Source: Paracoccaceae bacterium (GTDB taxonomy: Bacteria; Pseudomonadota; Alphaproteobacteria; Rhodobacterales; Rhodobacteraceae). From it: a stretch of 64,000 nt of DNA. Shown here in pieces: positions 1 through 64,000 of the stretch. Made by a program: the position numbers and the translations under genes. The stretch's first letter is position 1. Each line of letters opens with the position of its first letter. The notes beneath the pieces were generated by a model, which worked only from the letters and a program-made list of their open reading frames with translations, was not told the DNA's origin and searched no databases. The stretch covers positions 62,001-126,000 of the forward strand of contig WKFK01000014.1 of assembly GCA_014872815.1 (NCBI GenBank), given 5' to 3'.

Positions 1-57
1 ATTGAAATCGACCTGTAGGGCGGTGCATTAACCGGCGAGGATACCGGCGTTTGGAAC

Positions 58-100
58 GTCGGTATTACGTCGGTATCGCGTCTGTTTTGCGGAGGTGCGC
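58..100. repeat. Dispersed 43 bp intergenic repeat, copy A
   Basis: This segment recurs at 55592-55634 in the same orientation with a single mismatch (42 of 43). It is made of three 11 bp units that start GTCGGTATTAC, GTCGGTATCGC and GTCTGTTTTGC, followed by GGAGGTGCGC. It lies downstream of marC. The 11 bp spacing is close to a helical turn, which would suit a protein-binding array, but the function is unknown. Confidence 0.75.
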
Positions 101-138
101 TTTTTTGAGCGCTATGGGTTAACGCGCGCGTGCGTCTC

Positions 139-771
139 TTAAAGTGATCCCGTTTTGGCAATCTCAAGCGCCGCGCCGATGACCAGATCAGCGGCCACGG
201 ACGCGAGGATCATGCCCATGACGCGGCTGACAATGGCTGCGCCGGAGTTGCCGATCACACGGATGATAGGACCAGCGGCCAGCATGCAGAGATAGGCAAA
301 CACCAGAACGACCAGCATGACCACCGCAGTGATGGCCTGATCCGGGATCGCGACGGTGTTGTTGTCGGTCAGAAGGACAATTGCGAGCATGGCGCCGGGG
401 CTTGCGAGGGACGGTACCGCTAGCGGGAATACGGCCGGTGAGGGTTTCTCCTCCAGTTCGGCGTCCACGTCAGCGGCGTGTTTGTCGCTTTCTGGTTTGC
501 TTTCGCCAAAGATCATGGTGAGGGCAAAGAGGAAGAGCACGATGCCACCCGCGACCTGAAACGACAGCAGGCTGATGCCGAGGCCGTCGATCAACAGTTG
601 GCCGAAGATCAGGAAGAACATCAGAACGCCAGCGGAGACCGCCGCCGCCAGCAGGGCGGTCTTGCGGCGTTCCGGCGCAGTCATGGCGGCGGTCACGGCG
701 ATAAATACGGGGATCGTACCAATGGGGTCGATCACAACCCAGAGGGTGACAAAGCGTTCAAACAAATCCAT
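139..771 (-). CDS. MarC family (UPF0056) integral membrane protein
   Basis: The 210-residue product is mostly hydrophobic, with about six membrane segments, and opens with the family pattern LFERFVTLWVVIDPIGTIPV. The mid-protein stretch FPLAVPSLASPGAM matches the second conserved MarC signature. A charged acidic loop (about residues 90-108, rich in Asp, Glu and Lys) separates the two halves. Length is normal for the family (about 200-220). MarC proteins are inner-membrane proteins of unsettled function; the old multiple-antibiotic-resistance link was not upheld in E. coli. It is transcribed alone and leftward. The start ATG is the only good one before the hydrophobic N-terminus. Confidence 0.85.
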   Translation of the reverse strand: MDLFERFVTLWVVIDPIGTIPVFIAVTAAMTAPERRKTALLAAAVSAGVLMFFLIFGQLLIDGLGISLLSFQVAGGIVLFLFALTMIFGESKPESDKHAADVDAELEEKPSPAVFPLAVPSLASPGAMLAIVLLTDNNTVAIPDQAITAVVMLVVLVFAYLCMLAAGPIIRVIGNSGAAIVSRVMGMILASVAADLVIGAALEIAKTGSL

Positions 772-901
772 GGGGGCAGGCTAGGGAATAGACTTTTGGT
801 TGTCACGAGTTTGTTGTTGGAACTGACCAATAGGGCGGCGTTCTGATGCTTTGTTTCAGTGGGATCGCGTTTCGGGGCTTGACCTCGGGACGGCTTAATT
901 A

Positions 902-1339
902 TTGCATGTTCTTATGGGCTTTGAAGTGATTGTATCTAAAGAACTCAAACTGGTTTACACCAAGTACTTCGGTTTTGTTGAGCGCCAAGAGATGGAGCAA
1001 GCATTGTTTGCGACCCTTGAGCATCCCGAGTATGTGCCTGGAATGTCGGAGTTGACCGATCTTTCATTGGTTGAGGGAGCTGAGCTCTCCCTAAAGACGA
1101 TAGACGACCACACTTCTCAAGTGGCCGCCCACTATGAGATGCAGGCAAAGTTTACGGCTCACTACGTTTTTGCACCCACAGATCTCGGGTTCGAGTTGGT
1201 GCAAGCACATCGTAAGCTTTCTCAGCAGCGTATTGATAATCTGACTCTCTACATTTTTCGGAGTGAGGCGGAAACTTTGAAAGCCATGGGGCGCAGCGAG
1301 ACCTCTATTGCTGAGCTGTTGACCACCTTATCGCGCTAA
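902..1339 (+). CDS. Small protein with SpoIIAA/STAS-like pattern
   Basis: This is a 145-residue soluble protein with no signal peptide. The pattern resembles SpoIIAA-like/SEC14-type small proteins of alphaproteobacteria: an early strand pair with an aromatic-Gly turn (KYFGFVERQEME), a conserved HPEYVPGMSELTDLS block, then HYVFAPTDLGFELVQA and a C-terminal FRSEAETLKAMG helix. The assignment rests on pattern only. The start is either TTG 902 or ATG 914 (residue 5); neither has a clear ribosome binding site. One 60-base line counted inside the gene is about 48% GC, lower than its neighbours. Function is unknown. Confidence 0.6.
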   Translation: MHVLMGFEVIVSKELKLVYTKYFGFVERQEMEQALFATLEHPEYVPGMSELTDLSLVEGAELSLKTIDDHTSQVAAHYEMQAKFTAHYVFAPTDLGFELVQAHRKLSQQRIDNLTLYIFRSEAETLKAMGRSETSIAELLTTLSR

Positions 1340-1496
1340 ATCCTCGCATCCCACGCCTGCGCCCCGATGGTTTGCGCCCTCACGATCGAGAGGCTGTCCT
1401 GACAGAGTGTGGTGCCAACGGCGCAACTACCGTGCGATTGCGCCGCTGATTTTTTGCACACCGGAGACCGGCCGGTTCGAAACGACCCTTTGACAC

Positions 1497-2657
1497 TCAA
1501 ACACTCACCAAGCATTGGGTTTCGCCTGCGATGATGCCTTCTTCGTCGGTGGGAATGACAAAAGCGGCGAGGCGGCTGTCTGTGGTGGTGATACGGGCGT
1601 TGCCCGCCGTATTGGCTGTGTCGTCGATGTCTGCGCCGAGCCAGGCGCATCCTTGAAGGATACGGGCGCGAATGGCGGCAGCGTTTTCGCCGATGCCGCC
1701 GGTGAAAACCAGCGAGTCGACGCCGCCCATGGATGCGGCCAAGGCGCCGATTTTCTTGCAGGCCTGATAGACAAAGAGGTCCACGGCTTCGGCGGCAGCT
1801 GGGCTGTCAGAGGCGAGCAGGTCGCGCATGTCAGAACTGATGTCAGATACCCCCAAGAGGCCGGATTTGGTGCCCAGCGTGTCTTCGATTTCCGCCACGG
1901 ACATGCCGCGGTCGCGCAGCATGTGGAAGATCACACCGGGGTCAAGCTCGCCACAGCGGCGGCCCATGACCAAACCGTCCAGCGCGGTGTAGCCCATGGT
2001 GGTGGCGACGGATTTCATGTTTTGCATCGCACACATGGAGGCGCCGTTGCCGAGGTGGGCCACGATGACTTTGCCGTTGGGTTTGTCCAAGTGGCGCGGC
2101 AGTTGGGTGGAGATATAGAGGTAGCTCAGCCCGTGGAATCCGTAGCGCAGGACGCCGTCGTCAGAGAAACTGCGCGGGATGGCGAAGAGCTGCGCGATGC
2201 GCGGCTGGGTGCGGTGGAAGGCGGTGTCAAAGCATGCGACCTGCGGGATGTCAGGCCAGCGGCGGGCAACGGCCTCGATGCCGGCGAGGTTGTGTGGCTG
2301 GTGACCGGGTGCCAGCGGGGCGAGGGTGCGCAGCTTGGCAATCACCGCGTCGGTGACGCGTGCCGGGGCGGCAAAATCCTGACCGCCGTGTACCACACGG
2401 TGCCCCGCGCCAATGATGCGTAGGTTGTCGGAAAGGCCCGCGATATGGGTCAGAAGCCAGTCGAGGATTTCGGCGTGAGTGGCGTTGTCCGCCACTGGCA
2501 CGTCGATCTGCTTTGCCCCGCCATGGTATTGCGGGTTTAGCCCGATGCGGTCGACCTGTCCGTGTAATATCTGTTTGAGATCAGTATTGTATACGGCGTA
2601 CTTGATGGAGGACGATCCGGCGTTCAGGACCAGAATGGCGTCTTGTGTCTCTGCCAT
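1497..2657 (-). CDS. ackA: Acetate kinase
   Basis: The enzyme interconverts acetyl phosphate plus ADP with acetate plus ATP in the cytosol. The 386-residue protein starts with the ASKHA phosphate-binding pattern LNAGSSSIKYAV (residues 11-22). It carries the acetokinase block FDTAFHRTQP, the adjacent YGFHGLSY motif and the C-terminal nucleotide-binding VFTGGIGENAAAIR. Length is typical. Its ATG overlaps the pta stop by one base, so the two are translationally coupled and form the Pta-AckA route from acetyl-CoA to acetate. No terminator with a U tract was seen in the 157 bp downstream. Confidence 0.95.
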   Translation of the reverse strand: MAETQDAILVLNAGSSSIKYAVYNTDLKQILHGQVDRIGLNPQYHGGAKQIDVPVADNATHAEILDWLLTHIAGLSDNLRIIGAGHRVVHGGQDFAAPARVTDAVIAKLRTLAPLAPGHQPHNLAGIEAVARRWPDIPQVACFDTAFHRTQPRIAQLFAIPRSFSDDGVLRYGFHGLSYLYISTQLPRHLDKPNGKVIVAHLGNGASMCAMQNMKSVATTMGYTALDGLVMGRRCGELDPGVIFHMLRDRGMSVAEIEDTLGTKSGLLGVSDISSDMRDLLASDSPAAAEAVDLFVYQACKKIGALAASMGGVDSLVFTGGIGENAAAIRARILQGCAWLGADIDDTANTAGNARITTTDSRLAAFVIPTDEEGIIAGETQCLVSV

Positions 2658-3598
2658 TACATCAGATCCCGGCCAAGGGTGTGGTGCACCATGAGCTGTG
2701 CCAGTGCGGCGGAGACCAGACGGGACAGCGTGCCGTCGGCCCGCGAGGTGAGCATGATCGGCACGCGTGCGCCCAACACGAGACCGGCGCTGTCGGCACC
2801 GGCGAGGTACATCAGCTGTTTGGCGATCATGTTGCCGGCCTCAAGGTCCGGGGCAACGAGAATGTCGGCCTCGCCTGGCACCGGCGAGGTGATGCCTTTG
2901 GCGTCCGCAGCCTTGCGCGAGATGGCGTTGTCAAAGGCCAGTGGGCCGTCCAGCACGCCGCCGGTGATCTGGCCGCGGTCGGCCATTTTACAGAGTGCGG
3001 CGGCTTCGACGGTGGAGGGGATCTTGGGGTAGATGGTTTCCAGCGCGGAGAGGATGGCTACCTTGGGTTCGTCCACGCCAAGCGCGTGGCCGAGTTCGAT
3101 GGCGTTTTGCACGATGTCGGCTTTGACCATCAGGTCGGGGAAGATGTTGATCGCGGCGTCGGTGATCATCAGCGGCTTGGGGTAGGTGGGCACGTCGAGC
3201 ACAAAAACGTGGCTCATGCGGCGCTCGGTGCGCAGCCCAGTGACCTTGTCGACCACGGCGCTCATGACCTCGTCGGTGTGCAACGCGCCTTTCATCAGGG
3301 CCTGGGCTTTGCCTTCGCGCACAAGACGCACGGCGGCCTGGGCGCTGGCGTGGCTGTGTTTGGCGTCGACGATTTCCAGCCCCTCGATGTTGAGGCCTTT
3401 CTCGGCTGCTACAGCTTTGATGCGGTCTTCGGGCCCGACCAGAATGGGGGTGATCAGGGTTTTGTCGCGGGCTTCGAGCGCGCCGATCAGGGAGGCGGCG
3501 TCACAGGGATGCACAACGGCGGTGGTGATCGGGTCCAGCGGCGCGGTTGCGGCCAGCATGGCGTCAAAACTGTTCACGTGGGGGGCGGACTGTTCCAA
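2657..3598 (-). CDS. pta: Phosphate acetyltransferase (short, PTA_PTB type)
   Basis: The 313-residue protein belongs to the phosphate acetyl/butyryltransferase family, converting acetyl-CoA and phosphate to acetyl phosphate. Family blocks seen are LMKGALHTDEVMSAVV, RRMSHVFVLDVP, MITDAAINIFPDL and GGVLDGPLAFDNAIS. It is the short catalytic form without the long N-terminal DRTGG region of enteric Pta. The start is a TTG with GGAG six bases upstream; no ATG precedes the conserved core. Adjacent ackA fixes acetate over butyrate as the likely substrate, though butyryl activity cannot be excluded from sequence. Confidence 0.9.
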   Translation of the reverse strand: MEQSAPHVNSFDAMLAATAPLDPITTAVVHPCDAASLIGALEARDKTLITPILVGPEDRIKAVAAEKGLNIEGLEIVDAKHSHASAQAAVRLVREGKAQALMKGALHTDEVMSAVVDKVTGLRTERRMSHVFVLDVPTYPKPLMITDAAINIFPDLMVKADIVQNAIELGHALGVDEPKVAILSALETIYPKIPSTVEAAALCKMADRGQITGGVLDGPLAFDNAISRKAADAKGITSPVPGEADILVAPDLEAGNMIAKQLMYLAGADSAGLVLGARVPIMLTSRADGTLSRLVSAALAQLMVHHTLGRDLM

Positions 3599-3644
3599 GG
3601 GAGGCTCCAGTGCTCTGAGTGGTAATATGTTTGCGCGTTATGCT

Positions 3645-3688
3645 CCCACTATGGAGGGCGCACTTTGATTCACAACAAAAATAGTGGG
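3645..3688. promoter_or_regulatory. Inverted repeat upstream of pta-ackA
   Basis: CCCACTAT at 3645-3652 is matched by ATAGTGGG at 3681-3688 with 28 bp between. It lies 47-90 bp upstream of the pta start and could be an operator or a pair of half sites. No promoter hexamers were assigned. It is followed by a GGGGA and a 14-codon open frame on the plus strand (3697-3741) whose coding status I cannot judge. Confidence 0.3.
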
Positions 3689-3761
3689 GAAAAGCCATGC
3701 GAAAGACGCAACACCGCGTCACAGTGAGCGGGGCTGTGTAAGGTGCTGAAATTGTGGAGCC

Positions 3762-4280
3762 TTAGGCGTTGGGGTCAAAACAGCCGAAGTGGGACTGGGC
3801 AAAGACCAGAGGTTTGCCTTCGCCAATCCAGAGGCGTTCCACCTGACCCACAACGATGTCGTGGTCACCGCCATCGTGCACCGCGTGGGTGCGGCATTCA
3901 AAACGGGCCAGACAGTCTGGCAGCAGCGGGACGTTGTCGGCGTTGGTGGCGTGTTGCAGCGTGGCGAAGGGGTCACCGTTGCGGGCGAAGTCCATGGCCA
4001 AGGCGCTCTGGTCATCGCGCAGCATATGGATGGCAAAGTGGCTGGCACCGGCAAAGAACGGATGACGTTCCGAATTGCGGGCCGGACACCAGAGCACCAG
4101 CGGCGGATCAAGCGACACAGAAGAGAAAGAATTGGCGGTCATGCCAAGCGGCCCCTGCGCGGTAGGCACGGTGACAACGGTCACACCGGTGGCAAAGCAG
4201 CCCAAAGCGTCGCGGAAGCGGCGCTGGTTCTCAGCCGTGGGGGCAAAGGTTTCATCCGTCATATGCAGGTTGTCTTTCAT
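3762..4280 (-). CDS. Flavin reductase family protein (FMN-binding split barrel)
   Basis: The chosen start gives 172 residues, right for the family. The ATG at 4280 has AGGA eight bases upstream; an in-frame extension to 4502 is open but has no support. The family pattern is clear: FRDALGCFATGVTVVTV, then MTANSFSSVSLDPPLVLW (flavin-binding region), SERHPFF and the C-terminal FAQSHFGCF. Such enzymes use NAD(P)H to reduce FMN or FAD, usually supplying a partner monooxygenase. No monooxygenase gene lies next to it, so its partner is unknown. Confidence 0.85.
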   Translation of the reverse strand: MKDNLHMTDETFAPTAENQRRFRDALGCFATGVTVVTVPTAQGPLGMTANSFSSVSLDPPLVLWCPARNSERHPFFAGASHFAIHMLRDDQSALAMDFARNGDPFATLQHATNADNVPLLPDCLARFECRTHAVHDGGDHDIVVGQVERLWIGEGKPLVFAQSHFGCFDPNA

Positions 4281-4567
4281 GTCGCGCATCCTAGCGCAGC
4301 AATGGGCCGAAATTGGGGCGGGTGCAAGAGACAGTTTGTTGTGTCTTAGCGTTCTCCCTTGTCGTCTTTCAGACCAGCTGCGCGCTCTCCTTATATATAC
4401 ATCGGTTTTTACGCAAAAGGCGCGATGCTGGATTTCACAAGGTGCCTTGTTTTGGCCGCAAGTCGAACACCGCATGCCCCAGAAACGGACCGCAAATGGC
4501 ACCGATTTGGTCCGAATGCTGCCCCAGATGCTTGTTCATGTGGTTTTCAGGATTTGAGGGAAACACC

Positions 4568-5269
4568 ATGCGCGTCATCAGACTACTCGCCACACTTGCG
4601 ACACTGCTTCCGGGCGTTGTGCATGCTGAAGCCAATGTAAGAGGGAAGTTGCCGGGAGAGGCGGCGGTTGGACGGTTGATGCTGAAGGGCAAAGCCATGT
4701 GCACCGGCGCGTTGATTTCACCCGAGCTGGTGTTGACGGCGGCGCATTGTCTGTATGATCCACGGACTGGGAAAAAGCTCAATCCGAACCAGATTGAATT
4801 TCAGGCCGGTTTGAAACAGGGCAAAGCGAAAGCCGTGCGCAAAGTTTCTGCGGCAACCGCGCATCCGGATTATATCCATCGCCGCAAAGGCCAGGCGCAG
4901 GTGGGCAGCGATATTGCGCTGTTGAAGCTGGGCACGCCTATTGCGCAGAATTCTGTGCTGCCGATGCGCTATGGGGCCAATCTGTCCAGTGGCGATATGC
5001 TGGGCGTGTTGAGCTACACCATCAGCAGCCGCACTGATCCGATTTTGGAATACCCCTGCCGTGTCTTGGCCCGTCAGCAAGACACGTTGGTGATGAGCTG
5101 TGAAGTGAATTTTGGTGCCTCCGGCGCGCCGGTTCTGGCGCTGACCAATGGCAACAACCCTGCGGTTGTCTCTGTGGTTTCGGCCAAGGCGGCGATGGGC
5201 GGACAGAATGTCTCCGTAGGGACGCTGTTGAGCGCGGATACGCTCCGGCAAATGATTGCGGGTGGGTAA
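4568..5269 (+). CDS. Secreted trypsin-like serine protease
   Basis: The 233-residue protein has a signal peptide (cleavage likely after VVHA, residue 20) and an S1 fold. The catalytic triad is visible: His60 in TAAHC, Asp115 in SDIALLKL and Ser185 in FGASGAPV. Cys45 and Cys61 form the usual His-loop disulfide pair. The residue before the catalytic Ser is Ala, not the Asp of classical GDSGG; this is seen in the glutamyl-endopeptidase-like/V8-type branch. The ATG has GAGG seven bases upstream; an earlier in-frame opening from 4313 has no such site. It is monocistronic and ended by a strong terminator. Confidence 0.85.
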   Translation: MRVIRLLATLATLLPGVVHAEANVRGKLPGEAAVGRLMLKGKAMCTGALISPELVLTAAHCLYDPRTGKKLNPNQIEFQAGLKQGKAKAVRKVSAATAHPDYIHRRKGQAQVGSDIALLKLGTPIAQNSVLPMRYGANLSSGDMLGVLSYTISSRTDPILEYPCRVLARQQDTLVMSCEVNFGASGAPVLALTNGNNPAVVSVVSAKAAMGGQNVSVGTLLSADTLRQMIAGG

Positions 5270-5299
5270 GCCTCCTGCTCTGGCTTACTTGTCCAACTC

Positions 5300-5325
5300 T
5301 GGCGGCCTTCGGGCCGCCATTTTTT
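5300..5325 (+). terminator. Rho-independent terminator of the protease gene
   Basis: TGGCGGCC and GGCCGCCA pair across a TTCG tetraloop, followed by six T residues. It is oriented for the plus strand; the reverse strand lacks a U tract, so it does not serve the convergent LysE gene. Confidence 0.85.
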
Positions 5326-5337
5326 GTTTGCGCTGGC

Positions 5338-5943
5338 CTATTTGCCAAACAGAAGGCGCAGGCCGAGGGCGGAAAGTACCACGGCGGCGATGCGATCCAG
5401 ATAGACCTTGGCGCGCAGGTAGGCGGCGCGGGCTGCGGAGGTGCTCATGCCAAAGGCCAGCAGGCTGTAAAAGATCAGCTCGATCACCAGATGGTTGGCG
5501 AAGATGAAGCCTTTTTCCGCGAGCGTCATGTTGGCTGGGAAGATCACCACCAGAACGGCGGCGGCAAACAACACCGATTTGGGGTTCATCAGGTTGATCA
5601 TCAGCCCCTGCCAGAAGGCGTGATGAGCCGGTTTCACGTCGGTTGGTGCAAGCGGCTCGCGCGCGTCTTTCCACATGCCGAAGGCGACATACATCAGATA
5701 GAGCGCGCCGACGGTTTTTACAGCGACATAGGCCCATGGGAAGGCGGTGAAGATCACCTCCAGCCCCATGAGTGCGGCCAGGGTCCAGAGGGCCGCCATG
5801 AGGCCGAGGCCAGCCCCAACGGCGAGACCAGCGCGACGCCCTGCGGTGAGGGTGGTTTTTACGGAAATCAGGAAGGCTGGACCGGGACTGGCAATGGCGG
5901 CGGCCAGTGCGAGGTTGAAGGCAAGGATATGGGTGAGGTCCAT
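5338..5943 (-). CDS. LysE family translocator
   Basis: The 201-residue protein has about six membrane segments and the family features: a glycine/proline-rich first segment (AAIASPGPAFLISVKTTL), the loop GRRAGLAVGAGLG, and the cytosolic-side block WQGLMINLMNPKSVLFAAA that marks RhtB/LysE exporters. These inner-membrane carriers export amino acids or related metabolites with proton antiport. Substrate cannot be told from sequence. AGGAG lies about nine bases upstream of the ATG. It reads toward the protease gene and away from nothing obviously related. Confidence 0.88.
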   Translation of the reverse strand: MDLTHILAFNLALAAAIASPGPAFLISVKTTLTAGRRAGLAVGAGLGLMAALWTLAALMGLEVIFTAFPWAYVAVKTVGALYLMYVAFGMWKDAREPLAPTDVKPAHHAFWQGLMINLMNPKSVLFAAAVLVVIFPANMTLAEKGFIFANHLVIELIFYSLLAFGMSTSAARAAYLRAKVYLDRIAAVVLSALGLRLLFGK

Positions 5944-6093
5944 GAGATGCGGCTCCTGTTGTGCTGCCCTAGAGGTACGGGAGCCGGAAGGCTAAGTCAC
6001 GGAGTTGTTGCGGGGGAAAGCGCTTCGGCACAAGTCGTGCTGATAAATTGTGCGCCGGGAATGTGGCGGGGAGTTGGGGGCGACAGCGTCCGT

Positions 6094-7383
6094 CTAAATC
6101 TGTTCGGATTTCAGCTGCCTCACCAACAGCAAACACAGCAGGGTTGCCAAAAGCAAAAACACTGCGCCTAGGCTCCAAGCGACGGAAAGGCTGTACACTT
6201 CTGCAACTGCCCCAACGAGCAGGAGGCCCAATGCGGCGCCGAGTTGTTGGATGAGCGATTTGAGCGACAGCAGGGTGGAGCGCTGATGATCCGCGACGCA
6301 GCGATGCAGGATGCTGCTGGCCGGGGTTTCGCAGATGCCTAGGCAAACGGAATAGAGGATGAAGACGGCCGCAAATGTGAGGATGGTGCCTTGGTAGGCG
6401 AGTGCGATTTGGATGGCTGCCAAGCAAGCGAAGGTGGCTGAGAGCGTTTTGGCGTGGCGGCGCTTGAAAAGCTTGCTGACGTGCGGTGAGAGCGCGGCGC
6501 CAAAGGCGATGGCAAAGAAGTAGGTGGCCGTCAGTGCGCCGATGACAGAGTTGGCGTATGTCTCGTCCAGCATGGGTTTGGCGAAGGTCGGCCAGAGCAC
6601 CTCGACCGGGTTGGTGGCCATTAGGAAGAAAGCCAGCGCGGCCAACAGCAGGGAAAGCGTTGGGTGTTTGAGGGCGAGCAGGCCTGCGTCTTTGATCACC
6701 AGCGGCACGTTGGCAAATCCCTGTTTGAGGGCGCGTGGGTGCTTGGGGCGGGGCGGCTCAATAATGGCGCGTTTGGTGAAGGCAAACACGCCGAGCATCA
6801 CGATAAAGCTGGCGGCATAGGAGGTGTCATAGGGGCTGAACCCGAGGGTTTGCGCATAGGGGCCGAGGATGTCGGGGAGAACACCGCCGAGGATTGCGCC
6901 TGTCGCCAGGCCGATGGCGTTGGCGGATTGCGCTTTGGCAAGGGCGGGTTGCACATCCACGTTGGGGGCGGTGGTTTTGAAGGTTTCGACAAACCACGCG
7001 TCCAAAGTGCCCGACCGCAGAGCGCGGCCAAAGCCGATGAAGGCAAAAGAGAGCGCCAGCACGTGGAAATTGCTGCTGGAGAGAAAGAGCGCGAGGGAGA
7101 TTAGACTGGCGATGACGGCGGTCAGAAAGACCGGTTTACGCCCGATGCTGTCCGCCAACCCGCCGAAGGGCAACTCCATCGTCATCGTGGTGAGCGAATA
7201 AACCCCGAAGAGCAGCGAGATCTGGAAGAGGTCCATGCCGCGATCAGTGAGGGCTAGTGCAACCACGGCCACCGTGAGCCCCATGGCAAAACGGTCCAGA
7301 AACTGGTGGATTTGGAACACCCGAATGTGGCGTTGTGCCGAGACGCTGAGGTCAGAAAAGGAGAACGCGGTTTCTGGTGTCAT
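6094..7383 (-). CDS. MFS transporter
   Basis: The 429-residue protein has about twelve hydrophobic segments and the MFS loop 2-3 signature in the form GGLADSIGRKPVFL after segment 2 (about residues 75-88). The closest general type is a drug/metabolite efflux MFS with a long central loop at EPPRPKHPRALKQG between the two six-helix halves. Substrate unknown. It starts 60 bp after the end of the type I secretion HlyD gene in the same direction, so read-through from that operon is possible. No terminator was seen between them. Confidence 0.85.
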   Translation of the reverse strand: MTPETAFSFSDLSVSAQRHIRVFQIHQFLDRFAMGLTVAVVALALTDRGMDLFQISLLFGVYSLTTMTMELPFGGLADSIGRKPVFLTAVIASLISLALFLSSSNFHVLALSFAFIGFGRALRSGTLDAWFVETFKTTAPNVDVQPALAKAQSANAIGLATGAILGGVLPDILGPYAQTLGFSPYDTSYAASFIVMLGVFAFTKRAIIEPPRPKHPRALKQGFANVPLVIKDAGLLALKHPTLSLLLAALAFFLMATNPVEVLWPTFAKPMLDETYANSVIGALTATYFFAIAFGAALSPHVSKLFKRRHAKTLSATFACLAAIQIALAYQGTILTFAAVFILYSVCLGICETPASSILHRCVADHQRSTLLSLKSLIQQLGAALGLLLVGAVAEVYSLSVAWSLGAVFLLLATLLCLLLVRQLKSEQI

Positions 7384-7443
7384 GGAGGCACCTTCGACGT
7401 TGCGGTCAGGTTGCGCAACAGTTTGATCGCGCGAAGGTTGCGC

Positions 7444-8625
7444 CTAGGGCTCCCGGAAGGCCTCTTTGCTCTTATAGAGCGGTTTCATCAGGTAGCGCAG
7501 GACGGTTTTGGAGCCGGTGTGCAGCTCGACTGTGGCGCGCATTCCGGGGCGGATTTCGATGGCTTTTTGCCGCTCGGTCAGCGCGTCGGCGTTCACGTTG
7601 ACGGTGACTTTGTAGTAAGGCGGCGCGGACGGGTCGCGTTCGTCCTCGAACGTGTCCGCGGAAATGAAATCCACCTTGCCTTTTAGGCTTCCGTAGATGG
7701 TGTAGTCGTAGGCGGTGAGCTTGATGGAGGCGTCCTGACCGGGTTCGACGTTGGCGATGTTTTCCGGGCGGACTTGGGCCTCAACAAAGAGTTCTTCGCC
7801 TAACGGAATGATTTCAAAGATTTCTTCACCAGGACGGACCACGCCGCCGATGGTGGTGACGGCGAGGTTGTTGACGATGCCCCTCATAGGGGCGGTGATC
7901 ACAGTGCGGGAAAGTTGGTCCTGCGCGAGGCGCATTTCCTGGCGCAGGGATGTGATCTCTTTGAGGGTTTCAGAGTACTCTTCTGCCAGCGTCAGTTCGG
8001 CTTGCGTGAGGATGTCCATGTAGCGGATTTCGGCCTCAGAAGCTTTCTCGCGGGCTTTGTTGACCTCCAGTAGGGCGACAAACTCTTTCTTGTAGAGGCG
8101 CTCCATGTTGGCGAGTTCTTCCTGAGCTTGTTCCAGCTGCGTGAAGGCGCCTTCGCGGCGGCTGTCGATGTCGGTCTGACGGGCTTCGATCAGGGCCTTT
8201 TCAGAGGCCAGAATGCGGGGCGCGCGTTTGGCGAGCTCTTCGGGCACGTCGAAGGTAAATTTGCCGTCGATTTCGGCCTCAAGGCGCAAACGGCGCAGTT
8301 CCAGCGCGTCGATCTGGTCTTGCAGATCGTCGAAAGCGGTGCGGAAGCGGGTGTCGCTGAGGGTGGCGAGCACTTGACCGGCTTCGACCAGGTCGCCTTG
8401 TTTGACCGCGAGATCGGCGAGGATGCCGCCTTCGAGGTTTTGCACCGATTGGGAGCGTGAGGAGGACACAACCTGACCGTCGGCACGCACAATTTCGTCG
8501 ACCCAGGCGAAGGCAGACCAGATGACAAATAGCCCGACGGCGGCGGCAATCAGGCGGATGGTGAGGCGAGAGGCTTTGAGTTGCTCGTCGAGGCCGGTTT
8601 CGTTGTCAAACTCGGAGGCGGTCAT
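7444..8625 (-). CDS. Type I secretion periplasmic adaptor (HlyD/LapC family)
   Basis: This 393-residue membrane fusion protein bridges the ABC transporter and the TolC channel. One N-terminal membrane segment lies at about residues 27-45 (LIAAAVGLFVIWSAFAWV). It is followed by the lipoyl half-motif GGILADLAVKQGDLVEAGQVLATL, a long alpha-hairpin (about 95-235), the second lipoyl half RTVITAPMRGIVNNLAV, and the C-terminal beta-barrel ending in the HlyD signature PGMRATVELHTGSKTVLRYL. Its ATG overlaps the ABC gene stop by four bases, showing coupling. It belongs to the adhesin export operon starting at 15450. Confidence 0.92.
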   Translation of the reverse strand: MTASEFDNETGLDEQLKASRLTIRLIAAAVGLFVIWSAFAWVDEIVRADGQVVSSSRSQSVQNLEGGILADLAVKQGDLVEAGQVLATLSDTRFRTAFDDLQDQIDALELRRLRLEAEIDGKFTFDVPEELAKRAPRILASEKALIEARQTDIDSRREGAFTQLEQAQEELANMERLYKKEFVALLEVNKAREKASEAEIRYMDILTQAELTLAEEYSETLKEITSLRQEMRLAQDQLSRTVITAPMRGIVNNLAVTTIGGVVRPGEEIFEIIPLGEELFVEAQVRPENIANVEPGQDASIKLTAYDYTIYGSLKGKVDFISADTFEDERDPSAPPYYKVTVNVNADALTERQKAIEIRPGMRATVELHTGSKTVLRYLMKPLYKSKEAFREP

Positions 8626-10946
8626 CCGTTGGCGCCTTCCGCGAGGTGGGCGAGGACCTGTTCACGTGGGCCATCCACCACAAGGCGGCCGTTTTGCAGG
8701 ATCAGCGTGCGGGTAGAGAGCGCCAAGATGGGCGTGCGGTGCGTGGCGATGAGGGCAGTGCGGCCTTCAAGCCAAGTCGAGAGGCGGCTGACCAGCGTGC
8801 GTTCCAGCGTTTGGTCGAGTGCAGCGGTGGGTTCATCCAGAAGTACGATGCTGGGATTTTGCAGCCAGAGGCGCGCCCAACCGATGGATTGGCGTTGGCC
8901 AATCGACAGGCCTTCGCCGCCGTCGCGGATTTGCAGATCCAGCCCCTGCGGGTGGTTGCGCAGGAAGGGGCCGAGGCCGGCAAAATCGAGTGCAGCCATC
9001 AGGCGGTCATCGTCGCGTTCCAGCTGTGTCAGGTTGAGGTTGTCACGCAGGGAGCCTGCAAAAAGGCGGACGTCCTGGCTGAGGTAGCCGATGTTGCGGC
9101 GCAGGTCGCGTTGGTCGATCTGGCCCATGTCGGTGCCGTCGAGCAGCACGCGACCTTTGGTCGGGCCATAGAGACCGGCCATGAGTTTCAGCAGCGTGGA
9201 TTTGCCGGAGCCGTTGGCACCCAGAATAGTCACGCGCTGGCCCGGTTTGATAACTACGCCGGGCACATCAAGGGAAGCGCCGCTGTCTTCGTCATAGGCA
9301 AAGGACAGCTCGCGAAGTTCAAACTGGCCTTCGAGTTTCTCGCGGCGCAGGTACTTGCGTTCGCCATCTTTCTCTTGCTCAGAAAGTGCAATGGCATCAA
9401 GGCTTTCCAGCGCGCCTTTGACGTTGGACCAGCGCGCCAGAGTGCCGGCAAATTGGGTCAGAGGGGCTAAGGTGCGCGAGGTGAGGATGCCGCAAGCGAT
9501 GATGGTGCCGACGGTGAACTCGCCTGCAAACACCAGGTAAGTGCCGATCACCACGGTGGCGATGTAGGTCATCTGCTGCACGCCTTGAGACCAGTAGGTC
9601 AGGGCGGAGCTGAGGCGGCGCTGCTCGGCGGAAGAGTGGCTGGAGACGGCGTTGAGTTCGTCCCAGAGGCGCAGCACGCGGTCTTCGCCGCGTTGGGTTT
9701 TTACGGTGTCGAGCTCGGTGATGACCTCTTGCAGCAGGCGGCCCACTTTGGCCGACGCGCCTTGGGTTTCGCGTGAGAGGGTGATCATACGTTTTTGCAG
9801 AACATAGGCGGGCAGGACCATGAGAACGCCGCCGAGCATCAGCACCCAGACAAGGTTGCCCGCGATGGAGGCCACAAGCGCGAGGAAGATGACAATAAAC
9901 GGCATATCCGCCAGCACCGAGATGGTGGTGGAGGTAAAGAAGTCGCGCACCGCGCCGAAGTCGCGCATGGCGGCAAACAGGCCGGATGGGGGCAGGGGGC
10001 GGCGGTCCGAGCGCATCCCAAGCAGGCGCTTCATCAGGCGGTGCTGGATGGAGAGTTCCATGCGGCGGCCTGCGGCGTCGCTCATCTTGGCGCGGGCGAG
10101 TTTCAGCAGGCCTTCAAGGCCAATGGCAAAGATTGCGCCGATGGCGAGCACCCACAGCGTGGCCTGAGATTGGTGCGGGATCACGCGGTCGTAGACTTGT
10201 AGCGAGAAGAGCGCGACGGCGACCGCCAAGAGGTTGGCAACCAGCGAGCCGAGCATGATCTCGCCCATGTGGCGGCGGTATTTGGTGAACTCGCCCCAGA
10301 ACCAGTGGCCCGACATGCCGTCTGCGATCTGTGGCACGTGGCGCTCAGCCAATTGGCGCAGGGAGACTTTGGCGCGCAGGGCGGTGCCAGAGAAAAACGG
10401 CTCAAACTCGGTGACCGGCACTTCGGCGCGGTTGTCCGCGCAGCTGTCGTCATAGACGTAGAGGGTGTCTTCGTCTTGAGAGAGGACGAGAATGGCCTGA
10501 CCGTTGTTCATCATCGCCACCGCGGGCCATGCGGCGGGAGTGACCTTCATTTTGTGATGAATTTTGGGTTCCACACCAGCGTGGGCCAGCGCACCGGAGA
10601 GGGCTTTGACCGAGACGTCACCGGGGGCATTGGTCCACATGTGTTCGGCCACATCGGTGACCGGAATGTCGACCCCATTGAGCGAGGCCAGTGTGGAGAT
10701 CAGCGTGGCGCGGTGTTGGATGCGGGTGGCCGTAGCCTCGACCAGATCGTGGATGGCATCCGCAGGGGTGGCGGCCGGTTTGTTTGGCGCTGGCGCATCG
10801 ACGGTTTTGGGGGTGATCTGTGCCACTTGCGGAGCAGCGGGGGGCGCTTGCGCGGGCGCGGGCGCCTTGTTGGCGGGTTTGGACGACTTCACCGCAGCAA
10901 TGGAGAGCACCACCGGTGCTTTACCTTTGGGGGTCCCGTCGCTCAA
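8622..10946 (-). CDS. Type I secretion ABC permease/ATPase (LapB-like)
   Basis: The 774-residue protein powers adhesin export. After a Pro/Ala-rich start, residues about 65-185 form a peptidase-C39-like domain, but the usual N-terminal catalytic Cys context is absent, so it is probably a non-cleaving substrate-docking domain. Six membrane segments follow (about 220-480). The nucleotide-binding domain has Walker A GANGSGKST, a Q-loop SQDV, ABC signature LSIGQRQ and Walker B IVLLDEPTAALD. The start is TTG with GGAG seven bases upstream, inside the end of the TolC gene (four-base overlap). This is the LapB type that exports large adhesins. Confidence 0.92.
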   Translation of the reverse strand: MSDGTPKGKAPVVLSIAAVKSSKPANKAPAPAQAPPAAPQVAQITPKTVDAPAPNKPAATPADAIHDLVEATATRIQHRATLISTLASLNGVDIPVTDVAEHMWTNAPGDVSVKALSGALAHAGVEPKIHHKMKVTPAAWPAVAMMNNGQAILVLSQDEDTLYVYDDSCADNRAEVPVTEFEPFFSGTALRAKVSLRQLAERHVPQIADGMSGHWFWGEFTKYRRHMGEIMLGSLVANLLAVAVALFSLQVYDRVIPHQSQATLWVLAIGAIFAIGLEGLLKLARAKMSDAAGRRMELSIQHRLMKRLLGMRSDRRPLPPSGLFAAMRDFGAVRDFFTSTTISVLADMPFIVIFLALVASIAGNLVWVLMLGGVLMVLPAYVLQKRMITLSRETQGASAKVGRLLQEVITELDTVKTQRGEDRVLRLWDELNAVSSHSSAEQRRLSSALTYWSQGVQQMTYIATVVIGTYLVFAGEFTVGTIIACGILTSRTLAPLTQFAGTLARWSNVKGALESLDAIALSEQEKDGERKYLRREKLEGQFELRELSFAYDEDSGASLDVPGVVIKPGQRVTILGANGSGKSTLLKLMAGLYGPTKGRVLLDGTDMGQIDQRDLRRNIGYLSQDVRLFAGSLRDNLNLTQLERDDDRLMAALDFAGLGPFLRNHPQGLDLQIRDGGEGLSIGQRQSIGWARLWLQNPSIVLLDEPTAALDQTLERTLVSRLSTWLEGRTALIATHRTPILALSTRTLILQNGRLVVDGPREQVLAHLAEGANG

Positions 10947-12313
10947 ATCGCGTCTCCGTCTGCCAGCAGGCCCAGATCGCGGGCGAGTTCCAGTTGCGCC
11001 AGCAGCTTGTCGTATTTGGCGTCCACGCCGTCAAGAGCGCGCAGCACCGATTGTTCATACACATCGACCACTTCGAGCACGGAGCGTTGTCCGGCGCGGA
11101 ATTGGGCCTCGAACAGTTTGTAGGTGTCGCGGCCTTCGCGGGCGAGCTGGTTGGCTTCGCGTTCCTGGCGTTCGAGGCTTTTGATGTTGCTTTCCAAGCG
11201 TTTGCGGTCGCGCGCGCCGTCTTCACGGGCCTCGTCCACTTGCCGGGCGGCAATGTCTTTGGAGGCCTCAATAGCTTTCAGGCGGTCGCCGGTGCCAAGG
11301 CCCAGGCCAACATCGTTGGAGATGTTCAGACCGGCGCTGTTGCCGCGGTTGGTGGTGCGGGCGCTGGCCTTGAGGCCGGGCAGTTGCGCGGCACGTTCTA
11401 CGGTGGCTTGGGCGACAGAGCGTTCGGCTTCGGCCCGGGCGCGCAGCACGTCCAGAGGTTCGACCGCCGGGTAAGATTGCGCGGAGAGGGCGGACACAGG
11501 TTTCAGGGTGAAGGTCGTGCCGGTCATGGCCTTGAGTTCGGCCAGCGCGGTGCCTGCGCTTTCAGAGGCGGTTTCGCTTTTGGTTTCCAATGTCTGGATC
11601 TTGCTGCGCACCATGCGCAGGTCGCCTTTGTTGGAGACACCGCCGTCGACGCGGCCCTGCACGATGCGTTCAAAATGGTGCAGTTGGGCGAGGCCTTTGG
11701 TGCCGACCTGTGCTTTCTCTTGGCCGCGTAAGCCTTTGATATAGAGCGCCAGAGCAGTGTAGGTGCGTTCGTTAAGATCCTCTGAGAGGGTGACGGCGGC
11801 AACTTCGACATCGGCGGCGGCATAGTCGCGTTCGGCTTTTTTGCGGCCGTGGTCAAACAGCACCTGTTCAAACACCAGTCCGGCGATCACGTCGCTGAGT
11901 GTGGTGAGCGAGATTTCCGGGCTCAGGGTCGGGAGCCAGTTTTTGTTTTCGGCCTGTGCCCGCAGTTTGGCGGTTTGCAGTTGGGCCTCAGCGGAACGGC
12001 GCGAGGACGTCAGCGCCACGTCGGCCACATGTCCCAATGCGCTGTCGGTTGGAATGACCGAGCGGCGGGCCAGAAGGGTGGTGAGAATCTCACTTTGGGT
12101 CTTGGCATCCGCGTCCTGCTCAAAGCTGGTGCGTTTGCTGACTTCGGCGGCGGCCTCGGCCTCTTCGGGTTTGGCTTTCAGCAGGCTCAAGGGCTTGCTC
12201 ATGTCCGGTAGGTGCTCACTCATATTGGCCATGCAGCCGCTCAGGAGCGTGGCGCCCAGTAACAAGGGCAGGCTGGATGTCAGAGAGCGGCGGGACATTT
12301 TGGCGGCGGTCAT
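10943..12313 (-). CDS. TolC-family outer-membrane channel of the type I system
   Basis: The 456-residue protein opens with a signal sequence and a lipobox-like LLSGC (Cys about residue 26), suggesting a lipid-anchored channel as in LapE/OprM types. The long helical region from about residue 75 to 450 has the TolC internal duplication: PEISLTTLSDVIAGLVFEQV in the first half and NISNDVGLGLGTGDRLKAIE in the second. It sits between the adhesin gene and the ABC gene, completing a three-part exporter. Its end overlaps the ABC start, so translation is coupled. Confidence 0.88.
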   Translation of the reverse strand: MTAAKMSRRSLTSSLPLLLGATLLSGCMANMSEHLPDMSKPLSLLKAKPEEAEAAAEVSKRTSFEQDADAKTQSEILTTLLARRSVIPTDSALGHVADVALTSSRRSAEAQLQTAKLRAQAENKNWLPTLSPEISLTTLSDVIAGLVFEQVLFDHGRKKAERDYAAADVEVAAVTLSEDLNERTYTALALYIKGLRGQEKAQVGTKGLAQLHHFERIVQGRVDGGVSNKGDLRMVRSKIQTLETKSETASESAGTALAELKAMTGTTFTLKPVSALSAQSYPAVEPLDVLRARAEAERSVAQATVERAAQLPGLKASARTTNRGNSAGLNISNDVGLGLGTGDRLKAIEASKDIAARQVDEAREDGARDRKRLESNIKSLERQEREANQLAREGRDTYKLFEAQFRAGQRSVLEVVDVYEQSVLRALDGVDAKYDKLLAQLELARDLGLLADGDAI

Positions 12314-12334
12314 CCGGAGCTAGGGAGGTGCGAA

Positions 12335-12353
12335 GGGCGGCCGATGGCCGCCC
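12335..12353 (-). promoter_or_regulatory. GC-rich hairpin between adhesin and exporter genes
   Basis: GGGCGGCC and GGCCGCCC are perfectly complementary with a three-base loop. No U tract follows on the minus strand, so it is more likely an attenuator or 3' stabiliser than a complete terminator. It would let the adhesin message be more abundant than the tolC-ABC-hlyD message. Confidence 0.5.
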
Positions 12354-12363
12354 CAAACGATCA

Positions 12364-15300
12364 TCAGATGATGACGTTGATGTCTTGGTCAACGATCAGG
12401 GTCACGCCGTCATTGCCAACGGTGTAGACGTCATAGGCTTCGCCTTCGATGTTCACGGTCTGGTTGGTTTTGGTCGCGTCCGCCACGGTGATCTGGTCGT
12501 CGGAGCCGCCATGGATCGTGAGCGTGTCGGATGTGTCAGACAAGGCTTTGATCTGCGCTTCGGTCAGGGTCAGGTTTGCGTCAGACGCGTAGTCCAACTC
12601 AATGCCTTCGATGTTGAAGTTACCGGCGGCTGCATGTTCGATGGTGCCCGCGTTGGTGACGTTGTCGTCCAGAACCAGAAGGGTATCGGACTGGTTGCCC
12701 GCATCATCGGTAGAGGCGATCACCAAATGGGTGCCGTCAGAGGCTGCCGGATTGAGCGCGAACAGGGATTCATCCCCGCCGAGTGGCACCTCAGTTGCGG
12801 CCAATTCGGAAGATGTGCCGTTTTGGTGCAGCGCATGGATGTCATAATCCTGTGCCTCTGTGCTGAGCGATACAGCGGTCACGTCATCATCAGAGAAGGT
12901 CACGGATTGCACCACCGGGTTGGTGATTTCCGTGTCCACGGCAAAGGTCGCATTGGCGGTGGCCGTGTTGCCTGCCGCGTCGGTCACCGCGAGGGTGGCG
13001 TTTGCCGTGTAGGTACCTTCTGGCAGAGAGCCGTTTTCGTAGGTGACAAACCAGTTTCCTGAGGCATCCGAAGTGGTGCTGCGCACCACGCCGTCCACGG
13101 TCACGACAACGGAAGAGTTTGGCTCCGTTGTGCCTTCGAGCACCACGCCGCCCTGCATTTGTGCGGCATTGACCGGGGCGGCAAAGACGCCAGCAGAAAT
13201 GTCAACGGCAATTGAGGTGGAGGTGTCCACATGGATGGTCGACGTGGCGGAGGCGGTGTTGCCTGCGGTATCCGTCGCGGTGACGGTGACAGGGGCATCA
13301 TATTCGCCCTGTGGGATGTCCGCTGCGGTGAAGTTGGCAACCCATGTGCCGTTGGCGGCGGCAGTGACTGTGCGCGATGCGCCTGCGATCTGGACAACCA
13401 CGGTGCTGCCTGCGTCGGCGGTGCCTGTGAGGCTCAGACCCCCCGCCACTTCTGCGGCGTTGGCGATGTCGTCGCCGCCGGCCTGACCTGCGTTGATGCC
13501 TGCGGACAACTCTGTGTCCACTGCGACGGTGCCGGTCGTGGTGGCGCTGTTGCCAGCGGCATCGGTTGCAGTGATGGACACGGTGCTGTTGTAGGTGCCT
13601 TGCGGGATTTCACCGCCTGCGAAGGTCGCCGCCCATGTGCCGTTGGCCGCGGCGGTTACGGTGTGGGTCACGCCTTCCATGGTGACGGCCACGGAAGAGC
13701 CGGGCTCTGCGGTGCCTGTCAGGGTGAAACCACCGGCCACTTCTGTGGCATTGGCGGTGTTGTCGCCGCCCAGCTGGCTTGCATCCATGGCCGCCGAGAT
13801 TTCGGTGTCCACCCGGAAGCTGTCAGACGTGGTGGTTACATTGCCCGCCAAGTCAGTCGCAGTCACAGAGACTGTGGTGTCGTAGGTGCCCTGTGGGATT
13901 TCGCCAGCGGCGAAGGTGGCCGACCATGTGCCGTCGCCTGCGGCGGTCACGGTGTGGGTGACGCCTTGGATGGTCACGGCGACCGAGGAGCCTGCTTCGG
14001 CTGTGCCGGTCAGCGTGACGCCCGCGGCGGCCTCAGCCGCGTTCACCATATCGTCGCCCGCAATCGGGGAGGTGATGGTGGCAAGGCCTTCGGTGTCGAT
14101 CTGCACCGTGAAGGTTTCGGTGTGGCTGTTGCCTGCCAGATCGGTTGCGGTGATCGACACAGTGCTGTCGTAGGTGCCGGTGCCAATCGCGGAGGCGGCA
14201 AAGGCGGAAGACCATGTGCCGTCGCCTGCGACGGTGACGGTTTGGGTCACGCCTTCGAACTGAATGGACAGGGTGGAGCCTGCTTCGCCAGTGCCGGAAA
14301 GTACAACGCCATCAGAGGCTTCTGCGGCGTTGATGATGTTGTCGCCTTCGACGATACCCATGGCGACGCCGGGTGCGATTGTGTCCACCTGTAGGGTGTC
14401 GGTCACGGTGGTGACGTTGCCGCGCTGATCGGTGGATGTGATGGTGATGCCGGTGGTGTATTCGCCGGTGGTCAGGGCGGAGGAGTCAAACGTGACAGAC
14501 CAGGTGCCGTCGTCAAGCACTGTCGTGGTCTGTGTGGTGCCGTCGATTTCCACGGTCAATGTTGCGCCCGCTTCGCCGGTGCCGCTGATCACATGGCCGG
14601 TGGTGTGCTCCGCTTCGTTGACGATATCGCCAGTCGCAACGGTCCCGTCCATCACCGAAACGTCTGGTGGGGTGGTGTCGATATCAACGGAAGGACCGTC
14701 CAGATCATAGACAGTGCCGCCAGGGGAGACCACATTTACAGTGGCGTCATAGGCGCCATCGGCCGGCAGATCGGCAGGATCAAAGATCACCTCGTAGGTG
14801 CCATCATCCGCGATAACGCCTGTCCCTGTTTCGTCGCCGATAGTCACGGTGACGGTTGAGCCGGGTTCGCCGGTGCCGGTGATTGTGACGCTATCGTCGG
14901 CGGTGCCGCCCACTTCGCGCAACACGTTCACATCATCCACGGTTGGCGTGGCTTCACCCCCACCGCCGCCACCGCCGCCGATCCCGGTTGCCACAACCGC
15001 GGCGCCACCTGCGCCTACGAGACCGGGAACCAACCCTGCCAGCGGCGCTGCCAGTGGGGCCACAACCGGCTCTACCCGCTCAAGATCCAGGAAGGCCAGT
15101 TGGTCATATTCGCTCCATTTGTCCGTCATGGAGACGCTGTCATATTGCGCGAAGTACTGATCGTTGATCGGGTCGCCGAGCTCGACAACCTGCACCTGAC
15201 CGTTTTTGGACAGAAGCAGTTCACGATCCTCAATTGAGAAGTAGTTTTCCAGAGTGATGGTTTCGCCGTTCACCAGATGAATCACCAAATCACCACCGTC

Positions 15301-15450
15301 ATTCACATAGCCAGCGACGTCTGCGGGGGTGAGGTTGAGGGAGATATGGGAGGCTTGTTGGCTTGCGATGACGCCATTTGCGGCATCTGCAGTTTGGCCG
15401 CGTACAACAACTCCATCCGCGCCGCGGACGGCATAACTGTAACTACTCAT
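12364..15450 (-). CDS. Ig-repeat surface adhesin with BapA-type N-terminus, type I secreted
   Basis: The 1028-residue acidic protein has a BapA-prefix-like domain (about residues 1-125), a hydrophobic Ala/Gly/Pro stretch and an eight-glycine run near residue 160. Seven Ig-like repeats of about 95 residues follow (about 168-843), with recurring GTAEAGSSV, DGTWSATF and TATDLAGN blocks and VDT boundaries. The C-terminal 185 residues contain LTEAQIKALSDTSDTLTIHG and end in DQDINVII, like the uncleaved C-terminal secretion signals of LapA-type adhesins. No RTX nonapeptides were seen. There is no N-terminal signal peptide, as expected for type I export. It leads the operon; the role is probably surface attachment or biofilm. 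LapD/LapG homologues are not in the window. Confidence 0.88.
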   Translation of the reverse strand: MSSYSYAVRGADGVVVRGQTADAANGVIASQQASHISLNLTPADVAGYVNDGGDLVIHLVNGETITLENYFSIEDRELLLSKNGQVQVVELGDPINDQYFAQYDSVSMTDKWSEYDQLAFLDLERVEPVVAPLAAPLAGLVPGLVGAGGAAVVATGIGGGGGGGGEATPTVDDVNVLREVGGTADDSVTITGTGEPGSTVTVTIGDETGTGVIADDGTYEVIFDPADLPADGAYDATVNVVSPGGTVYDLDGPSVDIDTTPPDVSVMDGTVATGDIVNEAEHTTGHVISGTGEAGATLTVEIDGTTQTTTVLDDGTWSVTFDSSALTTGEYTTGITITSTDQRGNVTTVTDTLQVDTIAPGVAMGIVEGDNIINAAEASDGVVLSGTGEAGSTLSIQFEGVTQTVTVAGDGTWSSAFAASAIGTGTYDSTVSITATDLAGNSHTETFTVQIDTEGLATITSPIAGDDMVNAAEAAAGVTLTGTAEAGSSVAVTIQGVTHTVTAAGDGTWSATFAAGEIPQGTYDTTVSVTATDLAGNVTTTSDSFRVDTEISAAMDASQLGGDNTANATEVAGGFTLTGTAEPGSSVAVTMEGVTHTVTAAANGTWAATFAGGEIPQGTYNSTVSITATDAAGNSATTTGTVAVDTELSAGINAGQAGGDDIANAAEVAGGLSLTGTADAGSTVVVQIAGASRTVTAAANGTWVANFTAADIPQGEYDAPVTVTATDTAGNTASATSTIHVDTSTSIAVDISAGVFAAPVNAAQMQGGVVLEGTTEPNSSVVVTVDGVVRSTTSDASGNWFVTYENGSLPEGTYTANATLAVTDAAGNTATANATFAVDTEITNPVVQSVTFSDDDVTAVSLSTEAQDYDIHALHQNGTSSELAATEVPLGGDESLFALNPAASDGTHLVIASTDDAGNQSDTLLVLDDNVTNAGTIEHAAAGNFNIEGIELDYASDANLTLTEAQIKALSDTSDTLTIHGGSDDQITVADATKTNQTVNIEGEAYDVYTVGNDGVTLIVDQDINVII
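12922..14950 (-). repeat. Seven in-frame Ig-like repeats of the adhesin
   Basis: The segment encodes seven tandem modules, each about 285-295 bp. Modules 3-5 are the most alike, sharing protein blocks such as GVTHTVTAA and EIPQGTY, so recombination could change copy number. The outer modules are more divergent. Confidence 0.8.
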
Positions 15451-15504
15451 GTAATGTACCGCTCTAGGTTGTTCGGGCTTATGCCCTTGTTTGATTTGCC
15501 CTGA

Positions 15505-15532
15505 CTATAAGTCTGACCAAAGCGTAAGCCAA
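15505..15532 (-). promoter_or_regulatory. Candidate sigma-70 promoter of the adhesin operon
   Basis: On the minus strand TTGGCT (15527-15532) and TTATAG (15505-15510) are separated by 16 bp, about 55 bp before the adhesin ATG. The prediction is by eye only. Confidence 0.35.
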
Positions 15533-16258
15533 TCACTTTTTTGCCATATTTTGTTAAAATTAAGGGATTTCGTAGTTTTTCGACAACGGTTTTTGGAGCG
15601 GGATGGTAACCCTAAATAGCGGGGCGAAAAATCCAAAAGTTGTCTCGTTCGGGACGCAAGTTTTGGTGGGCTCAACATGGGGAAGTTGCACAGATTGTGG
15701 TTGAATTGTGGCGGGGCGATTTTTGTGTGGTCCGCACAAATTGAGCCGAAATACGCAACCTGTGATTGAGTTTGCTCGAGATGTGCGGGCGCGGTGTGAG
15801 GGTTGTGAGGGGGGGCATAGGCCGCGAGCCAGAAGAGTTTTGTGGGGCGATACTGCCGGCAGGCAGGATTTGGCCTATCCAAATGGTGCGACAAAACGGT
15901 CTTTGGGGCTTGAAATCTATGTATCTGAAGAAATTGTGAAAAATCTGTTCTGGTGGTGCGTCTGCAGGCGTGGGGGCGCCCTTTGTGCCGCGACAGGGCA
16001 TGGTAACATGCGGCGCGTGCAAGAAAGCGCTTATTCTCGGCCGAAATCAGCCAGTTGACGGGTTTGTCATTTGGGCGTGAGCGCCGTAGATGCCTTGGTG
16101 TCTTTGATAAAATGAACGCGTCAGAGAGGGCGCGTGGCAGGGTGTGATCCCGCCGCAGAGCGATCAAAGGCTATTGAGTGGATACCTGAGAGCAGGTTGG
16201 TCGTTCGGCCTGACTTAGGTGCAGTGAAACCCCAAGAAATGGGGGATGGAGAGAGACT
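15533..16258. other. Intergenic region without a recognised gene
   Basis: About 725 bp separate the adhesin promoter from the first porin. I find no frame with a believable ribosome binding site and protein pattern; a 220-codon open frame on the minus strand is rich in Arg, His and Pro and looks spurious. An interrupted palindrome at 15722-15740 (TTTGTGTG and CGCACAAA around GTC) could be an operator. The region probably holds the control elements of the divergent adhesin and porin genes, possibly a small RNA. Confidence 0.5.
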
Positions 16259-17377
16259 ATGGTTGGATTGAAGCACGCGGTTTTGATCGCCCCAGCGGCA
16301 ATGGTTGTGGGCAGTGTTGCCATGACGTCGACGGCCGCGGCAGAAGACGGTTTCCGGTTTTATGGGTTTTTGAACGGTGCTGTAACAAGCGTGGATGACG
16401 GCGTTCAGCGACGCAATGAGTTCAGTGACAACAGCAATGCGCCCAGCCGGATTGGTGCCTGGTATGAGATGGGCACAAATGCGGGCACGTTGAAGTTTAA
16501 CTTCGAGACAGCTTTGGGATTGCGGGGCACGTCCAGCCTAAGCATGGACTCCAGCGATGACTTCTTTGATTGGGATAAGACCGATCTGCGGAAGTTTGAA
16601 GCGATCTATGAAACCGATCGTTTCGGAACGGTTTATGTGGGGCAGGGTTCCATGGCGTCAGACGGCATTTCGGGCGGGACCGATATGTCTGGCACGGATC
16701 TGAGTGGGACAGTGGCCATCGCTGATACCGCGGGCGGATTTGCGTTCCAGCCAACAGGTGGCGGTGCGGCTGGTCCAACCATCGGCGACGTGTTCAAAGA
16801 CTTTGACGGCAGCCGCAAGGGCCGTGTGCGGTATGACACGGCAAGCCTTGGTGGGTTTGTGGTGTCGGCGTCTGCCGGGACCGAGATCTTGAAGGACAAT
16901 GACGACACCAATTTCTATGATGTGGCGTTGCGCTACGGCAATGATTTTGGGGACACCACCTTCAAAGCGACGTTGGCCTATGCGCAGACCGATGGGGCGT
17001 CTGATGACGCCAAGTCCGTTCTTGGGTCCGTGGGGGCGTTGCACAATCCGACCGGGATCAGCGGCACGCTCACTGTTGGGCAAAACGACCGGGATAGCGG
17101 GCTGAAGAGCGATTACGTCTATGCAAAGGTTGGTTTGCAGCGCGATTGGTTCAGCTTTGGCCGTACACATCTGTCTGTTGATGCCTATCGCGGCAATGAC
17201 ATGTTTGACGCGGCCGGTGACAAATCCGTGGCCTACGGTTTTGAAGCGGTGCAGAAGATCGACAATGCCAATGTGGACCTGTTCTTCAGCTACCACCAGC
17301 ACGGCTATGACGTGAACACCGGCACCACCTACAACGATGTGGACGCCTACATGCTGGGTGCGCGCTGGAGCTTCTGA
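16259..17377 (+). CDS. Outer-membrane porin-like protein, copy 1
   Basis: The 372-residue protein has a signal peptide ending near STAAA (about residue 29). It continues with alternating beta strands, from FRFYGFLNGAVTSVDDGV to a terminal strand AYMLGARWSF ending in Phe, as in trimeric outer-membrane barrels. The N-terminal motif NSNAPSRIG and KFNFETALGLRG are shared almost exactly with the next gene, so the two are tandem paralogues. GGAGAGAG precedes the ATG. It probably forms a general diffusion pore; the solute is unknown. A strong terminator follows, so the two porins are separately transcribed. Confidence 0.8.
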   Translation: MVGLKHAVLIAPAAMVVGSVAMTSTAAAEDGFRFYGFLNGAVTSVDDGVQRRNEFSDNSNAPSRIGAWYEMGTNAGTLKFNFETALGLRGTSSLSMDSSDDFFDWDKTDLRKFEAIYETDRFGTVYVGQGSMASDGISGGTDMSGTDLSGTVAIADTAGGFAFQPTGGGAAGPTIGDVFKDFDGSRKGRVRYDTASLGGFVVSASAGTEILKDNDDTNFYDVALRYGNDFGDTTFKATLAYAQTDGASDDAKSVLGSVGALHNPTGISGTLTVGQNDRDSGLKSDYVYAKVGLQRDWFSFGRTHLSVDAYRGNDMFDAAGDKSVAYGFEAVQKIDNANVDLFFSYHQHGYDVNTGTTYNDVDAYMLGARWSF

Positions 17378-17402
17378 GCCCAAAAGTCAAAACGTAAATT
17401 TG

Positions 17403-17430
17403 AAGGGCGTCCTGTTGGGGCGCCCTTTTT
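17403..17430 (+). terminator. Rho-independent terminator of porin 1
   Basis: AAGGGCG pairs with CGCCCTT, followed by a run of T. Confidence 0.8.
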
Positions 17431-17506
17431 GCTTTGTGCGTTGGGGCCCGTGCACATGTGATGTTGTTGCCTGCGAAAAGATGGTAGGGTGCATTTGCAT
17501 CCGGCG

Positions 17507-17524
17507 GATCTGCATGCGCAGATC
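17507..17524. promoter_or_regulatory. Palindrome upstream of porin 2
   Basis: GATCTGC and GCAGATC flank ATGC, about 155 bp before the porin 2 start. A further TGCATTTGCA lies just upstream. Either could be an operator; no promoter hexamers were assigned. Confidence 0.3.
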
Positions 17525-17678
17525 GCGATTTGTCGGTTTGGAATTTGAACTCTTGCGGCCGAAAGCCGCTATTTTGCGCCAGTTTTTGTGCCGGTCGATT
17601 TGAAGCCGTATTCAAGGCGCCTGTGACTATTGGACATCACATTCCGGCGGCCGTGCCGCTGGGGAGGGAGACATTGCA

Positions 17679-18797
17679 ATGAGGAATTTGACGTATCAAA
17701 GCAGCGCGCTGGCGGTAAGTGTGGGCTTGGTGGCCTTGTTTGGCGGGTCCAGTGCTCTGGCACAAGACAACAATGCCCGGTTTTATGGGTTCTTCAATTT
17801 GATTGTTACCAGCACCGATGATGGGTTTGAGACCAACACGCAGTTGGTGGACAACTCCAATGCGCCCAGCCGGTTTGGTCTGTGGTGGGAAACGCCGTTG
17901 GGGCAAGGGACGTTTAAGTTCAACTTTGAAACGGCGCTTGGCTTGCGCGGGTCGTCTTCGCTGAGCATGACCAATAAAGAGCCGGATTTTGTGGACTACG
18001 CGCGCACCAGCCTGCGAAAGGTCGATTTCAGCTGGGGCGGTGACTTCGGCACGTTTTACATCGGGCAGGGCAGTATGGCCGCGGATGGGATGACGGGGGC
18101 GGACGACTCCGGGACTGGGTATATTTCTACCTCTGCGGTGGCTGATGTGTCGGGTGGCTACACGTTCCGTGTGAGCGGAACAGGGGCGCCGGGGCCGACA
18201 GTTGGGGCTGTGTTCAATGACTTTGATGGCGGACGTTTGGGACGTATCCGGTATGACTCGCCCACGTTTGGCTCTGGATTTTCGGTCGGGGCTTCGGTTG
18301 GTGAGAATATCCTTGTGTCCGGCAATGATGACATCAATTACGATCTGGCGCTGCGGTACTCTCGCGAAAACGGCGGCATGAAATACGACGCGCGCTTAGG
18401 CGGGCTTTGGGTGGATGGCCGCAATGGCAATGCGGACAACACGGCTGTGGTTGGATCGTTTAGCGCGTTGCATCTGAGCACTGGGATCAACGCCAAGATC
18501 GGAGCAGGGTGGCGCGACAACAGCGGTCTGGACAGCAACTATGTTTACACAAAGCTCGGCATTCGGCGCGACTGGTGGCAGGTGGGAGAAACCCGCCTGT
18601 CGGCGGATTTCTTCTGGGGCAATGACAGTGTTTTGGCTGGGGATGACGGGTTCACTTGGGGGCTGCAGGCCACGCAGGTGATCGAAAATGCCAATGCTGA
18701 ACTGTATTTGGCCTATCGTCAGCACAGCTACAGCCAGCCCGGAGTGAGTTTTGAGGATGTGGGCGCTTGGGCCTTTGGCGGTCGCTGGTTCTGGTAA
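17679..18797 (+). CDS. Outer-membrane porin-like protein, copy 2
   Basis: Like its upstream neighbour this is 372 residues with a signal peptide (cleavage near SALA, about residue 28). It has the same blocks (RFYGFFNLIVTSTDDGF, NSNAPSRFG, KFNFETALGLRGSSSLSM, FYIGQGSMAADGM) and ends in an aromatic strand FGGRWFW. The copies differ mainly in the loops between strands, as expected of paralogous porins with different selectivity or exposure to phage. GGGAGGGA lies upstream of the ATG. It has its own 300 bp upstream region. Confidence 0.8.
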   Translation: MRNLTYQSSALAVSVGLVALFGGSSALAQDNNARFYGFFNLIVTSTDDGFETNTQLVDNSNAPSRFGLWWETPLGQGTFKFNFETALGLRGSSSLSMTNKEPDFVDYARTSLRKVDFSWGGDFGTFYIGQGSMAADGMTGADDSGTGYISTSAVADVSGGYTFRVSGTGAPGPTVGAVFNDFDGGRLGRIRYDSPTFGSGFSVGASVGENILVSGNDDINYDLALRYSRENGGMKYDARLGGLWVDGRNGNADNTAVVGSFSALHLSTGINAKIGAGWRDNSGLDSNYVYTKLGIRRDWWQVGETRLSADFFWGNDSVLAGDDGFTWGLQATQVIENANAELYLAYRQHSYSQPGVSFEDVGAWAFGGRWFW

Positions 18798-18808
18798 CCG
18801 AAGCCAGC

Positions 18809-18842
18809 GCGTCAAAGCGCCAAGGTTTACACGCTTTGACGC
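18809..18842 (+). terminator. Hairpin after porin 2
   Basis: GCGTCAAAGCG and CGCTTTGACGC are perfectly complementary over 11 bp with a 12-base loop, just downstream of the stop. No U tract follows, so it may protect the 3' end rather than terminate by itself. Confidence 0.5.
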
Positions 18843-18878
18843 TGCGCGCAGATGCCTGCATTTTTGACGCCTTTGCCC

Positions 18879-18907
18879 TTGCGCCGGGGCGCGAGGGCCA
18901 CTAGAAG
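18879..18907 (+). promoter_or_regulatory. Candidate promoter of tig
   Basis: TTGCGC (18879-18884) and TAGAAG (18902-18907) are 17 bp apart, about 70 bp before the trigger factor start. By-eye prediction. Confidence 0.35.
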
Positions 18908-18927
18908 AGCACAAATTTTTCTCGACT

Positions 18928-18953
18928 GCGCGCGGACTCATTGTGCCGCGCGC
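18928..18953 (+). promoter_or_regulatory. Leader hairpin before trigger factor
   Basis: GCGCGCGG pairs with CCGCGCGC across a 10-base loop and ends 21 bases before the tig ATG. It would lie in the 5' untranslated region and may affect translation. Confidence 0.45.
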
Positions 18954-18974
18954 CGCTACTTATGGGGATACCCG

Positions 18975-20309
18975 ATGCAGGTTACTGAAACGCTGAACGA
19001 AGGTCTGAAGCGCGGCTACACCATCAAGGTGGAGGCTTCCGAGCTTGAGGCAACTGTAAACGACAAGCTGAAAGAAGCGCAGCCGGAAATCGAAATGAAA
19101 GGTTTCCGCAAAGGCAAAGTGCCGATGCCACTTCTGAAAAAGCAGTTTGGCGAGCGCCTGATGGGCGAAGCGATGCAGGAAACCATCGACGGTGCGATGA
19201 ACAAGCACTTTGAGGAGTCCGGTGACCGCCCTGCGATGCAGCCAAAAGTCGAGATGAAAGACGGCGAAAACTGGAAGCCAGGCGACGACGTTGAAGTCGA
19301 GATGTCCTATGAGGCGCTGCCAGAAATTCCAGAAGTTGACCTGAAGGGCATCAAGCTGGAGAAAATGGTTGTGAAAGCAGCCGAAGCGGATGTGGACGAA
19401 GCGCTGGCCAACCTAGCCGAAACCGCGCAGGACTTCAAAGCCCGCAAGAAAGGCTCCAAAGCCAAAGACGGCGACCAGGTTGTCATGGACTTCGTTGGCC
19501 GCATCGACGGGGAAGCGTTTGACGGCGGTGCCGGCGAAGAGTTCCCACTGGTGCTGGGTTCCGGTCAGTTCATCCCTGGCTTTGAAGAGCAGCTGGTCGG
19601 TGTGAAGGCTGGCGAAGAAAAAGACGTGACCGTGACCTTCCCAGAAGAGTACGGCGCCGAAAACCTGGCTGGCAAAGAAGCTGTGTTCTCCTGCACCATC
19701 AAAGAGGTGAAGGAACCAGTTGCGGCCGAGATCAACGACGAGCTGGCCACCAAATTTGGTGCCGAAGACCTCGCAGCTCTGAAAACTCAGGTATCCGAGC
19801 GTCTGGAAGGCGAATACGCCGGTGCGGCCCGTGCCGTAACCAAGCGCGCGCTGCTTGACGCGCTGGACGGTCTGGTGTCCTTCGACCTGCCACCATCCCT
19901 GGTGGAAGCGGAAGCGGGCCAGATTGCGCACCAGCTGTGGCACGAAGAAAACCCAGAAGTTGAAGGCCACGACCACCCAGAGATCGAGCCTACTGAGGAG
20001 CACAACAAGCTGGCCGAGCGCCGCGTGCGTCTGGGCCTGCTGCTGGCAGAACTGGGCCAGAAGGCAGAGGTTGAAGTGACCGACGCCGAGATGACTCAAG
20101 CGATCATGAACCAGGCGCGTCAGTACCCTGGTCAAGAGCGCCAGTTCTTCGAATTCATCCAGCAGAACCAGCAGATGCAGCAGCAGCTGCGCGCGCCGAT
20201 TTTTGAAGACAAAGTTGTCGACTATGTCTTTGAACTGGCTGAGATGACTGAAAAAGAGGTCTCCAAAGACGACCTGCAAAAAGCCGTAGAGGCACTGGAC
20301 GACGAATAA
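18975..20309 (+). CDS. tig: Trigger factor, ribosome-associated chaperone and PPIase
   Basis: The 444-residue protein binds ribosomes at the exit tunnel and folds nascent chains. Residues 1-140 are the ribosome-binding domain, with the signature [17 protein letters not shown]. The FKBP-type domain follows (about 155-240), with [20 protein letters not shown] and the flap [18 protein letters not shown]. The helical C-terminal arms end with an acidic tail. The start with GGGGA just upstream matches the family N-terminus [11 protein letters not shown]; an open in-frame extension to 18852 is not needed. Codon use is strongly biased, in keeping with high expression. Confidence 0.96.
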
Positions 20310-20337
20310 GTCCAATACCCGTTAACGGGACAGTGAG

Positions 20338-20367
20338 AGGCCGCTCCAGATTGGGGCGGCCTTTTTT
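20338..20367 (+). terminator. Rho-independent terminator of tig
   Basis: AGGCCGC pairs with GCGGCCT followed by six T. A small palindrome CCCGTTAACGGG lies just before it. Confidence 0.9.
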
Positions 20368-20447
20368 GTTGGGGTGGTGACGGGGCGGCAGAGTTGACGT
20401 TGTTGTGCTTCGTGGTTTGCTTGTCCTTATGTGAGGGAGGAGCACCT

Positions 20448-20861
20448 ATGGGATACACAACTTTCGACAAAGCCGGATATGACGCCTTCAAAGCCAACGA
20501 TCGCGCCGGGCCGGTGCATATGCTGAACCTGGTCAAGCTGCGCGATAAAGCAGAATACGCCGATGGGCGCGAGGCTACGGGGGCGGAGGCTTATGCGGTC
20601 TATGGGCGTGAGAGCGCGGCGACCTTTGCCAAGCTGGGTGGCAAGATTATTTGGCGGGGCGAGATGGAGCAGATGTTGATCGGGCCGGAGAAGCAGTGGG
20701 ATCTGTGTTTTATTGCCGAGTATCCCAGCGTGGAGGCTTTTGCGTCGATGCATAAGTATCCGGAATACCGGGCCGCGGTCGAACATCGGCAGGCAGCGGT
20801 GGCGGACAGCCGCTTGATCCGAATGGCGCCGAAGGACTTGGGGGGGAATTTTGGGGAGTGA
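20448..20861 (+). CDS. DUF1330 family protein
   Basis: The 137-residue protein shows the DUF1330 (dimeric ferredoxin-like barrel) pattern: GPVHMLNLVKLRDKAEY near the start, then AYAVYGRESAATFAKLGGK, and the closing FIAEYPSVEAFASMHKYPEYR block with VEHRQAAVADSRLI. The family is of unknown function. The start has an excellent GGGAGG seven bases upstream. It converges on the radical SAM gene with a 74 bp gap and no obvious terminator between. Confidence 0.85.
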   Translation: MGYTTFDKAGYDAFKANDRAGPVHMLNLVKLRDKAEYADGREATGAEAYAVYGRESAATFAKLGGKIIWRGEMEQMLIGPEKQWDLCFIAEYPSVEAFASMHKYPEYRAAVEHRQAAVADSRLIRMAPKDLGGNFGE

Positions 20862-20935
20862 AGCCGAAGCTTTCTTCCCAATTTGGTTTCTATATAGCCA
20901 GCTGTCGCCCCTTGACCTGCGAAATTGTTTGGCGG

Positions 20936-22075
20936 TTAGGTGGGCGATGGTTGATCGTCGGGGTTTCTTCTGAAAATACGCGAAGTTATGCCGGGTGCGC
21001 GATCGTTGCCCGCTTGTTGCACTGCGAGGCATTCTGCAACTGCGCCGGACTTTGAGCCTCGAATGATCTCATTTGTACATGGGCTACATGTTTCCAAGAA
21101 AACGCATGTGTTGCAGGGTGCCAAAAAGGACTTTCGATGTCCGCGCTTGATCGACGTATCAAATCCTTTGAAAACACTTGTTTTGTGTACGTCCTCAAAA
21201 CTATTGATTGCCAGGTTCAAACGATCAATTCTGCGAGATACGTTGATGTTTTCGTTTTCTTCAAATGACATGGCGGGGCAAGGGAAATTGTTCCCTAGTA
21301 GATCTACATAGGAGTAAACGCTGGTGCCTCCGCACGCTTCGTCGGTGATTGTTTCGCAGGGCGTGCCGGTTGCCTGAGCGAGATACTCGCCCAGAGCCGG
21401 AGGGATATACATATTGAAGCGGGAGCCTTCGCGCATCAAGCAGCCAACGTAGAACTCCACAAGTGCGTCCAAGAGATCGCGGCCAGTGATCGCCAAGGTG
21501 TCTTTGTTTTTCTCTGCGCGATCATTGTATTGTAGTGTTTTGAAATTGATGGTTCTAAAGCCATGTTCGGCTGCAAAGGCAGCCAGTTTTGGCGTTTCCG
21601 GACGATTTGCGGCGGTTAAGACAAAGGTCATATCGACTGTCAGGTCTCCGTCTAAATATCTTTTGTGCCGTGTGAGCGCCCGAAGGTTATTCATTGTTTT
21701 TGCAAAAGATCCTTTGCCCCGCATTTTGTCATGGCTCTGGGCTTCAATGCCGTCCAAGCTAACCACGATGTTCTTTAAGGCCGCATTTTGACACACAGCG
21801 TATAGGCTCCGGAAATCGATCAAATTTGAGTTTACGGAAACGTAAAGGCCTAGTTGTTCCGCGGCCGAAACGATGTCTGTAAAATCCTTACGGAGCGTTG
21901 GTTCTCCCCCCAAAAGCGTTACGGTGTCGACACCGCCTTTCTGAAGCTGGCGCAGAACTGCGCAAATCTCTTTTGTCGACATCCCTTTGCGGGGACGCAA
22001 TTGATCGTTTCCGACGAAACAGTGAGCGCAACGAATGTTGCACTCACCGGTGAGGTAAATCACTGCAGATGTCAC
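20936..22075 (-). CDS. Radical SAM/SPASM peptide maturase
   Basis: The 379-residue enzyme has the radical SAM cluster Cys12-x3-Cys16-x2-Cys19 (ECNIRCAHC) and the SAM-binding GGEP at 56-59. A SPASM region follows: Cys248-x12-Gly-x4-Cys266, then Cys321-x2-Cys324-x5-Cys330-x2-Cys333 and Cys349, enough ligands for auxiliary Fe-S clusters. SPASM enzymes commonly build thioether, carbon-carbon or ether crosslinks in ribosomal peptides. The start is GTG, six bases after the stop of the 89-codon gene, so the two are coupled and that product is the likely substrate. Sampled lines are 38-47% GC, below the neighbours, suggesting transfer. The reaction cannot be named from sequence. Confidence 0.88.
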   Translation of the reverse strand: MTSAVIYLTGECNIRCAHCFVGNDQLRPRKGMSTKEICAVLRQLQKGGVDTVTLLGGEPTLRKDFTDIVSAAEQLGLYVSVNSNLIDFRSLYAVCQNAALKNIVVSLDGIEAQSHDKMRGKGSFAKTMNNLRALTRHKRYLDGDLTVDMTFVLTAANRPETPKLAAFAAEHGFRTINFKTLQYNDRAEKNKDTLAITGRDLLDALVEFYVGCLMREGSRFNMYIPPALGEYLAQATGTPCETITDEACGGTSVYSYVDLLGNNFPCPAMSFEENENINVSRRIDRLNLAINSFEDVHKTSVFKGFDTSIKRGHRKSFLAPCNTCVFLETCSPCTNEIIRGSKSGAVAECLAVQQAGNDRAPGITSRIFRRNPDDQPSPT

Positions 22076-22081
22076 AGCGGG

Positions 22082-22351
22082 TTATTTTTCGAAGCGAACT
22101 TTATTGGTGCCGCTATTGCAGCAACCTGCGCCAATGCCCCAACGGGCTTCTACAACGTCAATGCCTGAAGCGCGCGCAACGCCGCCTAGAGCACCCTGCC
22201 AAGTGCGTGCAAGTCGCTCCATTTCTTGGGCCTGCGCCTCATCGTCAACATCCACACCCATTTCGATTGCCACCGCCTTTGGGTTTGCTACAAATCTCGC
22301 CAGTGTTGTGGGGTCTTCCAGATGAGAAATAATCTGTTTGGGATCGGCCAT
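22082..22351 (-). CDS. Putative RiPP precursor peptide for the radical SAM enzyme
   Basis: The 89-residue product has a helical, acidic N-terminal two thirds. The run LEDPTTLARFVANPKAVAIE followed by MGVDVDDEA resembles Nif11/NHLP-type leaders (D/NP, then xxGV with acidic residues). The C-terminal 20 residues are of different character: RWGIGAG, adjacent Cys77-Cys78, NSGTNK and VRFEK, a plausible modified core. A Gly-Gly at residues 56-57 (ALGGVA) is a possible leader cleavage site, leaving a long 32-residue product. ATG 22351 has GGAGAG four bases upstream; a TTG four codons earlier is less likely. It directly precedes the radical SAM gene. No protease or immunity gene was recognised beside it. 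Confidence 0.7.
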   Translation of the reverse strand: MADPKQIISHLEDPTTLARFVANPKAVAIEMGVDVDDEAQAQEMERLARTWQGALGGVARASGIDVVEARWGIGAGCCNSGTNKVRFEK

Positions 22352-22372
22352 GATACTCTCCAACTCTTAAAT

Positions 22373-22390
22373 AAAAACACCTTTAGGGTG
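22373..22390 (-). terminator. Weak terminator or attenuator before the precursor gene
   Basis: On the minus strand CACC pairs with GGTG around CTAAA, followed by five T. It stands 22 bp before the precursor start, between the HlyD-like gene and the cassette. A TTGACA (complement of 22409-22414) lies just upstream as a possible -35, with no convincing -10. Confidence 0.3.
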
Positions 22391-22557
22391 CTTCATGATC
22401 CTGTTTGCTGTCAAGGAAAAGAAAACCAAGCAGGTATTGTCCTCACCAGTATGGGGCGGTCAAACCTGCGCGTCTGAGGCTTCTTTCGGTGTGATGTGGA
22501 AGGCTTTGTGGACTTTGACAGCTCGGGCTGTTTGTCGCCTGAGCTGGTTGAGGGAGG

Positions 22558-23793
22558 TCAGTGATGGCCCGAGAACACCAAGAGGCGGAAGGGCATCATG
22601 ATGGCGCGGAAGCGCAAGATCAGGGCGTGCGCGTAGCCGACGGTGTCGATCACATGCAGGGCAACAAATTCGCCGGTGCCAATGTCGGGATCTTGCAGTC
22701 GCTCGTGGTTGTTAGTGTAGGCGTTGACCTCACATTTGCTGCCTGGCGGCAGGTGGTCGGTGCCGCCTTCATAGAGTGGTTCCATATAGGCAATCACGGT
22801 GCCCGGCTGGCGGTCGTTCTGTGGGTCGCGCAGCGTGTCGGTGGGGCGAATTTGACCTGAGGGGATCACGTCCTGGACTTCCACAATTACCATGGGGGTG
22901 ATACGCATAGGGCTAGAAATGCAGGACATTTCGGCCAGCATGCCGGGGTGCAGTATCTGCGCGGTCAGCTGGCTGAAGCCGGCCTGAAAGCGGCCGCGGC
23001 CGGTGTCGGTGGGCACCAGAATGCCTGCGGGACGCAGGATCGGGTTGATATAGTCGCCGACACGCAGGTCAAATTGCTCGATGCGGCCGGTTTGACCGGC
23101 GTAGATGCTCATCTTGCTCAACTCGACTTCGGCTTGGTGCAGCGCGGCGCGGGCGCTGTCCTTCTGCGCAGGCAGTTGGATTTCGACACGGTGTTTGGCG
23201 GATTCCACGGCGGAATGCGCGGCATCCACGGCGGCGAGACGTTCTTGGATCAGATTTTCAAGTCGCTCCACCTCGCGCACGGTCACGGCAGGGGAGTTTT
23301 GCTCATAGAGCGTGTTCTTGCGCTCAAACTCATCTTTGGTTTGCTCAAAGGCGGCCTCGGCAGCGTCGAGATTGGCTTGGGCCACGCGCAGGTCGTCACG
23401 GGCCAAAAGCTCGCCAGCATCGACTTCGACCATTGCGGCGCGGGCAGTGGCAACGGCGGCGCGTTGGCGGCTGTCGTCCAGGCGGAAAATCAACTCTCCG
23501 GCTTCGACGTCCTGATTGTTTTCCACGTTCACTTCAACCACGCGGCCAGAGAGTTCCGGCAGGATGGTGACGGTGCGGAAGTAGGAGGACGCGTTGGTGG
23601 TGGAGGGATGGAAGTAGAAGATCAGGGTGATCAGGCTGACCGTGAGGATGAAACAGGCGCTGAGACCGTAGCGCAGCTCGTACCACATGGAGAACAGGGT
23701 GATCTCTTGCCCTAGACGTTTGCCCTGCCAATAGCGGCGGAACAGGAAGTCAGGGAAGATGGTGAGCATGGAGCAAGCGAGGAATTCCAACAT
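22558..23793 (-). CDS. HlyD-family membrane fusion protein (YibH/YiaV-like)
   Basis: The 411-residue protein has an unusual amphipathic start (LEFLACSMLTIFPDFLFRRY), then a membrane segment at about 48-63, the lipoyl half-motif RVVEVNVENNQDVEAGELIFRL, a long coiled-coil hairpin (about 105-225), IYAGQTGRIEQFDLRVGDYI and a barrel. It lacks the HlyD C-terminal signature of the exporter at 7.4 kb. It is a clear paralogue of the partial gene at 63417, sharing WYELR, SLITLIFYFHP and FRTVTIL. It follows the small membrane protein gene by 3 bp. In E. coli, YibH/YiaV proteins pair the same way with DUF3302 partners. Whether it exports the nearby peptide is inference. Confidence 0.82.
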   Translation of the reverse strand: MLEFLACSMLTIFPDFLFRRYWQGKRLGQEITLFSMWYELRYGLSACFILTVSLITLIFYFHPSTTNASSYFRTVTILPELSGRVVEVNVENNQDVEAGELIFRLDDSRQRAAVATARAAMVEVDAGELLARDDLRVAQANLDAAEAAFEQTKDEFERKNTLYEQNSPAVTVREVERLENLIQERLAAVDAAHSAVESAKHRVEIQLPAQKDSARAALHQAEVELSKMSIYAGQTGRIEQFDLRVGDYINPILRPAGILVPTDTGRGRFQAGFSQLTAQILHPGMLAEMSCISSPMRITPMVIVEVQDVIPSGQIRPTDTLRDPQNDRQPGTVIAYMEPLYEGGTDHLPPGSKCEVNAYTNNHERLQDPDIGTGEFVALHVIDTVGYAHALILRFRAIMMPFRLLVFSGHH

Positions 23794-23796
23794 GCG

Positions 23797-24240
23797 TTAG
23801 GTCTCCCCGTCTTTGGTTGGGGCTGGCGCAGGGGGGGCGATTTCGGCCGATGGCGCTTCGGCAACTGGTTCTGCGATGGGTTGCGGGGCCGCCTTGAGGC
23901 GGTCGAGCGCGTCAGCGATGCGTTGCAGCGGCGTTTCGTAGTCGGGAACCTGTACGAGAGCGAGCAAAAGCGCGGCGACCCAATAGAGGTTGTTGTGGGT
24001 GAACAGCGCGATGAGGGCGAGCACGCCGACCATTTGCAGCTGATTGGCGCCGACCTTGTGGGCGAGCTTTTCCGGCAGCGAATGCAGGTGCAGGAAGAAG
24101 GTGGTGATGATGAACACCATGACGGCGACAAAGATCGCGACGTTTGTCATCATCGGGTCCCCACCGGTGCCGTCGGAAATGAAACTCGGCAAGTGATGGG
24201 GGGCTAAAGGGTGCAGGGTTGCTGCGGCTTCAGAGCTCAC
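23797..24240 (-). CDS. Small inner-membrane protein, DUF3302-like partner
   Basis: The 147-residue protein has two membrane segments (about residues 33-52 and 68-93), separated by HSLPEKLAHKVGANQLQMVG, then a soluble tail rich in Pro, Ala and Glu. It is paralogous to the protein at 63026, which shares QMVG and LFTxNN with a hydrophobic run. The arrangement with an HlyD-like gene immediately downstream matches the E. coli YibI-YibH and YiaW-YiaV pairs. The start at 24240 is uncertain; Met30 and Met31 lie just before the first membrane segment and could be used. Function unknown. Confidence 0.7.
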   Translation of the reverse strand: MSSEAAATLHPLAPHHLPSFISDGTGGDPMMTNVAIFVAVMVFIITTFFLHLHSLPEKLAHKVGANQLQMVGVLALIALFTHNNLYWVAALLLALVQVPDYETPLQRIADALDRLKAAPQPIAEPVAEAPSAEIAPPAPAPTKDGET

Positions 24241-24310
24241 GAAGGGGCCTCAATAACTGGTCAAAATCTGACGTCAGAATAGAGAGGCCCAGTGGGGCTG
24301 CCAAGTCAAC

Positions 24311-24784
24311 TTAGGGGCGCAAACCTGTTTCTTTCAACAATCCTGCGGCCTTGGCTTCGGGGTAGTAGCCTTTGGCATAAAGGAAAACCGAGCGATCGTA
24401 ATTGCCTTCGGCGACCATATAGGCGCCGCGCAGGTACTTCACTGCGTAGGTGAGGTTGGTTTCGGCATCCAAAAGACCTTCGCGCCCGCCGGTGTAGCCC
24501 ATGCCGCGTGCGGTGGGCAGTTGGATCTGCATCAGGCCAATATTCGGCCCGTTGGTGGCCCAGGGTCGGTGGGTGCTTTCGCGGATGATGACACGTTGGA
24601 CCAGATCGCGGGGCACCTCGTAGTGGTCGGCCCATTTGTTGATCAGCGCGCGCAGTTCTGGCGTTTCGTTGGGATAAAGCGGCGGGTCGAATGTGGACAC
24701 GGACGGTTCAGAGCCACCGCACGCGGCGAGCGGCAGGCTGATCAGCATAAGTAGCGCGTTGCGGCGGGAAAAATTCTGCGACAT
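24311..24784 (-). CDS. Lytic transglycosylase lipoprotein, SLT domain
   Basis: The 157-residue protein has a lipoprotein signal with lipobox LAAC (Cys22). An SLT/lysozyme-like domain follows, with the catalytic Glu69 in IIRESTHRPWA and the conserved NIGLMQIQLPTARGMGY and NLTYAVKYLRGAY blocks. It would cleave peptidoglycan with 1,6-anhydro product formation at the inner leaflet of the outer membrane or in the periplasm. The ATG at 24784 begins the signal sequence; an extended frame to 25015 runs into the L9 gene and is not used. It is compact, at the short end of the family. Confidence 0.85.
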   Translation of the reverse strand: MSQNFSRRNALLMLISLPLAACGGSEPSVSTFDPPLYPNETPELRALINKWADHYEVPRDLVQRVIIRESTHRPWATNGPNIGLMQIQLPTARGMGYTGGREGLLDAETNLTYAVKYLRGAYMVAEGNYDRSVFLYAKGYYPEAKAAGLLKETGLRP

Positions 24785-24879
24785 GGGGCCTCCTGACAGT
24801 CGTGGCGTCAGTATGGCTTTTGTCTGTGTGAAGGGAAGGGGAGCGTGGTAGGTGCGCGGTATCTTGCGGATGGGCAAAG

Positions 24880-24913
24880 AAAAAGCCGCGCCCAGGTGCA
24901 CCCGGGCGCGGCT
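24880..24913 (-). terminator. Terminator of the rpsF-rpsR-rplI operon
   Basis: On the minus strand a 13 bp GC-rich stem (AGCCGCGCC with GGCGCGGCT, extended inward by CC/GG) is followed by TTTTT and lies 26 bp after the L9 stop. Confidence 0.9.
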
Positions 24914-24938
24914 CTGCGAATTCTTCGCGGTGAAACGC

Positions 24939-25562
24939 TTACTGCTCTTCGGCAGGCGCTTCTTCTGCTTCGGAAGCTTCCGGAGCAAAGTCTTCGTCGT
25001 CAGACGCTGCAGCACCGATATCGTCGAACAATTCGGAGATTTCGAATTCTGCTTCAGCCTCTGCTTCCGCGGCCAGTTCCTGGATGGACTTGCCGGAGGC
25101 CTGAAGCTCTGCTTCTTCCTCGGAGCGCGCCACGTTCAGGTCGATGGTCACGTCGACTTCTGGGTGCAGCAGTACGTGTACAGCGTGCAGGCCCAGGTCT
25201 TTGATTGGCTTGGCCAGAACAACCTGTTTCTTGTCCACGGTGAAACCAGCGGCGGTGGCGGCTTCTGCGGCGTCACGGGTGGTGACAGAACCGTAGAGGG
25301 CACCAGCGTCGGACGCGGAGCGAATCACGATGAACTGCTGTCCGTCGAGTTTCTCTGCCAGCGCTTCGGCTTCTTTCTTGGTTTCCAGGTTACGCGCTTC
25401 GAGTTGCGCTTTTTGCGCTTCGAAGGATGCGATGTTGGACTTGGAAGCGGTCAGTGCTTTGCCCTGAGGCAGCAGGAAGTTGCGGGCATAACCCGGCTTC
25501 ACGTCAACCACGTCGCCCATTTGGCCCAGCTTGGCTACACGTTCCAGAAGGATAACTTGCAT
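24939..25562 (-). CDS. rplI: 50S ribosomal protein L9
   Basis: The 207-residue protein begins with the L9 signature [19 protein letters not shown] and the rRNA-binding [13 protein letters not shown]. The C-terminal rRNA-binding lobe ends near residue 150. About 55 further residues are very rich in Glu, Ala and Asp, an acidic tail missing from E. coli L9 (about 149 residues) but usual in Rhodobacterales. It is last in the operon behind rpsF and rpsR, with a 12 bp gap from rpsR. Confidence 0.97.
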
Positions 25563-25574
25563 ATCAGTCTCTCC

Positions 25575-25802
25575 TTACTTCACGGCGTATGGAAGCAGTG
25601 CGAGGAAGCGCGCGCGTTTGATTGCACGGGCCAGCTCACGCTGTTTCTTTGCAGACACTGCGGTGATGCGGGACGGCACGATTTTGCCACGCTCAGAGAT
25701 GTAGCGCTGCAGCAGCTTGGTGTCTTTGTAGTCGATTTTCGGCGCGTTCTCACCCGAGAAAGGGCAGACTTTGCGACGGCGGAAAAATGGTTTTGCAGCC
25801 AT
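25575..25802 (-). CDS. rpsR: 30S ribosomal protein S18
   Basis: The 75-residue basic protein has the S18 core: [12 protein letters not shown], then [20 protein letters not shown] and the closing [20 protein letters not shown] and [11 protein letters not shown]. It binds next to S6 on the platform of the small subunit, which matches rpsF upstream. Length is normal. Confidence 0.98.
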
Positions 25803-25827
25803 AACTTAATGTCCTCTCTTAAGGTGA

Positions 25828-26184
25828 TTAGTTGCGGCGGTCGCGACGGTTGTCACGCTCGTCACGTTTCTGCATCTGAACCGATGGACCTTCGGCGTGC
25901 TCGTCGACCTTGATGGTCAGAACGCGCATCACGTCGTCATGCAGGCGCATCAGGCGTTCCATTTCCTGAACCGCAGCGGATGGTGCGTCGGTCTTCAGGA
26001 AGGCGTAGTGGCCCTTGCGGTTCTTGTTGATTTTGTAGGCCATGGTTTTCACGCCCCAGTACTCGGACTCTACAACGGACCCGCCGTTGTCAGAAAGAAC
26101 GGTGCTGAAGTGCTCAACGAGGCTTTCGGCTTGCGCGTTGGACAGGTCCTGGCGCGAGATGAAAACATGCTCATACAGTGGCAT
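25828..26184 (-). CDS. rpsF: 30S ribosomal protein S6
   Basis: The 118-residue protein starts MPLYEHVFISRQDLSNAQ with GGAGAG upstream of the ATG. The S6 pattern continues with WGVKTMAYKINKNRKGHYAF and ends in a charged tail (RDERDNRRDRRN). S6 pairs with S18. An in-frame extension to 26253 exists but the ribosome binding site decides for 26184. First gene of the operon. Confidence 0.97.
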   Translation of the reverse strand: MPLYEHVFISRQDLSNAQAESLVEHFSTVLSDNGGSVVESEYWGVKTMAYKINKNRKGHYAFLKTDAPSAAVQEMERLMRLHDDVMRVLTIKVDEHAEGPSVQMQKRDERDNRRDRRN

Positions 26185-26293
26185 GTGCTCTCCATTCGAT
26201 TTTAGGCGCATTTCAAAGAGCGGGGCGTCTTTAGCCTTTTGCACCCCACCCACGAGAGACTGCGCGGTTCAAGCTTTTGCAAAAGGATGGCGC

Positions 26294-26321
26294 TGTATAG
26301 CCGAAATTGGGGAGAGCGCAA
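26294..26321 (-). promoter_or_regulatory. Candidate promoter of the rpsF operon
   Basis: On the minus strand TTGCGC (26316-26321) and TATACA (26294-26299) are 16 bp apart, about 110 bp before rpsF. The same TTGCG-N16-TATA arrangement is found before acpP. Confidence 0.5.
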
Positions 26322-26519
26322 GCCTTGTGTGCAAAGGGGCAGCAAGGTTTTTGCGTGCGCCCGTTTGTGGCGCGAAATTCCCGACATCTCAAGGCAAAAG
26401 GGCATGAGGTTTTCCTCAATCCGCCGCATTCCTGCCCGATTTCAAATCGAAAGTCTAAGCAACCGGTGGAGAAGCCGTTGGACTTATGGCCGATGAAGGC
26501 CAATTTGGAGAGTGGGAAT

Positions 26520-27014
26520 ATGGTGGCGCTGACCAATTTTGCAGATGATACGCGGTCTTGTGTGACGCGGGTGGAGGGGAGGCGTCCATCGCTGTCCGTG
26601 CGCGCATCCTCGGCCGTGTTTGGCTTTGCGTTTATTATGGCGGGTGTGGGGCTTTGGTTGATGCCGGGGTTGGACCTGACGCCGACCATCCTTCTGGCGA
26701 AAATGGGTGTGTCGATCCTTCTGGTGACTGGCGGTGTGGGCATGACCCAGATCGCAACAGACAAGCCACGCAAGGAACTACACTTTGACGAGCGCAACGA
26801 ACAGTTGTTGGTGTATGAAGGTCTGCCACGGGGCCGTAAACATGTGCTGCAAGCGATTAACTATGAGGACATTGGGCGTGTGGATGTGAGCGCGTCGTCG
26901 CTGGTGGTTTTGAATGAGGCCGGCGAAACCATGGTGGCCCTGCCGATCGATGGCAATCATGCGCGGTTGGATGCGATTGCGCAGTTGCGCAGCCAGTCGA
27001 TTTTGCCAAGCTGA
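26520..27014 (+). CDS. Small membrane protein of unknown function
   Basis: The 164-residue protein has two membrane segments (about residues 26-44 and 50-70) that form a hairpin, then a soluble C-terminal region of about 85 residues. That region reads like a small beta-rich domain: KELHFDERNEQLLVYEGL, then INYEDIGRVDVSASSLVVL and GETMVALPIDGNHARLDAIA. The last part, with a residue-to-strand layout of charged and hydrophobic positions, recalls PH-like membrane-protein domains, but this is a guess. ATG 26520 has GGAGAG seven bases upstream; longer in-frame starts lack one. It stands alone, divergent from the ribosomal operon. Confidence 0.7.
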   Translation: MVALTNFADDTRSCVTRVEGRRPSLSVRASSAVFGFAFIMAGVGLWLMPGLDLTPTILLAKMGVSILLVTGGVGMTQIATDKPRKELHFDERNEQLLVYEGLPRGRKHVLQAINYEDIGRVDVSASSLVVLNEAGETMVALPIDGNHARLDAIAQLRSQSILPS

Positions 27015-27188
27015 GCAAAGATTTGCCGGATTGTTGCAAAAGGTCGCCGAGGGGCGGCCTTTTTTGTGTGAGATCACGCAATTGTTCACGACTGCACAGA
27101 ATATGTGGGTTTACTGCGAATTGTCGCACAGCGTTGAATGGGCACATTGGTTCCATCAGAAATTAATCTTGTCCTCAGGAGACACCCA

Positions 27189-27770
27189 ATGAAACGCACC
27201 CTTCTTGCCGCCGGTTTTGCTTTTGCCGCCGCTGCTGCTACCTCCGCCGTTGCGGCGCCGGAAAAATACATGCTGGACGCCAGCCACAGCCAGATTCTGT
27301 TTTCTTATAACCACCTAGGTTATTCCACGACCTGGGGCATGTTCTCCGGCTTTGAAGGTGAGATTATGTTTGACCAGGAAGAGCCAGCCAACAGCTCTGT
27401 GTCAGTCTCCATGCCCGTAAAATCCATGTGGACCGGTTGGGAAAAGCGTGATGCGCACATCATGAGCCCGGACTTCTTTGACGCCAGCGACGATGAGTTG
27501 GTGAGCTTCACCTCCACCGGCATCGAAGTGACCGGCGACACCACCGCGCTGATCACCGGCGATCTGACCGTGAACGGCGTGACCAAGTCCGTTGTGCTTG
27601 ATGCGCAGATGAATGCAGCCAGTGAGCACCCGATGGCGAAGAAACCATGGGCAGGTTTCAACGCGACCACCACACTGAAGCGCACCGATTTTGACGTAGG
27701 TAACTTTGCTCCGTTTGTTGGTGATGAAGTCCAAGTTCAGATTTCTGTTGAGGCTATGAAAGCCGAGTAA
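27189..27770 (+). CDS. YceI family periplasmic protein
   Basis: The 193-residue protein has a signal peptide (cleavage near AVAA, residue 20) and the YceI lipocalin-like barrel: YMLDASHSQILFSYNHLGYS, SVSMPVKSMWTG, HIMSPDFFDASDDELVSFTS and LTVNGVTKSVVLDA. YceI proteins bind long isoprenoid or quinone-like lipids in the periplasm. AGGAG lies seven bases before the ATG and a strong terminator follows, so it is monocistronic. A second YceI domain is fused to a cytochrome at 29040, so the organism has at least two versions. Confidence 0.93.
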   Translation: MKRTLLAAGFAFAAAAATSAVAAPEKYMLDASHSQILFSYNHLGYSTTWGMFSGFEGEIMFDQEEPANSSVSVSMPVKSMWTGWEKRDAHIMSPDFFDASDDELVSFTSTGIEVTGDTTALITGDLTVNGVTKSVVLDAQMNAASEHPMAKKPWAGFNATTTLKRTDFDVGNFAPFVGDEVQVQISVEAMKAE

Positions 27771-27794
27771 GCCATTCGCTTAACACTCACGGAG

Positions 27795-27822
27795 AGGGGC
27801 GCCTTTGGGGCGTCCCTTTTTT
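27795..27822 (+). terminator. Rho-independent terminator of yceI
   Basis: AGGGGCGCC pairs with GGCGTCCCT (one G-T) and is followed by six T. Confidence 0.88.
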
Positions 27823-27829
27823 GTTGCGC

Positions 27830-28555
27830 TTAGACGTGCTGGCCGCCGTTGATCTCAATCTCGGTGCCGGTCACGTAAGAGGATTGATCCGAGCAGAGAT
27901 AATAGATCACATCCGCCACTTCGGATGGTTGGCCCAGACGTTTCATCGGCAGGCCTTCGACAATCTTTTCCGTGCCAGGCGAGAGGATGGCTGTTTCGAC
28001 TTCGCCGGGGGCAATAGCGTTCACGCGTACGCCAAGCGGGCCAAAGTCATGGGCCATTTCGCGGGTCAAGGCAGCCAGCGCGGCCTTTGAGGTGGCATAG
28101 GCTGCGCCGGCAAAGGGGTGGACGCGCGAGCCAGCGATGGAAGTGACATTCACGATGGAGCCTTTGGCGGCGGCCAATTCATCGCGCAAACCGCGGGCGA
28201 GGATGACCGAGGCGAAGAAATTCACGTGGAAGACTTTGCCCCAGTCCATCAGGTCGGTGGTGAAGGTGTTCAGACGCTCACCATTGGGGCCTTTGGGGGA
28301 AATCCCGGCGTTGTTGGCGAGGCCGTGCAGCGGGCCGTCGAGCCGTTCGCGGATCAGTTCTACGGCGTTGATGGCGTCGGCGGGATCGCTGAGGTCGAGC
28401 TGGATGTGGTTTTTTTCGCCATCCGGCCAAGGACAGCGCGGGTCAAAGGGTTGGCGGGAACAGGTTAGGACACGCCAGCCTTCGCTGGAGAAACGCTTGA
28501 CGGTGGCGTGGCCGATGCCTCGGCTGGCACCGGTGAGGAGGAGCGTTTTCTGCAT
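27830..28555 (-). CDS. Short-chain dehydrogenase/reductase (SDR)
   Basis: The 241-residue classical SDR has the cofactor motif TGASRGIG (residues 8-15), NNAGIS at about 82 and the catalytic pattern Ser in VTSIAG with YATSK, then the APGEVETAIL and C-terminal SSYVTGTEIEINGGQ blocks. A basic residue in the cofactor loop (SRQP) favours NADPH. The substrate cannot be told: it is close in style to 3-oxoacyl-ACP reductases, but it stands away from the fab cluster. Confidence 0.88.
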   Translation of the reverse strand: MQKTLLLTGASRGIGHATVKRFSSEGWRVLTCSRQPFDPRCPWPDGEKNHIQLDLSDPADAINAVELIRERLDGPLHGLANNAGISPKGPNGERLNTFTTDLMDWGKVFHVNFFASVILARGLRDELAAAKGSIVNVTSIAGSRVHPFAGAAYATSKAALAALTREMAHDFGPLGVRVNAIAPGEVETAILSPGTEKIVEGLPMKRLGQPSEVADVIYYLCSDQSSYVTGTEIEINGGQHV

Positions 28556-28648
28556 GAGGTAATTCCTGAAAAATGTGAAAGGCTTAGTGTTGGCGCAACT
28601 CTAGTCTCACGATGGGGAATGACAAGCCGGAGGCAGGATGTCGCACAT

Positions 28649-28675
28649 AAAAAAGCCGCCCGTTGGGGCGGCTTT
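28649..28675 (-). terminator. Terminator of the 68-codon gene
   Basis: On the minus strand AAAGCCGCCC pairs with GGGCGGCTTT and continues into a T run, 19 bp after the stop. Confidence 0.85.
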
Positions 28676-28694
28676 GTCCATGCAGATTAAACCG

Positions 28695-28901
28695 TTAAGG
28701 GGTCATCTTGCTTTTGATGGCGATGTCCAACGTATCGTTGTTGATGTCCATGATGCCTTCAACTTCGATATTGACCGCGGTGTTGTCGGTCAGCGTATCG
28801 ATGATCTGATCTTCCAGGCCGCCATCTACGAAATATGTGTAGAAAGCTTGGGCAACTTCATCTGATCCGTCACCGACAAATGTGACTGTCACTTTCTTCA
28901 T
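28695..28901 (-). CDS. Small acidic protein of unknown function
   Basis: The 68-residue protein starts MKKVTVTFVGDGSDEVAQAF and continues as an alpha/beta pattern with many Asp and Val/Ile (IEVEGIMDINNDTLDIAI). No signal peptide and no known motif are visible. AGGGA lies seven bases before ATG 28901; an in-frame start 27 bases earlier is less likely. It has its own strong terminator, which supports a real gene. Function unknown. Confidence 0.65.
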   Translation of the reverse strand: MKKVTVTFVGDGSDEVAQAFYTYFVDGGLEDQIIDTLTDNTAVNIEVEGIMDINNDTLDIAIKSKMTP

Positions 28902-29001
28902 GGAAAAATCCCTGTGTAGCAAAAACAAACGAAACCCAAGGTCTCGTACCGGGATGTGACCACATTTGGTTTATTGGGCGCAAATGAAACTTGAGTGAAA
29001 C

Positions 29002-29022
29002 GGCCCTCCAATTTGGAGGGCC
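29002..29022 (-). terminator. Perfect hairpin after the b561-YceI gene
   Basis: GGCCCTCCAA and TTGGAGGGCC are perfectly complementary around one base, 17 bp after the stop on the minus strand. The U tract is weak (GTTTC), so termination strength is uncertain. Confidence 0.6.
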
Positions 29023-29039
29023 ATACGTGTTTGGTGGAC

Positions 29040-30239
29040 TTATTCGCCTCGTGTGGCTGTCAAAGCGACCTTTACATCCACGCCAAAGCCCAGCGAGCTT
29101 TCGTCGGTCATGTCGTCGCCCACATGAAAGGCGCGGCGATCCAGGGGCACGGTGCCGGTCATGTCGGCTGTGTTGCCGTCGAGCGCCAATTCAAAGGGCA
29201 GGTCGATGGAGACGGCGTGGCCGTTGATCGTTAGCTCGCCCTTGGCCAGATAGCCGGTGTCGGTGGGCAGGAGGTCAGCGACATAAGTGGCTGTTGGGAA
29301 TGCAGCGGCGTTGAGGTAGTCCGCACCGAGCGCTTGGTCGGTGACCGAGCCAAGGGTGAGGGAGCCAATGGCGATGGTGACGGTGACGGTGCCGTGTTTG
29401 CCTTCGGTTGGTTCCTCGTTAAAGGCGATGTCTGCGGTCCAGTCGGCGAAGCGTCCAGTGACTTCGGCACCAAACTGTTGCACGGCGATGTCCAATGTGC
29501 CGGATTGCACCTGCCATTCGGAGGAGACTTCGGCGAGGGCGGCGATTTCTGAGCGCTCTTCAGCCGCAAAGAGCCCTGCATTCGCGCCGATCACGAGGGC
29601 AACAGCCCAGACGGCCAGCGCGCTGAGGGCTGGGCGCAGGTGGCCGGGTTGGTCGGCGGGCGGCTCTGGCAGATCGGTGTGGCCGGGCAACATGCGTTGC
29701 AGGGTTTTGTCACGGTCGATGACGAAGTGTTTAAGCGCGCCGCCGATGTGGGCGAGCAGGGTCAGGACCAGTACGATCATAAAGAGGAAATGTGCGCCGC
29801 CAAGGATTGCGGCGACAGTTGGGTCGTTGGGGACAAAGAACAGAGACTGACCAAACGGCCACCAGATCGGGGCAAAGCCTGTGGTGGCGGCGTGGTGCAT
29901 CCAGCCGGTGAGTGGGACAAGCACCATGGAGCCGTAGAGCACCCAATGGGCGGTCTCGGCGGCCCAGGCTTCCAGGCCGTGGTCGCCGTTGAGCAATTTG
30001 GGGCGCGGTTGTGTGAAGGCCCAAAGAATGCGCAAAAGCGCGGTGAAAAAGGCGGCGAGGCCCACGGTTTTGTGCAAAGAGAACAGGGTGGCTTTGAACG
30101 CCAGCTGCGCGCTGTCGTCATAGGGCGCGCGGTAGGCGACAAAGCCTAGGATCAGCGCGGAGAGGATCAGCAGGGCGGTGAGCCAGTGGAAGGTCTTGGC
30201 GACGGAGCCGTAGCGGGTGGCTGTGTTGCTGCGGGGCAT
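29040..30239 (-). CDS. Cytochrome b561-YceI fusion protein
   Basis: The 399-residue protein joins two domains usually found as separate neighbours. Residues about 1-180 are a four-helix cytochrome b561 with heme-ligand candidate His in KTFHWLTAL, SLHKTVGL and the HIGGALKHF helix. A further membrane segment at about 203-222 leads to a periplasmic YceI barrel (about 230-399) with VQSGTLDIAVQQFGAEV, ADLLPTDTGYLAKGELTING and RRAFHVGDDM. GAGG lies six bases before the ATG, and the long upstream extension is not used. It may pass electrons between the quinone pool and a YceI-bound lipid; this is inference. Confidence 0.88.
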   Translation of the reverse strand: MPRSNTATRYGSVAKTFHWLTALLILSALILGFVAYRAPYDDSAQLAFKATLFSLHKTVGLAAFFTALLRILWAFTQPRPKLLNGDHGLEAWAAETAHWVLYGSMVLVPLTGWMHHAATTGFAPIWWPFGQSLFFVPNDPTVAAILGGAHFLFMIVLVLTLLAHIGGALKHFVIDRDKTLQRMLPGHTDLPEPPADQPGHLRPALSALAVWAVALVIGANAGLFAAEERSEIAALAEVSSEWQVQSGTLDIAVQQFGAEVTGRFADWTADIAFNEEPTEGKHGTVTVTIAIGSLTLGSVTDQALGADYLNAAAFPTATYVADLLPTDTGYLAKGELTINGHAVSIDLPFELALDGNTADMTGTVPLDRRAFHVGDDMTDESSLGFGVDVKVALTATRGE

Positions 30240-30463
30240 GGGAAACCTCTTCAAAGTGTTGGGGTGACTTTGGGGGCTTCGGTGCGGCAAGGCAACTGGC
30301 GGTGGTGCACCCGCGTTGTGCGTGAATGCGCAGCAGGGCGGGGATTCGGCGGATAGTTGCGCGTTGATGTGGTGTCCGAAGCGAGGCCTTAACGTTCTAT
30401 TGACGTTGCGTGCGCTGGCCGTGCGCGCTATGCCAAGCCAAAGATTTGCAAGGAGAGCCAAGA

Positions 30464-31402
30464 ATGAGCCGTGCATTTGTGTTTCCGGGACAGGGTGCCC
30501 AGACCATTGGAATGGGGAAAGCGCTGGCGGAGGCCTATCCAGAGGCCAAAGCGGTGTTTGACGAAGTTGACGCGGCCTTGGGCGAAAGCCTGAGCGGGTT
30601 GATCTGGGAAGGGGAGCAAGAGACGCTGACCCTGACGCAGAACGCACAGCCTGCGCTGATGGCGACCTCGCTGGCGGCGATGAAGGCGCTTGAGGCGGAA
30701 GGCGTGACCATTGCGGCGGCGTCCTGCGTGGCGGGCCACTCGCTCGGCGAATATTCGGCTCTGGCGGCGGCTGGCGCCCTGAGCATTGGCGACACCGCGC
30801 GGTTGCTCCGTACCCGTGGCGAGGCGATGCAGGCGGCCGTGCCTGTGGGCGAAGGCGCGATGGCGGCCATTTTGGGCCTGGATTTTGCGGCGGTGCAGGA
30901 AGTTGCGGACACGGCGGCGCAGGGGGAAGTCTGTCAAGCAGCGAACGACAATGACCCAACACAGGTTGTGGTGTCTGGTGCGAAGGCGGCCGTTGAACGC
31001 GCAGCCGAGATTGCCAAAGAAAAGGGTGCGCGTCGTGCGGTGATGCTGCCGGTGAGTGCACCATTCCACTGTGCCCTGATGCAGCCTGCAGCGGATGTGA
31101 TGGAAGCGGCCTTGGCGCAGGTTGAGATCAAAGCACCGGCGGTGCCGGTGATTGCCAACGTGCGCGCGGCGGCGGTGACTGACCCTGATGAGATCCGCAA
31201 ACTGCTGGTGGAGCAGGTGACTGGCTCCGTGCGCTGGCGCGAATCGGTGCAGAACATGGCAGCTGATGGCGTGACAGAGTTCTGGGAGATTGGCGCAGGC
31301 AAAGCGCTGTCCGGGATGATCCGGAAGATTGATCGTGCCAACGCGGTACGTGCCGTGGGCACGCCAGAGGATGTGAAGGCGGCGGCGGAGAGCTTGTCTT
31401 GA
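30464..31402 (+). CDS. fabD: Malonyl-CoA:ACP transacylase
   Basis: The 312-residue enzyme loads malonyl onto ACP for fatty acid synthesis. It has the N-terminal FPGQGAQ, the nucleophile elbow GHSLGEYSALAAAG (Ser93), the conserved Arg in RGEAMQ and the His of the SAPFHCALM block (about residue 203). AGGAG lies upstream of the ATG. It leads a cluster fabD-lipoprotein-fabG-acpP-fabF in the usual order, with one insertion. Confidence 0.96.
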   Translation: MSRAFVFPGQGAQTIGMGKALAEAYPEAKAVFDEVDAALGESLSGLIWEGEQETLTLTQNAQPALMATSLAAMKALEAEGVTIAAASCVAGHSLGEYSALAAAGALSIGDTARLLRTRGEAMQAAVPVGEGAMAAILGLDFAAVQEVADTAAQGEVCQAANDNDPTQVVVSGAKAAVERAAEIAKEKGARRAVMLPVSAPFHCALMQPAADVMEAALAQVEIKAPAVPVIANVRAAAVTDPDEIRKLLVEQVTGSVRWRESVQNMAADGVTEFWEIGAGKALSGMIRKIDRANAVRAVGTPEDVKAAAESLS

Positions 31403-32007
31403 TCCGACGCTTTGTCGCAGCCTGTGGAGGCGTCGCCCTTGGGGCGGCGGTGCTGGCGGGCTGTGTGCAAATGGAGGTGGCATATCTGAATGCCACCGAC
31501 ACCATCTCGTTTGAGGCGGATGGGAGTGATCTGTTGGTGAATGGCACGTTGAATAGCCGCAGTCTGGCGGCGTTTGAGCAAGCCATGATCGATAATCCGG
31601 ATGTGACGCGGTTGGTGTTGCTCGAGGTGCCGGGATCGGTGGACGATGAGGTCAACTTGCAACTTGGCCACCGTGTGCGAGACCTTGGGCTGGACACACA
31701 TGTGACAGCAGACAGCGAAATCCACTCTGGCGGCACAGACCTATTCCTGGCGGGCGTGGAGCGCAGCATGGAAGACGGCGCGGTTCTGGGCGTGCACAGC
31801 TGGGCGGTGGGCAACCTGCAGGGGCGGGACTTGCCGAAATCGAACCCGGAACATGCGGCTTATGTCAGCTATACTAAGCGGATGCTGGGCAGTGACGCGT
31901 TTTATTGGTTCACCCTGGAAGCGGCGCCGGTGCAGGAAACGCACGTGATGAGCGCCGAAGAGATTGCAAAATATGGGCTTTTGACTAAGCCTGTTGTGAG
32001 AAACTGA
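31399..32007 (+). CDS. COG3904-like periplasmic lipoprotein
   Basis: The 202-residue protein has a lipoprotein signal (LAGC, Cys22). Its body resembles the COG3904 periplasmic family with a ClpP/crotonase-like fold: LVNGTLNSRSLAAFEQAM, VTRLVLLEVPGSVDDEVN and the GVHSWAVGN region. The catalytic triad expected in ClpP proteases is not plainly kept: the SGG in IHSGGTDLFL is the best nucleophile candidate. The start is TTG, overlapping the fabD stop by four bases, so it is coupled to fabD although it is not a known fatty acid gene. fabG follows after 11 bp. Confidence 0.75.
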   Translation: MIRRFVAACGGVALGAAVLAGCVQMEVAYLNATDTISFEADGSDLLVNGTLNSRSLAAFEQAMIDNPDVTRLVLLEVPGSVDDEVNLQLGHRVRDLGLDTHVTADSEIHSGGTDLFLAGVERSMEDGAVLGVHSWAVGNLQGRDLPKSNPEHAAYVSYTKRMLGSDAFYWFTLEAAPVQETHVMSAEEIAKYGLLTKPVVRN

Positions 32008-32018
32008 GAGAGACAAAC

Positions 32019-32756
32019 ATGTTTGATCTGACTGGAAAAACTGCACTTGTGACAGGTGCATCGGGTGGCATTGGTGGTGCAATTGCAAAGGCGCTGCATG
32101 GTGCGGGCGCAACCGTTGGCCTGTCTGGTACCCGTGTGGAGCCGCTTGAGGCGCTTGCGGCAGAGCTTGGCGAGCGCGCGCATGTGCTGCCATGTAACCT
32201 GAGCGATGCAGAGGCGGTTGATGCGCTGCCAAAACAGGCGATCGAGGCCATGGGCAGCGTCGACATTCTAGTGAACAACGCCGGGATCACCCGTGACCAG
32301 ATTTTCATGCGCATGTCGGATGAGGAATGGCAGAGCGTGATCGACGTGAACCTAACCAGCGCGATGCGTCTATGCCGTGGCGTGATGCGTCCGATGATGA
32401 AGGCGCGTTGGGGTCGGATCATCAACATTAGCTCCATCGTGGGCGCGACCGGCAACCCTGGTCAGGTGAACTACGCGGCATCCAAAGCCGGCATGGTTGG
32501 TATGACCAAGTCCATTGCTTATGAGGTGGCAAGCCGTGGCATCACCGCGAATGCGATTGCGCCGGGCTTTATTGCGACTGCGATGACCGACAAGCTGAAT
32601 GACGATCAGAAAGAGACCATCAACAAGCAGATTCCTGCAGCACGCATGGGCTCTTCGGAAGAGATTGCGGCGGCGGTTCTGTACCTGGCCAGCCCGGAGG
32701 CGGGTTATGTGACCGGCTCCACCTTGCATGTGAACGGCGGCATGGCCATGTTGTAA
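32019..32756 (+). CDS. fabG: 3-oxoacyl-ACP reductase
   Basis: The 245-residue SDR reduces 3-oxoacyl-ACP with NADPH. It shows TGASGGIG (12-19), NNAG (86-89), Tyr152 and Lys156 in NYAASKAG, and the FabG-typical IRDQ-like TRDQIFMRM and PGQVNYA blocks. The C-terminal GYVTGSTLHVNGGMAML is usual. It follows the lipoprotein gene closely and is separated from acpP by a promoter region. Confidence 0.96.
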   Translation: MFDLTGKTALVTGASGGIGGAIAKALHGAGATVGLSGTRVEPLEALAAELGERAHVLPCNLSDAEAVDALPKQAIEAMGSVDILVNNAGITRDQIFMRMSDEEWQSVIDVNLTSAMRLCRGVMRPMMKARWGRIINISSIVGATGNPGQVNYAASKAGMVGMTKSIAYEVASRGITANAIAPGFIATAMTDKLNDDQKETINKQIPAARMGSSEEIAAAVLYLASPEAGYVTGSTLHVNGGMAML

Positions 32757-32805
32757 GCCTTGGCGGCGTCCTTTGGGGCGCCGCAATTGTCGCTGGGGAA
32801 AGCGT

Positions 32806-32833
32806 TTGCGTTGTGAGGCGGATGTGCTATAGG
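32806..32833 (+). promoter_or_regulatory. Candidate promoter of acpP
   Basis: TTGCGT (32806-32811) and TATAGG (32828-32833) are separated by 16 bp, leaving a leader of about 145 bases before acpP. A GC-rich hairpin without U tract at 32762-32784 precedes it, after fabG. Confidence 0.5.
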
Positions 32834-32985
32834 CGGCGAGTATTTTCCGGGTGCCTTGAGGGGTGGACGGAGACCTTCCGGTTCAGCCGGATCAAAACCG
32901 TCCCGATCAGGGGCACAAATCAGACCCGCCCGGGTGGGTGGGAGTTCAAACGGGCCGAGATGCCCAAGACGAATGAGGAATTGAC

Positions 32986-33219
32986 ATGAGCGACGTCGCA
33001 GACCGCGTGAAAAAGATCGTTGTAGAGCACCTGGGTGTGGAAGAAGACAAAGTTGTTGAAGCAGCTTCCTTCATCGACGATCTGGGCGCAGACAGCCTCG
33101 ACACCGTGGAACTGGTAATGGCTTTTGAAGAAGAGTTCGGCATCGAGATCCCAGACGATGCAGCTGAAACCATCCAGACCTTCGGCGACGCCGTTAAGTT
33201 CATCTCCGAAGCTTCCTAA
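32986..33219 (+). CDS. acpP: Acyl carrier protein
   Basis: The 77-residue acidic protein has the 4'-phosphopantetheine site Ser37 in [17 protein letters not shown] and the closing [20 protein letters not shown] helix. It carries growing acyl chains for the neighbouring Fab enzymes. GAGGA precedes the ATG. It has its own promoter candidate and terminator, so it can be made in excess over its neighbours, as expected for ACP. Confidence 0.98.
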
Positions 33220-33258
33220 GCCGGAGATCCTGCCATTTGCAGGTGAGTGAGATTTGCA

Positions 33259-33290
33259 AACGTCCGTCTCTTTGGTGAGGCGGGCGTTTT
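33259..33290 (+). terminator. Terminator or attenuator between acpP and fabF
   Basis: AACGTCCGTCTC pairs with GAGGCGGGCGTT (two G-T pairs) and runs into TTTT, giving a 12 bp stem. It separates high-level acpP transcription from fabF. Confidence 0.75.
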
Positions 33291-33444
33291 GCGTTTGGCG
33301 GGAGCGTGTGGCTTCCGCAAGGAAATGGTCTAAATCTGGGCGCAGAAGCGCGCAAAGGATCAAGCTGTGGGATGGCCGCTCTTGCCCCTTAGGGGTGAAG
33401 CGGGGTATGAACCCGCAAAAGACTTCTGAGGAAGGGCATAGAAA

Positions 33445-34704
33445 ATGCGTCGTGTTGTTGTCACCGGGCTTGGGCTCGTCACTCCTTTGGCTTCCGGTGT
33501 GGAGGAAAGCTGGTCTCGTATTCTGGACGGTCAGTCCGGTGCAGGCACCATCACCCGTTTCAATCCAGAGCGTGTGACCACCAAATATGCATGTGAAGTG
33601 CCGTATGGCGATGGCACCGACGGCACCTTCAATCCAGATGACTGGATGGCGCCAAAAGAGCGCCGCAAGGTGGATGACTTTATCCTCTACGGTCTGGCCG
33701 CCTCGCAGATGGCGGTGGAAGACTCTGGCTGGATGCCGGAAGACACCGAGTCGCTGGAACGCACCGGTGTGATGATTGGCTCCGGTATTGGTGGCCTTCA
33801 GTCGATTGAGCAAACCACGCTGTTGATGGCCGAGAAAGGCCCGCGCCGTGTGTCGCCGTTCTTTATTCCCGGTGCGCTGATCAACCTGATTTCTGGCCAG
33901 GTGAGCATCAAATATGGCTTCAAAGGTCCAAACCACTCGGTTGTGACCGCTTGCTCTACCGGTGCGCATGCTATTGGCGACGCAGCTCGTCTGATTGCGT
34001 CTGATGATGCGGATGTGATGGTCGCTGGCGGCGGTGAAGCGGCGATCTGTGAGATTGGCATTGCGGGCTTTAATGCCTGTAAAGCGCTCTCCACGCAGCA
34101 TGCGGATGATCCGAAGAAAGCCTCCCGTCCGTATGACGCGGACCGTGACGGCTTTGTCATGGGCGAGGGCGCGGGCATTGTGGTGCTGGAAGAATACGAG
34201 CACGCCAAAGCGCGTGGCGCGAAGATCTACGCCGAAGTTCTGGGCTATGGCCTGTCTGGGGACGCGTATCACATCACCGCGCCTGCGGAGACTGGCGAGG
34301 GTGGCGAGCGTTCCATGCGGGCGGCGCTGAAGAAGGCGGGTCTTGAGCCAAAAGACATCGACTACATCAACGCACACGGCACCTCCACGATGGCTGACAC
34401 CATCGAATTGGGCGCGGTTGAGCGCATGATGGGCGAGCATGCTGGCAAGGTGACCATGTCTTCGACCAAGTCGATGACCGGCCACCTGTTGGGCGCGGCG
34501 GGCGCGATTGAGGCGATCTTCTCGATCCTGGCGATCCGCGATCAGGTGGCGCCGCCCACCATCAACCTCGACAATCAGGCGGTGGAAACCCCGATTGATC
34601 TGGCCCCCAACAAGAAGGTGGAACGCGAGATCAATGTGGCGCTGTCCAACAGCTTTGGCTTTGGCGGCACAAACGCATCCGTGATCTTCGGAAAGGTTGA
34701 TTAA
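33445..34704 (+). CDS. fabF: 3-oxoacyl-ACP synthase II
   Basis: The 419-residue condensing enzyme has the active Cys170 in VVTACSTGAHAIG and the two His blocks (DYINAHGTSTMADT and SMTGHLLGAAGA), plus the C-terminal SNSFGFGGTNASVIFG. It elongates acyl-ACP with malonyl-ACP, and in bacteria also sets cis-vaccenate content with temperature. Its stop overlaps mltG by one base (TAATG), so mltG translation depends on it. Confidence 0.97.
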   Translation: MRRVVVTGLGLVTPLASGVEESWSRILDGQSGAGTITRFNPERVTTKYACEVPYGDGTDGTFNPDDWMAPKERRKVDDFILYGLAASQMAVEDSGWMPEDTESLERTGVMIGSGIGGLQSIEQTTLLMAEKGPRRVSPFFIPGALINLISGQVSIKYGFKGPNHSVVTACSTGAHAIGDAARLIASDDADVMVAGGGEAAICEIGIAGFNACKALSTQHADDPKKASRPYDADRDGFVMGEGAGIVVLEEYEHAKARGAKIYAEVLGYGLSGDAYHITAPAETGEGGERSMRAALKKAGLEPKDIDYINAHGTSTMADTIELGAVERMMGEHAGKVTMSSTKSMTGHLLGAAGAIEAIFSILAIRDQVAPPTINLDNQAVETPIDLAPNKKVEREINVALSNSFGFGGTNASVIFGKVD

Positions 34705-35855
34705 TGTGGCGCGCAGTTGCGTCTAACGCACTCACTCTACTTATCGTGGCGCTCTTCCTGTTGGGGGGCGTCATCCTTTTTGGGCAGTCGACTTATCGCG
34801 CGGAAGGTCCTTTGACGGAGCCTGTATGTGTGCGTGTCCAGCCTGGATCGAACATGACCCGCGTGTCGCAAGACCTTGAAAAAAAAGGCGCAATTGCCAG
34901 CGGAACACTGTTTCGACTGGGTGCGGACTATTCGGATAAGGCGGATAAGTTGAAGGCTGGTGCCTTCCTCGTGCCGGAAGGCGCGTCGATGGAAGAGATT
35001 GTTGATATCGTCACCCGTGGCGGTGCCAGCACGTGCGGCACCGAGGTGGTGTATCGCATCGGTGTAACCCGTAAGACGGTGCAGGTGCGCGAACTTGACC
35101 CGACAACGGGTAGCTTTGTTGAGGTGGCGGCGTTTAACCCTGCTGAAGACGAGGCACCGGCGGATTATACCCGCGTACGGGGCGAAGCAGACACGCGCTA
35201 TCGCATTGCCGTGGCCGAGGGTGTGACCAGCTGGCAGGTTATGGACACACTCAACAGTATTGAATTGCTGAGCGGTGAGATCGCGCGGCCGGAAGAGGGC
35301 TCTTTGGCGCCAGATAGCTATGAGGTCCGAGTTGGCGATAGCCGTCAGAGTGTGATTGACCGGATGCAGGACGCGCAGGAGATTCTTGTGGCCGCGGCTT
35401 GGGAAAGCCGGGCGGAAGGTCTGCCGCTGAGTTCTCCGGAAGAGCTGCTTATTCTCGCGTCGATCATTGAAAAAGAGACCGGTGTCGCCGAAGAGCGTCG
35501 CCAGGTGGCGAGTGTGTTTACCAACCGCCTGAACCAAGGCATGCGTCTGCAGACCGACCCGACGGTTATTTATGGCGTCACCGAGGGGGTGGGCGTTTTG
35601 GGGCGCGGCTTGCGCCAAAGCGAATTGCGACGTGAGACCCCTTGGAACACCTATGTGATTGACGGCCTGCCACCGACGCCGATTGCCAACCCCGGCCGGG
35701 CCAGTCTTGAGGCGGCGGCAAATCCAGATACGACGCCGTATATCTTCTTTGTGGCGGATGGCACTGGGGGACATGCCTTTGCCGAGACGCTGGCCGAGCA
35801 TAACCAGAATGTGGCGGCCTGGCGCAAAATCGAGGCGGAACGCGCCAATCAGTAA
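34704..35855 (+). CDS. mltG: Endolytic transglycosylase MltG
   Basis: The 383-residue protein has one N-terminal membrane segment (about residues 9-29) and a YceG/MltG domain. The catalytic Glu lies in LILASIIEKETGVAEER and the conserved end reads LQTDPTVIYGV, then LRRETPWNTYVIDGLPPTPI and ANPGRASLEAA. It cuts nascent glycan strands in the inner-membrane leaflet and sets strand length. The fabF-mltG pairing is common in alphaproteobacteria. A bidirectional terminator ends the transcript just before the GTA region. Confidence 0.95.
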   Translation: MWRAVASNALTLLIVALFLLGGVILFGQSTYRAEGPLTEPVCVRVQPGSNMTRVSQDLEKKGAIASGTLFRLGADYSDKADKLKAGAFLVPEGASMEEIVDIVTRGGASTCGTEVVYRIGVTRKTVQVRELDPTTGSFVEVAAFNPAEDEAPADYTRVRGEADTRYRIAVAEGVTSWQVMDTLNSIELLSGEIARPEEGSLAPDSYEVRVGDSRQSVIDRMQDAQEILVAAAWESRAEGLPLSSPEELLILASIIEKETGVAEERRQVASVFTNRLNQGMRLQTDPTVIYGVTEGVGVLGRGLRQSELRRETPWNTYVIDGLPPTPIANPGRASLEAAANPDTTPYIFFVADGTGGHAFAETLAEHNQNVAAWRKIEAERANQ

Positions 35856-35876
35856 ATTGGTTGGCCATAGAAATAC

Positions 35877-35908
35877 AAAACGCGGCGCTTTAGGGTGCCG
35901 CGTTTTTG
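35877..35908. terminator. Bidirectional terminator after mltG
   Basis: AAAACGCGGC and GCCGCGTTTTT pair around a GCTTTAGGGT loop. T runs lie on both strands, so it serves mltG and the small gene on the opposite strand. Confidence 0.85.
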
Positions 35909-35928
35909 TTTGGGGGGTGCGAGAACCG

Positions 35929-36087
35929 TTAGTTCGGCAGCACTTCCACCAGAATTTTGGCAGGTCGTTGGAACGTCGAGCTGGCACTGTCGGAGGCGGG
36001 GCCTGCTTGGACGGTGCCGAAGAAACAGGCGGCGGCAAGCGACAGTCTTAAAGGCCAGGACGGCGTGGTATTGGCAGCAATACGCAT
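35929..36087 (-). CDS. Small secreted peptide, 52 residues
   Basis: This short frame encodes a product with a convincing signal peptide: MRIAANTTPSWPLR, hydrophobic LSLAAACFFGTVQA, and cleavage after VQA (residue 28). The mature part would be only about 24 residues, ending in FQRPAKILVEVLPN. An AGGG lies eight bases before the ATG and a bidirectional terminator follows the stop. Both ends, the signal and the ribosome site support a real gene. Function unknown. It is transcribed away from the GTA and shares its upstream region with it. Confidence 0.6.
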   Translation of the reverse strand: MRIAANTTPSWPLRLSLAAACFFGTVQAGPASDSASSTFQRPAKILVEVLPN

Positions 36088-36391
36088 CGTAGTCACCCTT
36101 CATTCATCTCACTTAATCTCACCACATAAAGGTTTAGTTTTTGATAAGGGCGCAATTAGGGCGGTAGGGGGCCGGATTGGAAACACTGTGTTCTTGCAAG
36201 CTGCAACGGGTGCGTTCGTTCTGTTAGTGAGTTGAAAACATTAGTATTATTGATTTTTTTCGCGAAATTGTGATAGGACTGTTTGGGCTGGAACCACGCG
36301 AGAAGTCAGCCGTAGGCCGCAAGAGCGAGCATTACATATCGTGTGGGACTTGTGCGGAGGGGCAACTGCGCATGAGAGGCATAGAGCAGCT
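36088..36391 (+). promoter_or_regulatory. Upstream region of the GTA operon
   Basis: About 300 bp of relatively AT-rich DNA between the small secreted peptide gene and GTA g1. A palindrome TTTCGCGAAA (36258-36267) lies within a possible promoter: TTGATT at 36250-36255 and ATAGGA at 36273-36278, 17 bp apart. In R. capsulatus, GTA transcription depends on the GafA activator acting upstream of g1. Whether these sequences carry its site here is inference. Confidence 0.35.
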
Positions 36392-36718
36392 ATGACACAA
36401 CATTTCACGCCTTCGGGTGGACGCGTACTGGATCAGGAATTGGACGCGCTGCAGCTTATGTTGCGGCGGGTGACGGGCGAGTTGGAGCGGATGAAGGTTG
36501 CGCTGCAACGTGATGGCCCGGCAGCCACCGCAGCCGGGCGGCGGGTTTTGGCAGAGGTACGGCAGTGCATGCGATTGGCGCTATTGGTGGAGAGAGACAT
36601 TGACCAGCGCACCGCAACAGACAGTTCAACAAGCTATTCACAGCTTGACCTCGACGCCGCGCGATCTTCGATCGGGCGCCGCTTGGATCGCCTCCGAGCC
36701 ACGCGCGGTGCAGAGTGA
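36392..36718 (+). CDS. GTA g1, small terminase subunit
   Basis: The 108-residue product is helical, with LDALQLMLRRVTGELERMKV and charged ends. It matches the place, size and character of RcGTA g1, which acts as a small-terminase (TerS) component guiding host DNA to packaging without a specific pac site. It opens the GTA cluster. The TerL gene overlaps its end by 119 bases in another frame. The start at 36392 is the first ATG with good context for this length. Confidence 0.8.
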   Translation: MTQHFTPSGGRVLDQELDALQLMLRRVTGELERMKVALQRDGPAATAAGRRVLAEVRQCMRLALLVERDIDQRTATDSSTSYSQLDLDAARSSIGRRLDRLRATRGAE

Positions 36719-38009
36719 GTTTTTGGACAGCCTGACGGAGGGGGAGCTATTGGCGCTCCCCTTTTTGTTTGAGTTCTGGGCGATGCCGCATCAGGTGCCG
36801 CCAGAGGGTGATTGGAAGACTTGGGTGATCCTCGGTGGGCGCGGGGCGGGTAAGACACGCGCCGGGGCCGAATGGGTGCGATCGATGGTGGAGGGGGCCA
36901 GACCGCGGGATGCGGGAGAGGCGCATCGGGTGGCTTTGGTGGGAGAGACCATCGATCAGGTGCGTGAAGTGATGATTTTTGGCGAGAGCGGCTTGATCGC
37001 CTGTGCGCCGCCGGATCGGCGACCTGTTTGGGAGGCCGGGCGGCGTCGGTTGGTGTGGCCCAACGGAGCGGTGGCGCAGGCGTTTTCTGCGCATGACCCT
37101 GAGAGCCTTCGTGGTCCGCAATTTGATGCGGCTTGGGTGGATGAACTGGCGAAATGGCGCAATGGCCAAGAGACCTGGGACATGCTGCAGTTTGCGTTGC
37201 GGTTGGGAGAAAACCCGCGCCAAGTGGTGACGACGACGCCGCGCAATGTGGCTGTGTTGAAGCGGCTTTTGGAGGTGGCAACCACCGTGCAAACCAGCGC
37301 ACCGACGCAAGCCAATCGTGCCAACCTGGCAGAGAGTTTTCTGGCGGAAGTCGAAGCGCGCTATGCGGGCACGCGGGTGGGGCGTCAGGAATTGGATGGC
37401 ATTTTGATGGAGGACGCCGAGGGCGCCTTGTGGACGCGCGCGCAATTGGATGCGTTGCGGTGTGAAGACCTGCCAGAGATGGACCGGATTGTGGTGGCCG
37501 TCGATCCGCCGGTGAGTGGGCATGCGGGCAGTGATGAATGCGGGATTGTTGTGGTGGGGGCGGTGACAAAAGGCCCGGTGCAAGACTGGCGTGCCTATGT
37601 GCTAGACGATGCAACGGTGCGGGCGGCCACGCCAGACGCCTGGGCTCGGGTGGCGTTGACGGCGATGGAGACCTGGGGGGCAGAACGCCTTGTGGCAGAG
37701 GTCAATCAAGGCGGCGATCTGGTACAATCGGTGATCAATCAGGTAGACCCGCTTGTGCCCTTTAAGGCCGTGCGCGCGACCCGCGGTAAAGTGGCACGGG
37801 CGGAACCTGTGGCGGCTCTTTATGAGCAGGGGCGGGTGTTGCATCGCGCAGATCTTGGAGACCTGGAAGATCAGATGTGCCTGATGACGGCGCAGGGCTT
37901 TGTTGGGTCGGGAAGTCCGGACCGTGTGGATGCACTGGTTTGGGCGCTTCATGAGTTGATTGTGGCGCCTTCTGCGCATTGGCGGCGTCCTCGGTTGCGG
38001 GAGCTCTAA
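36600..38009 (+). CDS. GTA g2, large terminase (TerL)
   Basis: The packaging motor, 469 residues. Walker A is ILGGRGAGKTRAG (residues 78-90). The Walker B-like block is FDAAWVDELAKWRN, and the nuclease domain has IVVAVDPPVSGHAGSDECGI and ERLVAEVNQGGDLV acid residues. I chose TTG 36600 because GGAG sits seven bases upstream and it opens the conserved TSAPQQTVQQAIHSL; an ATG at 36498 lies inside g1. It cuts and pumps several kb of host DNA into GTA heads. Intact. Confidence 0.93.
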   Translation: MTSAPQQTVQQAIHSLTSTPRDLRSGAAWIASEPRAVQSEFLDSLTEGELLALPFLFEFWAMPHQVPPEGDWKTWVILGGRGAGKTRAGAEWVRSMVEGARPRDAGEAHRVALVGETIDQVREVMIFGESGLIACAPPDRRPVWEAGRRRLVWPNGAVAQAFSAHDPESLRGPQFDAAWVDELAKWRNGQETWDMLQFALRLGENPRQVVTTTPRNVAVLKRLLEVATTVQTSAPTQANRANLAESFLAEVEARYAGTRVGRQELDGILMEDAEGALWTRAQLDALRCEDLPEMDRIVVAVDPPVSGHAGSDECGIVVVGAVTKGPVQDWRAYVLDDATVRAATPDAWARVALTAMETWGAERLVAEVNQGGDLVQSVINQVDPLVPFKAVRATRGKVARAEPVAALYEQGRVLHRADLGDLEDQMCLMTAQGFVGSGSPDRVDALVWALHELIVAPSAHWRRPRLREL

Positions 38010-38140
38010 AGCAACAGCTGCGCACGGTTCGAACGCTACAATTTAAGACAAAACTGTCAGAACTGTGTGTGTCCAAAGCGGACGGACTGAGTTGAGCGGG
38101 TCGCTTGAGAGGCGGCGCAGAGATCCGGGAGCGGCAGAGC

Positions 38141-39325
38141 ATGCTAGGGAAGTTTTTGCAGAAGAAGGCCCCAGAGGCGGCACCACAAGCGAAGGCCAGT
38201 GCGACAGGCAAGGTGGTTGCCTACCACAGCGCTGGTCGCGTGGCTTGGAGCCCGCGTGATACGGTGTCGCTGACCCGTACGGGGTTTGCTGCCAATCCGG
38301 TTGGGTTTCGCGCCGTGCGGATGATTGCCGAGGCGGCAGCGGCCTTGCCATTGGTCCTACAGGATCAGCGCCAGCGGTTCGAGGCTCACCCGGTTTTGAA
38401 ACTGTTGACTGCGCCCAACGGGGCGCAGGGGCAGGCAGAGCTGTTTGAGGCGCTTTATGGGCAGATTTTGTTGTCTGGCGATGGCTATGTTGAAGCGGTT
38501 GGTGGCGAGACAGGCGCGCCGGTGGAGCTGCATGTGTTGCGCTCAGATCGGATGAGCGTGGTGCCGGGGGCGGATGGGTGGCCGGTCGGATATGAATACG
38601 CGGTGGGCGCGCGCAAACACCGGTTTGCAGTGGGAGACATTTCGCCCATCTGCCATATCAAGACGTTTCACCCGCAAGACGACCATTTTGGATTGTCCCC
38701 GATGCAGGCGGCGGCGATGGCGGTGGATGTACATAACAGTGCATCGCGCTGGTCCAAGGCGCTTCTGGACAATGCAGCACGGCCTTCGGGGGCGATTGTC
38801 TACCGCGGGCACGACGGGCAAGGCAGCCTGTCGGCGGATCAATATGACCGGTTGGTCAGCGAGATGGAAAGCCACCATCAAGGCGCGCGCAATGCCGGGC
38901 GACCGATGTTGCTCGAAGGCGGGCTGGATTGGAAACCAATGGGGTTCTCGCCAAGCGATATGGAGTTTCACAAGACGAAGGACGCGGCGGCTCGGGAGAT
39001 CGCGCTGGCCTTTGGGGTGCCGCCGATGCTGCTCGGCATCCCCGGCGATGCAACCTATGCGAATTATCAAGAGGCCAACCGGGCATTTTATCGGCTCACT
39101 GTGTTGCCGCTTGCGGCGCGGGTGACGGCGGCGGTGGGCTCATGGCTGGCGAAACATGTCGGCGAAGAGATCACCTTGAAGCCGGATTTGGATCAGGTGC
39201 CCGCTTTGGCCTCAGAGCGCGACGCGCAATGGGCGCGGGTGGCAGGCGCGGCGTTCCTGTCAGATGCGGAGAAGCGTCGATTGCTGGGTTTGCCCGCGCA
39301 GCCAGATGAGGGCGCGCATGGGTGA
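38141..39325 (+). CDS. GTA g3, portal protein
   Basis: The 394-residue protein is an HK97-type portal: RTGFAANPVGFRAVRMIAEA near the start, YGQILLSGDGYVEAVGG, HIKTFHPQDDHFGLSPMQA, and ALAFGVPPMLLGIPGDATY with NYQEANRAFYRLTVLPL. It forms the dodecameric DNA gate at the head vertex. GGGAG lies about ten bases before the ATG. A 131 bp gap separates it from TerL, the largest gap in the first part of the cluster. Confidence 0.94.
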   Translation: MLGKFLQKKAPEAAPQAKASATGKVVAYHSAGRVAWSPRDTVSLTRTGFAANPVGFRAVRMIAEAAAALPLVLQDQRQRFEAHPVLKLLTAPNGAQGQAELFEALYGQILLSGDGYVEAVGGETGAPVELHVLRSDRMSVVPGADGWPVGYEYAVGARKHRFAVGDISPICHIKTFHPQDDHFGLSPMQAAAMAVDVHNSASRWSKALLDNAARPSGAIVYRGHDGQGSLSADQYDRLVSEMESHHQGARNAGRPMLLEGGLDWKPMGFSPSDMEFHKTKDAAAREIALAFGVPPMLLGIPGDATYANYQEANRAFYRLTVLPLAARVTAAVGSWLAKHVGEEITLKPDLDQVPALASERDAQWARVAGAAFLSDAEKRRLLGLPAQPDEGAHG

Positions 39326-39545
39326 TCCGCGATACGGTTTTGAGAGTTTTGACTGTGCGCCGGGGCTGCGGCTGGAGGCGCATGAGAGGGTGGCGAAATT
39401 GCAGTTTGAGAGTTTGAACCGGCGTTTGGACAAGATCGAACAGCTGATTGAGCGGTTGGAGCGGCGGTTGTGGCTGACGGTCTATGGTGTGGTCGGGGTG
39501 ATCCTAGCACAAGCGTTTCAGTCGGTTTTGAGTGTGACGCCATGA
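39318..39545 (+). CDS. GTA g3.5, small membrane-like protein
   Basis: The 75-residue protein overlaps the portal stop by eight bases and ends against the protease gene. It has a coiled-coil-like stretch (LQFESLNRRLDKIEQLIERL) and one C-terminal membrane segment (about 53-70). RcGTA carries a similar orf3.5 at this place; its role is unknown. Confidence 0.75.
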   Translation: MGDPRYGFESFDCAPGLRLEAHERVAKLQFESLNRRLDKIEQLIERLERRLWLTVYGVVGVILAQAFQSVLSVTP

Positions 39546-39559
39546 GCGAGGAGTGTGTG

Positions 39560-40105
39560 ATGCAAGACAGCGGTTTGGAGCGGAAGTTTGCGCGGTTCGG
39601 CGATGGATTGAGCGTCGACGACGGGCAGGTGATCAGCGGCTATGCGAGCCTGTTTGGCGCGGCGGATCGTGGGGGCGACATCGTGCAGAAAGGGGCCTAT
39701 GGCGCGTCTCTGGAGCGGCTGTCCAAAGAGGGGCGGCAGGTGAAGATGCTTTGGCAGCATGATCCGGCACAGCCCATCGGGTTGTGGGAAGAGGTGCGCG
39801 AGGATTCGCGTGGGCTGTGGGTCAAGGGACGGTTGCTGGACAATGTTGCCAAGGGGCGCGAAGCTGCAGCCTTGATCGCGGCGGGGGCGATTGACGGGCT
39901 GTCGATAGGCTACCGGACCAAGAAAGCCAGTAAGAACTCAAAGGGCCAAAGGCTCTTGACGGAACTGGAGCTATGGGAGGTGTCGTTAGTGACCTTTCCG
40001 ATGCTGCCCAGTGCGCGGTTGACCGCGAAGGAGGACGCTTTGCTGCCCTTGCGGGAAGCGGCGGCCTATCTGCGGAACATCAGCCGCGGGATGGCGGCGC
40101 AGTAA
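39560..40105 (+). CDS. GTA g4, prohead maturation protease
   Basis: The 181-residue protein is an HK97-type U35 prohead protease: ISGYASLFGAADRGGDIVQK, the catalytic His in MLWQHDPAQPIG, and the Ser region IDGLSIGYRTKKAS with ELELWEVSLVTFPM. It cleaves the capsid N-terminus during head maturation. ATG 39560 has GAGGAG six bases upstream; an ATG at 39542 overlapping g3.5 lacks one. Intact. Confidence 0.9.
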   Translation: MQDSGLERKFARFGDGLSVDDGQVISGYASLFGAADRGGDIVQKGAYGASLERLSKEGRQVKMLWQHDPAQPIGLWEEVREDSRGLWVKGRLLDNVAKGREAAALIAAGAIDGLSIGYRTKKASKNSKGQRLLTELELWEVSLVTFPMLPSARLTAKEDALLPLREAAAYLRNISRGMAAQ

Positions 40106-40133
40106 GCGCCACAACAAAAACGGGAAATCAGTG

Positions 40134-41315
40134 ATGAGTAAGACCGAGACAGAGTCTCGGATCGGGGAAGGCGTGTCTCCGGTCCAGGAAATGAAGTCTG
40201 CTGTGGCGGAGTTCGCAAGCAGTTTCAATGCCTTTCGGGGTGACATTCACGCGGAAATCAAACAACAGAAAGAGCGATTGATCATGCTTGAACGCAAATC
40301 GACACAGGCGGCGCGGCCGCATTTGGCAGCGGCAACGGATTTTGACGCGCCGCATCAGAAAGCTTTTGATACTTACCTGCGCACCGGCGAGGATGATGGG
40401 CTGCGCGGGCTTGAGCTTGAGGGCAAAGCCATGTCCACATCGGTCAACAGTGACGGCGGCTATTTGGTCGATCCCCAAACGGCAGACACCATCAAGTCCG
40501 TGCTGAACAGTACGGCCAGCATTCGCGGGATCGCGAATGTTGTGACGGTTGAGGCCGGGTCTTACGATGTGTTGATCGACAGTTCGGAAACCGGCGCGGG
40601 ATGGGCGGATGAGACCTCAGCCACCACTGAAACCGGCACGCCGACCATCGAGCGTATCGCTATTCCCCTTCATGAACTCTCTGCCTTGCCCAAAGCGTCG
40701 CAGAGGTTGTTGGATGACAGCGCGTTTGACATTGAAGCCTGGCTGGCGGGGCGCATTGCCGACAAGTTTGCACGAGCGGAGGCGGCGGCCTTCATTACCG
40801 GCGATGGGGTCGACAAACCAACCGGGATTCTGACCCACACTGCGGTCGATGATGCCAGCTGGAGCTGGGGCAACATTGGCTATGTCGCCACGGGTGTGGA
40901 TGGGGATTTCAACGGCGGTGATGCGTTGGTGGATCTGGTCTATGCACTTGGGGCGCAATACCGCGCCAATGGCAGCTTTGTGATGAACTCCAAAACGGCT
41001 GGTGCTGTGCGGAAGCTGAAAGACGCGGATGGGCGTTTTCTGTGGTCTGATGGTTTGGCTGCAGGGGAACCAGCGAGGTTGCTGGGCTATCCGGTGCTGA
41101 TTGCCGAAGACATGCCTGACATTGCGAGTGGGGCGGATGCCATTGCCTTTGGGGATTTTGCCGCCGGGTACACGGTGGCGGAGCGTCCTGATCTGCGGGT
41201 GTTGCGCGATCCGTTTAGCGCCAAGCCACATGTGTTGTTCTATGCCACCAAACGCATTGGCGGCGATGTCAGTGACTTTGCTGCGATCAAGCTGCTGCGC
41301 TTTGCTGTGAGCTGA
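40134..41315 (+). CDS. GTA g5, major capsid protein
   Basis: The 393-residue HK97-fold capsid protein has a helical scaffolding-like N-terminus (about residues 1-100, with MKSAVAEFASSFNAF and KQQKERLIML) that the g4 protease should remove. The capsid core follows: AMSTSVNSDGGYLVDPQTAD, ASIRGIANVVTVEAG, RAEAAAFITGDGVDKPTGIL and the closing FGDFAAGYTVAERPDLRVLR. It forms the small oblate GTA head. Two hairpins follow the stop. Confidence 0.95.
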   Translation: MSKTETESRIGEGVSPVQEMKSAVAEFASSFNAFRGDIHAEIKQQKERLIMLERKSTQAARPHLAAATDFDAPHQKAFDTYLRTGEDDGLRGLELEGKAMSTSVNSDGGYLVDPQTADTIKSVLNSTASIRGIANVVTVEAGSYDVLIDSSETGAGWADETSATTETGTPTIERIAIPLHELSALPKASQRLLDDSAFDIEAWLAGRIADKFARAEAAAFITGDGVDKPTGILTHTAVDDASWSWGNIGYVATGVDGDFNGGDALVDLVYALGAQYRANGSFVMNSKTAGAVRKLKDADGRFLWSDGLAAGEPARLLGYPVLIAEDMPDIASGADAIAFGDFAAGYTVAERPDLRVLRDPFSAKPHVLFYATKRIGGDVSDFAAIKLLRFAVS

Positions 41316-41331
41316 TTTCCTGGGTGGGTGG

Positions 41332-41422
41332 GGCGCGAAAGCGCCGTCATCCGGGCGCGCGTCGGACTGCACACGTTGTCTGGCTTACCCCCTCCGTTGA
41401 AGCGACGTGAGGACGCGCGCCC
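41332..41422 (+). promoter_or_regulatory. mRNA hairpins between g5 and g6
   Basis: GGCGC-GAAA-GCGCC (41332-41345) is a GNRA-capped stem. It is followed by an 11 bp perfect pair, GGGCGCGCGTC (41353-41363) with GACGCGCGCCC (41412-41422). No U tract follows either. They would protect or partly terminate the capsid message so that capsid is made in excess. Confidence 0.55.
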
Positions 41423-41455
41423 ACTAAAGACCATCGAGAATTTTGGAGTTTTTCC

Positions 41456-42055
41456 ATGATGTTAGTCGAAGAGACTTCGGTGCCGACGGAGGCGCTGCCG
41501 GTTCAAGAGTTTCGAGATCACCTGCGGCTTGGAAGCGGGTTTTCCGACGATACGTTGCAGGACAGCGTTTTGGAGAGTTTTTTGCGCGCAGCGATCAGCG
41601 CCGTAGAGGCGCGGACCGGCAAGGCGATGTTTCAGCAGACTTTTGGGTGGACCGTGTATGGCTGGCGCAATGGGTCCGCCCAGGGGCTACCAGTTGCGCC
41701 GGTCTCAGAGGTGATCGATGTGACGCTGGAGGATGCGCAGGGGGCCGTGGTGTCGGTGGCATCCAGTGCTTACCGATTGGTCAGTGATGCGCATCATCCT
41801 AGTTTGAAGGGCGTTTCGGGGGCATTGCCGAGCATTCCGAGCGATGGAAGCGCCACTGTCCGGTTTGTCGCTGGATATGGCACGGCATGGTCGGACAGCC
41901 CTGCGGATATGCGTCAAGCTGTGCTTTTGCTGGCGGCGCATTATTACGAATTCCGGCATGAAACCAATTTGAGCGAGGGCTGTATGCCTTTCGGCGTTGT
42001 GAGCTTGCTGGAGCGGTACCGCCCGATGCGTTTGGGTGCGGGAGCGGTGTCATGA
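41456..42055 (+). CDS. GTA g6, head-tail adaptor
   Basis: The 199-residue protein has the gp6/DUF-type connector pattern: ALPVQEFRDHLRLGSGFSDD, AISAVEARTGKAMFQQTF, then PVSEVIDVTLEDAQG and the C-terminal LLLAAHYYEFRHETNLSEG. In RcGTA it forms the adaptor ring below the portal. GGAG lies seven bases before ATG 41456. The stop overlaps g7. Confidence 0.88.
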   Translation: MMLVEETSVPTEALPVQEFRDHLRLGSGFSDDTLQDSVLESFLRAAISAVEARTGKAMFQQTFGWTVYGWRNGSAQGLPVAPVSEVIDVTLEDAQGAVVSVASSAYRLVSDAHHPSLKGVSGALPSIPSDGSATVRFVAGYGTAWSDSPADMRQAVLLLAAHYYEFRHETNLSEGCMPFGVVSLLERYRPMRLGAGAVS

Positions 42056-42393
42056 GCGGCGCAGTGACACTGTCGCGGCGTCTCTTGCTTGAGCGGCCGT
42101 TGGCCGCCCCGGACGGGGCGGGGGGATTTTCGCAAACCTGGGAAACACTCGGTGCGGTCTGGGCGGAGGTTGTCGCACGCGGCGGGCGTGAAATGGACGG
42201 CGGTGTGATGTCTTTGTCGGCGGCGAAGTATCGGATCACCTTGCGGGGAGCACCGATGGGGGCAGAGCAACGGCCGACACCAGAGTGCCGGTTTCGGGAA
42301 GGGGATCGGGTCTACGTCATCGAGGCGGTCACGGAAAAGGACGCGCAGGGCCGATATCTGGTGTGTCACACACGGGAGGAGGTGGCGTCATGA
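42052..42393 (+). CDS. GTA g7, stopper (head-tail connector)
   Basis: The 113-residue beta-rich protein resembles gp10/SPP1 gp16-type closure proteins: GAVTLSRRLLLERPL, ETLGAVWAEVVARGGREMD, and AAKYRITLRGA with FREGDRVYVIEAVTEKD. It closes the head-tail channel. Its ATG overlaps the g6 stop by four bases. Confidence 0.86.
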   Translation: MSGAVTLSRRLLLERPLAAPDGAGGFSQTWETLGAVWAEVVARGGREMDGGVMSLSAAKYRITLRGAPMGAEQRPTPECRFREGDRVYVIEAVTEKDAQGRYLVCHTREEVAS

Positions 42394-42806
42394 GTTATGG
42401 AGTCGGGGGGGGCCTGCAGCAGGCTGTTTTTGGGGCCTTACAGGCGGATACGGCGCTTAGTGCACTGGTTGGAAATGATATTTTCGATCAGTTACCAACC
42501 GGTAAGACGCCGAACCTGTTTGTGTCGCTTGGGCCCGAAACTGTGATGGACCGTTCTGACAGAGAGGGTAGCGGCGCAGAGCACCGCTTTGTGGTGTCCG
42601 TGATTGGCGAGGCCAGTGGCTTTGCCAAAGTGAAAGCGGCAGCCGCAGCGGTGAGCGACGTTCTGATTGACTTGGACACCAGTTTGAGTCGCGGGCGGTT
42701 GGTCTATCTGCGGTTTGATCGGGCGGTGGCAAAACGGGACGGGCGCAAGAACCTGCGCCGGGTGGATCTGCGCTTTGTCGCGCGGGTGGAAGACAATCAT
42801 ATCTAG
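42390..42806 (+). CDS. GTA g8, tail terminator (DUF3168)
   Basis: The 138-residue DUF3168 protein caps the tail tube. It has QQAVFGALQADTALSALVG, VSLGPETVMDRSDREGSG and the YLRFDRAVAKRDGRKNLRRV end. GGGAGGAGG precedes the ATG, which overlaps the g7 stop by four bases. Confidence 0.87.
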   Translation: MSYGVGGGLQQAVFGALQADTALSALVGNDIFDQLPTGKTPNLFVSLGPETVMDRSDREGSGAEHRFVVSVIGEASGFAKVKAAAAAVSDVLIDLDTSLSRGRLVYLRFDRAVAKRDGRKNLRRVDLRFVARVEDNHI

Positions 42807-42820
42807 TTTGGAGAGAAACC

Positions 42821-43234
42821 ATGGGTGCGCAAAACGGCAAGGACCTATTGATCAAGGTGGATTTGACTGGCGACGGGCAGTTTGAAACCGTGGCGGGGCT
42901 ACGTGCGACGCGGATCAGTTTCAACGCAGAAAGCGTGGATGTGACGTCGCTGGAAAGTCAGGGCGGGTGGCGTGAGCTACTGGCGGGGGCCGGGGTGAAG
43001 TCTGCGAGCATAAGCGGGTCCGGAGTGTTCAAAGATGCGAACACGGACGAGCGTGCCCGACAGATTTTCTTTGATGGGGAAACGCCGGATTTTCAGGTGA
43101 TTATTCCTGACTTTGGCATCGTTGAGGGCGCGTTTCAGATCACGTCGATTGAGTACGCTGGCAGCCACAACGGTGAAGCGACTTACGAAATGGCGATGGC
43201 CAGTGCCGGGGCGCTGACTTTCACGGCGGTGTGA
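42821..43234 (+). CDS. GTA g9, major tail tube protein
   Basis: The 137-residue protein has the tail tube pattern NGKDLLIKVDLTGDGQFETV, RISFNAESVDVTSLESQGGW, and the SISGSGVFKDANTDERAR and IEYAGSHNGEATYEMAMASA blocks. It stacks as hexamers to make the tube for DNA. It ends in one base pattern GTGTGA that also gives the next gene its GTG start. Confidence 0.92.
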   Translation: MGAQNGKDLLIKVDLTGDGQFETVAGLRATRISFNAESVDVTSLESQGGWRELLAGAGVKSASISGSGVFKDANTDERARQIFFDGETPDFQVIIPDFGIVEGAFQITSIEYAGSHNGEATYEMAMASAGALTFTAV

Positions 43235-43572
43235 GTATGGCCAATCCCTACGCAGGTGAGGTGGCGCTTACAATTGATGGGCGGCGGCATGTGTTGAAGT
43301 TGACGCTTGGCGCCTTGGCCGAGTTGGAGGCGGGGTTGGGCGAAGAGACGCTGGTGGCGCTTATCGGACGCTTTGAGAGTGGTGGATTTGCCTCGCGGGA
43401 CGTGCTGGCGCTGATCGTGGCAGGGCTGCGGGGCGGCGGGTGGCAGGGGGAGGCAAAGGACCTGATGCAATCGGAAATCAAGGGCGGGGCAATGGAAGCC
43501 GCGAAAGTCGCGGCGCAGTTGTTGGTGCGGGCGTTTGGCCCGGTGGGCGTGTCGGACGATGACCCGGTTTGA
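43231..43572 (+). CDS. GTA g10, tail assembly chaperone
   Basis: The 113-residue protein has PYAGEVALTIDGRRHVLKLT, LGALAELEAGLGEETLVALI and RDVLALIVAGLRGGGW, the GTA-specific chaperone (GTA g10) pattern. It overlaps both neighbours. The start is GTG 43231 overlapping g9, or ATG 43237. With g10.1 it resembles the G/GT pair of phage tails, but the two are separate overlapping frames here. Confidence 0.82.
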   Translation: MSMANPYAGEVALTIDGRRHVLKLTLGALAELEAGLGEETLVALIGRFESGGFASRDVLALIVAGLRGGGWQGEAKDLMQSEIKGGAMEAAKVAAQLLVRAFGPVGVSDDDPV

Positions 43573-43759
43573 CTGGCCCGTATTGATGCAGGCCGGAGTG
43601 CATGGGCTGGGCCTGAAGCCAGCAGAGTTCTGGCAGCTCACCCCGGCTGAATTTGCGTTGATGATGGGGCCGTCGGGGGCACGGACGATGACGCGTAGCG
43701 GGTTTGAAACACTGATGGCGGCTTATCCCGACACAAAGGAAGGATCACAGCATGGATGA
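43559..43759 (+). CDS. GTA g10.1, small tail chaperone
   Basis: The 66-residue product (TRFDWPVLMQAGVHGLGLKP, then EFWQLTPAEFALMMGP) matches the short rcc01693-type GTA/phage tail protein family. It overlaps the end of g10 by 14 bases and the start of the tape measure by eight. It is short but well placed and conserved in pattern. Confidence 0.8.
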   Translation: MTRFDWPVLMQAGVHGLGLKPAEFWQLTPAEFALMMGPSGARTMTRSGFETLMAAYPDTKEGSQHG

Positions 43760-44405
43760 TTTTGACGCCTTTGAAGGGCAAGTGGATGCGCTGGAAGTCA
43801 CCCTGGGGCAGGCGACTGCGATGGTGGCCGGCTTTGACGGCGAATTGCGCCGTATGCAGCAGGCGTTGGACGCGACCGGACAGGATGTGGCCTCTCTGGA
43901 AAAAGGCATCAGTCGCGGATTGCGCAAAGCCTTTGACGGATTGGTGTTTGATGGCATGAAGCTTTCAGACGCGCTGGAACGTTTGGCGCAGAGCATGATT
44001 GATGCCGCGTATCGAGGCGCGTTGAAGCCGGTCACAGATCAGATTGGACAGGTGGTGTCTTCTGGAATTGGCGGATTGATGGGCGATCTGCTGCCTTTTG
44101 CCGATGGGGGCGCATTTACGCAGGGGCGGGTGATGCCCTTTGCCAATGGCGGTGTCGTCAGCGGGCCGGTCAGTTTTCCGTTGCGGGGTGGTCGCGGATT
44201 GATGGGCGAGGCCGGTCCAGAGGCGATTTTGCCGCTTTCACGTGGGATCGACGGAAAGTTGGGCGTGCGCAGTCAGGGGGGCGGTGGTCCGGTTCAGGTG
44301 GTGATGAATATTACCACACCAGATGTCGAAGGCTTCCGCCGCTCGCAGGGACAGATTGCCACGCAAATGAGCCGCGCTTTGGGGCGGGCCCAGCGCAACC
44401 GATAG
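43752..44405 (+). CDS. GTA g11, tail tape measure
   Basis: The 217-residue protein sets tail length; it is short, as usual for GTA with its short tail. It has a helical first half (DALEVTLGQATAMVAGFDGE, DVASLEKGISRGLRKAFDGL) and a Gly-rich part MPFANGGVVSGPVSFPL with RGLMGEAGPEAILPLSRG, a motif shared by tape measures of lambdoid phages. It overlaps the g10.1 stop. Confidence 0.88.
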   Translation: MDDFDAFEGQVDALEVTLGQATAMVAGFDGELRRMQQALDATGQDVASLEKGISRGLRKAFDGLVFDGMKLSDALERLAQSMIDAAYRGALKPVTDQIGQVVSSGIGGLMGDLLPFADGGAFTQGRVMPFANGGVVSGPVSFPLRGGRGLMGEAGPEAILPLSRGIDGKLGVRSQGGGGPVQVVMNITTPDVEGFRRSQGQIATQMSRALGRAQRNR

Positions 44406-44414
44406 GAGGCGAAT

Positions 44415-45047
44415 ATGAGTTTTCACGAGGTCAGGTTCCCAGCCACATTGAGTTTTGGGTCCGTTGGCGGGCCACAGAGGCGCACTGAGGTCGTGACTTT
44501 GGTCAATGGGTTTGAAGAGCGCAACACGCCTTGGGCGCATTCGCGCAGGCGCTATGACGCTGGGGTCGGTATGCGGTCGTTGGATGACGTGGAGACGTTG
44601 ATCGCATTCTTTGAGGCGCGGCGGGGGCAGTTGCATGGCTTTCGCTGGAAAGACTGGTCTGACTATAAGTCCTGCCCGGCGTCTCAGGACGTGGATTACC
44701 GCGATCAGGTGATTGCGCATGGCGATGATGTGACCGCCGCATTCCAACTGGCTAAGACGTATCATTCTGGTCCGCACAGCTATGAGCGACCAATTCGTAA
44801 GCCGGTTCAAGGGTCGGTCAAGGTTGGCCTGGGTGGCGATGGGCTGGTGGAAGGCGTCGATTACGAGGTCGACCTCCCCAGTGGGGTTGTCACGTTTGCG
44901 CATCCCCCTAATCAGGGCACAGAGATCACCGCCGGGTTTGAGTTTGACGTGCCGGTGCGTTTTGACGCCGACAGTATTCAGACCAGCGTGGCCAGTTTCA
45001 AAGCTGGTGACTTGCCCAACGTGCCGGTGATTGAGGTGCGGGTCTGA
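44415..45047 (+). CDS. GTA g12, distal tail protein (DUF2460)
   Basis: The 210-residue DUF2460 protein starts SFHEVRFPATLSFGSVGGP and contains DVETLIAFFEARRGQLHGFR with WKDWSDYKSC, and SVKVGLGGDGLVEGVDYEVD. It joins the tail tube to the baseplate. An ideal TAGGAGGC is just upstream. Its stop overlaps the g13 start by one base. Confidence 0.9.
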   Translation: MSFHEVRFPATLSFGSVGGPQRRTEVVTLVNGFEERNTPWAHSRRRYDAGVGMRSLDDVETLIAFFEARRGQLHGFRWKDWSDYKSCPASQDVDYRDQVIAHGDDVTAAFQLAKTYHSGPHSYERPIRKPVQGSVKVGLGGDGLVEGVDYEVDLPSGVVTFAHPPNQGTEITAGFEFDVPVRFDADSIQTSVASFKAGDLPNVPVIEVRV

Positions 45048-45934
45048 TGGCGTTTCAACCAGAGTTGTTAGAGCACCTCCAAACTGGTGAGACCACGGTG
45101 GCCCGTACCTGGGGGATCACGCGGAAAGATGGCGTGAAACTGGGCTTTACGGATCATGACGGGGACCTTGCCTTTGAGGGGTTTACGTTTCGCGCCGCAA
45201 CGGGATTGACGGCGAGTGCCATTGAGCAGGGCACTGGCCTGTCGGTGGATAATGCAGAGGCTGTTGGACTGTTGAGCGACGCCGCCGTGACGGATGCAGA
45301 CATCGAAGCGGGGCGTTTGGATGGCGCGGAGGTGGTGGCCTGGATGGTAAATTGGGCGGATACGTCACAGCGCAGCGTGGTGTTTCGTGGCTCCATCGGA
45401 GAAATTCGTCGATCCGGGGGGGCATTTATCGCCGAATTGCGCGGTCTAGCAGAAGCGCTGAATTCGCCGCGCGGACGGGTGTATCAGCGCCCTTGCACCG
45501 CGGTCCTTGGAGATACGTCCTGTCGCTTTGACGTTGCTGCGGCTGGGTATCGAACTCAGGTTGCCATTGCGCAGGTTGAAGATCAGCGGGTCTTTGAGGT
45601 TGGACGTCTGGCCGAATTTGAAAGTGGCTGGTTCGCGCGCGGACAGATGCGGATTGTCTCGGGGCAGGCTGAGGGTCTGGGCGGGCTTATAAAGCGTGAC
45701 TGGGTGGCCGAAGATGGCGTTCGGCGTATCGAACTATGGGAAGAAGTGCGGTCCGAAGTTGCGGTTGGGGATAGGCTTCAGCTCACAGCAGGCTGTGACA
45801 AGCGGTTTTCGACGTGTCGATTCAAGTTTTTGAACCACCTCAACTTTCAGGGGTTTCCTGACATTCCAGGGGAAGACTGGGTCACCAGTTATCCGAGCCA
45901 GAACAGCGGAAATACGGGGGGCAGCCTCCGATGA
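45047..45934 (+). CDS. GTA g13, baseplate hub (DUF2163)
   Basis: The 295-residue DUF2163 protein has a conserved core: WGITRKDGVKLGFTDHDGDL, SVDNAEAVGLLSDAAVTDAD, and Cys residues in RPCTAVLGDTSCRFDV and AGCDKRFSTCRFKFLN. In RcGTA this is the hub and binds an Fe-S cluster through such Cys, which matches the CDKRFSTC pattern. Its stop overlaps g14 by four bases. Confidence 0.9.
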   Translation: MAFQPELLEHLQTGETTVARTWGITRKDGVKLGFTDHDGDLAFEGFTFRAATGLTASAIEQGTGLSVDNAEAVGLLSDAAVTDADIEAGRLDGAEVVAWMVNWADTSQRSVVFRGSIGEIRRSGGAFIAELRGLAEALNSPRGRVYQRPCTAVLGDTSCRFDVAAAGYRTQVAIAQVEDQRVFEVGRLAEFESGWFARGQMRIVSGQAEGLGGLIKRDWVAEDGVRRIELWEEVRSEVAVGDRLQLTAGCDKRFSTCRFKFLNHLNFQGFPDIPGEDWVTSYPSQNSGNTGGSLR

Positions 45935-46377
45935 GCGGGACAGTAGGACAAAAGGCGGTCGCCGAGGCGCGCCGTTGGATTGGCACGCCCTATGTGCATC
46001 AAGCCAGTTGTCGGGGTGGCGGTGCCGACTGTCTTGGCCTCATACGCGGTGTTTGGCGGCACTTATATGGGGCGGAACCTGAGATGGTGCCGGCATATAC
46101 GCAGGACTGGTCTGAGGCTCATGGGACAGAAGCGCTTTGGGCAGCAGCGCGACGGTGTTTGTGTTCCAAGCCCATCACCGACCATCAGCCTGGAGACGTG
46201 CTCTTGTTTCGCATGAAATGCGGAGCCGTTGCCAAACACTTGGCGATCGCCGGTGAAGTTGGCCCAAGGGCCAGCTTCATTCACGCCTACAGCGGGCATG
46301 CGGTGGTTGAGAGTCCGATGAGCACACCTTGGCAGCGGCGGATCGTGGCGCGGTTTGCCTTTCCTGACCACGTCTAA
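45931..46377 (+). CDS. GTA g14, NlpC/P60 peptidoglycan peptidase
   Basis: The 148-residue NlpC/P60 protein has catalytic Cys34 in GGGADCLGLIRGVW and His103 in AVAKHLAIAG, with His118 in FIHAYSG nearby. It should cut cell wall peptides at the recipient cell so that DNA can pass. Length and placement match RcGTA g14. Confidence 0.9.
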   Translation: MSGTVGQKAVAEARRWIGTPYVHQASCRGGGADCLGLIRGVWRHLYGAEPEMVPAYTQDWSEAHGTEALWAAARRCLCSKPITDHQPGDVLLFRMKCGAVAKHLAIAGEVGPRASFIHAYSGHAVVESPMSTPWQRRIVARFAFPDHV

Positions 46378-46400
46378 GAATTAGTAAGGGGCAAAACGGT

Positions 46401-49400
46401 ATGGCAACAGTGATTTTAGCCGCCGCTGGCGCGGCGCTTGGCGGGACGGTGGGAGGTGGATTGCTCGGTGTGTCCTCTGTGGCCATTGGCCGCCTGGCAG
46501 GTGCAACTCTTGGACGCCTGGTTGATCAAGGTGTCATGGGGGCAGGCTCAGATGTGATCGAAACCGGCAAACTGGACCGCTTCCGGTTAACCGGGTCTGC
46601 GGAAGGGGCGGCGCAGGCCCGGATTTTTGGACGCATGAGAGTGGCCGGGCAGGTCATTTGGGCGACCCGTTTTGCCGAGACGGTGACAGAGACAGGCGGT
46701 GGCAAAGGCATGCCTTCTCAACCCAAAACCCGCAGTTACAGCTATTCGGTCTCTTTGGCGATTGCTTTGTGTGAGGGGGAAATCCTTCGCGTGGGGCGTA
46801 TTTGGGCTGACGGAATTGAGATCGGTCAAGAAGAACTGTCTATGCAAGTGTATACCGGCACGGATGATCAAATGCCTGATCCAAAAATGGAGGCTGTCGA
46901 GGGGGAGGGCGCTGTGCCCGCCTATCGTGGGACCGCCTATGTGGTGATCGAGGATCTGCAACTTGAACGTTTTGGCAACCGGGTGCCTCAGTTTAACTTT
47001 GAAGTGGTGCGGGCAACGCCGGATATTTTGCCTGAGAGTGAAGCTGACTACAGCAATTGTGTGCGCGCGGTTGCCCTGATGCCAGGCACGGGCGAGTACG
47101 CTTTGGCGACATCGCCGGTGTATTCCTCTCCTGAGCCTGGTGAGACACGTTGCGCCAATGAGCACACGCCGTCAGGGCAGACAGACTTTGTGACGTCGTT
47201 TCAAGACCTCCGAGAGGAACTTCCGAATTGTGGTGCAGCCTCTTTGGTCGTGAGTTGGTTTGGGGACGATCTACGTGCGGACATGTGTCAGCTGCGTCCC
47301 AAAGTCGAGAATGTCGACGTTGACGGGGATAATATGCCTTGGCGGGTTTCTGGTCTGTCGCGGGCTCAAGCGGAGGCTGTTGCGCAATTGGAGGGGCGGC
47401 CGGTTTACGGAGGCACTCCGGCGGATAAGGCGGTGGTGCAGGCGATCAGGCACATGTCCGCTGCTGGTACGCTGGTGACGTTCTATCCGTTCATTCTGAT
47501 GGAGCAGATGGCCGGGAATGGCCTGCCTGACCCCTGGAGCGACGCGGGGGATCAGCCGGTTTTGCCTTGGCGAGGGCGGATCACCAGCTCGGTTGCTTTT
47601 GGAAAAGACGGCAGTCCAGATGGGTCTGCTCAGGCAGACGCCGAGGTAGCGGCTTTCTTTGGCACGGCCGTGGCTGCAGACTTTTTGGTGGGTGACGATG
47701 ATGTGCAGTACACAGGACCCGAAGAATGGTCTTATCGACGGTTCATCTTACACTATGCAGCATTGTGTGCGGCGGCGGGCGGCGTTGAAGCTTTTTGCAT
47801 AGGGTCGGAAATGCGCGGGTTGACGCAGATCCGTGGGGCATCGGGTTTTCCCGCGGTTGCGGCGCTCAAAGCACTTGCGAAAGATGTGCGAGCCTTGTTG
47901 GGGCCTGACGTCAAAATCGGCTACGCGGCGGATTGGTCAGAGTATTTTGGGTTTCATCCTCCAGACGGATCAGGAGACGTGTATTTCCATTTGGATCCCC
48001 TCTGGTCCGATCCTGAGATCGATTTTATTGGCATCGACAACTACATGCCGCTGTCTGACTGGCGAGACGGGGATGCACATCTGGATGCGCAGGAGTGGGA
48101 AAGCCCAACGGATGTGGCGTATTTGGCGGCAAATATTGCGGGCGGGGAAGGCTTTGATTGGTTCTATCATTCCGACAACGCGCGGGAGGCCCAAATCCGG
48201 TCGCCCATCGAGGATGAGGCGTATCTAGAACCGTGGGTGTTTCGATACAAAGACATCCAAAATTGGTGGTCAAATGCACATCATGAACGCATCGGTGGCG
48301 TGCGCCAAGAAACTGCGACCGATTGGGTGCCTCGGTCAAAGCCGATCTGGTTCACAGAAATTGGATGTGCGGCCATTGAGAGGGGCACCAATCAACCAAA
48401 CGTCTTTTTGGACGCCAAATCATCGGAGTCTGCATTGCCCTATTTCTCTAAGGGACTGCGGGATGACGAAGTGCAGCAACGTTATTACCAGGCGTTTTCG
48501 CGGCACTTTGGCGAGGTGGAAAACAATCCTCAATCAGATGTCTATGACGGATTGATGGTTGATCGGAACCGTATGTTTGCCTGGGCTTGGGATGCGCGTC
48601 CATTTCCGGCCTTCCCGAACGACCGGGAGACTTGGAGCGATGGCGACAATTATGCGAAGGGCCATTGGATTAACGGACGGGTGTCTAACAGAACACTCGC
48701 ATCTGTTGTGGCTGAGATTTGCATGGCGGCTGGGGTCACGACATTTGATGTTTCCAAATTGCGCGGCGTGGTGCGTGGGTACGTGCAAAGAGATGTGGCC
48801 GATGGCCGCGCGGCGCTCCAACCCTTGATGTTGCGACATGGATTTGACGCGGTTGAGCGTGACGGTGTTTTGCAATTTGTCATGCGTGGTGGACCACGGG
48901 CGGCTGATTTCGAGTTGGACGATCTGGCAGTATCCGATGAGGTTGAGGGAGACATCGAGTTAAACCGACAGGCAGATGCAGAATTGGCAGGGCGTGTGCG
49001 CTTGAGTTTTGTGCTTGCAGAAAATGCGTTTGATACGGTCGCGGAAGAAGCGATTTTGCATGATGAGGCCACGTTCGGTGTGGCGCAGAGTGAAACCGAA
49101 GAATTGATGACGCGCGGAGAGGGGCGTCAAACGGTCGAACGTTGGCTTGCCGAAACACGGGTGGCGCGAGACCGCGTAAAGCTTGCGCTCCCGCCCAGTC
49201 GGGCCGATGTCGGGGCCGGTGATGTTGTCAAAATTGGGTCTTCTGGGGGACAGGCGCAAAGCTTTCGAATGGAGCGTGTGACACAACAGGAGGGGCAACT
49301 TCTTGAAGGTGCGCGCGTTGAGCGGCAGATTTATGAAGCCTCTCAGATGAGCGAGGATGTCGTCAGGCAAAGCGGTTTTGTGGCCCCGGTGCCGGTGCAT

Positions 49401-50318
49401 AGCCTGTTGCTGGATGTTCCATTGATGACTGGCGAAGAGGTGCCTCATGCGCCTCATATTGCAGTAACAGGCCGGCCGTGGCCCGGAAGCGCCGCTGTCT
49501 ATATGAGCGATCAGGATGAAGGGTATTCCCTCAACACGGTGGTCGACCATACGGCGATAATTGGGGTGACAGAGAATGCACTTTCGCGTGCTCCTGCCGG
49601 CCGCTGGGATCTTGGCGCGGCCTTGCAGGTACGGCTGCTCAGCGGCGCGTTGACATCGGTTTCCGCTGCAGACGCCTTAAACGGGAAAAATCTGGCGTTT
49701 GTGGGCAGTGGGAGACCGGATGAATGGGAGGCGCTGCAATTCCAATCGGCAGAGTTGGTTGAAGAGCGGCGTTATCTTGTGTCACGGCGATTGCGCGGGC
49801 AATTGGGCACGGATGCAATGATGCCGGATGCTTGGATGCCTGGTAGTTGGTTCGTGGTGATGTCACCGGAGGTCACGCAGTTAACGCTGAATCGGCAGAA
49901 GCGAGATTATGCACAGCATATACGCGTTGGGCCAGCGCAGAGGCCAGTCACTGATCCAACCTATACACACCAAATTCACGCATTTTCTGGCGTAGGGCTG
50001 CGTCCTTATGCGCCTGTGCATCTTGCGCAGGTGAGACAGCAAAACGGCGATCTGCACCTGTCATGGATTAGGCGTGCGCGTGTGGATGGAGATGCATGGG
50101 ACGGGCTGGACATACCGCTTGCAGAGGAAGCAGAGGCGTATCTTGTGCGGGCGCGCCGTGGAACGCAGGTTTTACGGGAGGTTCAGGTGGGTCAACAGAG
50201 CTGGGTGTATTCCAATGCGTTGCAAGCGGAGGATGGCGGCGCGGCTGGCATAGAGGTTGACGTTGCGCAAATCTCTGCCACGTTTGGACCAGGCCTTTTC
50301 CGGACGATTCCGCTTTAG
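46401..50318 (+). CDS. GTA g15, megatron/tip protein with TIM-barrel-like domain
   Basis: The 1305-residue protein ends the GTA cluster. It begins with a membrane-active Ala/Gly stretch (ATVILAAAGAALGGTVGGGL), then tail domains and a glycoside hydrolase-like TIM barrel (about residues 430-780, with FCIGSEMRGLTQIRG, AADWSEYFGFHPPDGSGDVY, FIGIDNYMPLSDW and FTEIGCAAIERG). A phage tail region (about 790-1000) and a receptor-side C-terminal part follow. RcGTA g15 crosses the recipient membrane and helps inject DNA. The reading frame is intact over 3.9 kb. No tail-fibre gene follows; cysE comes next. Confidence 0.92.
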   Translation: MATVILAAAGAALGGTVGGGLLGVSSVAIGRLAGATLGRLVDQGVMGAGSDVIETGKLDRFRLTGSAEGAAQARIFGRMRVAGQVIWATRFAETVTETGGGKGMPSQPKTRSYSYSVSLAIALCEGEILRVGRIWADGIEIGQEELSMQVYTGTDDQMPDPKMEAVEGEGAVPAYRGTAYVVIEDLQLERFGNRVPQFNFEVVRATPDILPESEADYSNCVRAVALMPGTGEYALATSPVYSSPEPGETRCANEHTPSGQTDFVTSFQDLREELPNCGAASLVVSWFGDDLRADMCQLRPKVENVDVDGDNMPWRVSGLSRAQAEAVAQLEGRPVYGGTPADKAVVQAIRHMSAAGTLVTFYPFILMEQMAGNGLPDPWSDAGDQPVLPWRGRITSSVAFGKDGSPDGSAQADAEVAAFFGTAVAADFLVGDDDVQYTGPEEWSYRRFILHYAALCAAAGGVEAFCIGSEMRGLTQIRGASGFPAVAALKALAKDVRALLGPDVKIGYAADWSEYFGFHPPDGSGDVYFHLDPLWSDPEIDFIGIDNYMPLSDWRDGDAHLDAQEWESPTDVAYLAANIAGGEGFDWFYHSDNAREAQIRSPIEDEAYLEPWVFRYKDIQNWWSNAHHERIGGVRQETATDWVPRSKPIWFTEIGCAAIERGTNQPNVFLDAKSSESALPYFSKGLRDDEVQQRYYQAFSRHFGEVENNPQSDVYDGLMVDRNRMFAWAWDARPFPAFPNDRETWSDGDNYAKGHWINGRVSNRTLASVVAEICMAAGVTTFDVSKLRGVVRGYVQRDVADGRAALQPLMLRHGFDAVERDGVLQFVMRGGPRAADFELDDLAVSDEVEGDIELNRQADAELAGRVRLSFVLAENAFDTVAEEAILHDEATFGVAQSETEELMTRGEGRQTVERWLAETRVARDRVKLALPPSRADVGAGDVVKIGSSGGQAQSFRMERVTQQEGQLLEGARVERQIYEASQMSEDVVRQSGFVAPVPVHSLLLDVPLMTGEEVPHAPHIAVTGRPWPGSAAVYMSDQDEGYSLNTVVDHTAIIGVTENALSRAPAGRWDLGAALQVRLLSGALTSVSAADALNGKNLAFVGSGRPDEWEALQFQSAELVEERRYLVSRRLRGQLGTDAMMPDAWMPGSWFVVMSPEVTQLTLNRQKRDYAQHIRVGPAQRPVTDPTYTHQIHAFSGVGLRPYAPVHLAQVRQQNGDLHLSWIRRARVDGDAWDGLDIPLAEEAEAYLVRARRGTQVLREVQVGQQSWVYSNALQAEDGGAAGIEVDVAQISATFGPGLFRTIPL

Positions 50319-50439
50319 GTTCGAACGTTCATTCACGCTCTTGTGTTTCATTCGATTTGCTTTTTGCCGTCTTCACACCTTTGAATTTGCGGCGCTTTGC
50401 CTAGGTGGTGTAGACTGGCGGAGAGAAAAGGGGATCAGG

Positions 50440-51255
50440 ATGGCAGAGACGCAACCCAAAGTGACCGAACTTGACCCGGTCTGGCAGCGCATTACACGAG
50501 AAGCAGAAGAAGCGGTAAAGGAAGAACCGCTGATGGGTGGCTTGGTGCATGCCTGCGTTTTACACCATCGCACGATTGAGCGTGCCTTGAGCTATCGCTT
50601 TGCTGCAAAGCTTTCGTCCAACGAGATGTCGATGGTTATCTTGCGAGAGATCGCAGACGAAGCGTTTGCCTCTGATCCGTCGATTGCGGAATCTGCGCGG
50701 GCGGATTTGATGGCAATTTATGACCGCGATCCTGCATGTCATCGCCTGTTGCAGCCGATCTTGTATTTCAAAGGCTATCAAGCTGTGCAAGCGTATCGCA
50801 TTGGCAATTGGCTGTGGCGTCAGGGGCGCACTGACTTGGCCTACTTCATCCAAATGCGCACCAGTGAGATTTTTGGAATCGACATTCACCCTGCCGCCAA
50901 GATTGGTAAAGGCATCATGATCGACCACGCGCATTCCATCGTGATTGGCGAGACCGCTGTGGTGGGAGACAACGTGTCGATGCTGCACTCGGTGACACTT
51001 GGCGGTACCGGCAAAGAAGAAGAGGACCGTCACCCCAAAATTGGCGATGGCGTCTTGATCGGCGCCGGAGCCAAAGTGCTCGGCAACATCAAAGTAGGGC
51101 ATTGCAGCCGCGTTGCTGCTGGTTCGGTTGTGCTGCAAGAAGTGCCGCCATGTTCAACCGTTGCCGGTGTGCCTGCCAAAGTGGTTGGCGAGGCGGGCTG
51201 TGATCAGCCCGCGGTGAATATGAATCAGGATATTGGTGACTGCAACAAAGGTTGA
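50440..51255 (+). CDS. cysE: Serine O-acetyltransferase
   Basis: The 271-residue enzyme makes O-acetylserine, the first step to cysteine. An N-terminal helical domain (about 1-160) is followed by a left-handed hexapeptide helix with DIHPAAKIGKGIMIDHAHSI, VIGETAVVGDNVSMLHSVTL and the acceptor loop GGTGKEEEDRHPKIGDGVLI. The C-terminal IAGVP-like VAGVPAKVVG is typical. ATG 50440 is chosen over in-frame openings from 50257 inside g15. It is 121 bp after the GTA and has its own terminator. Confidence 0.95.
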   Translation: MAETQPKVTELDPVWQRITREAEEAVKEEPLMGGLVHACVLHHRTIERALSYRFAAKLSSNEMSMVILREIADEAFASDPSIAESARADLMAIYDRDPACHRLLQPILYFKGYQAVQAYRIGNWLWRQGRTDLAYFIQMRTSEIFGIDIHPAAKIGKGIMIDHAHSIVIGETAVVGDNVSMLHSVTLGGTGKEEEDRHPKIGDGVLIGAGAKVLGNIKVGHCSRVAAGSVVLQEVPPCSTVAGVPAKVVGEAGCDQPAVNMNQDIGDCNKG

Positions 51256-51274
51256 CAGCCACATGATTTGAAAC

Positions 51275-51307
51275 AAAAAAAGGACCGCATGGTGCGGTCC
51301 TTTTTTT
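51275..51307. terminator. Bidirectional terminator between cysE and pdhC
   Basis: AAAAAAAGGACCGCA pairs with TGCGGTCCTTTTTTT. Both strands have a T run, so it ends cysE and the leftward pdh operon. Confidence 0.92.
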
Positions 51308-51325
51308 GTTGTCTCGCTTGTTTGC

Positions 51326-52639
51326 TCAGGCCAGCATTACCATTGGATTTTCCAAGTTGTCGACAATGGCATTTAGCAACTGCGCCCCCAAGGCACCATC
51401 AATCACGCGGTGATCGACGGATAGGGTCACGGACATCACGGTTGCGACCTCCAGATCACCTTCGGCATTCACAATCGGCTTCTTTGTGCCCGCGCCAACT
51501 GCAAGGATCGCGCCATGCGGCGGGTTGATCACTGCGTCAAAGTTGTCGATGCCAAACATGCCGAGGTTGGAGATGGCAAAGCTGCCGCCCTGGTATTCAT
51601 GCGGTGCCAATTTGCGGTCACGGGCACGAGTGGCGAGGTCTTTCATCTCTGCAGAAAGAGCCGAAAGAGACTTCATCTCGGCGTCTTTGAGCACTGGCGT
51701 GAACAGGCCGCCTTCGATGGCCACAGCCACTGCTACGTCGGACGGAGACAGCTTCAGGATGCGGTCGTTGGCCCAAACGGCGTTTGCTTCTGGCACCTCT
51801 TGCAAGGCCAGAGCGCAAGCTTTGATGATGAAATCGTTCACCGAGAGTTTTGCGCCGCGTTTCTCCAGCTGTTTGTTGAGCTGGCTGCGGAAGGCCAGCA
51901 GCGCGTCCAATTTGATGTCGCGACGCAGGTAGAAGTGCGGGATCGACTGTTTGGCTTCGGTGAGGCGTGCGGCAATGGTTTTGCGCATGCCGTCCAGCGC
52001 AACTTCTTCGAAGTCGCGGTCCGCGTACATTTTGAGGACCATGTCGGTATCCGGCCCGCTGGGCAGTGTGGCTGCTGGCGTCGATGCGGACGGTTTTGCT
52101 GTAGTGGCCGCAGGCTGAGCGGCTGGTGACGTCGTGGCACCTTCAACATCTGCCTTCACGATGCGTCCGCGTGGACCGGATCCCTGAATGGTTGAGAGAT
52201 CCAAGCCTTTGTTGGCCGCGATGCGACGCGCAAGTGGCGATGCGAAGATGCGGTTTCCGTCTGCTGCAACCGGGGCAGCGGGGGCGGCGGGAGTAGGTGC
52301 TGCAGGAGCCCCGCTAGGAGCAGCTGCTTCTGGCGTACTCTCGGTCGCTTCTTCAGGCGTAGCGGTTGATGTGGCACCGAGGTCGCTCGCGCTTTCGCCT
52401 TCTTCGAGCAAAATTGCGATAGGGGAGTTTACAGCAACGCCCTCAGAGCCTTCCGGCACGAGGATTTTGCCAATCACACCATCTTCGACGGCCTCAAACT
52501 CCATGGTCGCCTTGTCAGTTTCAATCTCTGCCAACAGGTCGCCCGACGAGACATCGTCCCCTTCTTTGACAAGCCATTTGGCCAGAGTGCCCTCTTCCAT
52601 GGTGGGCGAGAGAGCCGGCATGAGGATTTCAATAGGCAT
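51326..52639 (-). CDS. pdhC: Dihydrolipoamide acetyltransferase, pyruvate dehydrogenase E2
   Basis: The 437-residue E2 has one N-terminal lipoyl domain with Lys in [14 protein letters not shown] (about residues 35-50), a Pro/Ala linker, a peripheral subunit binding domain ([20 protein letters not shown]), a second linker and the catalytic core with the active site [20 protein letters not shown]. It transfers acetyl groups to CoA in the cytosolic complex. It is last in pdhA-pdhB-pdhC, 12 bp after pdhB. lpd is not in the window. Confidence 0.96.
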
Positions 52640-52651
52640 GTGCGTGTCTCC

Positions 52652-54025
52652 TCACCGATAAGTCACTTGTTTCACTGCCGCGATGACCTCGTCTGTGGTC
52701 GTCAGCGCCAGTTTTTCGAGGTTGGCCGCATAGGGCATCGGGACGTCTTTGCCGGTGCAGTTGATCACCGGGGCGTCCAGATAGTCAAATGCGCGCTCCA
52801 TGATGGTGGCCGAAAGGTGGTTGCCGATGGAGCCCACCGGCCAGCCTTCTTCGACAGTTACACAGCGGTTTGTTTTCATCACCGAGGCAATCACTGTGTC
52901 ATAGTCGATCGGGCGCAGGGTGCGCAGGTCGATGACCTCGGCGGAGATGCCGTCTTCGGCCAGCTTATCCGCGGCTTCAAGCGCGTACTGCATGCCAATG
53001 CCAAAGCTGACGAGGGTCACATCAGTGCCTTCGCGCCAGATACGGGCTTTGCCAAAGGGGATGGTGAAATCATCGATGTCCGGAACGTCAAAACTGCGCC
53101 CGTACATGATTTCATTTTCCAGGAAGATGACTGGGTTTGGATCTCGGATAGCCGACTTCAGCAGGCCTTTGGCGTCGGAGGCCGAGTAAGGCATCGCAAC
53201 TTTTAGGCCCGGGATCTGCGCGTACCAGGCTGCGTAGTCCTGGCTGTGTTGTGCACCTACACGTGCCGCTGCGCCATTTGGACCGCGGAACACCATGGGT
53301 GCGCCCATTTGTCCGCCGGACATATACAGCGTCTTAGCTGCAGAATTGATAATTTGGTCAATGGCTTGCATGGCGAAGTTGAATGTCATGAATTCAACGA
53401 TTGGCTTCAAGCCGCCAAATGCCGCGCCCACTGCGATGCCAGCAAAACCATGTTCGGTAATGGGCGTGTCAATGACCCGTTTGCTGCCAAACTCGTCCAG
53501 CAGACCCTGGCTTACCTTATATGCGCCCTGATACTCCGCGACTTCTTCTCCCATAAGATAGACGTCTTCGTCGCCTCGCATTTCCTCGGCCATGGCGTCC
53601 CGGAGCGCTTCGCGAACGGTTTGCGTTTTCATTGGCGTGCCTTCGGGCCAATCAGGTGTCAGATCTGGTGCAGGCGCCGCAGGAACGGCCTGCGCAGGTA
53701 CAGAGGCAGGGGCTTCGGCGGCAGGAGCGGGCGCGCTGGCCTCAGGTGCTGCTGGAGCGGCCTCAACGGCGCTGACGTCTTCGCCCTCTTCGGCCAAAAT
53801 AGCGATGGCCGTGTTGACGGCCACACCTTCGGTGCCTTCGGCGACGAGGATTTTGCCAATCACACCTTCGTCGACGGCTTCAAACTCCATTGTGGCTTTG
53901 TCGGTTTCGATCTCGGCAATGATGTCGCCGGATTGCACGGTGTCGCCTTCTTTGACCAGCCATTTGGCCAGCGTGCCTTCTTCCATGGTTGGAGAGAGGG
54001 CGGGCATGAGAATTTCAGTAGCCAT
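52652..54025 (-). CDS. pdhB: Pyruvate dehydrogenase E1 beta with lipoyl domain
   Basis: The 457-residue protein carries an N-terminal lipoyl domain ([20 protein letters not shown]), then a Pro/Ala linker (about 90-130), then E1 beta: [40 protein letters not shown], and [21 protein letters not shown] lipoyl domain on E1 beta is a known feature of alphaproteobacterial complexes. It forms the E1 tetramer with PdhA. Confidence 0.96.
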
Positions 54026-54045
54026 ATCTGTGTCCTCTCGTTGGC

Positions 54046-55035
54046 TTATGCGTAGATGTCGGTCCAGAGTTCGGACTCGTCTGGCAGGGGGCTTTCCTTG
54101 GCGAAGTCCGCCGAGGCATTCACGATGGCTTTGATCTCTTTGTCGATCGCTTTCAGATCGTCCTCAGAGGCGTGTTTGCCGGTTAGGAGCATCTGACGCA
54201 CGTTTTCGATGGGATCACGTTCCTCGCGCATTTTCTGCACCTCTTCGCGGGTGCGGTACTTTGCGGGGTCGGACATGGAGTGGCCGCGATAGCGATAGGT
54301 TTTGACCTCAAGGATGTAGGGGCCCTTGCCGGAGCGGCAGTGTTTGACGGCGCGTTCGCCTGCGTCTTTGACCGCGAGAACGTCCATGCCATCAACCATT
54401 TCCCCAGGAATACCAAAGGCTTCTCCACGTTTGTAAATGTCGTGAGAGGAGGTCGAGCGCGCCTGAGCGGTGCCCATGGCGTATTGGTTGTTCTCGATCA
54501 CAAACACCACGGGCAAATCCCAGAGTGCAGCCATGTTGAAGGTCTCATAGACCTGGCCCTGGTTCGCGGCGCCGTCGCCGAAGTAGGTGAAGGTCACGCG
54601 GCCGTTGTCTTTGTATTTGTCTGCAAAAGCGAGGCCCGCGCCAAGCGGTACCTGTGCGCCAACAATGCCGTGGCCGCCATAGAAATGCTTCTCTTTTGAG
54701 AACATGTGCATGGAGCCGCCTTTGCCTTTGGAGTAGCCGCCCTCGCGCCCTGTGAGTTCGGCCATCACGCCGTTGGCGTCCATGCCACAGGCCAGCATAT
54801 GGCCGTGATCGCGATATGAGGTGATGCGTTTGTCACCTTCTTCTGTTGCGGCTTCTAGGCCTACTACCACGGCTTCCTGCCCGATGTAGAGGTGGCAGAA
54901 CCCGCCGATTAATCCCATTCCGTAGAGTTGGCCGGCCTTCTCTTCGAAGCGGCGGATCAACAGCATGTCGCGGTAGTATTGTGTGAGGTCTTCGCCCGAG
55001 ACGTTGGGCTTCTTTGCAGCACGTTTTGCCGCCAT
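54046..55035 (-). CDS. pdhA: Pyruvate dehydrogenase E1 alpha
   Basis: The 329-residue subunit has the thiamine diphosphate site [20 protein letters not shown] with [14 protein letters not shown] and the phosphorylation-loop region [19 protein letters not shown]. It decarboxylates pyruvate. ATG 55035 has GGAGGAG five bases upstream; the extension to 55056 is not needed. It leads the operon. A palindrome lies upstream at 55059. Confidence 0.96.
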
Positions 55036-55058
55036 GGTGGCTCCTCCCAAAGACAAAA

Positions 55059-55076
55059 TGGTTTAGCATTAAACCA
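55059..55076 (-). promoter_or_regulatory. Palindrome upstream of pdhA
   Basis: TGGTTTA and TAAACCA flank a four-base centre, 24 bp upstream of the pdhA ATG and just before its ribosome binding site. It looks like an operator for a dimeric regulator. It differs from the E. coli PdhR consensus beyond the TGGT/ACCA ends. Confidence 0.45.
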
Positions 55077-55153
55077 AACTTGCAGGGAGGGTAGCGGATC
55101 ACTGCATGGGTTGCGAGTGGAAAAGGTTGTTAATTGTCAGGATGTTCGCGGTT

Positions 55154-55456
55154 TTAGCGAATTACCAGCTCATCCGCGCGGATCATGCCCAACACGTCAC
55201 GGGCCTGTTGGTCCAGCAAATCAAGGTCCAAATAGCTGTCAGACAGGCGGCGTGTAAGGTTTTCCATATGGGCAACTTCGGCCTGTGCCAAAGCCAGCTC
55301 TGCTTCCAATTGCTGCTTCTCTGCAAGGATTTCCACACGACGGAACAAACCATAGTCGCCCTGCACCGCGGCAAAGGAGAAGTAGGTTGCGAGCGTGAAC
55401 GCTATGCCAAAAAACGCAAGTGCGCCTAGGGCGGGTTTGGTGGAAGATGCTGCCAT
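55154..55456 (-). CDS. FtsB/DivIC-type septum formation initiator
   Basis: The 100-residue protein has one membrane segment (about residues 9-30) and a periplasmic coiled coil (VEILAEKQQLEAELALAQAE and on) followed by the DLDLLDQQARDVLGMIRADE block typical of DivIC/FtsB in alphaproteobacteria. It would link FtsL and FtsQ in the divisome. ATG 55456 matches the family start; a longer frame extends through the repeat but is not used. pdhA follows downstream, 118 bp away. Confidence 0.85.
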   Translation of the reverse strand: MAASSTKPALGALAFFGIAFTLATYFSFAAVQGDYGLFRRVEILAEKQQLEAELALAQAEVAHMENLTRRLSDSYLDLDLLDQQARDVLGMIRADELVIR

Positions 55457-55591
55457 TTTTGCCTCAATTCGCGCCTTTGCGGCGTCTGTTCTCTTTATAC
55501 CGTAGGTGATTCGCTCTGTGAATCCCTTAAGCGCAGTTTTTTTGATTATTTTTCGGAGTGTTAGGATTGGTGTTCGGAGGCTGTTTTGTAG

Positions 55592-55634
55592 GTCGGTATT
55601 ACGTCGGTATCGCGTCTGTTTTACGGAGGTGCGC
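55592..55634. repeat. Dispersed 43 bp intergenic repeat, copy B
   Basis: It has one mismatch to the copy at 58-100 (A for G in the third 11 bp unit). It lies in the gap between the divergent FtsB-like and MltB-like genes, about 135 bp from the FtsB-like start. Confidence 0.75.
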
Positions 55635-55841
55635 ATTTGTGGCGGGCAAGCGCGTTGCAAATGTTAGCGCAACGGACGTGCTATTTGGCAAATACTAGTG
55701 TTTGATGTGCCGATCACCTGCTGTCTTGGTGCGTCATCCCGTAGAACTCAGAGCTTTTCCCTCTCGCCCCTTCGGACGATCTCTGTCACAGTTTCCCCAA
55801 AGACATTTGGCACTGAAGCTAAACACACAGGGGCAGTTGGT

Positions 55842-56993
55842 ATGAGTTTTTCACGTCGCAATTTTTTGGTGGGTTTGTCTTCGTTGGCGCTGGCGGCGTG
55901 TCAGGGCACGTCTACCACGCCCTCGCGGCAAACGGCGTCAATTGCGCAGGGGTTGCCGGTGGATTTGCGGCCGACGCCCAACAGCGCATACGACGCTTGG
56001 GTCGCAAGTTTTCGCGGGCGGGCGTTGAGCGCGGGGATCAGTGAGAGCACGTTGAACGCGGCGTTTCGAAATACCGGGTATTTGCCGGGGGTCATCAAAC
56101 GTGATCGCAATCAGGTGGAGTTCAGTCGGACGCTGGAGGACTACTTGGCGATTGCAGCCTCGGAGGAGCGGATTGCCAAGGGCAAAGCGGCTTTTGCGCG
56201 GCACGGCACTACGCTGCGCAGTCTTGAGCAAAGCTACGGGGTGGATGCGGAGATCATCTGTGCGATCTGGGGGCTGGAGAGCTTTTATGGCGAGCGTAAG
56301 GGCGACATCCCGGTGATTTCGGCGACCTCGACGCTGGCCTTTGATGGGCGGCGCGGCAGTTTCTACGAAAAACAGCTGATTGCGGCGCTGAAGATTTTGC
56401 AGAATGGCGATATCACGGTGGGCCGCATGACCGGCAGTTGGGCCGGGGCGATGGGACATACGCAGTTTATTCCGACAAGTTATCAAGCCTTTGCGGTGGA
56501 TTACACCGGCGATGGGCGGCGCGATATCTGGTCAGATGATCCATCAGATGCGCTGGCCTCCACGGCGGCCTATTTGCAAAAGAACGGCTGGACGCGTGGC
56601 ACAAAGTGGGGACGAGAGCTGCGGCCGGGCGAGAGCGCAGGGCGGGTGATTCAGCCGCAGGCCGGTGGGCCACGGTTTGGCGTGACCGGGAATTTCTCGG
56701 CGATCAAACGCTACAACAACTCGGACAGCTACGCGATTGGCGTGGGGCATCTGGCAGATCGCATTGCCGGTGGCGGGCCTTTGCGCACGGCGTTCCCGCC
56801 GGATCAGTACGGGCTCACCAAGGACGACCGGATTGCCCTGCAGTCTCGTTTGACTGCGCGTGGGTTTGATACCGGTGGCGCGGATGGTGTGTTGGGGCCA
56901 AAGTCACGTGCGGCCATTGCCGAATACCAGCGCAGTCGCGGATTGGAGCCGACGGGCGATCCGTCTCAGGCGTTGTTGGCCTCATTGGCGTGA
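55842..56993 (+). CDS. MltB-type lytic murein transglycosylase, lipoprotein
   Basis: The 383-residue protein has a lipoprotein-like signal (LALAAC, Cys20; a SRRNFLVG twin-Arg-like start is odd). The SLT_2 (MltB) domain has catalytic Glu146 in AIWGLESFYGERKGD and the conserved GAMGHTQFIPTSYQAFAVD with GDGRRDIWSDDPSDALAS. A C-terminal peptidoglycan-binding domain (about 325-383) ends RGFDTGGADGVLGPKSRAAI. It cuts glycan strands in the periplasm. A terminator follows. Confidence 0.92.
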   Translation: MSFSRRNFLVGLSSLALAACQGTSTTPSRQTASIAQGLPVDLRPTPNSAYDAWVASFRGRALSAGISESTLNAAFRNTGYLPGVIKRDRNQVEFSRTLEDYLAIAASEERIAKGKAAFARHGTTLRSLEQSYGVDAEIICAIWGLESFYGERKGDIPVISATSTLAFDGRRGSFYEKQLIAALKILQNGDITVGRMTGSWAGAMGHTQFIPTSYQAFAVDYTGDGRRDIWSDDPSDALASTAAYLQKNGWTRGTKWGRELRPGESAGRVIQPQAGGPRFGVTGNFSAIKRYNNSDSYAIGVGHLADRIAGGGPLRTAFPPDQYGLTKDDRIALQSRLTARGFDTGGADGVLGPKSRAAIAEYQRSRGLEPTGDPSQALLASLA

Positions 56994-56998
56994 CACGC

Positions 56999-57029
56999 AA
57001 AAGGCACCCCGTGACGGAGCGCCTTTTTA
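56999..57029 (+). terminator. Terminator after the MltB-like gene
   Basis: AAAAGGC pairs with GCCTTTT, with further pairing inside, followed by T residues. It also has A residues on the left and may serve the convergent fba gene. Confidence 0.7.
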
Positions 57030-57046
57030 ATGTCTGTCTCTTCGAC

Positions 57047-57940
57047 TTAGCCTGCGATGGAGGCCCGATAGATGCCTTCGATGCTGTCCGCGATGGTGGC
57101 GGCGAATTCATCGTCGCTTTGCTGTGCAGAGAGGCCTTCAGTCAGGGCGCGGGAGAAGCTGGCGATCATGCCGGTGTTTTCCGCCAGTTTGGCGTTGGCT
57201 TCCTCGCGGGTGTAGCCGCCGGAGAGCGCCACAACCTTCATCACGCGGGGATGGTCGACCAGGGTTTTGTATTGGTTGGCTTTGTTTGGCAGCGTCAGTT
57301 TCAGCATGACCTGCTTGTCTTCAGGCAGGGCGTCCAGCTCTGCGGTCAGTTCGGCCAGAAGGATGTCTTCGGCTTCAGATTTGTCCGCGATGGAGATGGT
57401 GATCTCTGGCTCGATGATCGGCATCAGGCCGTGGCCGATGATCTGTTTGCCCACTTCGAACTGCTGCGCCACAACCGCTTTGATACCAGCCTCATTGGCT
57501 GCGGAGATCACGGAGCGCATTTTGGTGCCAAACACGCCTTTGGCAACGGCACGTTCGCAGAGCGCGTCAAGCTCTGGCATGGGTTTCATCACCTGACAGC
57601 CGTTTTCTTCGTCCGCGAGGCCTTTGTCGACTTTCAGGAATGGTACAACGCCGCGCTTTTCCCACATGTAAGTTGGGGTTGGGGTGCCGTCGATCTCGCG
57701 GTCCATGGTCATTTCAAACAAGATTGCGCCAACCACTTTGTCACCGGTGAAGGCGGGGGCCTGCGCAATGCGGGAGCGCATGCCGTGGATCAGGTCAAAC
57801 ATCTCTTCGTCGTTGCTATAGGCATCTGCCTGCACGCCGTAGAGACCGAGCGCCTTTGGTGTGGAACCGCCGGATTGGTCCAGTGCGGCGATGAAGCCTT
57901 GGCCCTTGGAGATTTTTTCAGCTTGAGCTTGGTTTGACAT
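57047..57940 (-). CDS. Class I fructose-bisphosphate aldolase
   Basis: The 297-residue protein is a class I (Schiff base) aldolase: KGQGFIAALDQSGGSTPKAL at the start, FLKVDKGL with the KVDKG block, GLMPIIEPEITI, and VMLKLTLPNK with the Schiff base Lys region, then VVALSGGYTREEAN. It cleaves fructose 1,6-bisphosphate in the Embden-Meyerhof route. GGGGAC lies upstream of the ATG. It follows pgk in the same direction, separated by a hairpin. Confidence 0.93.
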   Translation of the reverse strand: MSNQAQAEKISKGQGFIAALDQSGGSTPKALGLYGVQADAYSNDEEMFDLIHGMRSRIAQAPAFTGDKVVGAILFEMTMDREIDGTPTPTYMWEKRGVVPFLKVDKGLADEENGCQVMKPMPELDALCERAVAKGVFGTKMRSVISAANEAGIKAVVAQQFEVGKQIIGHGLMPIIEPEITISIADKSEAEDILLAELTAELDALPEDKQVMLKLTLPNKANQYKTLVDHPRVMKVVALSGGYTREEANAKLAENTGMIASFSRALTEGLSAQQSDDEFAATIADSIEGIYRASIAG

Positions 57941-57986
57941 ATCTGTCCCCATCAAAAAATGGTTGTGCATAAAAGGGATAAAGTCC

Positions 57987-58017
57987 CGTTGCCCCGCTCA
58001 TAGAGGAGCGGGACAAC
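57987..58017 (-). promoter_or_regulatory. Large hairpin between pgk and fba
   Basis: CGTTGCCCCGCTC (57987-57999) pairs with GAGCGGGACAACG (58005-58017) with one mismatch and a five-base loop. No U tract follows on the minus strand. It may stabilise pgk message or shape fba expression. Confidence 0.5.
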
Positions 58018-58107
58018 GACTGCAATTGTGGTGGCGCTACCGACTTTTAATTTGAGGGTCGGATTAAATTTGCGCCTGTGTTTTGCGCGGTTTGCGCAAC
58101 GCAACGG

Positions 58108-59298
58108 TTATTGGCTCAGCGCCGCAACGCCGGGGAGTTCTTTGCCTTCCATCCATTCGAGGAAGGCGCCGCCTGCGGTGGAGATGTAGCTGAAATCAGC
58201 CGCGGCGCCGGAGGCGTTCAGCGCCGCAACGGTGTCACCGCCGCCGGCCACAGAGACCAGCGCGCCGGATTTGGTGAGAGCCGCAGCTTTGAGCGCTGCG
58301 GCGTCGGTGGCGGCATTAAACGGTTCAATCTCAAAAGCGCCCATGGGGCCGTTCCAGATCAGGGTTTTGGAGGCTTCGAACACGTCAGAGACCGCGGCCA
58401 CAGTGGCGGGGCCTGCGTCTAGGATCATCGCGTCGGCGGGGCAGGCATCAGCGGAAACAGTTTCGTTAGCGGCGTTGGCAGCAAATTCGCGGGCCACAAC
58501 CACATCGGCGGGCAGCACAATGGTGCAGCCGGCGGCATTGGCTTTGGCGAGGATTTCGGACGCGGTATCGGTCATGTCGTGCTCGGCCAGAGATTTGCCC
58601 ACGTCGATGCCTTGGGCTGCGAGGAAGGTGTTGGCCATGCCGCCGCCGATGACGATGTTGTCGACTTTTTCAACGAGGTTGCCGAGCAATTCCAGTTTGG
58701 TAGAGACTTTCGCGCCGCCAACAACCGCCGTGACAGGGCGGACAGGATTGGCCAGTGCGCCCTCCAGCGCGGAGAGTTCGGCCTGCATCAGTCGGCCAGC
58801 ACATGCGGGTAGGGCGTGGGCCAAGCCGCAGGTGGAGCTGTGGGCGCGGTGGGCGGCGGAGAAGGCGTCGTTGCAGAAGATGTCGCCGAGTTTGGCCATG
58901 GCGGCGGTCAGGTCGGCGTCGTTTTTGGTTTCGCCTGCGTGGTAGCGGGTGTTTTCCAGTAAAAGGACCTCACCGTCCGCCAGAGCGTTCGCGGCGGCTT
59001 CGGCGGCAGGGCCGACACAATCGGCGGCAAACATCACTTTGGTGCCAAAGGCGGCCTCAAGCGCGGGGACCAGTTGTTGTAGGGACATCTCTGGCACGCG
59101 CGCGCCTTTCGGGCGGCCAAAATGGGCCAGCAGGATGGGCTTGCCGCCCGCGGCGAGGATGTCTTTCACGGTGGGAACAATGCGGTCGATGCGGGTGGTG
59201 TCGGTGACCACGCCATCGGCAACCGGCACGTTGATGTCCACGCGGGTCAGCACTTTTTTGCCGCTCAGCTGCATTTCATCGAGTGTCTTCCACGCCAT
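58108..59298 (-). CDS. pgk: Phosphoglycerate kinase
   Basis: The 396-residue enzyme has the N-terminal substrate site [13 protein letters not shown] and [32 protein letters not shown], the hinge [20 protein letters not shown] and the nucleotide-binding [18 protein letters not shown] with [16 protein letters not shown]. It makes ATP from 1,3-bisphosphoglycerate. GGAG lies nine bases before ATG 59298. It is grouped with fba as a glycolytic unit. Confidence 0.97.
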
Positions 59299-59366
59299 GG
59301 GCTCAATCTCCAAAGAAAATCCGTTGCCGCATTCCTAGCGCACTGGGGCACGGGGTCAACGCTCTC

Positions 59367-59394
59367 TTGGCAATCGCTGTAGGGATGTTTAACT
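59367..59394 (+). promoter_or_regulatory. Candidate promoter for the cyclophilin pair
   Basis: TTGGCA and TTAACT with 16 bp between them, about 34 bp before the first cyclophilin ATG. By-eye prediction. Confidence 0.35.
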
Positions 59395-59427
59395 ACGGGG
59401 CAAGAATTTACATTGAGGAGCGCCGAA

Positions 59428-59940
59428 ATGGCTGAGATCAAAGATCCTGAAAACACAATCCTGATGGAACTGACCGGTGGCACGGTTGTTATCGAGCTGC
59501 TGCCGGATGTGGCACCGGGCCATGCCGAGCGCATGAAGGAACTGGCGCGGTCTGGTCAGTACGACAACGTGTGTTTTCACCGTGTGATCGACGGCTTTAT
59601 GGCGCAAACCGGCGATGTGGCCAACGGCAACATGGAGAAAGACTTCAACATCCGCATGGCGGGCACCGGTGGCTCCGATCTGCCGAACCTGAAGGCGGAG
59701 TTCTCCAAGCTGCCGCACGACCGGGGCACCCTGGGCGCGGCGCGCAGCCAGATGCCGGATTCCGCGAACAGCCAGTTCTTCATCAACTTCAAGGACAACC
59801 ACTTCCTGAACGGTCAGTACACGGTTTATGGCCGTGTGATTGAAGGTATGGAGCATGTGGACGCGATTGTCCGTGGCGAGCCACCTGCGAACCCAGACCG
59901 CATGATCAGCGTAAAGGTGGCAGCAGATGTCGATGCTTAA
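59428..59940 (+). CDS. Cytosolic cyclophilin-type peptidyl-prolyl isomerase
   Basis: The 170-residue cyclophilin has FHRVIDGFMAQTGDVA, the GTLGAARSQMPDSANSQFFI and NFKDNHFLNGQYTVYGRVIE blocks. It has no signal peptide, so it acts in the cytosol. GAGGAG precedes the ATG. Its end overlaps the start of the periplasmic cyclophilin by 14 bases, making a compact two-gene unit. Confidence 0.93.
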   Translation: MAEIKDPENTILMELTGGTVVIELLPDVAPGHAERMKELARSGQYDNVCFHRVIDGFMAQTGDVANGNMEKDFNIRMAGTGGSDLPNLKAEFSKLPHDRGTLGAARSQMPDSANSQFFINFKDNHFLNGQYTVYGRVIEGMEHVDAIVRGEPPANPDRMISVKVAADVDA

Positions 59941-60484
59941 GCTTGCAGCGGCCTTTGCCGTGATGGCCAGCCCTGCGCTGGCCACCGGCATTCAGATCGA
60001 GGTGGAAGGTGAGGCCAATGGCACGATCACCATCGACCTCTTTGAAGATGTCGCGCCGGGCCACGTGGAGCGTATCACCACGTTGGCGAATGAAGGGGCA
60101 TACGATGGTGTGGTGTTTCACCGCGTGATCGATCGCTTCATGGCGCAGACCGGTGACGTGCAATACGGCAAGCTTGAAGGCGGAAATATGGGCCGGGCGG
60201 GTACCGGCAACTCCAGCTATCCCGATCTCAAGCAAGAGTTTTCCGACATCAAGTATGAGCGTGGCATCGTTGGCATGGCGCGCAAAGGCTATAGCGTGGA
60301 CACTGCCAACGCGCAGTTCTTCATCATGTTCACAGAGTACCCGTCCCTTAACGGTCAATATACTGTTGTTGGCGAAGTGACCGAGGGTATGGATGTGGTC
60401 GATGCCATCAAGCGCGGCAAAGGCGCAAATGGCGCGGTGATTGGCCAGCCGGATGTGATGAAAACTGTCACTGTTATCGACTAA
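59927..60484 (+). CDS. Periplasmic cyclophilin-type peptidyl-prolyl isomerase
   Basis: The 185-residue cyclophilin has a signal peptide (cleavage near PALA, about residue 19), then VVFHRVIDRFMAQTGDVQYG, GIVGMARKGYSVDTANAQFF and SLNGQYTVVGEVTEGMDVVD. It assists folding of exported proteins. The start is ATG 59927 or ATG 59933, both inside the previous gene. A strong terminator follows. Confidence 0.92.
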   Translation: MSMLKLAAAFAVMASPALATGIQIEVEGEANGTITIDLFEDVAPGHVERITTLANEGAYDGVVFHRVIDRFMAQTGDVQYGKLEGGNMGRAGTGNSSYPDLKQEFSDIKYERGIVGMARKGYSVDTANAQFFIMFTEYPSLNGQYTVVGEVTEGMDVVDAIKRGKGANGAVIGQPDVMKTVTVID

Positions 60485-60516
60485 CTTTTGAAGTGCGCCC
60501 GTAGGCGATGCTCAAG

Positions 60517-60556
60517 AAAAGGCCCATCGCAGGATTTGCGGTGGGCCTTTTGTTTT
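60517..60556 (+). terminator. Terminator of the cyclophilin pair
   Basis: AAAAGGCCCA pairs with TGGGCCTTTT, extended inward by CGC/GCG, followed by GTTTTT. The A run on the left allows it to serve the convergent methyltransferase gene. Confidence 0.88.
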
Positions 60557-60574
60557 TGATGTTGTGTTTGGGCT

Positions 60575-61795
60575 TTAGTGCATCGGACGCTCGGAGGAGG
60601 GTGTCTCCTGCGTGTCTGGTACAAACCACGACGGTGAGGCCTCGGGCACCGGCAGAAAGGTGCTGCGGCTTTGCACGCCGCGCTGCCAGATGATCGGGCG
60701 CTCTGCCGGGGCGGTGTCGTGGATCGACACGCTGAGTTTTGTGGTGTCGTGTTGCGCGGTGATGGTGATCTGAGACCCAACGCTGACCGGCGTGGACTGC
60801 TCCAACAGATAGGAGAAGCGCCCCCAGTGACCGTCGGTGTTCAGGTCGTTGGACACGGAAATGCCCGGCGCGAGCACCATGTCAAAGCTGACCACAACCG
60901 CGTGGGCTGTGCCCATGGTGGTGCAGAACAGCGGCTGTGTGGTTTTGCCGTGGGACATGTCCGGGCGGGTGAAGTCAAAGTGGAACAACTCGCTGGTCGG
61001 CCCCAAGGGGCGCAGGCCGCAAGCGGCGGAGTCGTTGGGGGTGACCTGCGCGACATTGGCAAACTTGTGGAAGGCGGAGAGGTCAAAACCTTCGGCCTTA
61101 AGCGGGCGATACTGGTTGCGCAGAGCCGCGCTTTCCACCAGTTGCGCTTTGAGGGTGCCGCTTTCGGGCACGGCGCGGGCGTTGGGCTTGGCGAGGTGTT
61201 CCATCGCGTGAGTCAGAGTGGCCAGTGCGCCTTCACCCAGCAGGTTGCTGTCGACAATTTCGGAGACCACAACGTCGGCCCGCTCTGGCAGGTCTTCGCC
61301 GATGATCAACTCATGGGACCATTTGGACAGCACGGTGATTTTGTCGCTCAGGCCGTTGTCTGCGATCACCTGTTTGGCGGCGGCGGCAATCAGCGGCTGG
61401 CCTTCGATGGCGTAGACATGCTTGGCGCCTGCGCGGGCTGCGAGCATCGCGGTAAGACCGGCACCGCAGCCGATATCGAGCACGATGTCACCGGGTTGGA
61501 CCTTGGCAGCAATGGCTTTTGCATAGGCCTGGTTGCGCACGGTGTCGGCCAGCATAGGGAAGTGCCAGCGGGGCACAAACATCTGATGCAATTGCTCTTT
61601 CAGGAGATGGGCCGCGTGATGATGCGGGTCTTTCTCAAGCGCTTGGGCCAGCAGATTGGAGGCGTGCACACCCCCATCGCCCAGTGGGGCGTTTTCAGCG
61701 AGTTCCACAAGGCTGTTGGCGTCCAGCATCTCAAAGCGGGGTTCAAACTCGGCAATGAGATCAAGGTCGGCGGCAGAGGGTTGTTCTTCTAACAA
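60575..61795 (-). CDS. PRMT7/PRMT9-like class I methyltransferase
   Basis: The 406-residue protein has a helical N-terminus (about 1-75, TPR-like), then a Rossmann SAM domain: motif I VLDIGCGAGLTAML (105-118), post-I acidic YAIEGQ (Glu131), and a double-Glu loop SEIVDSNLLGEG (Glu179 and Glu188). The C-terminal beta-barrel has a THW-like GHWGRFSYLLEQ (His323-Trp324). This arrangement is that of protein arginine methyltransferases, closest to the PRMT7/PRMT9 form. Start is TTG with AGGA eight bases upstream. The substrate is unknown; other class I methyltransferases remain possible, but both PRMT loops are present. Confidence 0.78.
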   Translation of the reverse strand: MLEEQPSAADLDLIAEFEPRFEMLDANSLVELAENAPLGDGGVHASNLLAQALEKDPHHHAAHLLKEQLHQMFVPRWHFPMLADTVRNQAYAKAIAAKVQPGDIVLDIGCGAGLTAMLAARAGAKHVYAIEGQPLIAAAAKQVIADNGLSDKITVLSKWSHELIIGEDLPERADVVVSEIVDSNLLGEGALATLTHAMEHLAKPNARAVPESGTLKAQLVESAALRNQYRPLKAEGFDLSAFHKFANVAQVTPNDSAACGLRPLGPTSELFHFDFTRPDMSHGKTTQPLFCTTMGTAHAVVVSFDMVLAPGISVSNDLNTDGHWGRFSYLLEQSTPVSVGSQITITAQHDTTKLSVSIHDTAPAERPIIWQRGVQSRSTFLPVPEASPSWFVPDTQETPSSERPMH

Positions 61796-61946
61796 CTTTA
61801 ATTTTCCTTTTTTGAGGCAAATGCTGCGGAGCTAGCTATGCGGCAGAGGGATTGAGGATTGGTAAAGGCGTCTCACATCTGCGTGTGAGGGCTGGCGCGG
61901 GGGCGGGTTTCGGCGCAGGCTTGGCGGAGCGCGGGAGGGCAGGGTT

Positions 61947-62927
61947 ATGGTATTGAAACGATTGGGACGTTTGGCCACGGTGGTTGCGGCGGCGGCGTTT
62001 GGCGGGATGGTTTCTGCTGATCCGAGCTTCTGGAAGCATGAGTGGCCCGAGACGGATTTTTCCAGAACCAGCATCAATAATTGGGTCGAAATCATGAGTG
62101 GCGGGCCGCCCAAAGACGGGATTCCGGCGCTCAGTGATCCGCAGTTTATTCGGGTGAGCGATGAGAGCCGGATTGGGGATCGCGAGCCGGTGGTAACGGT
62201 GGAGATGCCAGGTGAGCTGCCGCGGGCCTATCCGATCCGCTACCTGACCTGGCATGAGATCGTGAATGATCAGGTTGGCAAGACGCCGATTGCGGTGACG
62301 TTTTGCCCGTTGTGCAATTCGGCCATCACCTTTGATCGGCGGGCCGAAGGCAAGGTGCTGACGCTTGGGGTGTCTGGCAAGCTGCGCAACAGTGATATGG
62401 TGATGTATGACCGCGAGACCCAGAGCTGGTGGCAGCAAGCCATTGGCATGGGGATTGTCGGCGAGATGACGGGCGTGGAGCTGAAGGCGTTGCCCACTTG
62501 GATGGAGAGCTGGGCGCAGTATAAGGCGCGGCACCCAGACGGGCTGGTGATGGCGGAACCGCCATACAATCGCGACTACGGGCGCAATCCCTATGTGCGG
62601 TATGACAGCGCGGCGCGGCCGTTTTTGTACAGCGGGGAGAACCCGCCGCATGGGGTGCCGCCCTTGGTGCGCGTGGTGCGCGTGGGCGATCGGGCTTGGC
62701 CGATGACGCGATTGGCCGAGGAAGGTTCAGTGTCGGAAGCAGGTGTGACGATTTCCTGGCAGGCGGGGCAAGCCTCGGCCTTGGACAAGGCCAGTATTGG
62801 CAAAAGCAAGGATGTGGGCACCATTCGGGTGAAGGATGCCAGCGGCAAAGATGTGCCGCATGACGTGCTGTTTGCCTTTGCCTTTCATGCGTTTTGGCCG
62901 GACGGGCAATGGATGCTAAGGAAGTAG
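61947..62927 (+). CDS. DUF3179 domain protein, secreted
   Basis: The 326-residue protein has a signal peptide (cleavage near GMVSA, about residue 24) and the DUF3179 pattern: RAYPIRYLTWHEIVNDQVGK, TFCPLCNSAITFDRRAEG with a Cys-x2-Cys pair, SDMVMYDRETQSWWQQAIG, and LPTWMESWAQYKARHPDGLV. The CPLCN Cys pair suggests metal binding or a redox role; function is unknown. It is alone on the plus strand, divergent from the methyltransferase. Confidence 0.88.
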   Translation: MVLKRLGRLATVVAAAAFGGMVSADPSFWKHEWPETDFSRTSINNWVEIMSGGPPKDGIPALSDPQFIRVSDESRIGDREPVVTVEMPGELPRAYPIRYLTWHEIVNDQVGKTPIAVTFCPLCNSAITFDRRAEGKVLTLGVSGKLRNSDMVMYDRETQSWWQQAIGMGIVGEMTGVELKALPTWMESWAQYKARHPDGLVMAEPPYNRDYGRNPYVRYDSAARPFLYSGENPPHGVPPLVRVVRVGDRAWPMTRLAEEGSVSEAGVTISWQAGQASALDKASIGKSKDVGTIRVKDASGKDVPHDVLFAFAFHAFWPDGQWMLRK

Positions 62928-63025
62928 GTCTGCGCGCCACAACTGTCAGAACCGTTGATTAAAAACAGATTTCCGCGCTACGGTTGAAGCTATTGGGATT
63001 TCAATAGCTTTTGGGGAGGCGCGAG

Positions 63026-63424
63026 ATGGACGCCGAACTACCGTTTTTTGTCGTAGCGCCCGGTGGCACGGACTTTCTGATGTTGGCCATTGGCATCTTC
63101 CTTGTCTTTGTCTTGCTGGGCCTTGGCGCGCTGTATTTTACGGTGCAGGCCATTCCCGACCGCATGGCCTCTGGCAGCCACAAGATCCAGATGCAGATGG
63201 TTGGCATTTTGGGCGTGATCTCGCTTTTCACCATGAACAACGCGTTCTGGATTGCAGGTATATTGCTGGCGGCGATCCCGTTTCATGAGCTGTTCCCAGA
63301 CCATTTTGCGCGGGTAGATCAGGCTTTGGCGGCGAAAGAAGAGACAACGGAGATTGATGACGAAGAGACGGCGCCTGTTGACGCAGATGTCCCGGCAGTT
63401 GCGGAGGTGCAAGACAATGCTTGA
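63026..63424 (+). CDS. Small inner-membrane protein, DUF3302-like, copy 2
   Basis: The 132-residue protein has a first membrane segment at about 17-40 (LAIGIFLVFVLLGLGALYFT) and a second at about 56-82, separated by IPDRMASGSHKIQMQMVG, and an acidic tail. It is a paralogue of the protein at 23797. GGGGAGG lies upstream of the ATG. Its end overlaps the next HlyD-like gene by eight bases, as in a coupled pair. Confidence 0.72.
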   Translation: MDAELPFFVVAPGGTDFLMLAIGIFLVFVLLGLGALYFTVQAIPDRMASGSHKIQMQMVGILGVISLFTMNNAFWIAGILLAAIPFHELFPDHFARVDQALAAKEETTEIDDEETAPVDADVPAVAEVQDNA

Positions 63425-64000
63425 GTTGATGTTGAGCTGCCTTGTCACGCTGGTTCCCGATATCCTCTATCGCCGTTATGCGCAGGGCAAACGGCTGGGG
63501 CATGAGATCACATTCTTCAACGTTTGGTATGAGTTGCGGTGGGGCATAACGTCTTGCGGGATTTTGGCGGTGTCGCTGATCACGTTGATTTTCTATTTCC
63601 ATCCTACGTCTGACAAAATCACCTCGTTCTTCCGCACCGTGACAATCCTGTCAGAATCCGGTGGTCGTGTTGCGGAGGTTTATGTGAGCAACCATGACCG
63701 TGTGGCGGAAGGCGATCCGCTGTTCCGGCTGGACACCGCGCGCCAAGAAGCGGCAGCGGAGACGGCGCGGCGACAGATGGCCGAGGTGGATGCGGCCTTG
63801 CTGCTTGGCGCAACTGAGATTGCCGGGGCGCAGGCGCAGTTGGATGCGTCAGAGGCGCAGCTCACACAGGCGCGGGATGATCTGCAGCGGCGGCAAAGCA
63901 TTGCGGAGCGCAACAGCACCGTGGTGACGGAGCAGGAGTTGGAGCAGCTGTCCAATGCGGTGGATGTAGCCGAGGGGCAGCGCAACGCGGCGATTGCGGC
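63417..64000 (+). CDS. HlyD-family membrane fusion protein, copy 2 (partial, runs off window)
   Basis: The first 194 residues are visible. They have the same amphipathic start (LELMLSCLVTLVPDILYRRY), membrane segment, FRTVTIL and lipoyl half-motif VAEVYVSNHDRVAEGDPLF as the gene at 22558, then a coiled-coil hairpin. It is a clear paralogue. The 3' part is outside the window, so whether it is intact is not known. Confidence 0.8.
   Translation, partial: MLELMLSCLVTLVPDILYRRYAQGKRLGHEITFFNVWYELRWGITSCGILAVSLITLIFYFHPTSDKITSFFRTVTILSESGGRVAEVYVSNHDRVAEGDPLFRLDTARQEAAAETARRQMAEVDAALLLGATEIAGAQAQLDASEAQLTQARDDLQRRQSIAERNSTVVTEQELEQLSNAVDVAEGQRNAAIA

Follow-up and report, generated by a model that had tools for sequence, protein, structure and literature searches.

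A probable two-gene RiPP cassette, apparently acquired horizontally, pairs a precursor peptide with a radical SAM/SPASM-type enzyme in a Paracoccaceae bacterium

Organization of the locus

The sequence analyzed here, hereafter the window, is a stretch of 64,000 nucleotides from the genome of a Paracoccaceae bacterium (contig WKFK01000014.1, positions 62,001 to 126,000). Two closely spaced genes lie on its minus strand. The first (22082..22351) runs from an ATG at 22351 to a stop codon at 22082-22084 and encodes a putative precursor peptide of 89 amino acids; the second (20936..22075), with a GTG at 22075 and a stop that ends at 20936, encodes a radical SAM/SPASM-type enzyme of 379 amino acids. 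The original prediction had described an 89-codon gene followed, six bases past its stop, by a GTG-started radical SAM gene, and these coordinates and starts are borne out; the GTG is moreover aligned with Met1 of the enzymes of both relatives described below. A ribosome-binding-site-like GGAG precedes the precursor ATG (22358..22361, minus strand), and no such sequence was seen on reading the bases ahead of the enzyme GTG, so that translation of the enzyme is likely coupled to that of the precursor. Three regions of the peptide can be told apart (all on the minus strand): a leader (residues 1-70; 22142..22351) delimited by predicted helices and by identity among members, a core block WGIGAGCCNS (residues 71-80; 22112..22141) that is the same in all three known members, and a variable tail, GTNKVRFEK, with the stop codon (22082..22111). 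The peptide motifs named in the prediction (RWGIGAG, Cys77-Cys78, NSGTNK and VRFEK) are all present.

Both genes are poorer in GC (precursor 53.7%, enzyme 49.6%) than the window as a whole (58.8%). The low GC content claimed earlier thus stands relative to the window average, although it is milder at the level of genes than in the sampled lines of sequence (38-47%). The GC3 of the enzyme gene (0.530) is the lowest among the 32 largely non-overlapping open reading frames of at least 250 amino acids listed, some of which are probably not genes, and the cassettes of the relatives are likewise poorer in GC than their own loci. At the locus, one promoter-like site (1.3 expected) and three terminator-like sites (2.8 expected) were found, and the RNA fold downstream of the cassette had a z of 0.30. 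Rfam returned no match in 20400-23000, no tRNA was found in the window, and no word of 8-10 bases, with one mismatch allowed, was common to the upstream regions of the three cassettes.

Elsewhere in the window, two tandem plus-strand genes (16259-17377 and 17679-18797), each encoding 372 amino acids, appear from their sequence to encode related proteins of the porin type. On the minus strand, 12364-15450 encodes a protein of 1,028 amino acids with repeated units that are Ig-like by sight, beside a TolC-like gene (10943-12313); its product is perhaps a type I secreted adhesin.

Relatives of the precursor and pairing of the two genes

A precursor-based scan of 84,980 species, with one genome per species and six search words, returned 205 stretches with a word match, of which 2 encode relatives of the precursor. 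These are from Sphingomonas oligophenolica S5.1 (locus L032, 5971-6237) and Pseudooceanicola sediminis CY03 (locus L033, 5965-6255), both of genera other than that of the window. In both, a radical SAM gene lies directly downstream of the peptide gene, with a start that overlaps the peptide stop by 4 bases in S. oligophenolica and begins 26 bases past it in P. sediminis. Homologs of the peptide beside an enzyme gene, which the prediction had proposed to look for, are thus present in two of two cases, with a conserved core that includes the Cys pair; homologs without the enzyme, which would have spoken against it, were not found among the 84,980 species genomes. A small peptide gene is therefore kept beside a tailoring enzyme gene across genomes in all three known members, and the recurrence of the pair in two other genera indicates that it is not due to chance.

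The precursors of the three members are 88-96 residues long. Pairwise, their leaders are identical at 21, 17, and 18 of 69 positions and their tails at 0/7, 1/9, and 1/7, while WGIGAGCCNS is identical at 10/10 positions in every pair. This invariance is partly built in, since WGIGAGCC was one of the six search words, and the only one common to both relatives, through which they were found; only Asn79 and Ser80, which like the neighboring enzyme played no part in the precursor scan, are free of this bias. Among the loci, 5 of the 10 core codons differ, all of them synonymously and including AGC/TCC for Ser. That the peptide is a chance open reading frame beside an orphan radical SAM gene might be argued from its lack of a family match above cut-off; this can be dismissed with near certainty, being refuted by precursor relatives that are paired with enzyme genes in two other genera and that combine a conserved core with synonymous codon changes.

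Searches with the enzyme suggest that the cassette is rare. Matches were confined to the source genome itself among 394 genomes of its family (1/394; E up to 1e-30) and among 100 relatives; 385 genomes of the class added one NirJ-like match and 349 genomes of the phylum 17 partial matches (31-36% identity), with no new member (the genome draws of these searches overlap). Similarly, the Sphingomonas enzyme was found in 1 of 151 genomes of its genus and 1 of 149 of its family, in each case that genome itself. Weak precursor matches occurred in 7 other genomes of the 394 (E 6.7e-5 to 0.006); an enzyme search in a family draw of the same size, with the same listed genomes, found the enzyme in the source genome only, and at the match in one of the seven (L005) no radical SAM-like open reading frame was seen. 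Among viral contigs, the enzyme protein gave no match, an enzyme profile gave two distant ones (24 and 28%; L064 and L065), and a precursor profile gave 35 stretches with no relative; among phages, none of 21 records covered 80% of the enzyme query. Plasmids returned 422 records for the window enzyme, all below 60% identity (22-32% among the 40 matches listed), and none for the enzyme of either relative at 1e-15. When the enzyme was used against the collection of species genomes, 11 stretches matched and none was a relative, though both relatives lie in that collection; more members may exist, because exact-word scans miss enzymes as diverged as these. Several further precursor matches proved to be due to chance: those on Rhodovulum plasmids (of three, the two that were viewed are antisense to repB), those on Sphingobium plasmids (of four, the one that was viewed has no radical SAM gene annotated within 5 kb), and those on four viral contigs, two of them alike, that carry WGIGAGCC codons and in which a precursor-like frame is absent.

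Structure and affinities of the precursor

An AlphaFold model of the precursor, built with three sequences, has four predicted helices within residues 4-61, with a pLDDT of 75-83 in ten-residue blocks of residues 1-60. For residues 72-89 the pLDDT falls below 50, and the model suggests that this part is probably disordered. The tail GTNKVRFEK is possibly a follower that is removed on maturation. A fold comparison of the structure model gave 29 matches, none of them significant (best E 2.9). The precursor had no Pfam match, and no model of Pfam, NCBIfam, PHROGs, or PADLOC was above cut-off.

The leader had been described as Nif11/NHLP-like. In favor of this, TIGR04509 (NHLP-related RiPP peptide) matches the P. 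sediminis precursor, one of the three members (E 0.0059; 16.6 bits against a cut-off of 34), and the best PDB sequence match of a three-member precursor profile is an NHLP leader chimera (8tb1, E 0.053). However, TIGR04509 does not match the precursor of the window, no NHLP leader model is passed above its cut-off, and unrelated matches are about as strong: a thioredoxin reductase, which is unrelated, follows in PDB at E 0.069 for the same profile, and IniB_NTERM matches the precursors of the window (E 0.011) and of S. oligophenolica (E 0.0049), far under its cut-off. The resemblance to NHLP is thus a faint lead rather than an indication of membership.

The radical SAM enzyme

The enzyme is a member of the radical SAM superfamily (Pfam PF04055, E 4e-20; 73.1 bits against a gathering score of 29.5) and carries the CxxxCxxC motif (C12, C16, and C19). 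The enzymes of the three members align end to end; that of the window is 33.9% identical to the Sphingomonas enzyme and 36.3% to the Pseudooceanicola enzyme, the closest relatives found, over nearly the full length, and among themselves the three share 33.9-36.7% identity over 357-377 residues at 226-247 bits. For comparison, nine other enzymes were included (MftC, PqqE, CbpB, GDL, NirJ, Aureibacter, two from Rhizobium, and L075). Eight of these gave a match, at no more than 94 bits; L075, probably read in the wrong frame, gave none and has a tree branch of 6.93. In a tree of 18 rows, which took in 5 of the 17 partial matches from the phylum (L016, L017, L021, L025, and L027; L015 is absent from it), the enzyme forms a clade with those of the two cassette relatives (support 100/99). 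The model of the enzyme structure is poor (pLDDT 48).

On the assignment to the SPASM type, as made earlier, the observations are divided. All the predicted cluster cysteines (12, 16, 19, 248, 266, 321, 324, 330, 333, and 349) occur in the enzyme, and none of them varies among the three members. SPASM domains carry seven cysteines in the pattern CX9-15GX4C, CX2CX5CX3C, C, and in the enzyme C248-x12-G-x4-C266 and C321-x2-C324-x5-C330 fit this pattern. However, the last spacing is x2 (C-x2-C-x5-C-x2-C) and not the x3 of the C-x2-C-x5-C-x3-C motif described for SPASM (PMC3023750), and no SPASM model of Pfam or NCBIfam matches the window enzyme. The enzymes of the relatives reach 18.0 and 23.5 bits on TIGR04085 (SPASM; cut-off 27) and 13.0 and 15.5 bits on a further SPASM model (cut-off 21.5). 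The enzyme can therefore be called SPASM-type mainly because of its cysteine pattern. Of 81 NCBIfam families that match it, 25 were listed, and all of these are below their curated cut-offs. Across Pfam, NCBIfam, PHROGs, and PADLOC, its matches are to general radical SAM models or, where a cut-off exists, to specific models that it does not pass.

Since CxxxCxxC begins at residue 12, the enzyme has no room for an N-terminal RRE. A separate RRE was sought as a PqqD-family protein only (PF05402), and none was found in the source genome at E up to 0.001; a control search matched 3 of 14 genomes.

These data also bear on whether the peptide could instead be a helper or structural subunit of an enzyme whose substrate lies elsewhere, such as a small molecule in a reaction of the NirJ-like or viperin-like kind. 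NirJ is indeed the top NCBIfam match of the enzyme, and all three of its PADLOC matches are viperin-type models. Yet these matches span at most residues 6-207, the common radical SAM part, NirJ reaches 92 bits against a cut-off of 515, and the tree places the enzyme with those of the two cassette relatives and away from NirJ. Further, the fixed Trp/Cys block lies in an end of the peptide that is probably disordered, as is typical of a substrate. A helper role for the peptide thus appears improbable, and the preferred reading is that the peptide would be the substrate.

Genomic setting and acquisition

The cassette lies in an extra segment of 1,696 bases (20862..22557) between a convergent pair of genes identified by Pfam scan and in relatives: a DUF1330 gene (20448..20861, plus strand) and a HlyD-type membrane gene (22558..23793, minus strand), the latter directly upstream of the two genes. 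From the 26 HlyD loci available, 15 were compared (L035-L049), each from a different genome of the genus and none from the source genome. A DUF1330 gene adjoins HlyD in 14 of these 15, and the gap between the two, as measured between the ends of tblastn matches, is 38-92 bases in 11 of the 14 and 520, 604, and 1,365 bases in the other three, against 1,696 in the window. Neither cassette gene occurs in any of the 14 relatives that keep both neighbors, and searches with the peptide (E up to 0.1) and with an enzyme profile (E up to 1e-25) did not find the cassette in the 24 genomes of the genus besides that of the window. The import that the prediction had read from base composition is thereby supported by empty sites, and the cassette was apparently acquired horizontally. 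Terminal repeats did not stand out at the cassette, and no transposase family appeared among the neighbors scanned, which came to six proteins in the relatives and, with the pair itself counted, seven in the window.

The three longer gaps carry other sequence: an apparent open reading frame in L037 (981-1500), by its look an AraC-type regulator in L039 (136-1500), and in L042 (897-1500) sequence like the transglycosylase gene of the window. The gap between DUF1330 and HlyD may accordingly be a recurrent landing place. By eye, a hairpin, GC-rich and followed by a T-run, is evident in the gaps of the six relatives viewed and not in the window. Because it is present without the cassette in relatives, the HlyD gene is probably an ordinary neighbor; the DUF1330 gene is one as well. 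The start of a second HlyD-type gene lies at 63417-64000 on the plus strand (contig 125417-126640), about 41 kb from 22558-23793, of which it is a paralog with 48% identity.

The flanks differ in all three loci. In place of DUF1330 and HlyD, the S. oligophenolica cassette is flanked by fumarase and LepA genes, and that of P. sediminis by an open reading frame that looks autotransporter-like and a PNPOx-type gene. Behind LepA lies a methyltransferase gene, and about 1 kb behind the P. sediminis enzyme a flavin oxidoreductase gene; neither is common to the three loci. Among the neighbors scanned, the three loci share no gene that looks like an RRE, and none that looks like a protease, an exporter, an immunity gene, or a second tailoring gene; the lack of the latter four would be unusual for an exported RiPP.

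This setting has a bearing on the product. It is possible, though not favored, that the cassette makes a bacteriocin or signaling RiPP that relies on general host proteases and exporters, which would be another form of the RiPP cassette. Its sporadic and apparently imported occurrence would suit such a product, as would the weakly NHLP-like leader, this leader class having been described for bacteriocin precursors (PMC3023750). On the other side stand the core, invariant among three members, the lack of any peptidase or immunity gene seen adjacent, and the presence in relatives without the cassette of the HlyD-type gene, which is the only exporter-like neighbor in the window.

Comparison with described systems

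The precursor had been said to fall outside the described families, and this is upheld insofar as no scanned library names it and all its matches are below cut-off. In the literature, the strings GIGAGCC, WGIGAG, and GAGCCNS and a description of this peptide or enzyme family were not found in the running text of the papers covered; a match is possible in PMC9062424, where 22 putative pathways are presented mostly in figures. The cassette is a new and rare family of a RiPP type that is already known, namely a leader peptide, here helical and only weakly NHLP-like, with a radical SAM/SPASM-type enzyme that is the one candidate maturase.

A close parallel in layout is provided by systems in which NHLP/Nif11 leader peptides have a radical SAM protein as the only candidate maturase (TIGR04064; section 8 of PMC3023750). 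These (TIGR04064, TIGR04103) share with the cassette a leader peptide and a single radical SAM enzyme whose C-terminal part carries a Cys motif. However, the leader here is below the family cut-offs, the enzyme reaches 61 bits against 725 (TIGR04103), and its last SPASM spacing is x2 rather than x3. Of the other enzymes compared, MftC of the mycofactocin system is the one that BLAST places nearest to the window and Sphingomonas enzymes (28% identity), and mycofactocin likewise has a conserved C-terminal core. However, the precursor here has 89 residues and is helical, whereas MftA (L069) has 30, TIGR03962 reaches 74.6 against 265 bits, and none of the seven window proteins scanned is MftB/D/E-like. 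CbpA/CbpB (TIGR04163 type) are likewise a precursor and an adjacent SPASM enzyme, again from an alphaproteobacterium, but CbpB is only 24% identical (60 bits) and its precursor, of 45 residues, lacks the core motif. PqqE is a peptide-modifying SPASM radical SAM enzyme, as the enzyme here would be; it differs in sequence (25% identity to the PqqE of L071; TIGR02109 72.2 against 381 bits), and no PqqD-family protein was found in the genome of the window.

The thioether maturases StsB and SkfB are high-ranking sequence matches of the enzyme (NF045574 and 6efn, respectively), but these matches start only at about residue 100-110 of StsB and SkfB, and the portion of the two proteins ahead of that point, which in SkfB is an RRE (PMC8326336), is missing here. 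The StsB-type sactipeptide model is not passed (NF045574, 91.2 against 625 bits), which does not speak against a thioether. The NirJ/heme d1 model is likewise far from its cut-off (TIGR04051, 92.3 against 515 bits), and the enzyme stands apart from an annotated NirJ (L073) in the tree. Additionally, a plasmid of Aureibacter (Bacteroidota; L074, 2150-4353) was seen to carry three DUF1843 (GDL-type) peptide genes followed by a radical SAM gene, whose product groups with the GDL maturase of Azospirillum (100/100).

Proposed mechanism and implications

The first reading of the cassette as a RiPP precursor with its maturase is largely supported by these comparisons of sequence, and the locus probably represents a self-contained, horizontally acquired two-gene RiPP cassette whose enzyme modifies the core. 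Reservations are the lack of a SPASM model match for the window enzyme, its x2 spacing, the weakness of the NHLP likeness, the search-word bias in the core, and the small number of known members (three), along with the lack of shared accessory genes noted above. Under this model, the precursor made from the first gene would consist of a helical leader, a decapeptide core that is fixed, and a short tail that varies. The SPASM-type enzyme would most likely bind the leader or the core directly, without an RRE; the helical leader may dock on the body of the enzyme, as reported for SuiB (PMC8326336), or the core alone may be read. A 5'-deoxyadenosyl radical generated from SAM, together with auxiliary iron-sulfur clusters, would then install a crosslink inside the core. 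With seven SPASM cysteines to hold two clusters, one iron site may be left open. The first choice for the crosslink, at somewhat less than an even chance, is a thioether that joins Cys77 or Cys78 to a carbon of the backbone or of a side chain, as suggested by the two adjacent fixed cysteines in the core; the second, distinctly less probable, is a C-C crosslink centered on Trp71. Host proteases would trim the leader and the tail, and no dedicated exporter would presumably be needed.

In a more specific form of the RiPP cassette, the product would be a small, conserved peptide that serves as a cofactor or binds metal and would not be an antimicrobial, with the core fixed, as in PQQ and mycofactocin, for the sake of one exact molecule. 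This would account for a core that is identical at 10/10 positions while leader and tail drift, and for the lack of any exporter or immunity gene seen in common among the loci, two features that together make a defined intracellular molecule plausible. However, the search word accounts for part of the core identity, which comes from three members only, and occurrence in a single genome of a large group (1/394, 1/151) fits a dispensable product too; a product of this kind is accordingly a tentative possibility. It would be a bolder and rather unlikely step to regard WGIGAGCCNS as the template from which only two genes and host proteases make a new cofactor or metal-binding molecule of ribosomal origin, by a logic comparable to that of PQQ and mycofactocin but with a Trp and two neighboring Cys at its chemical heart.

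As a two-gene RiPP cassette, the system would be minimal and portable, and it offers a defined target of ten residues for a radical SAM enzyme that stays below the cut-off of every specific family model among the 25 of 81 listed. It would also provide a SPASM-type maturase that apparently works without an RRE. Should the core, and not the leader, truly be the part that stays constant, a single exact molecule may be the product; for tests of this, two short genes suffice.
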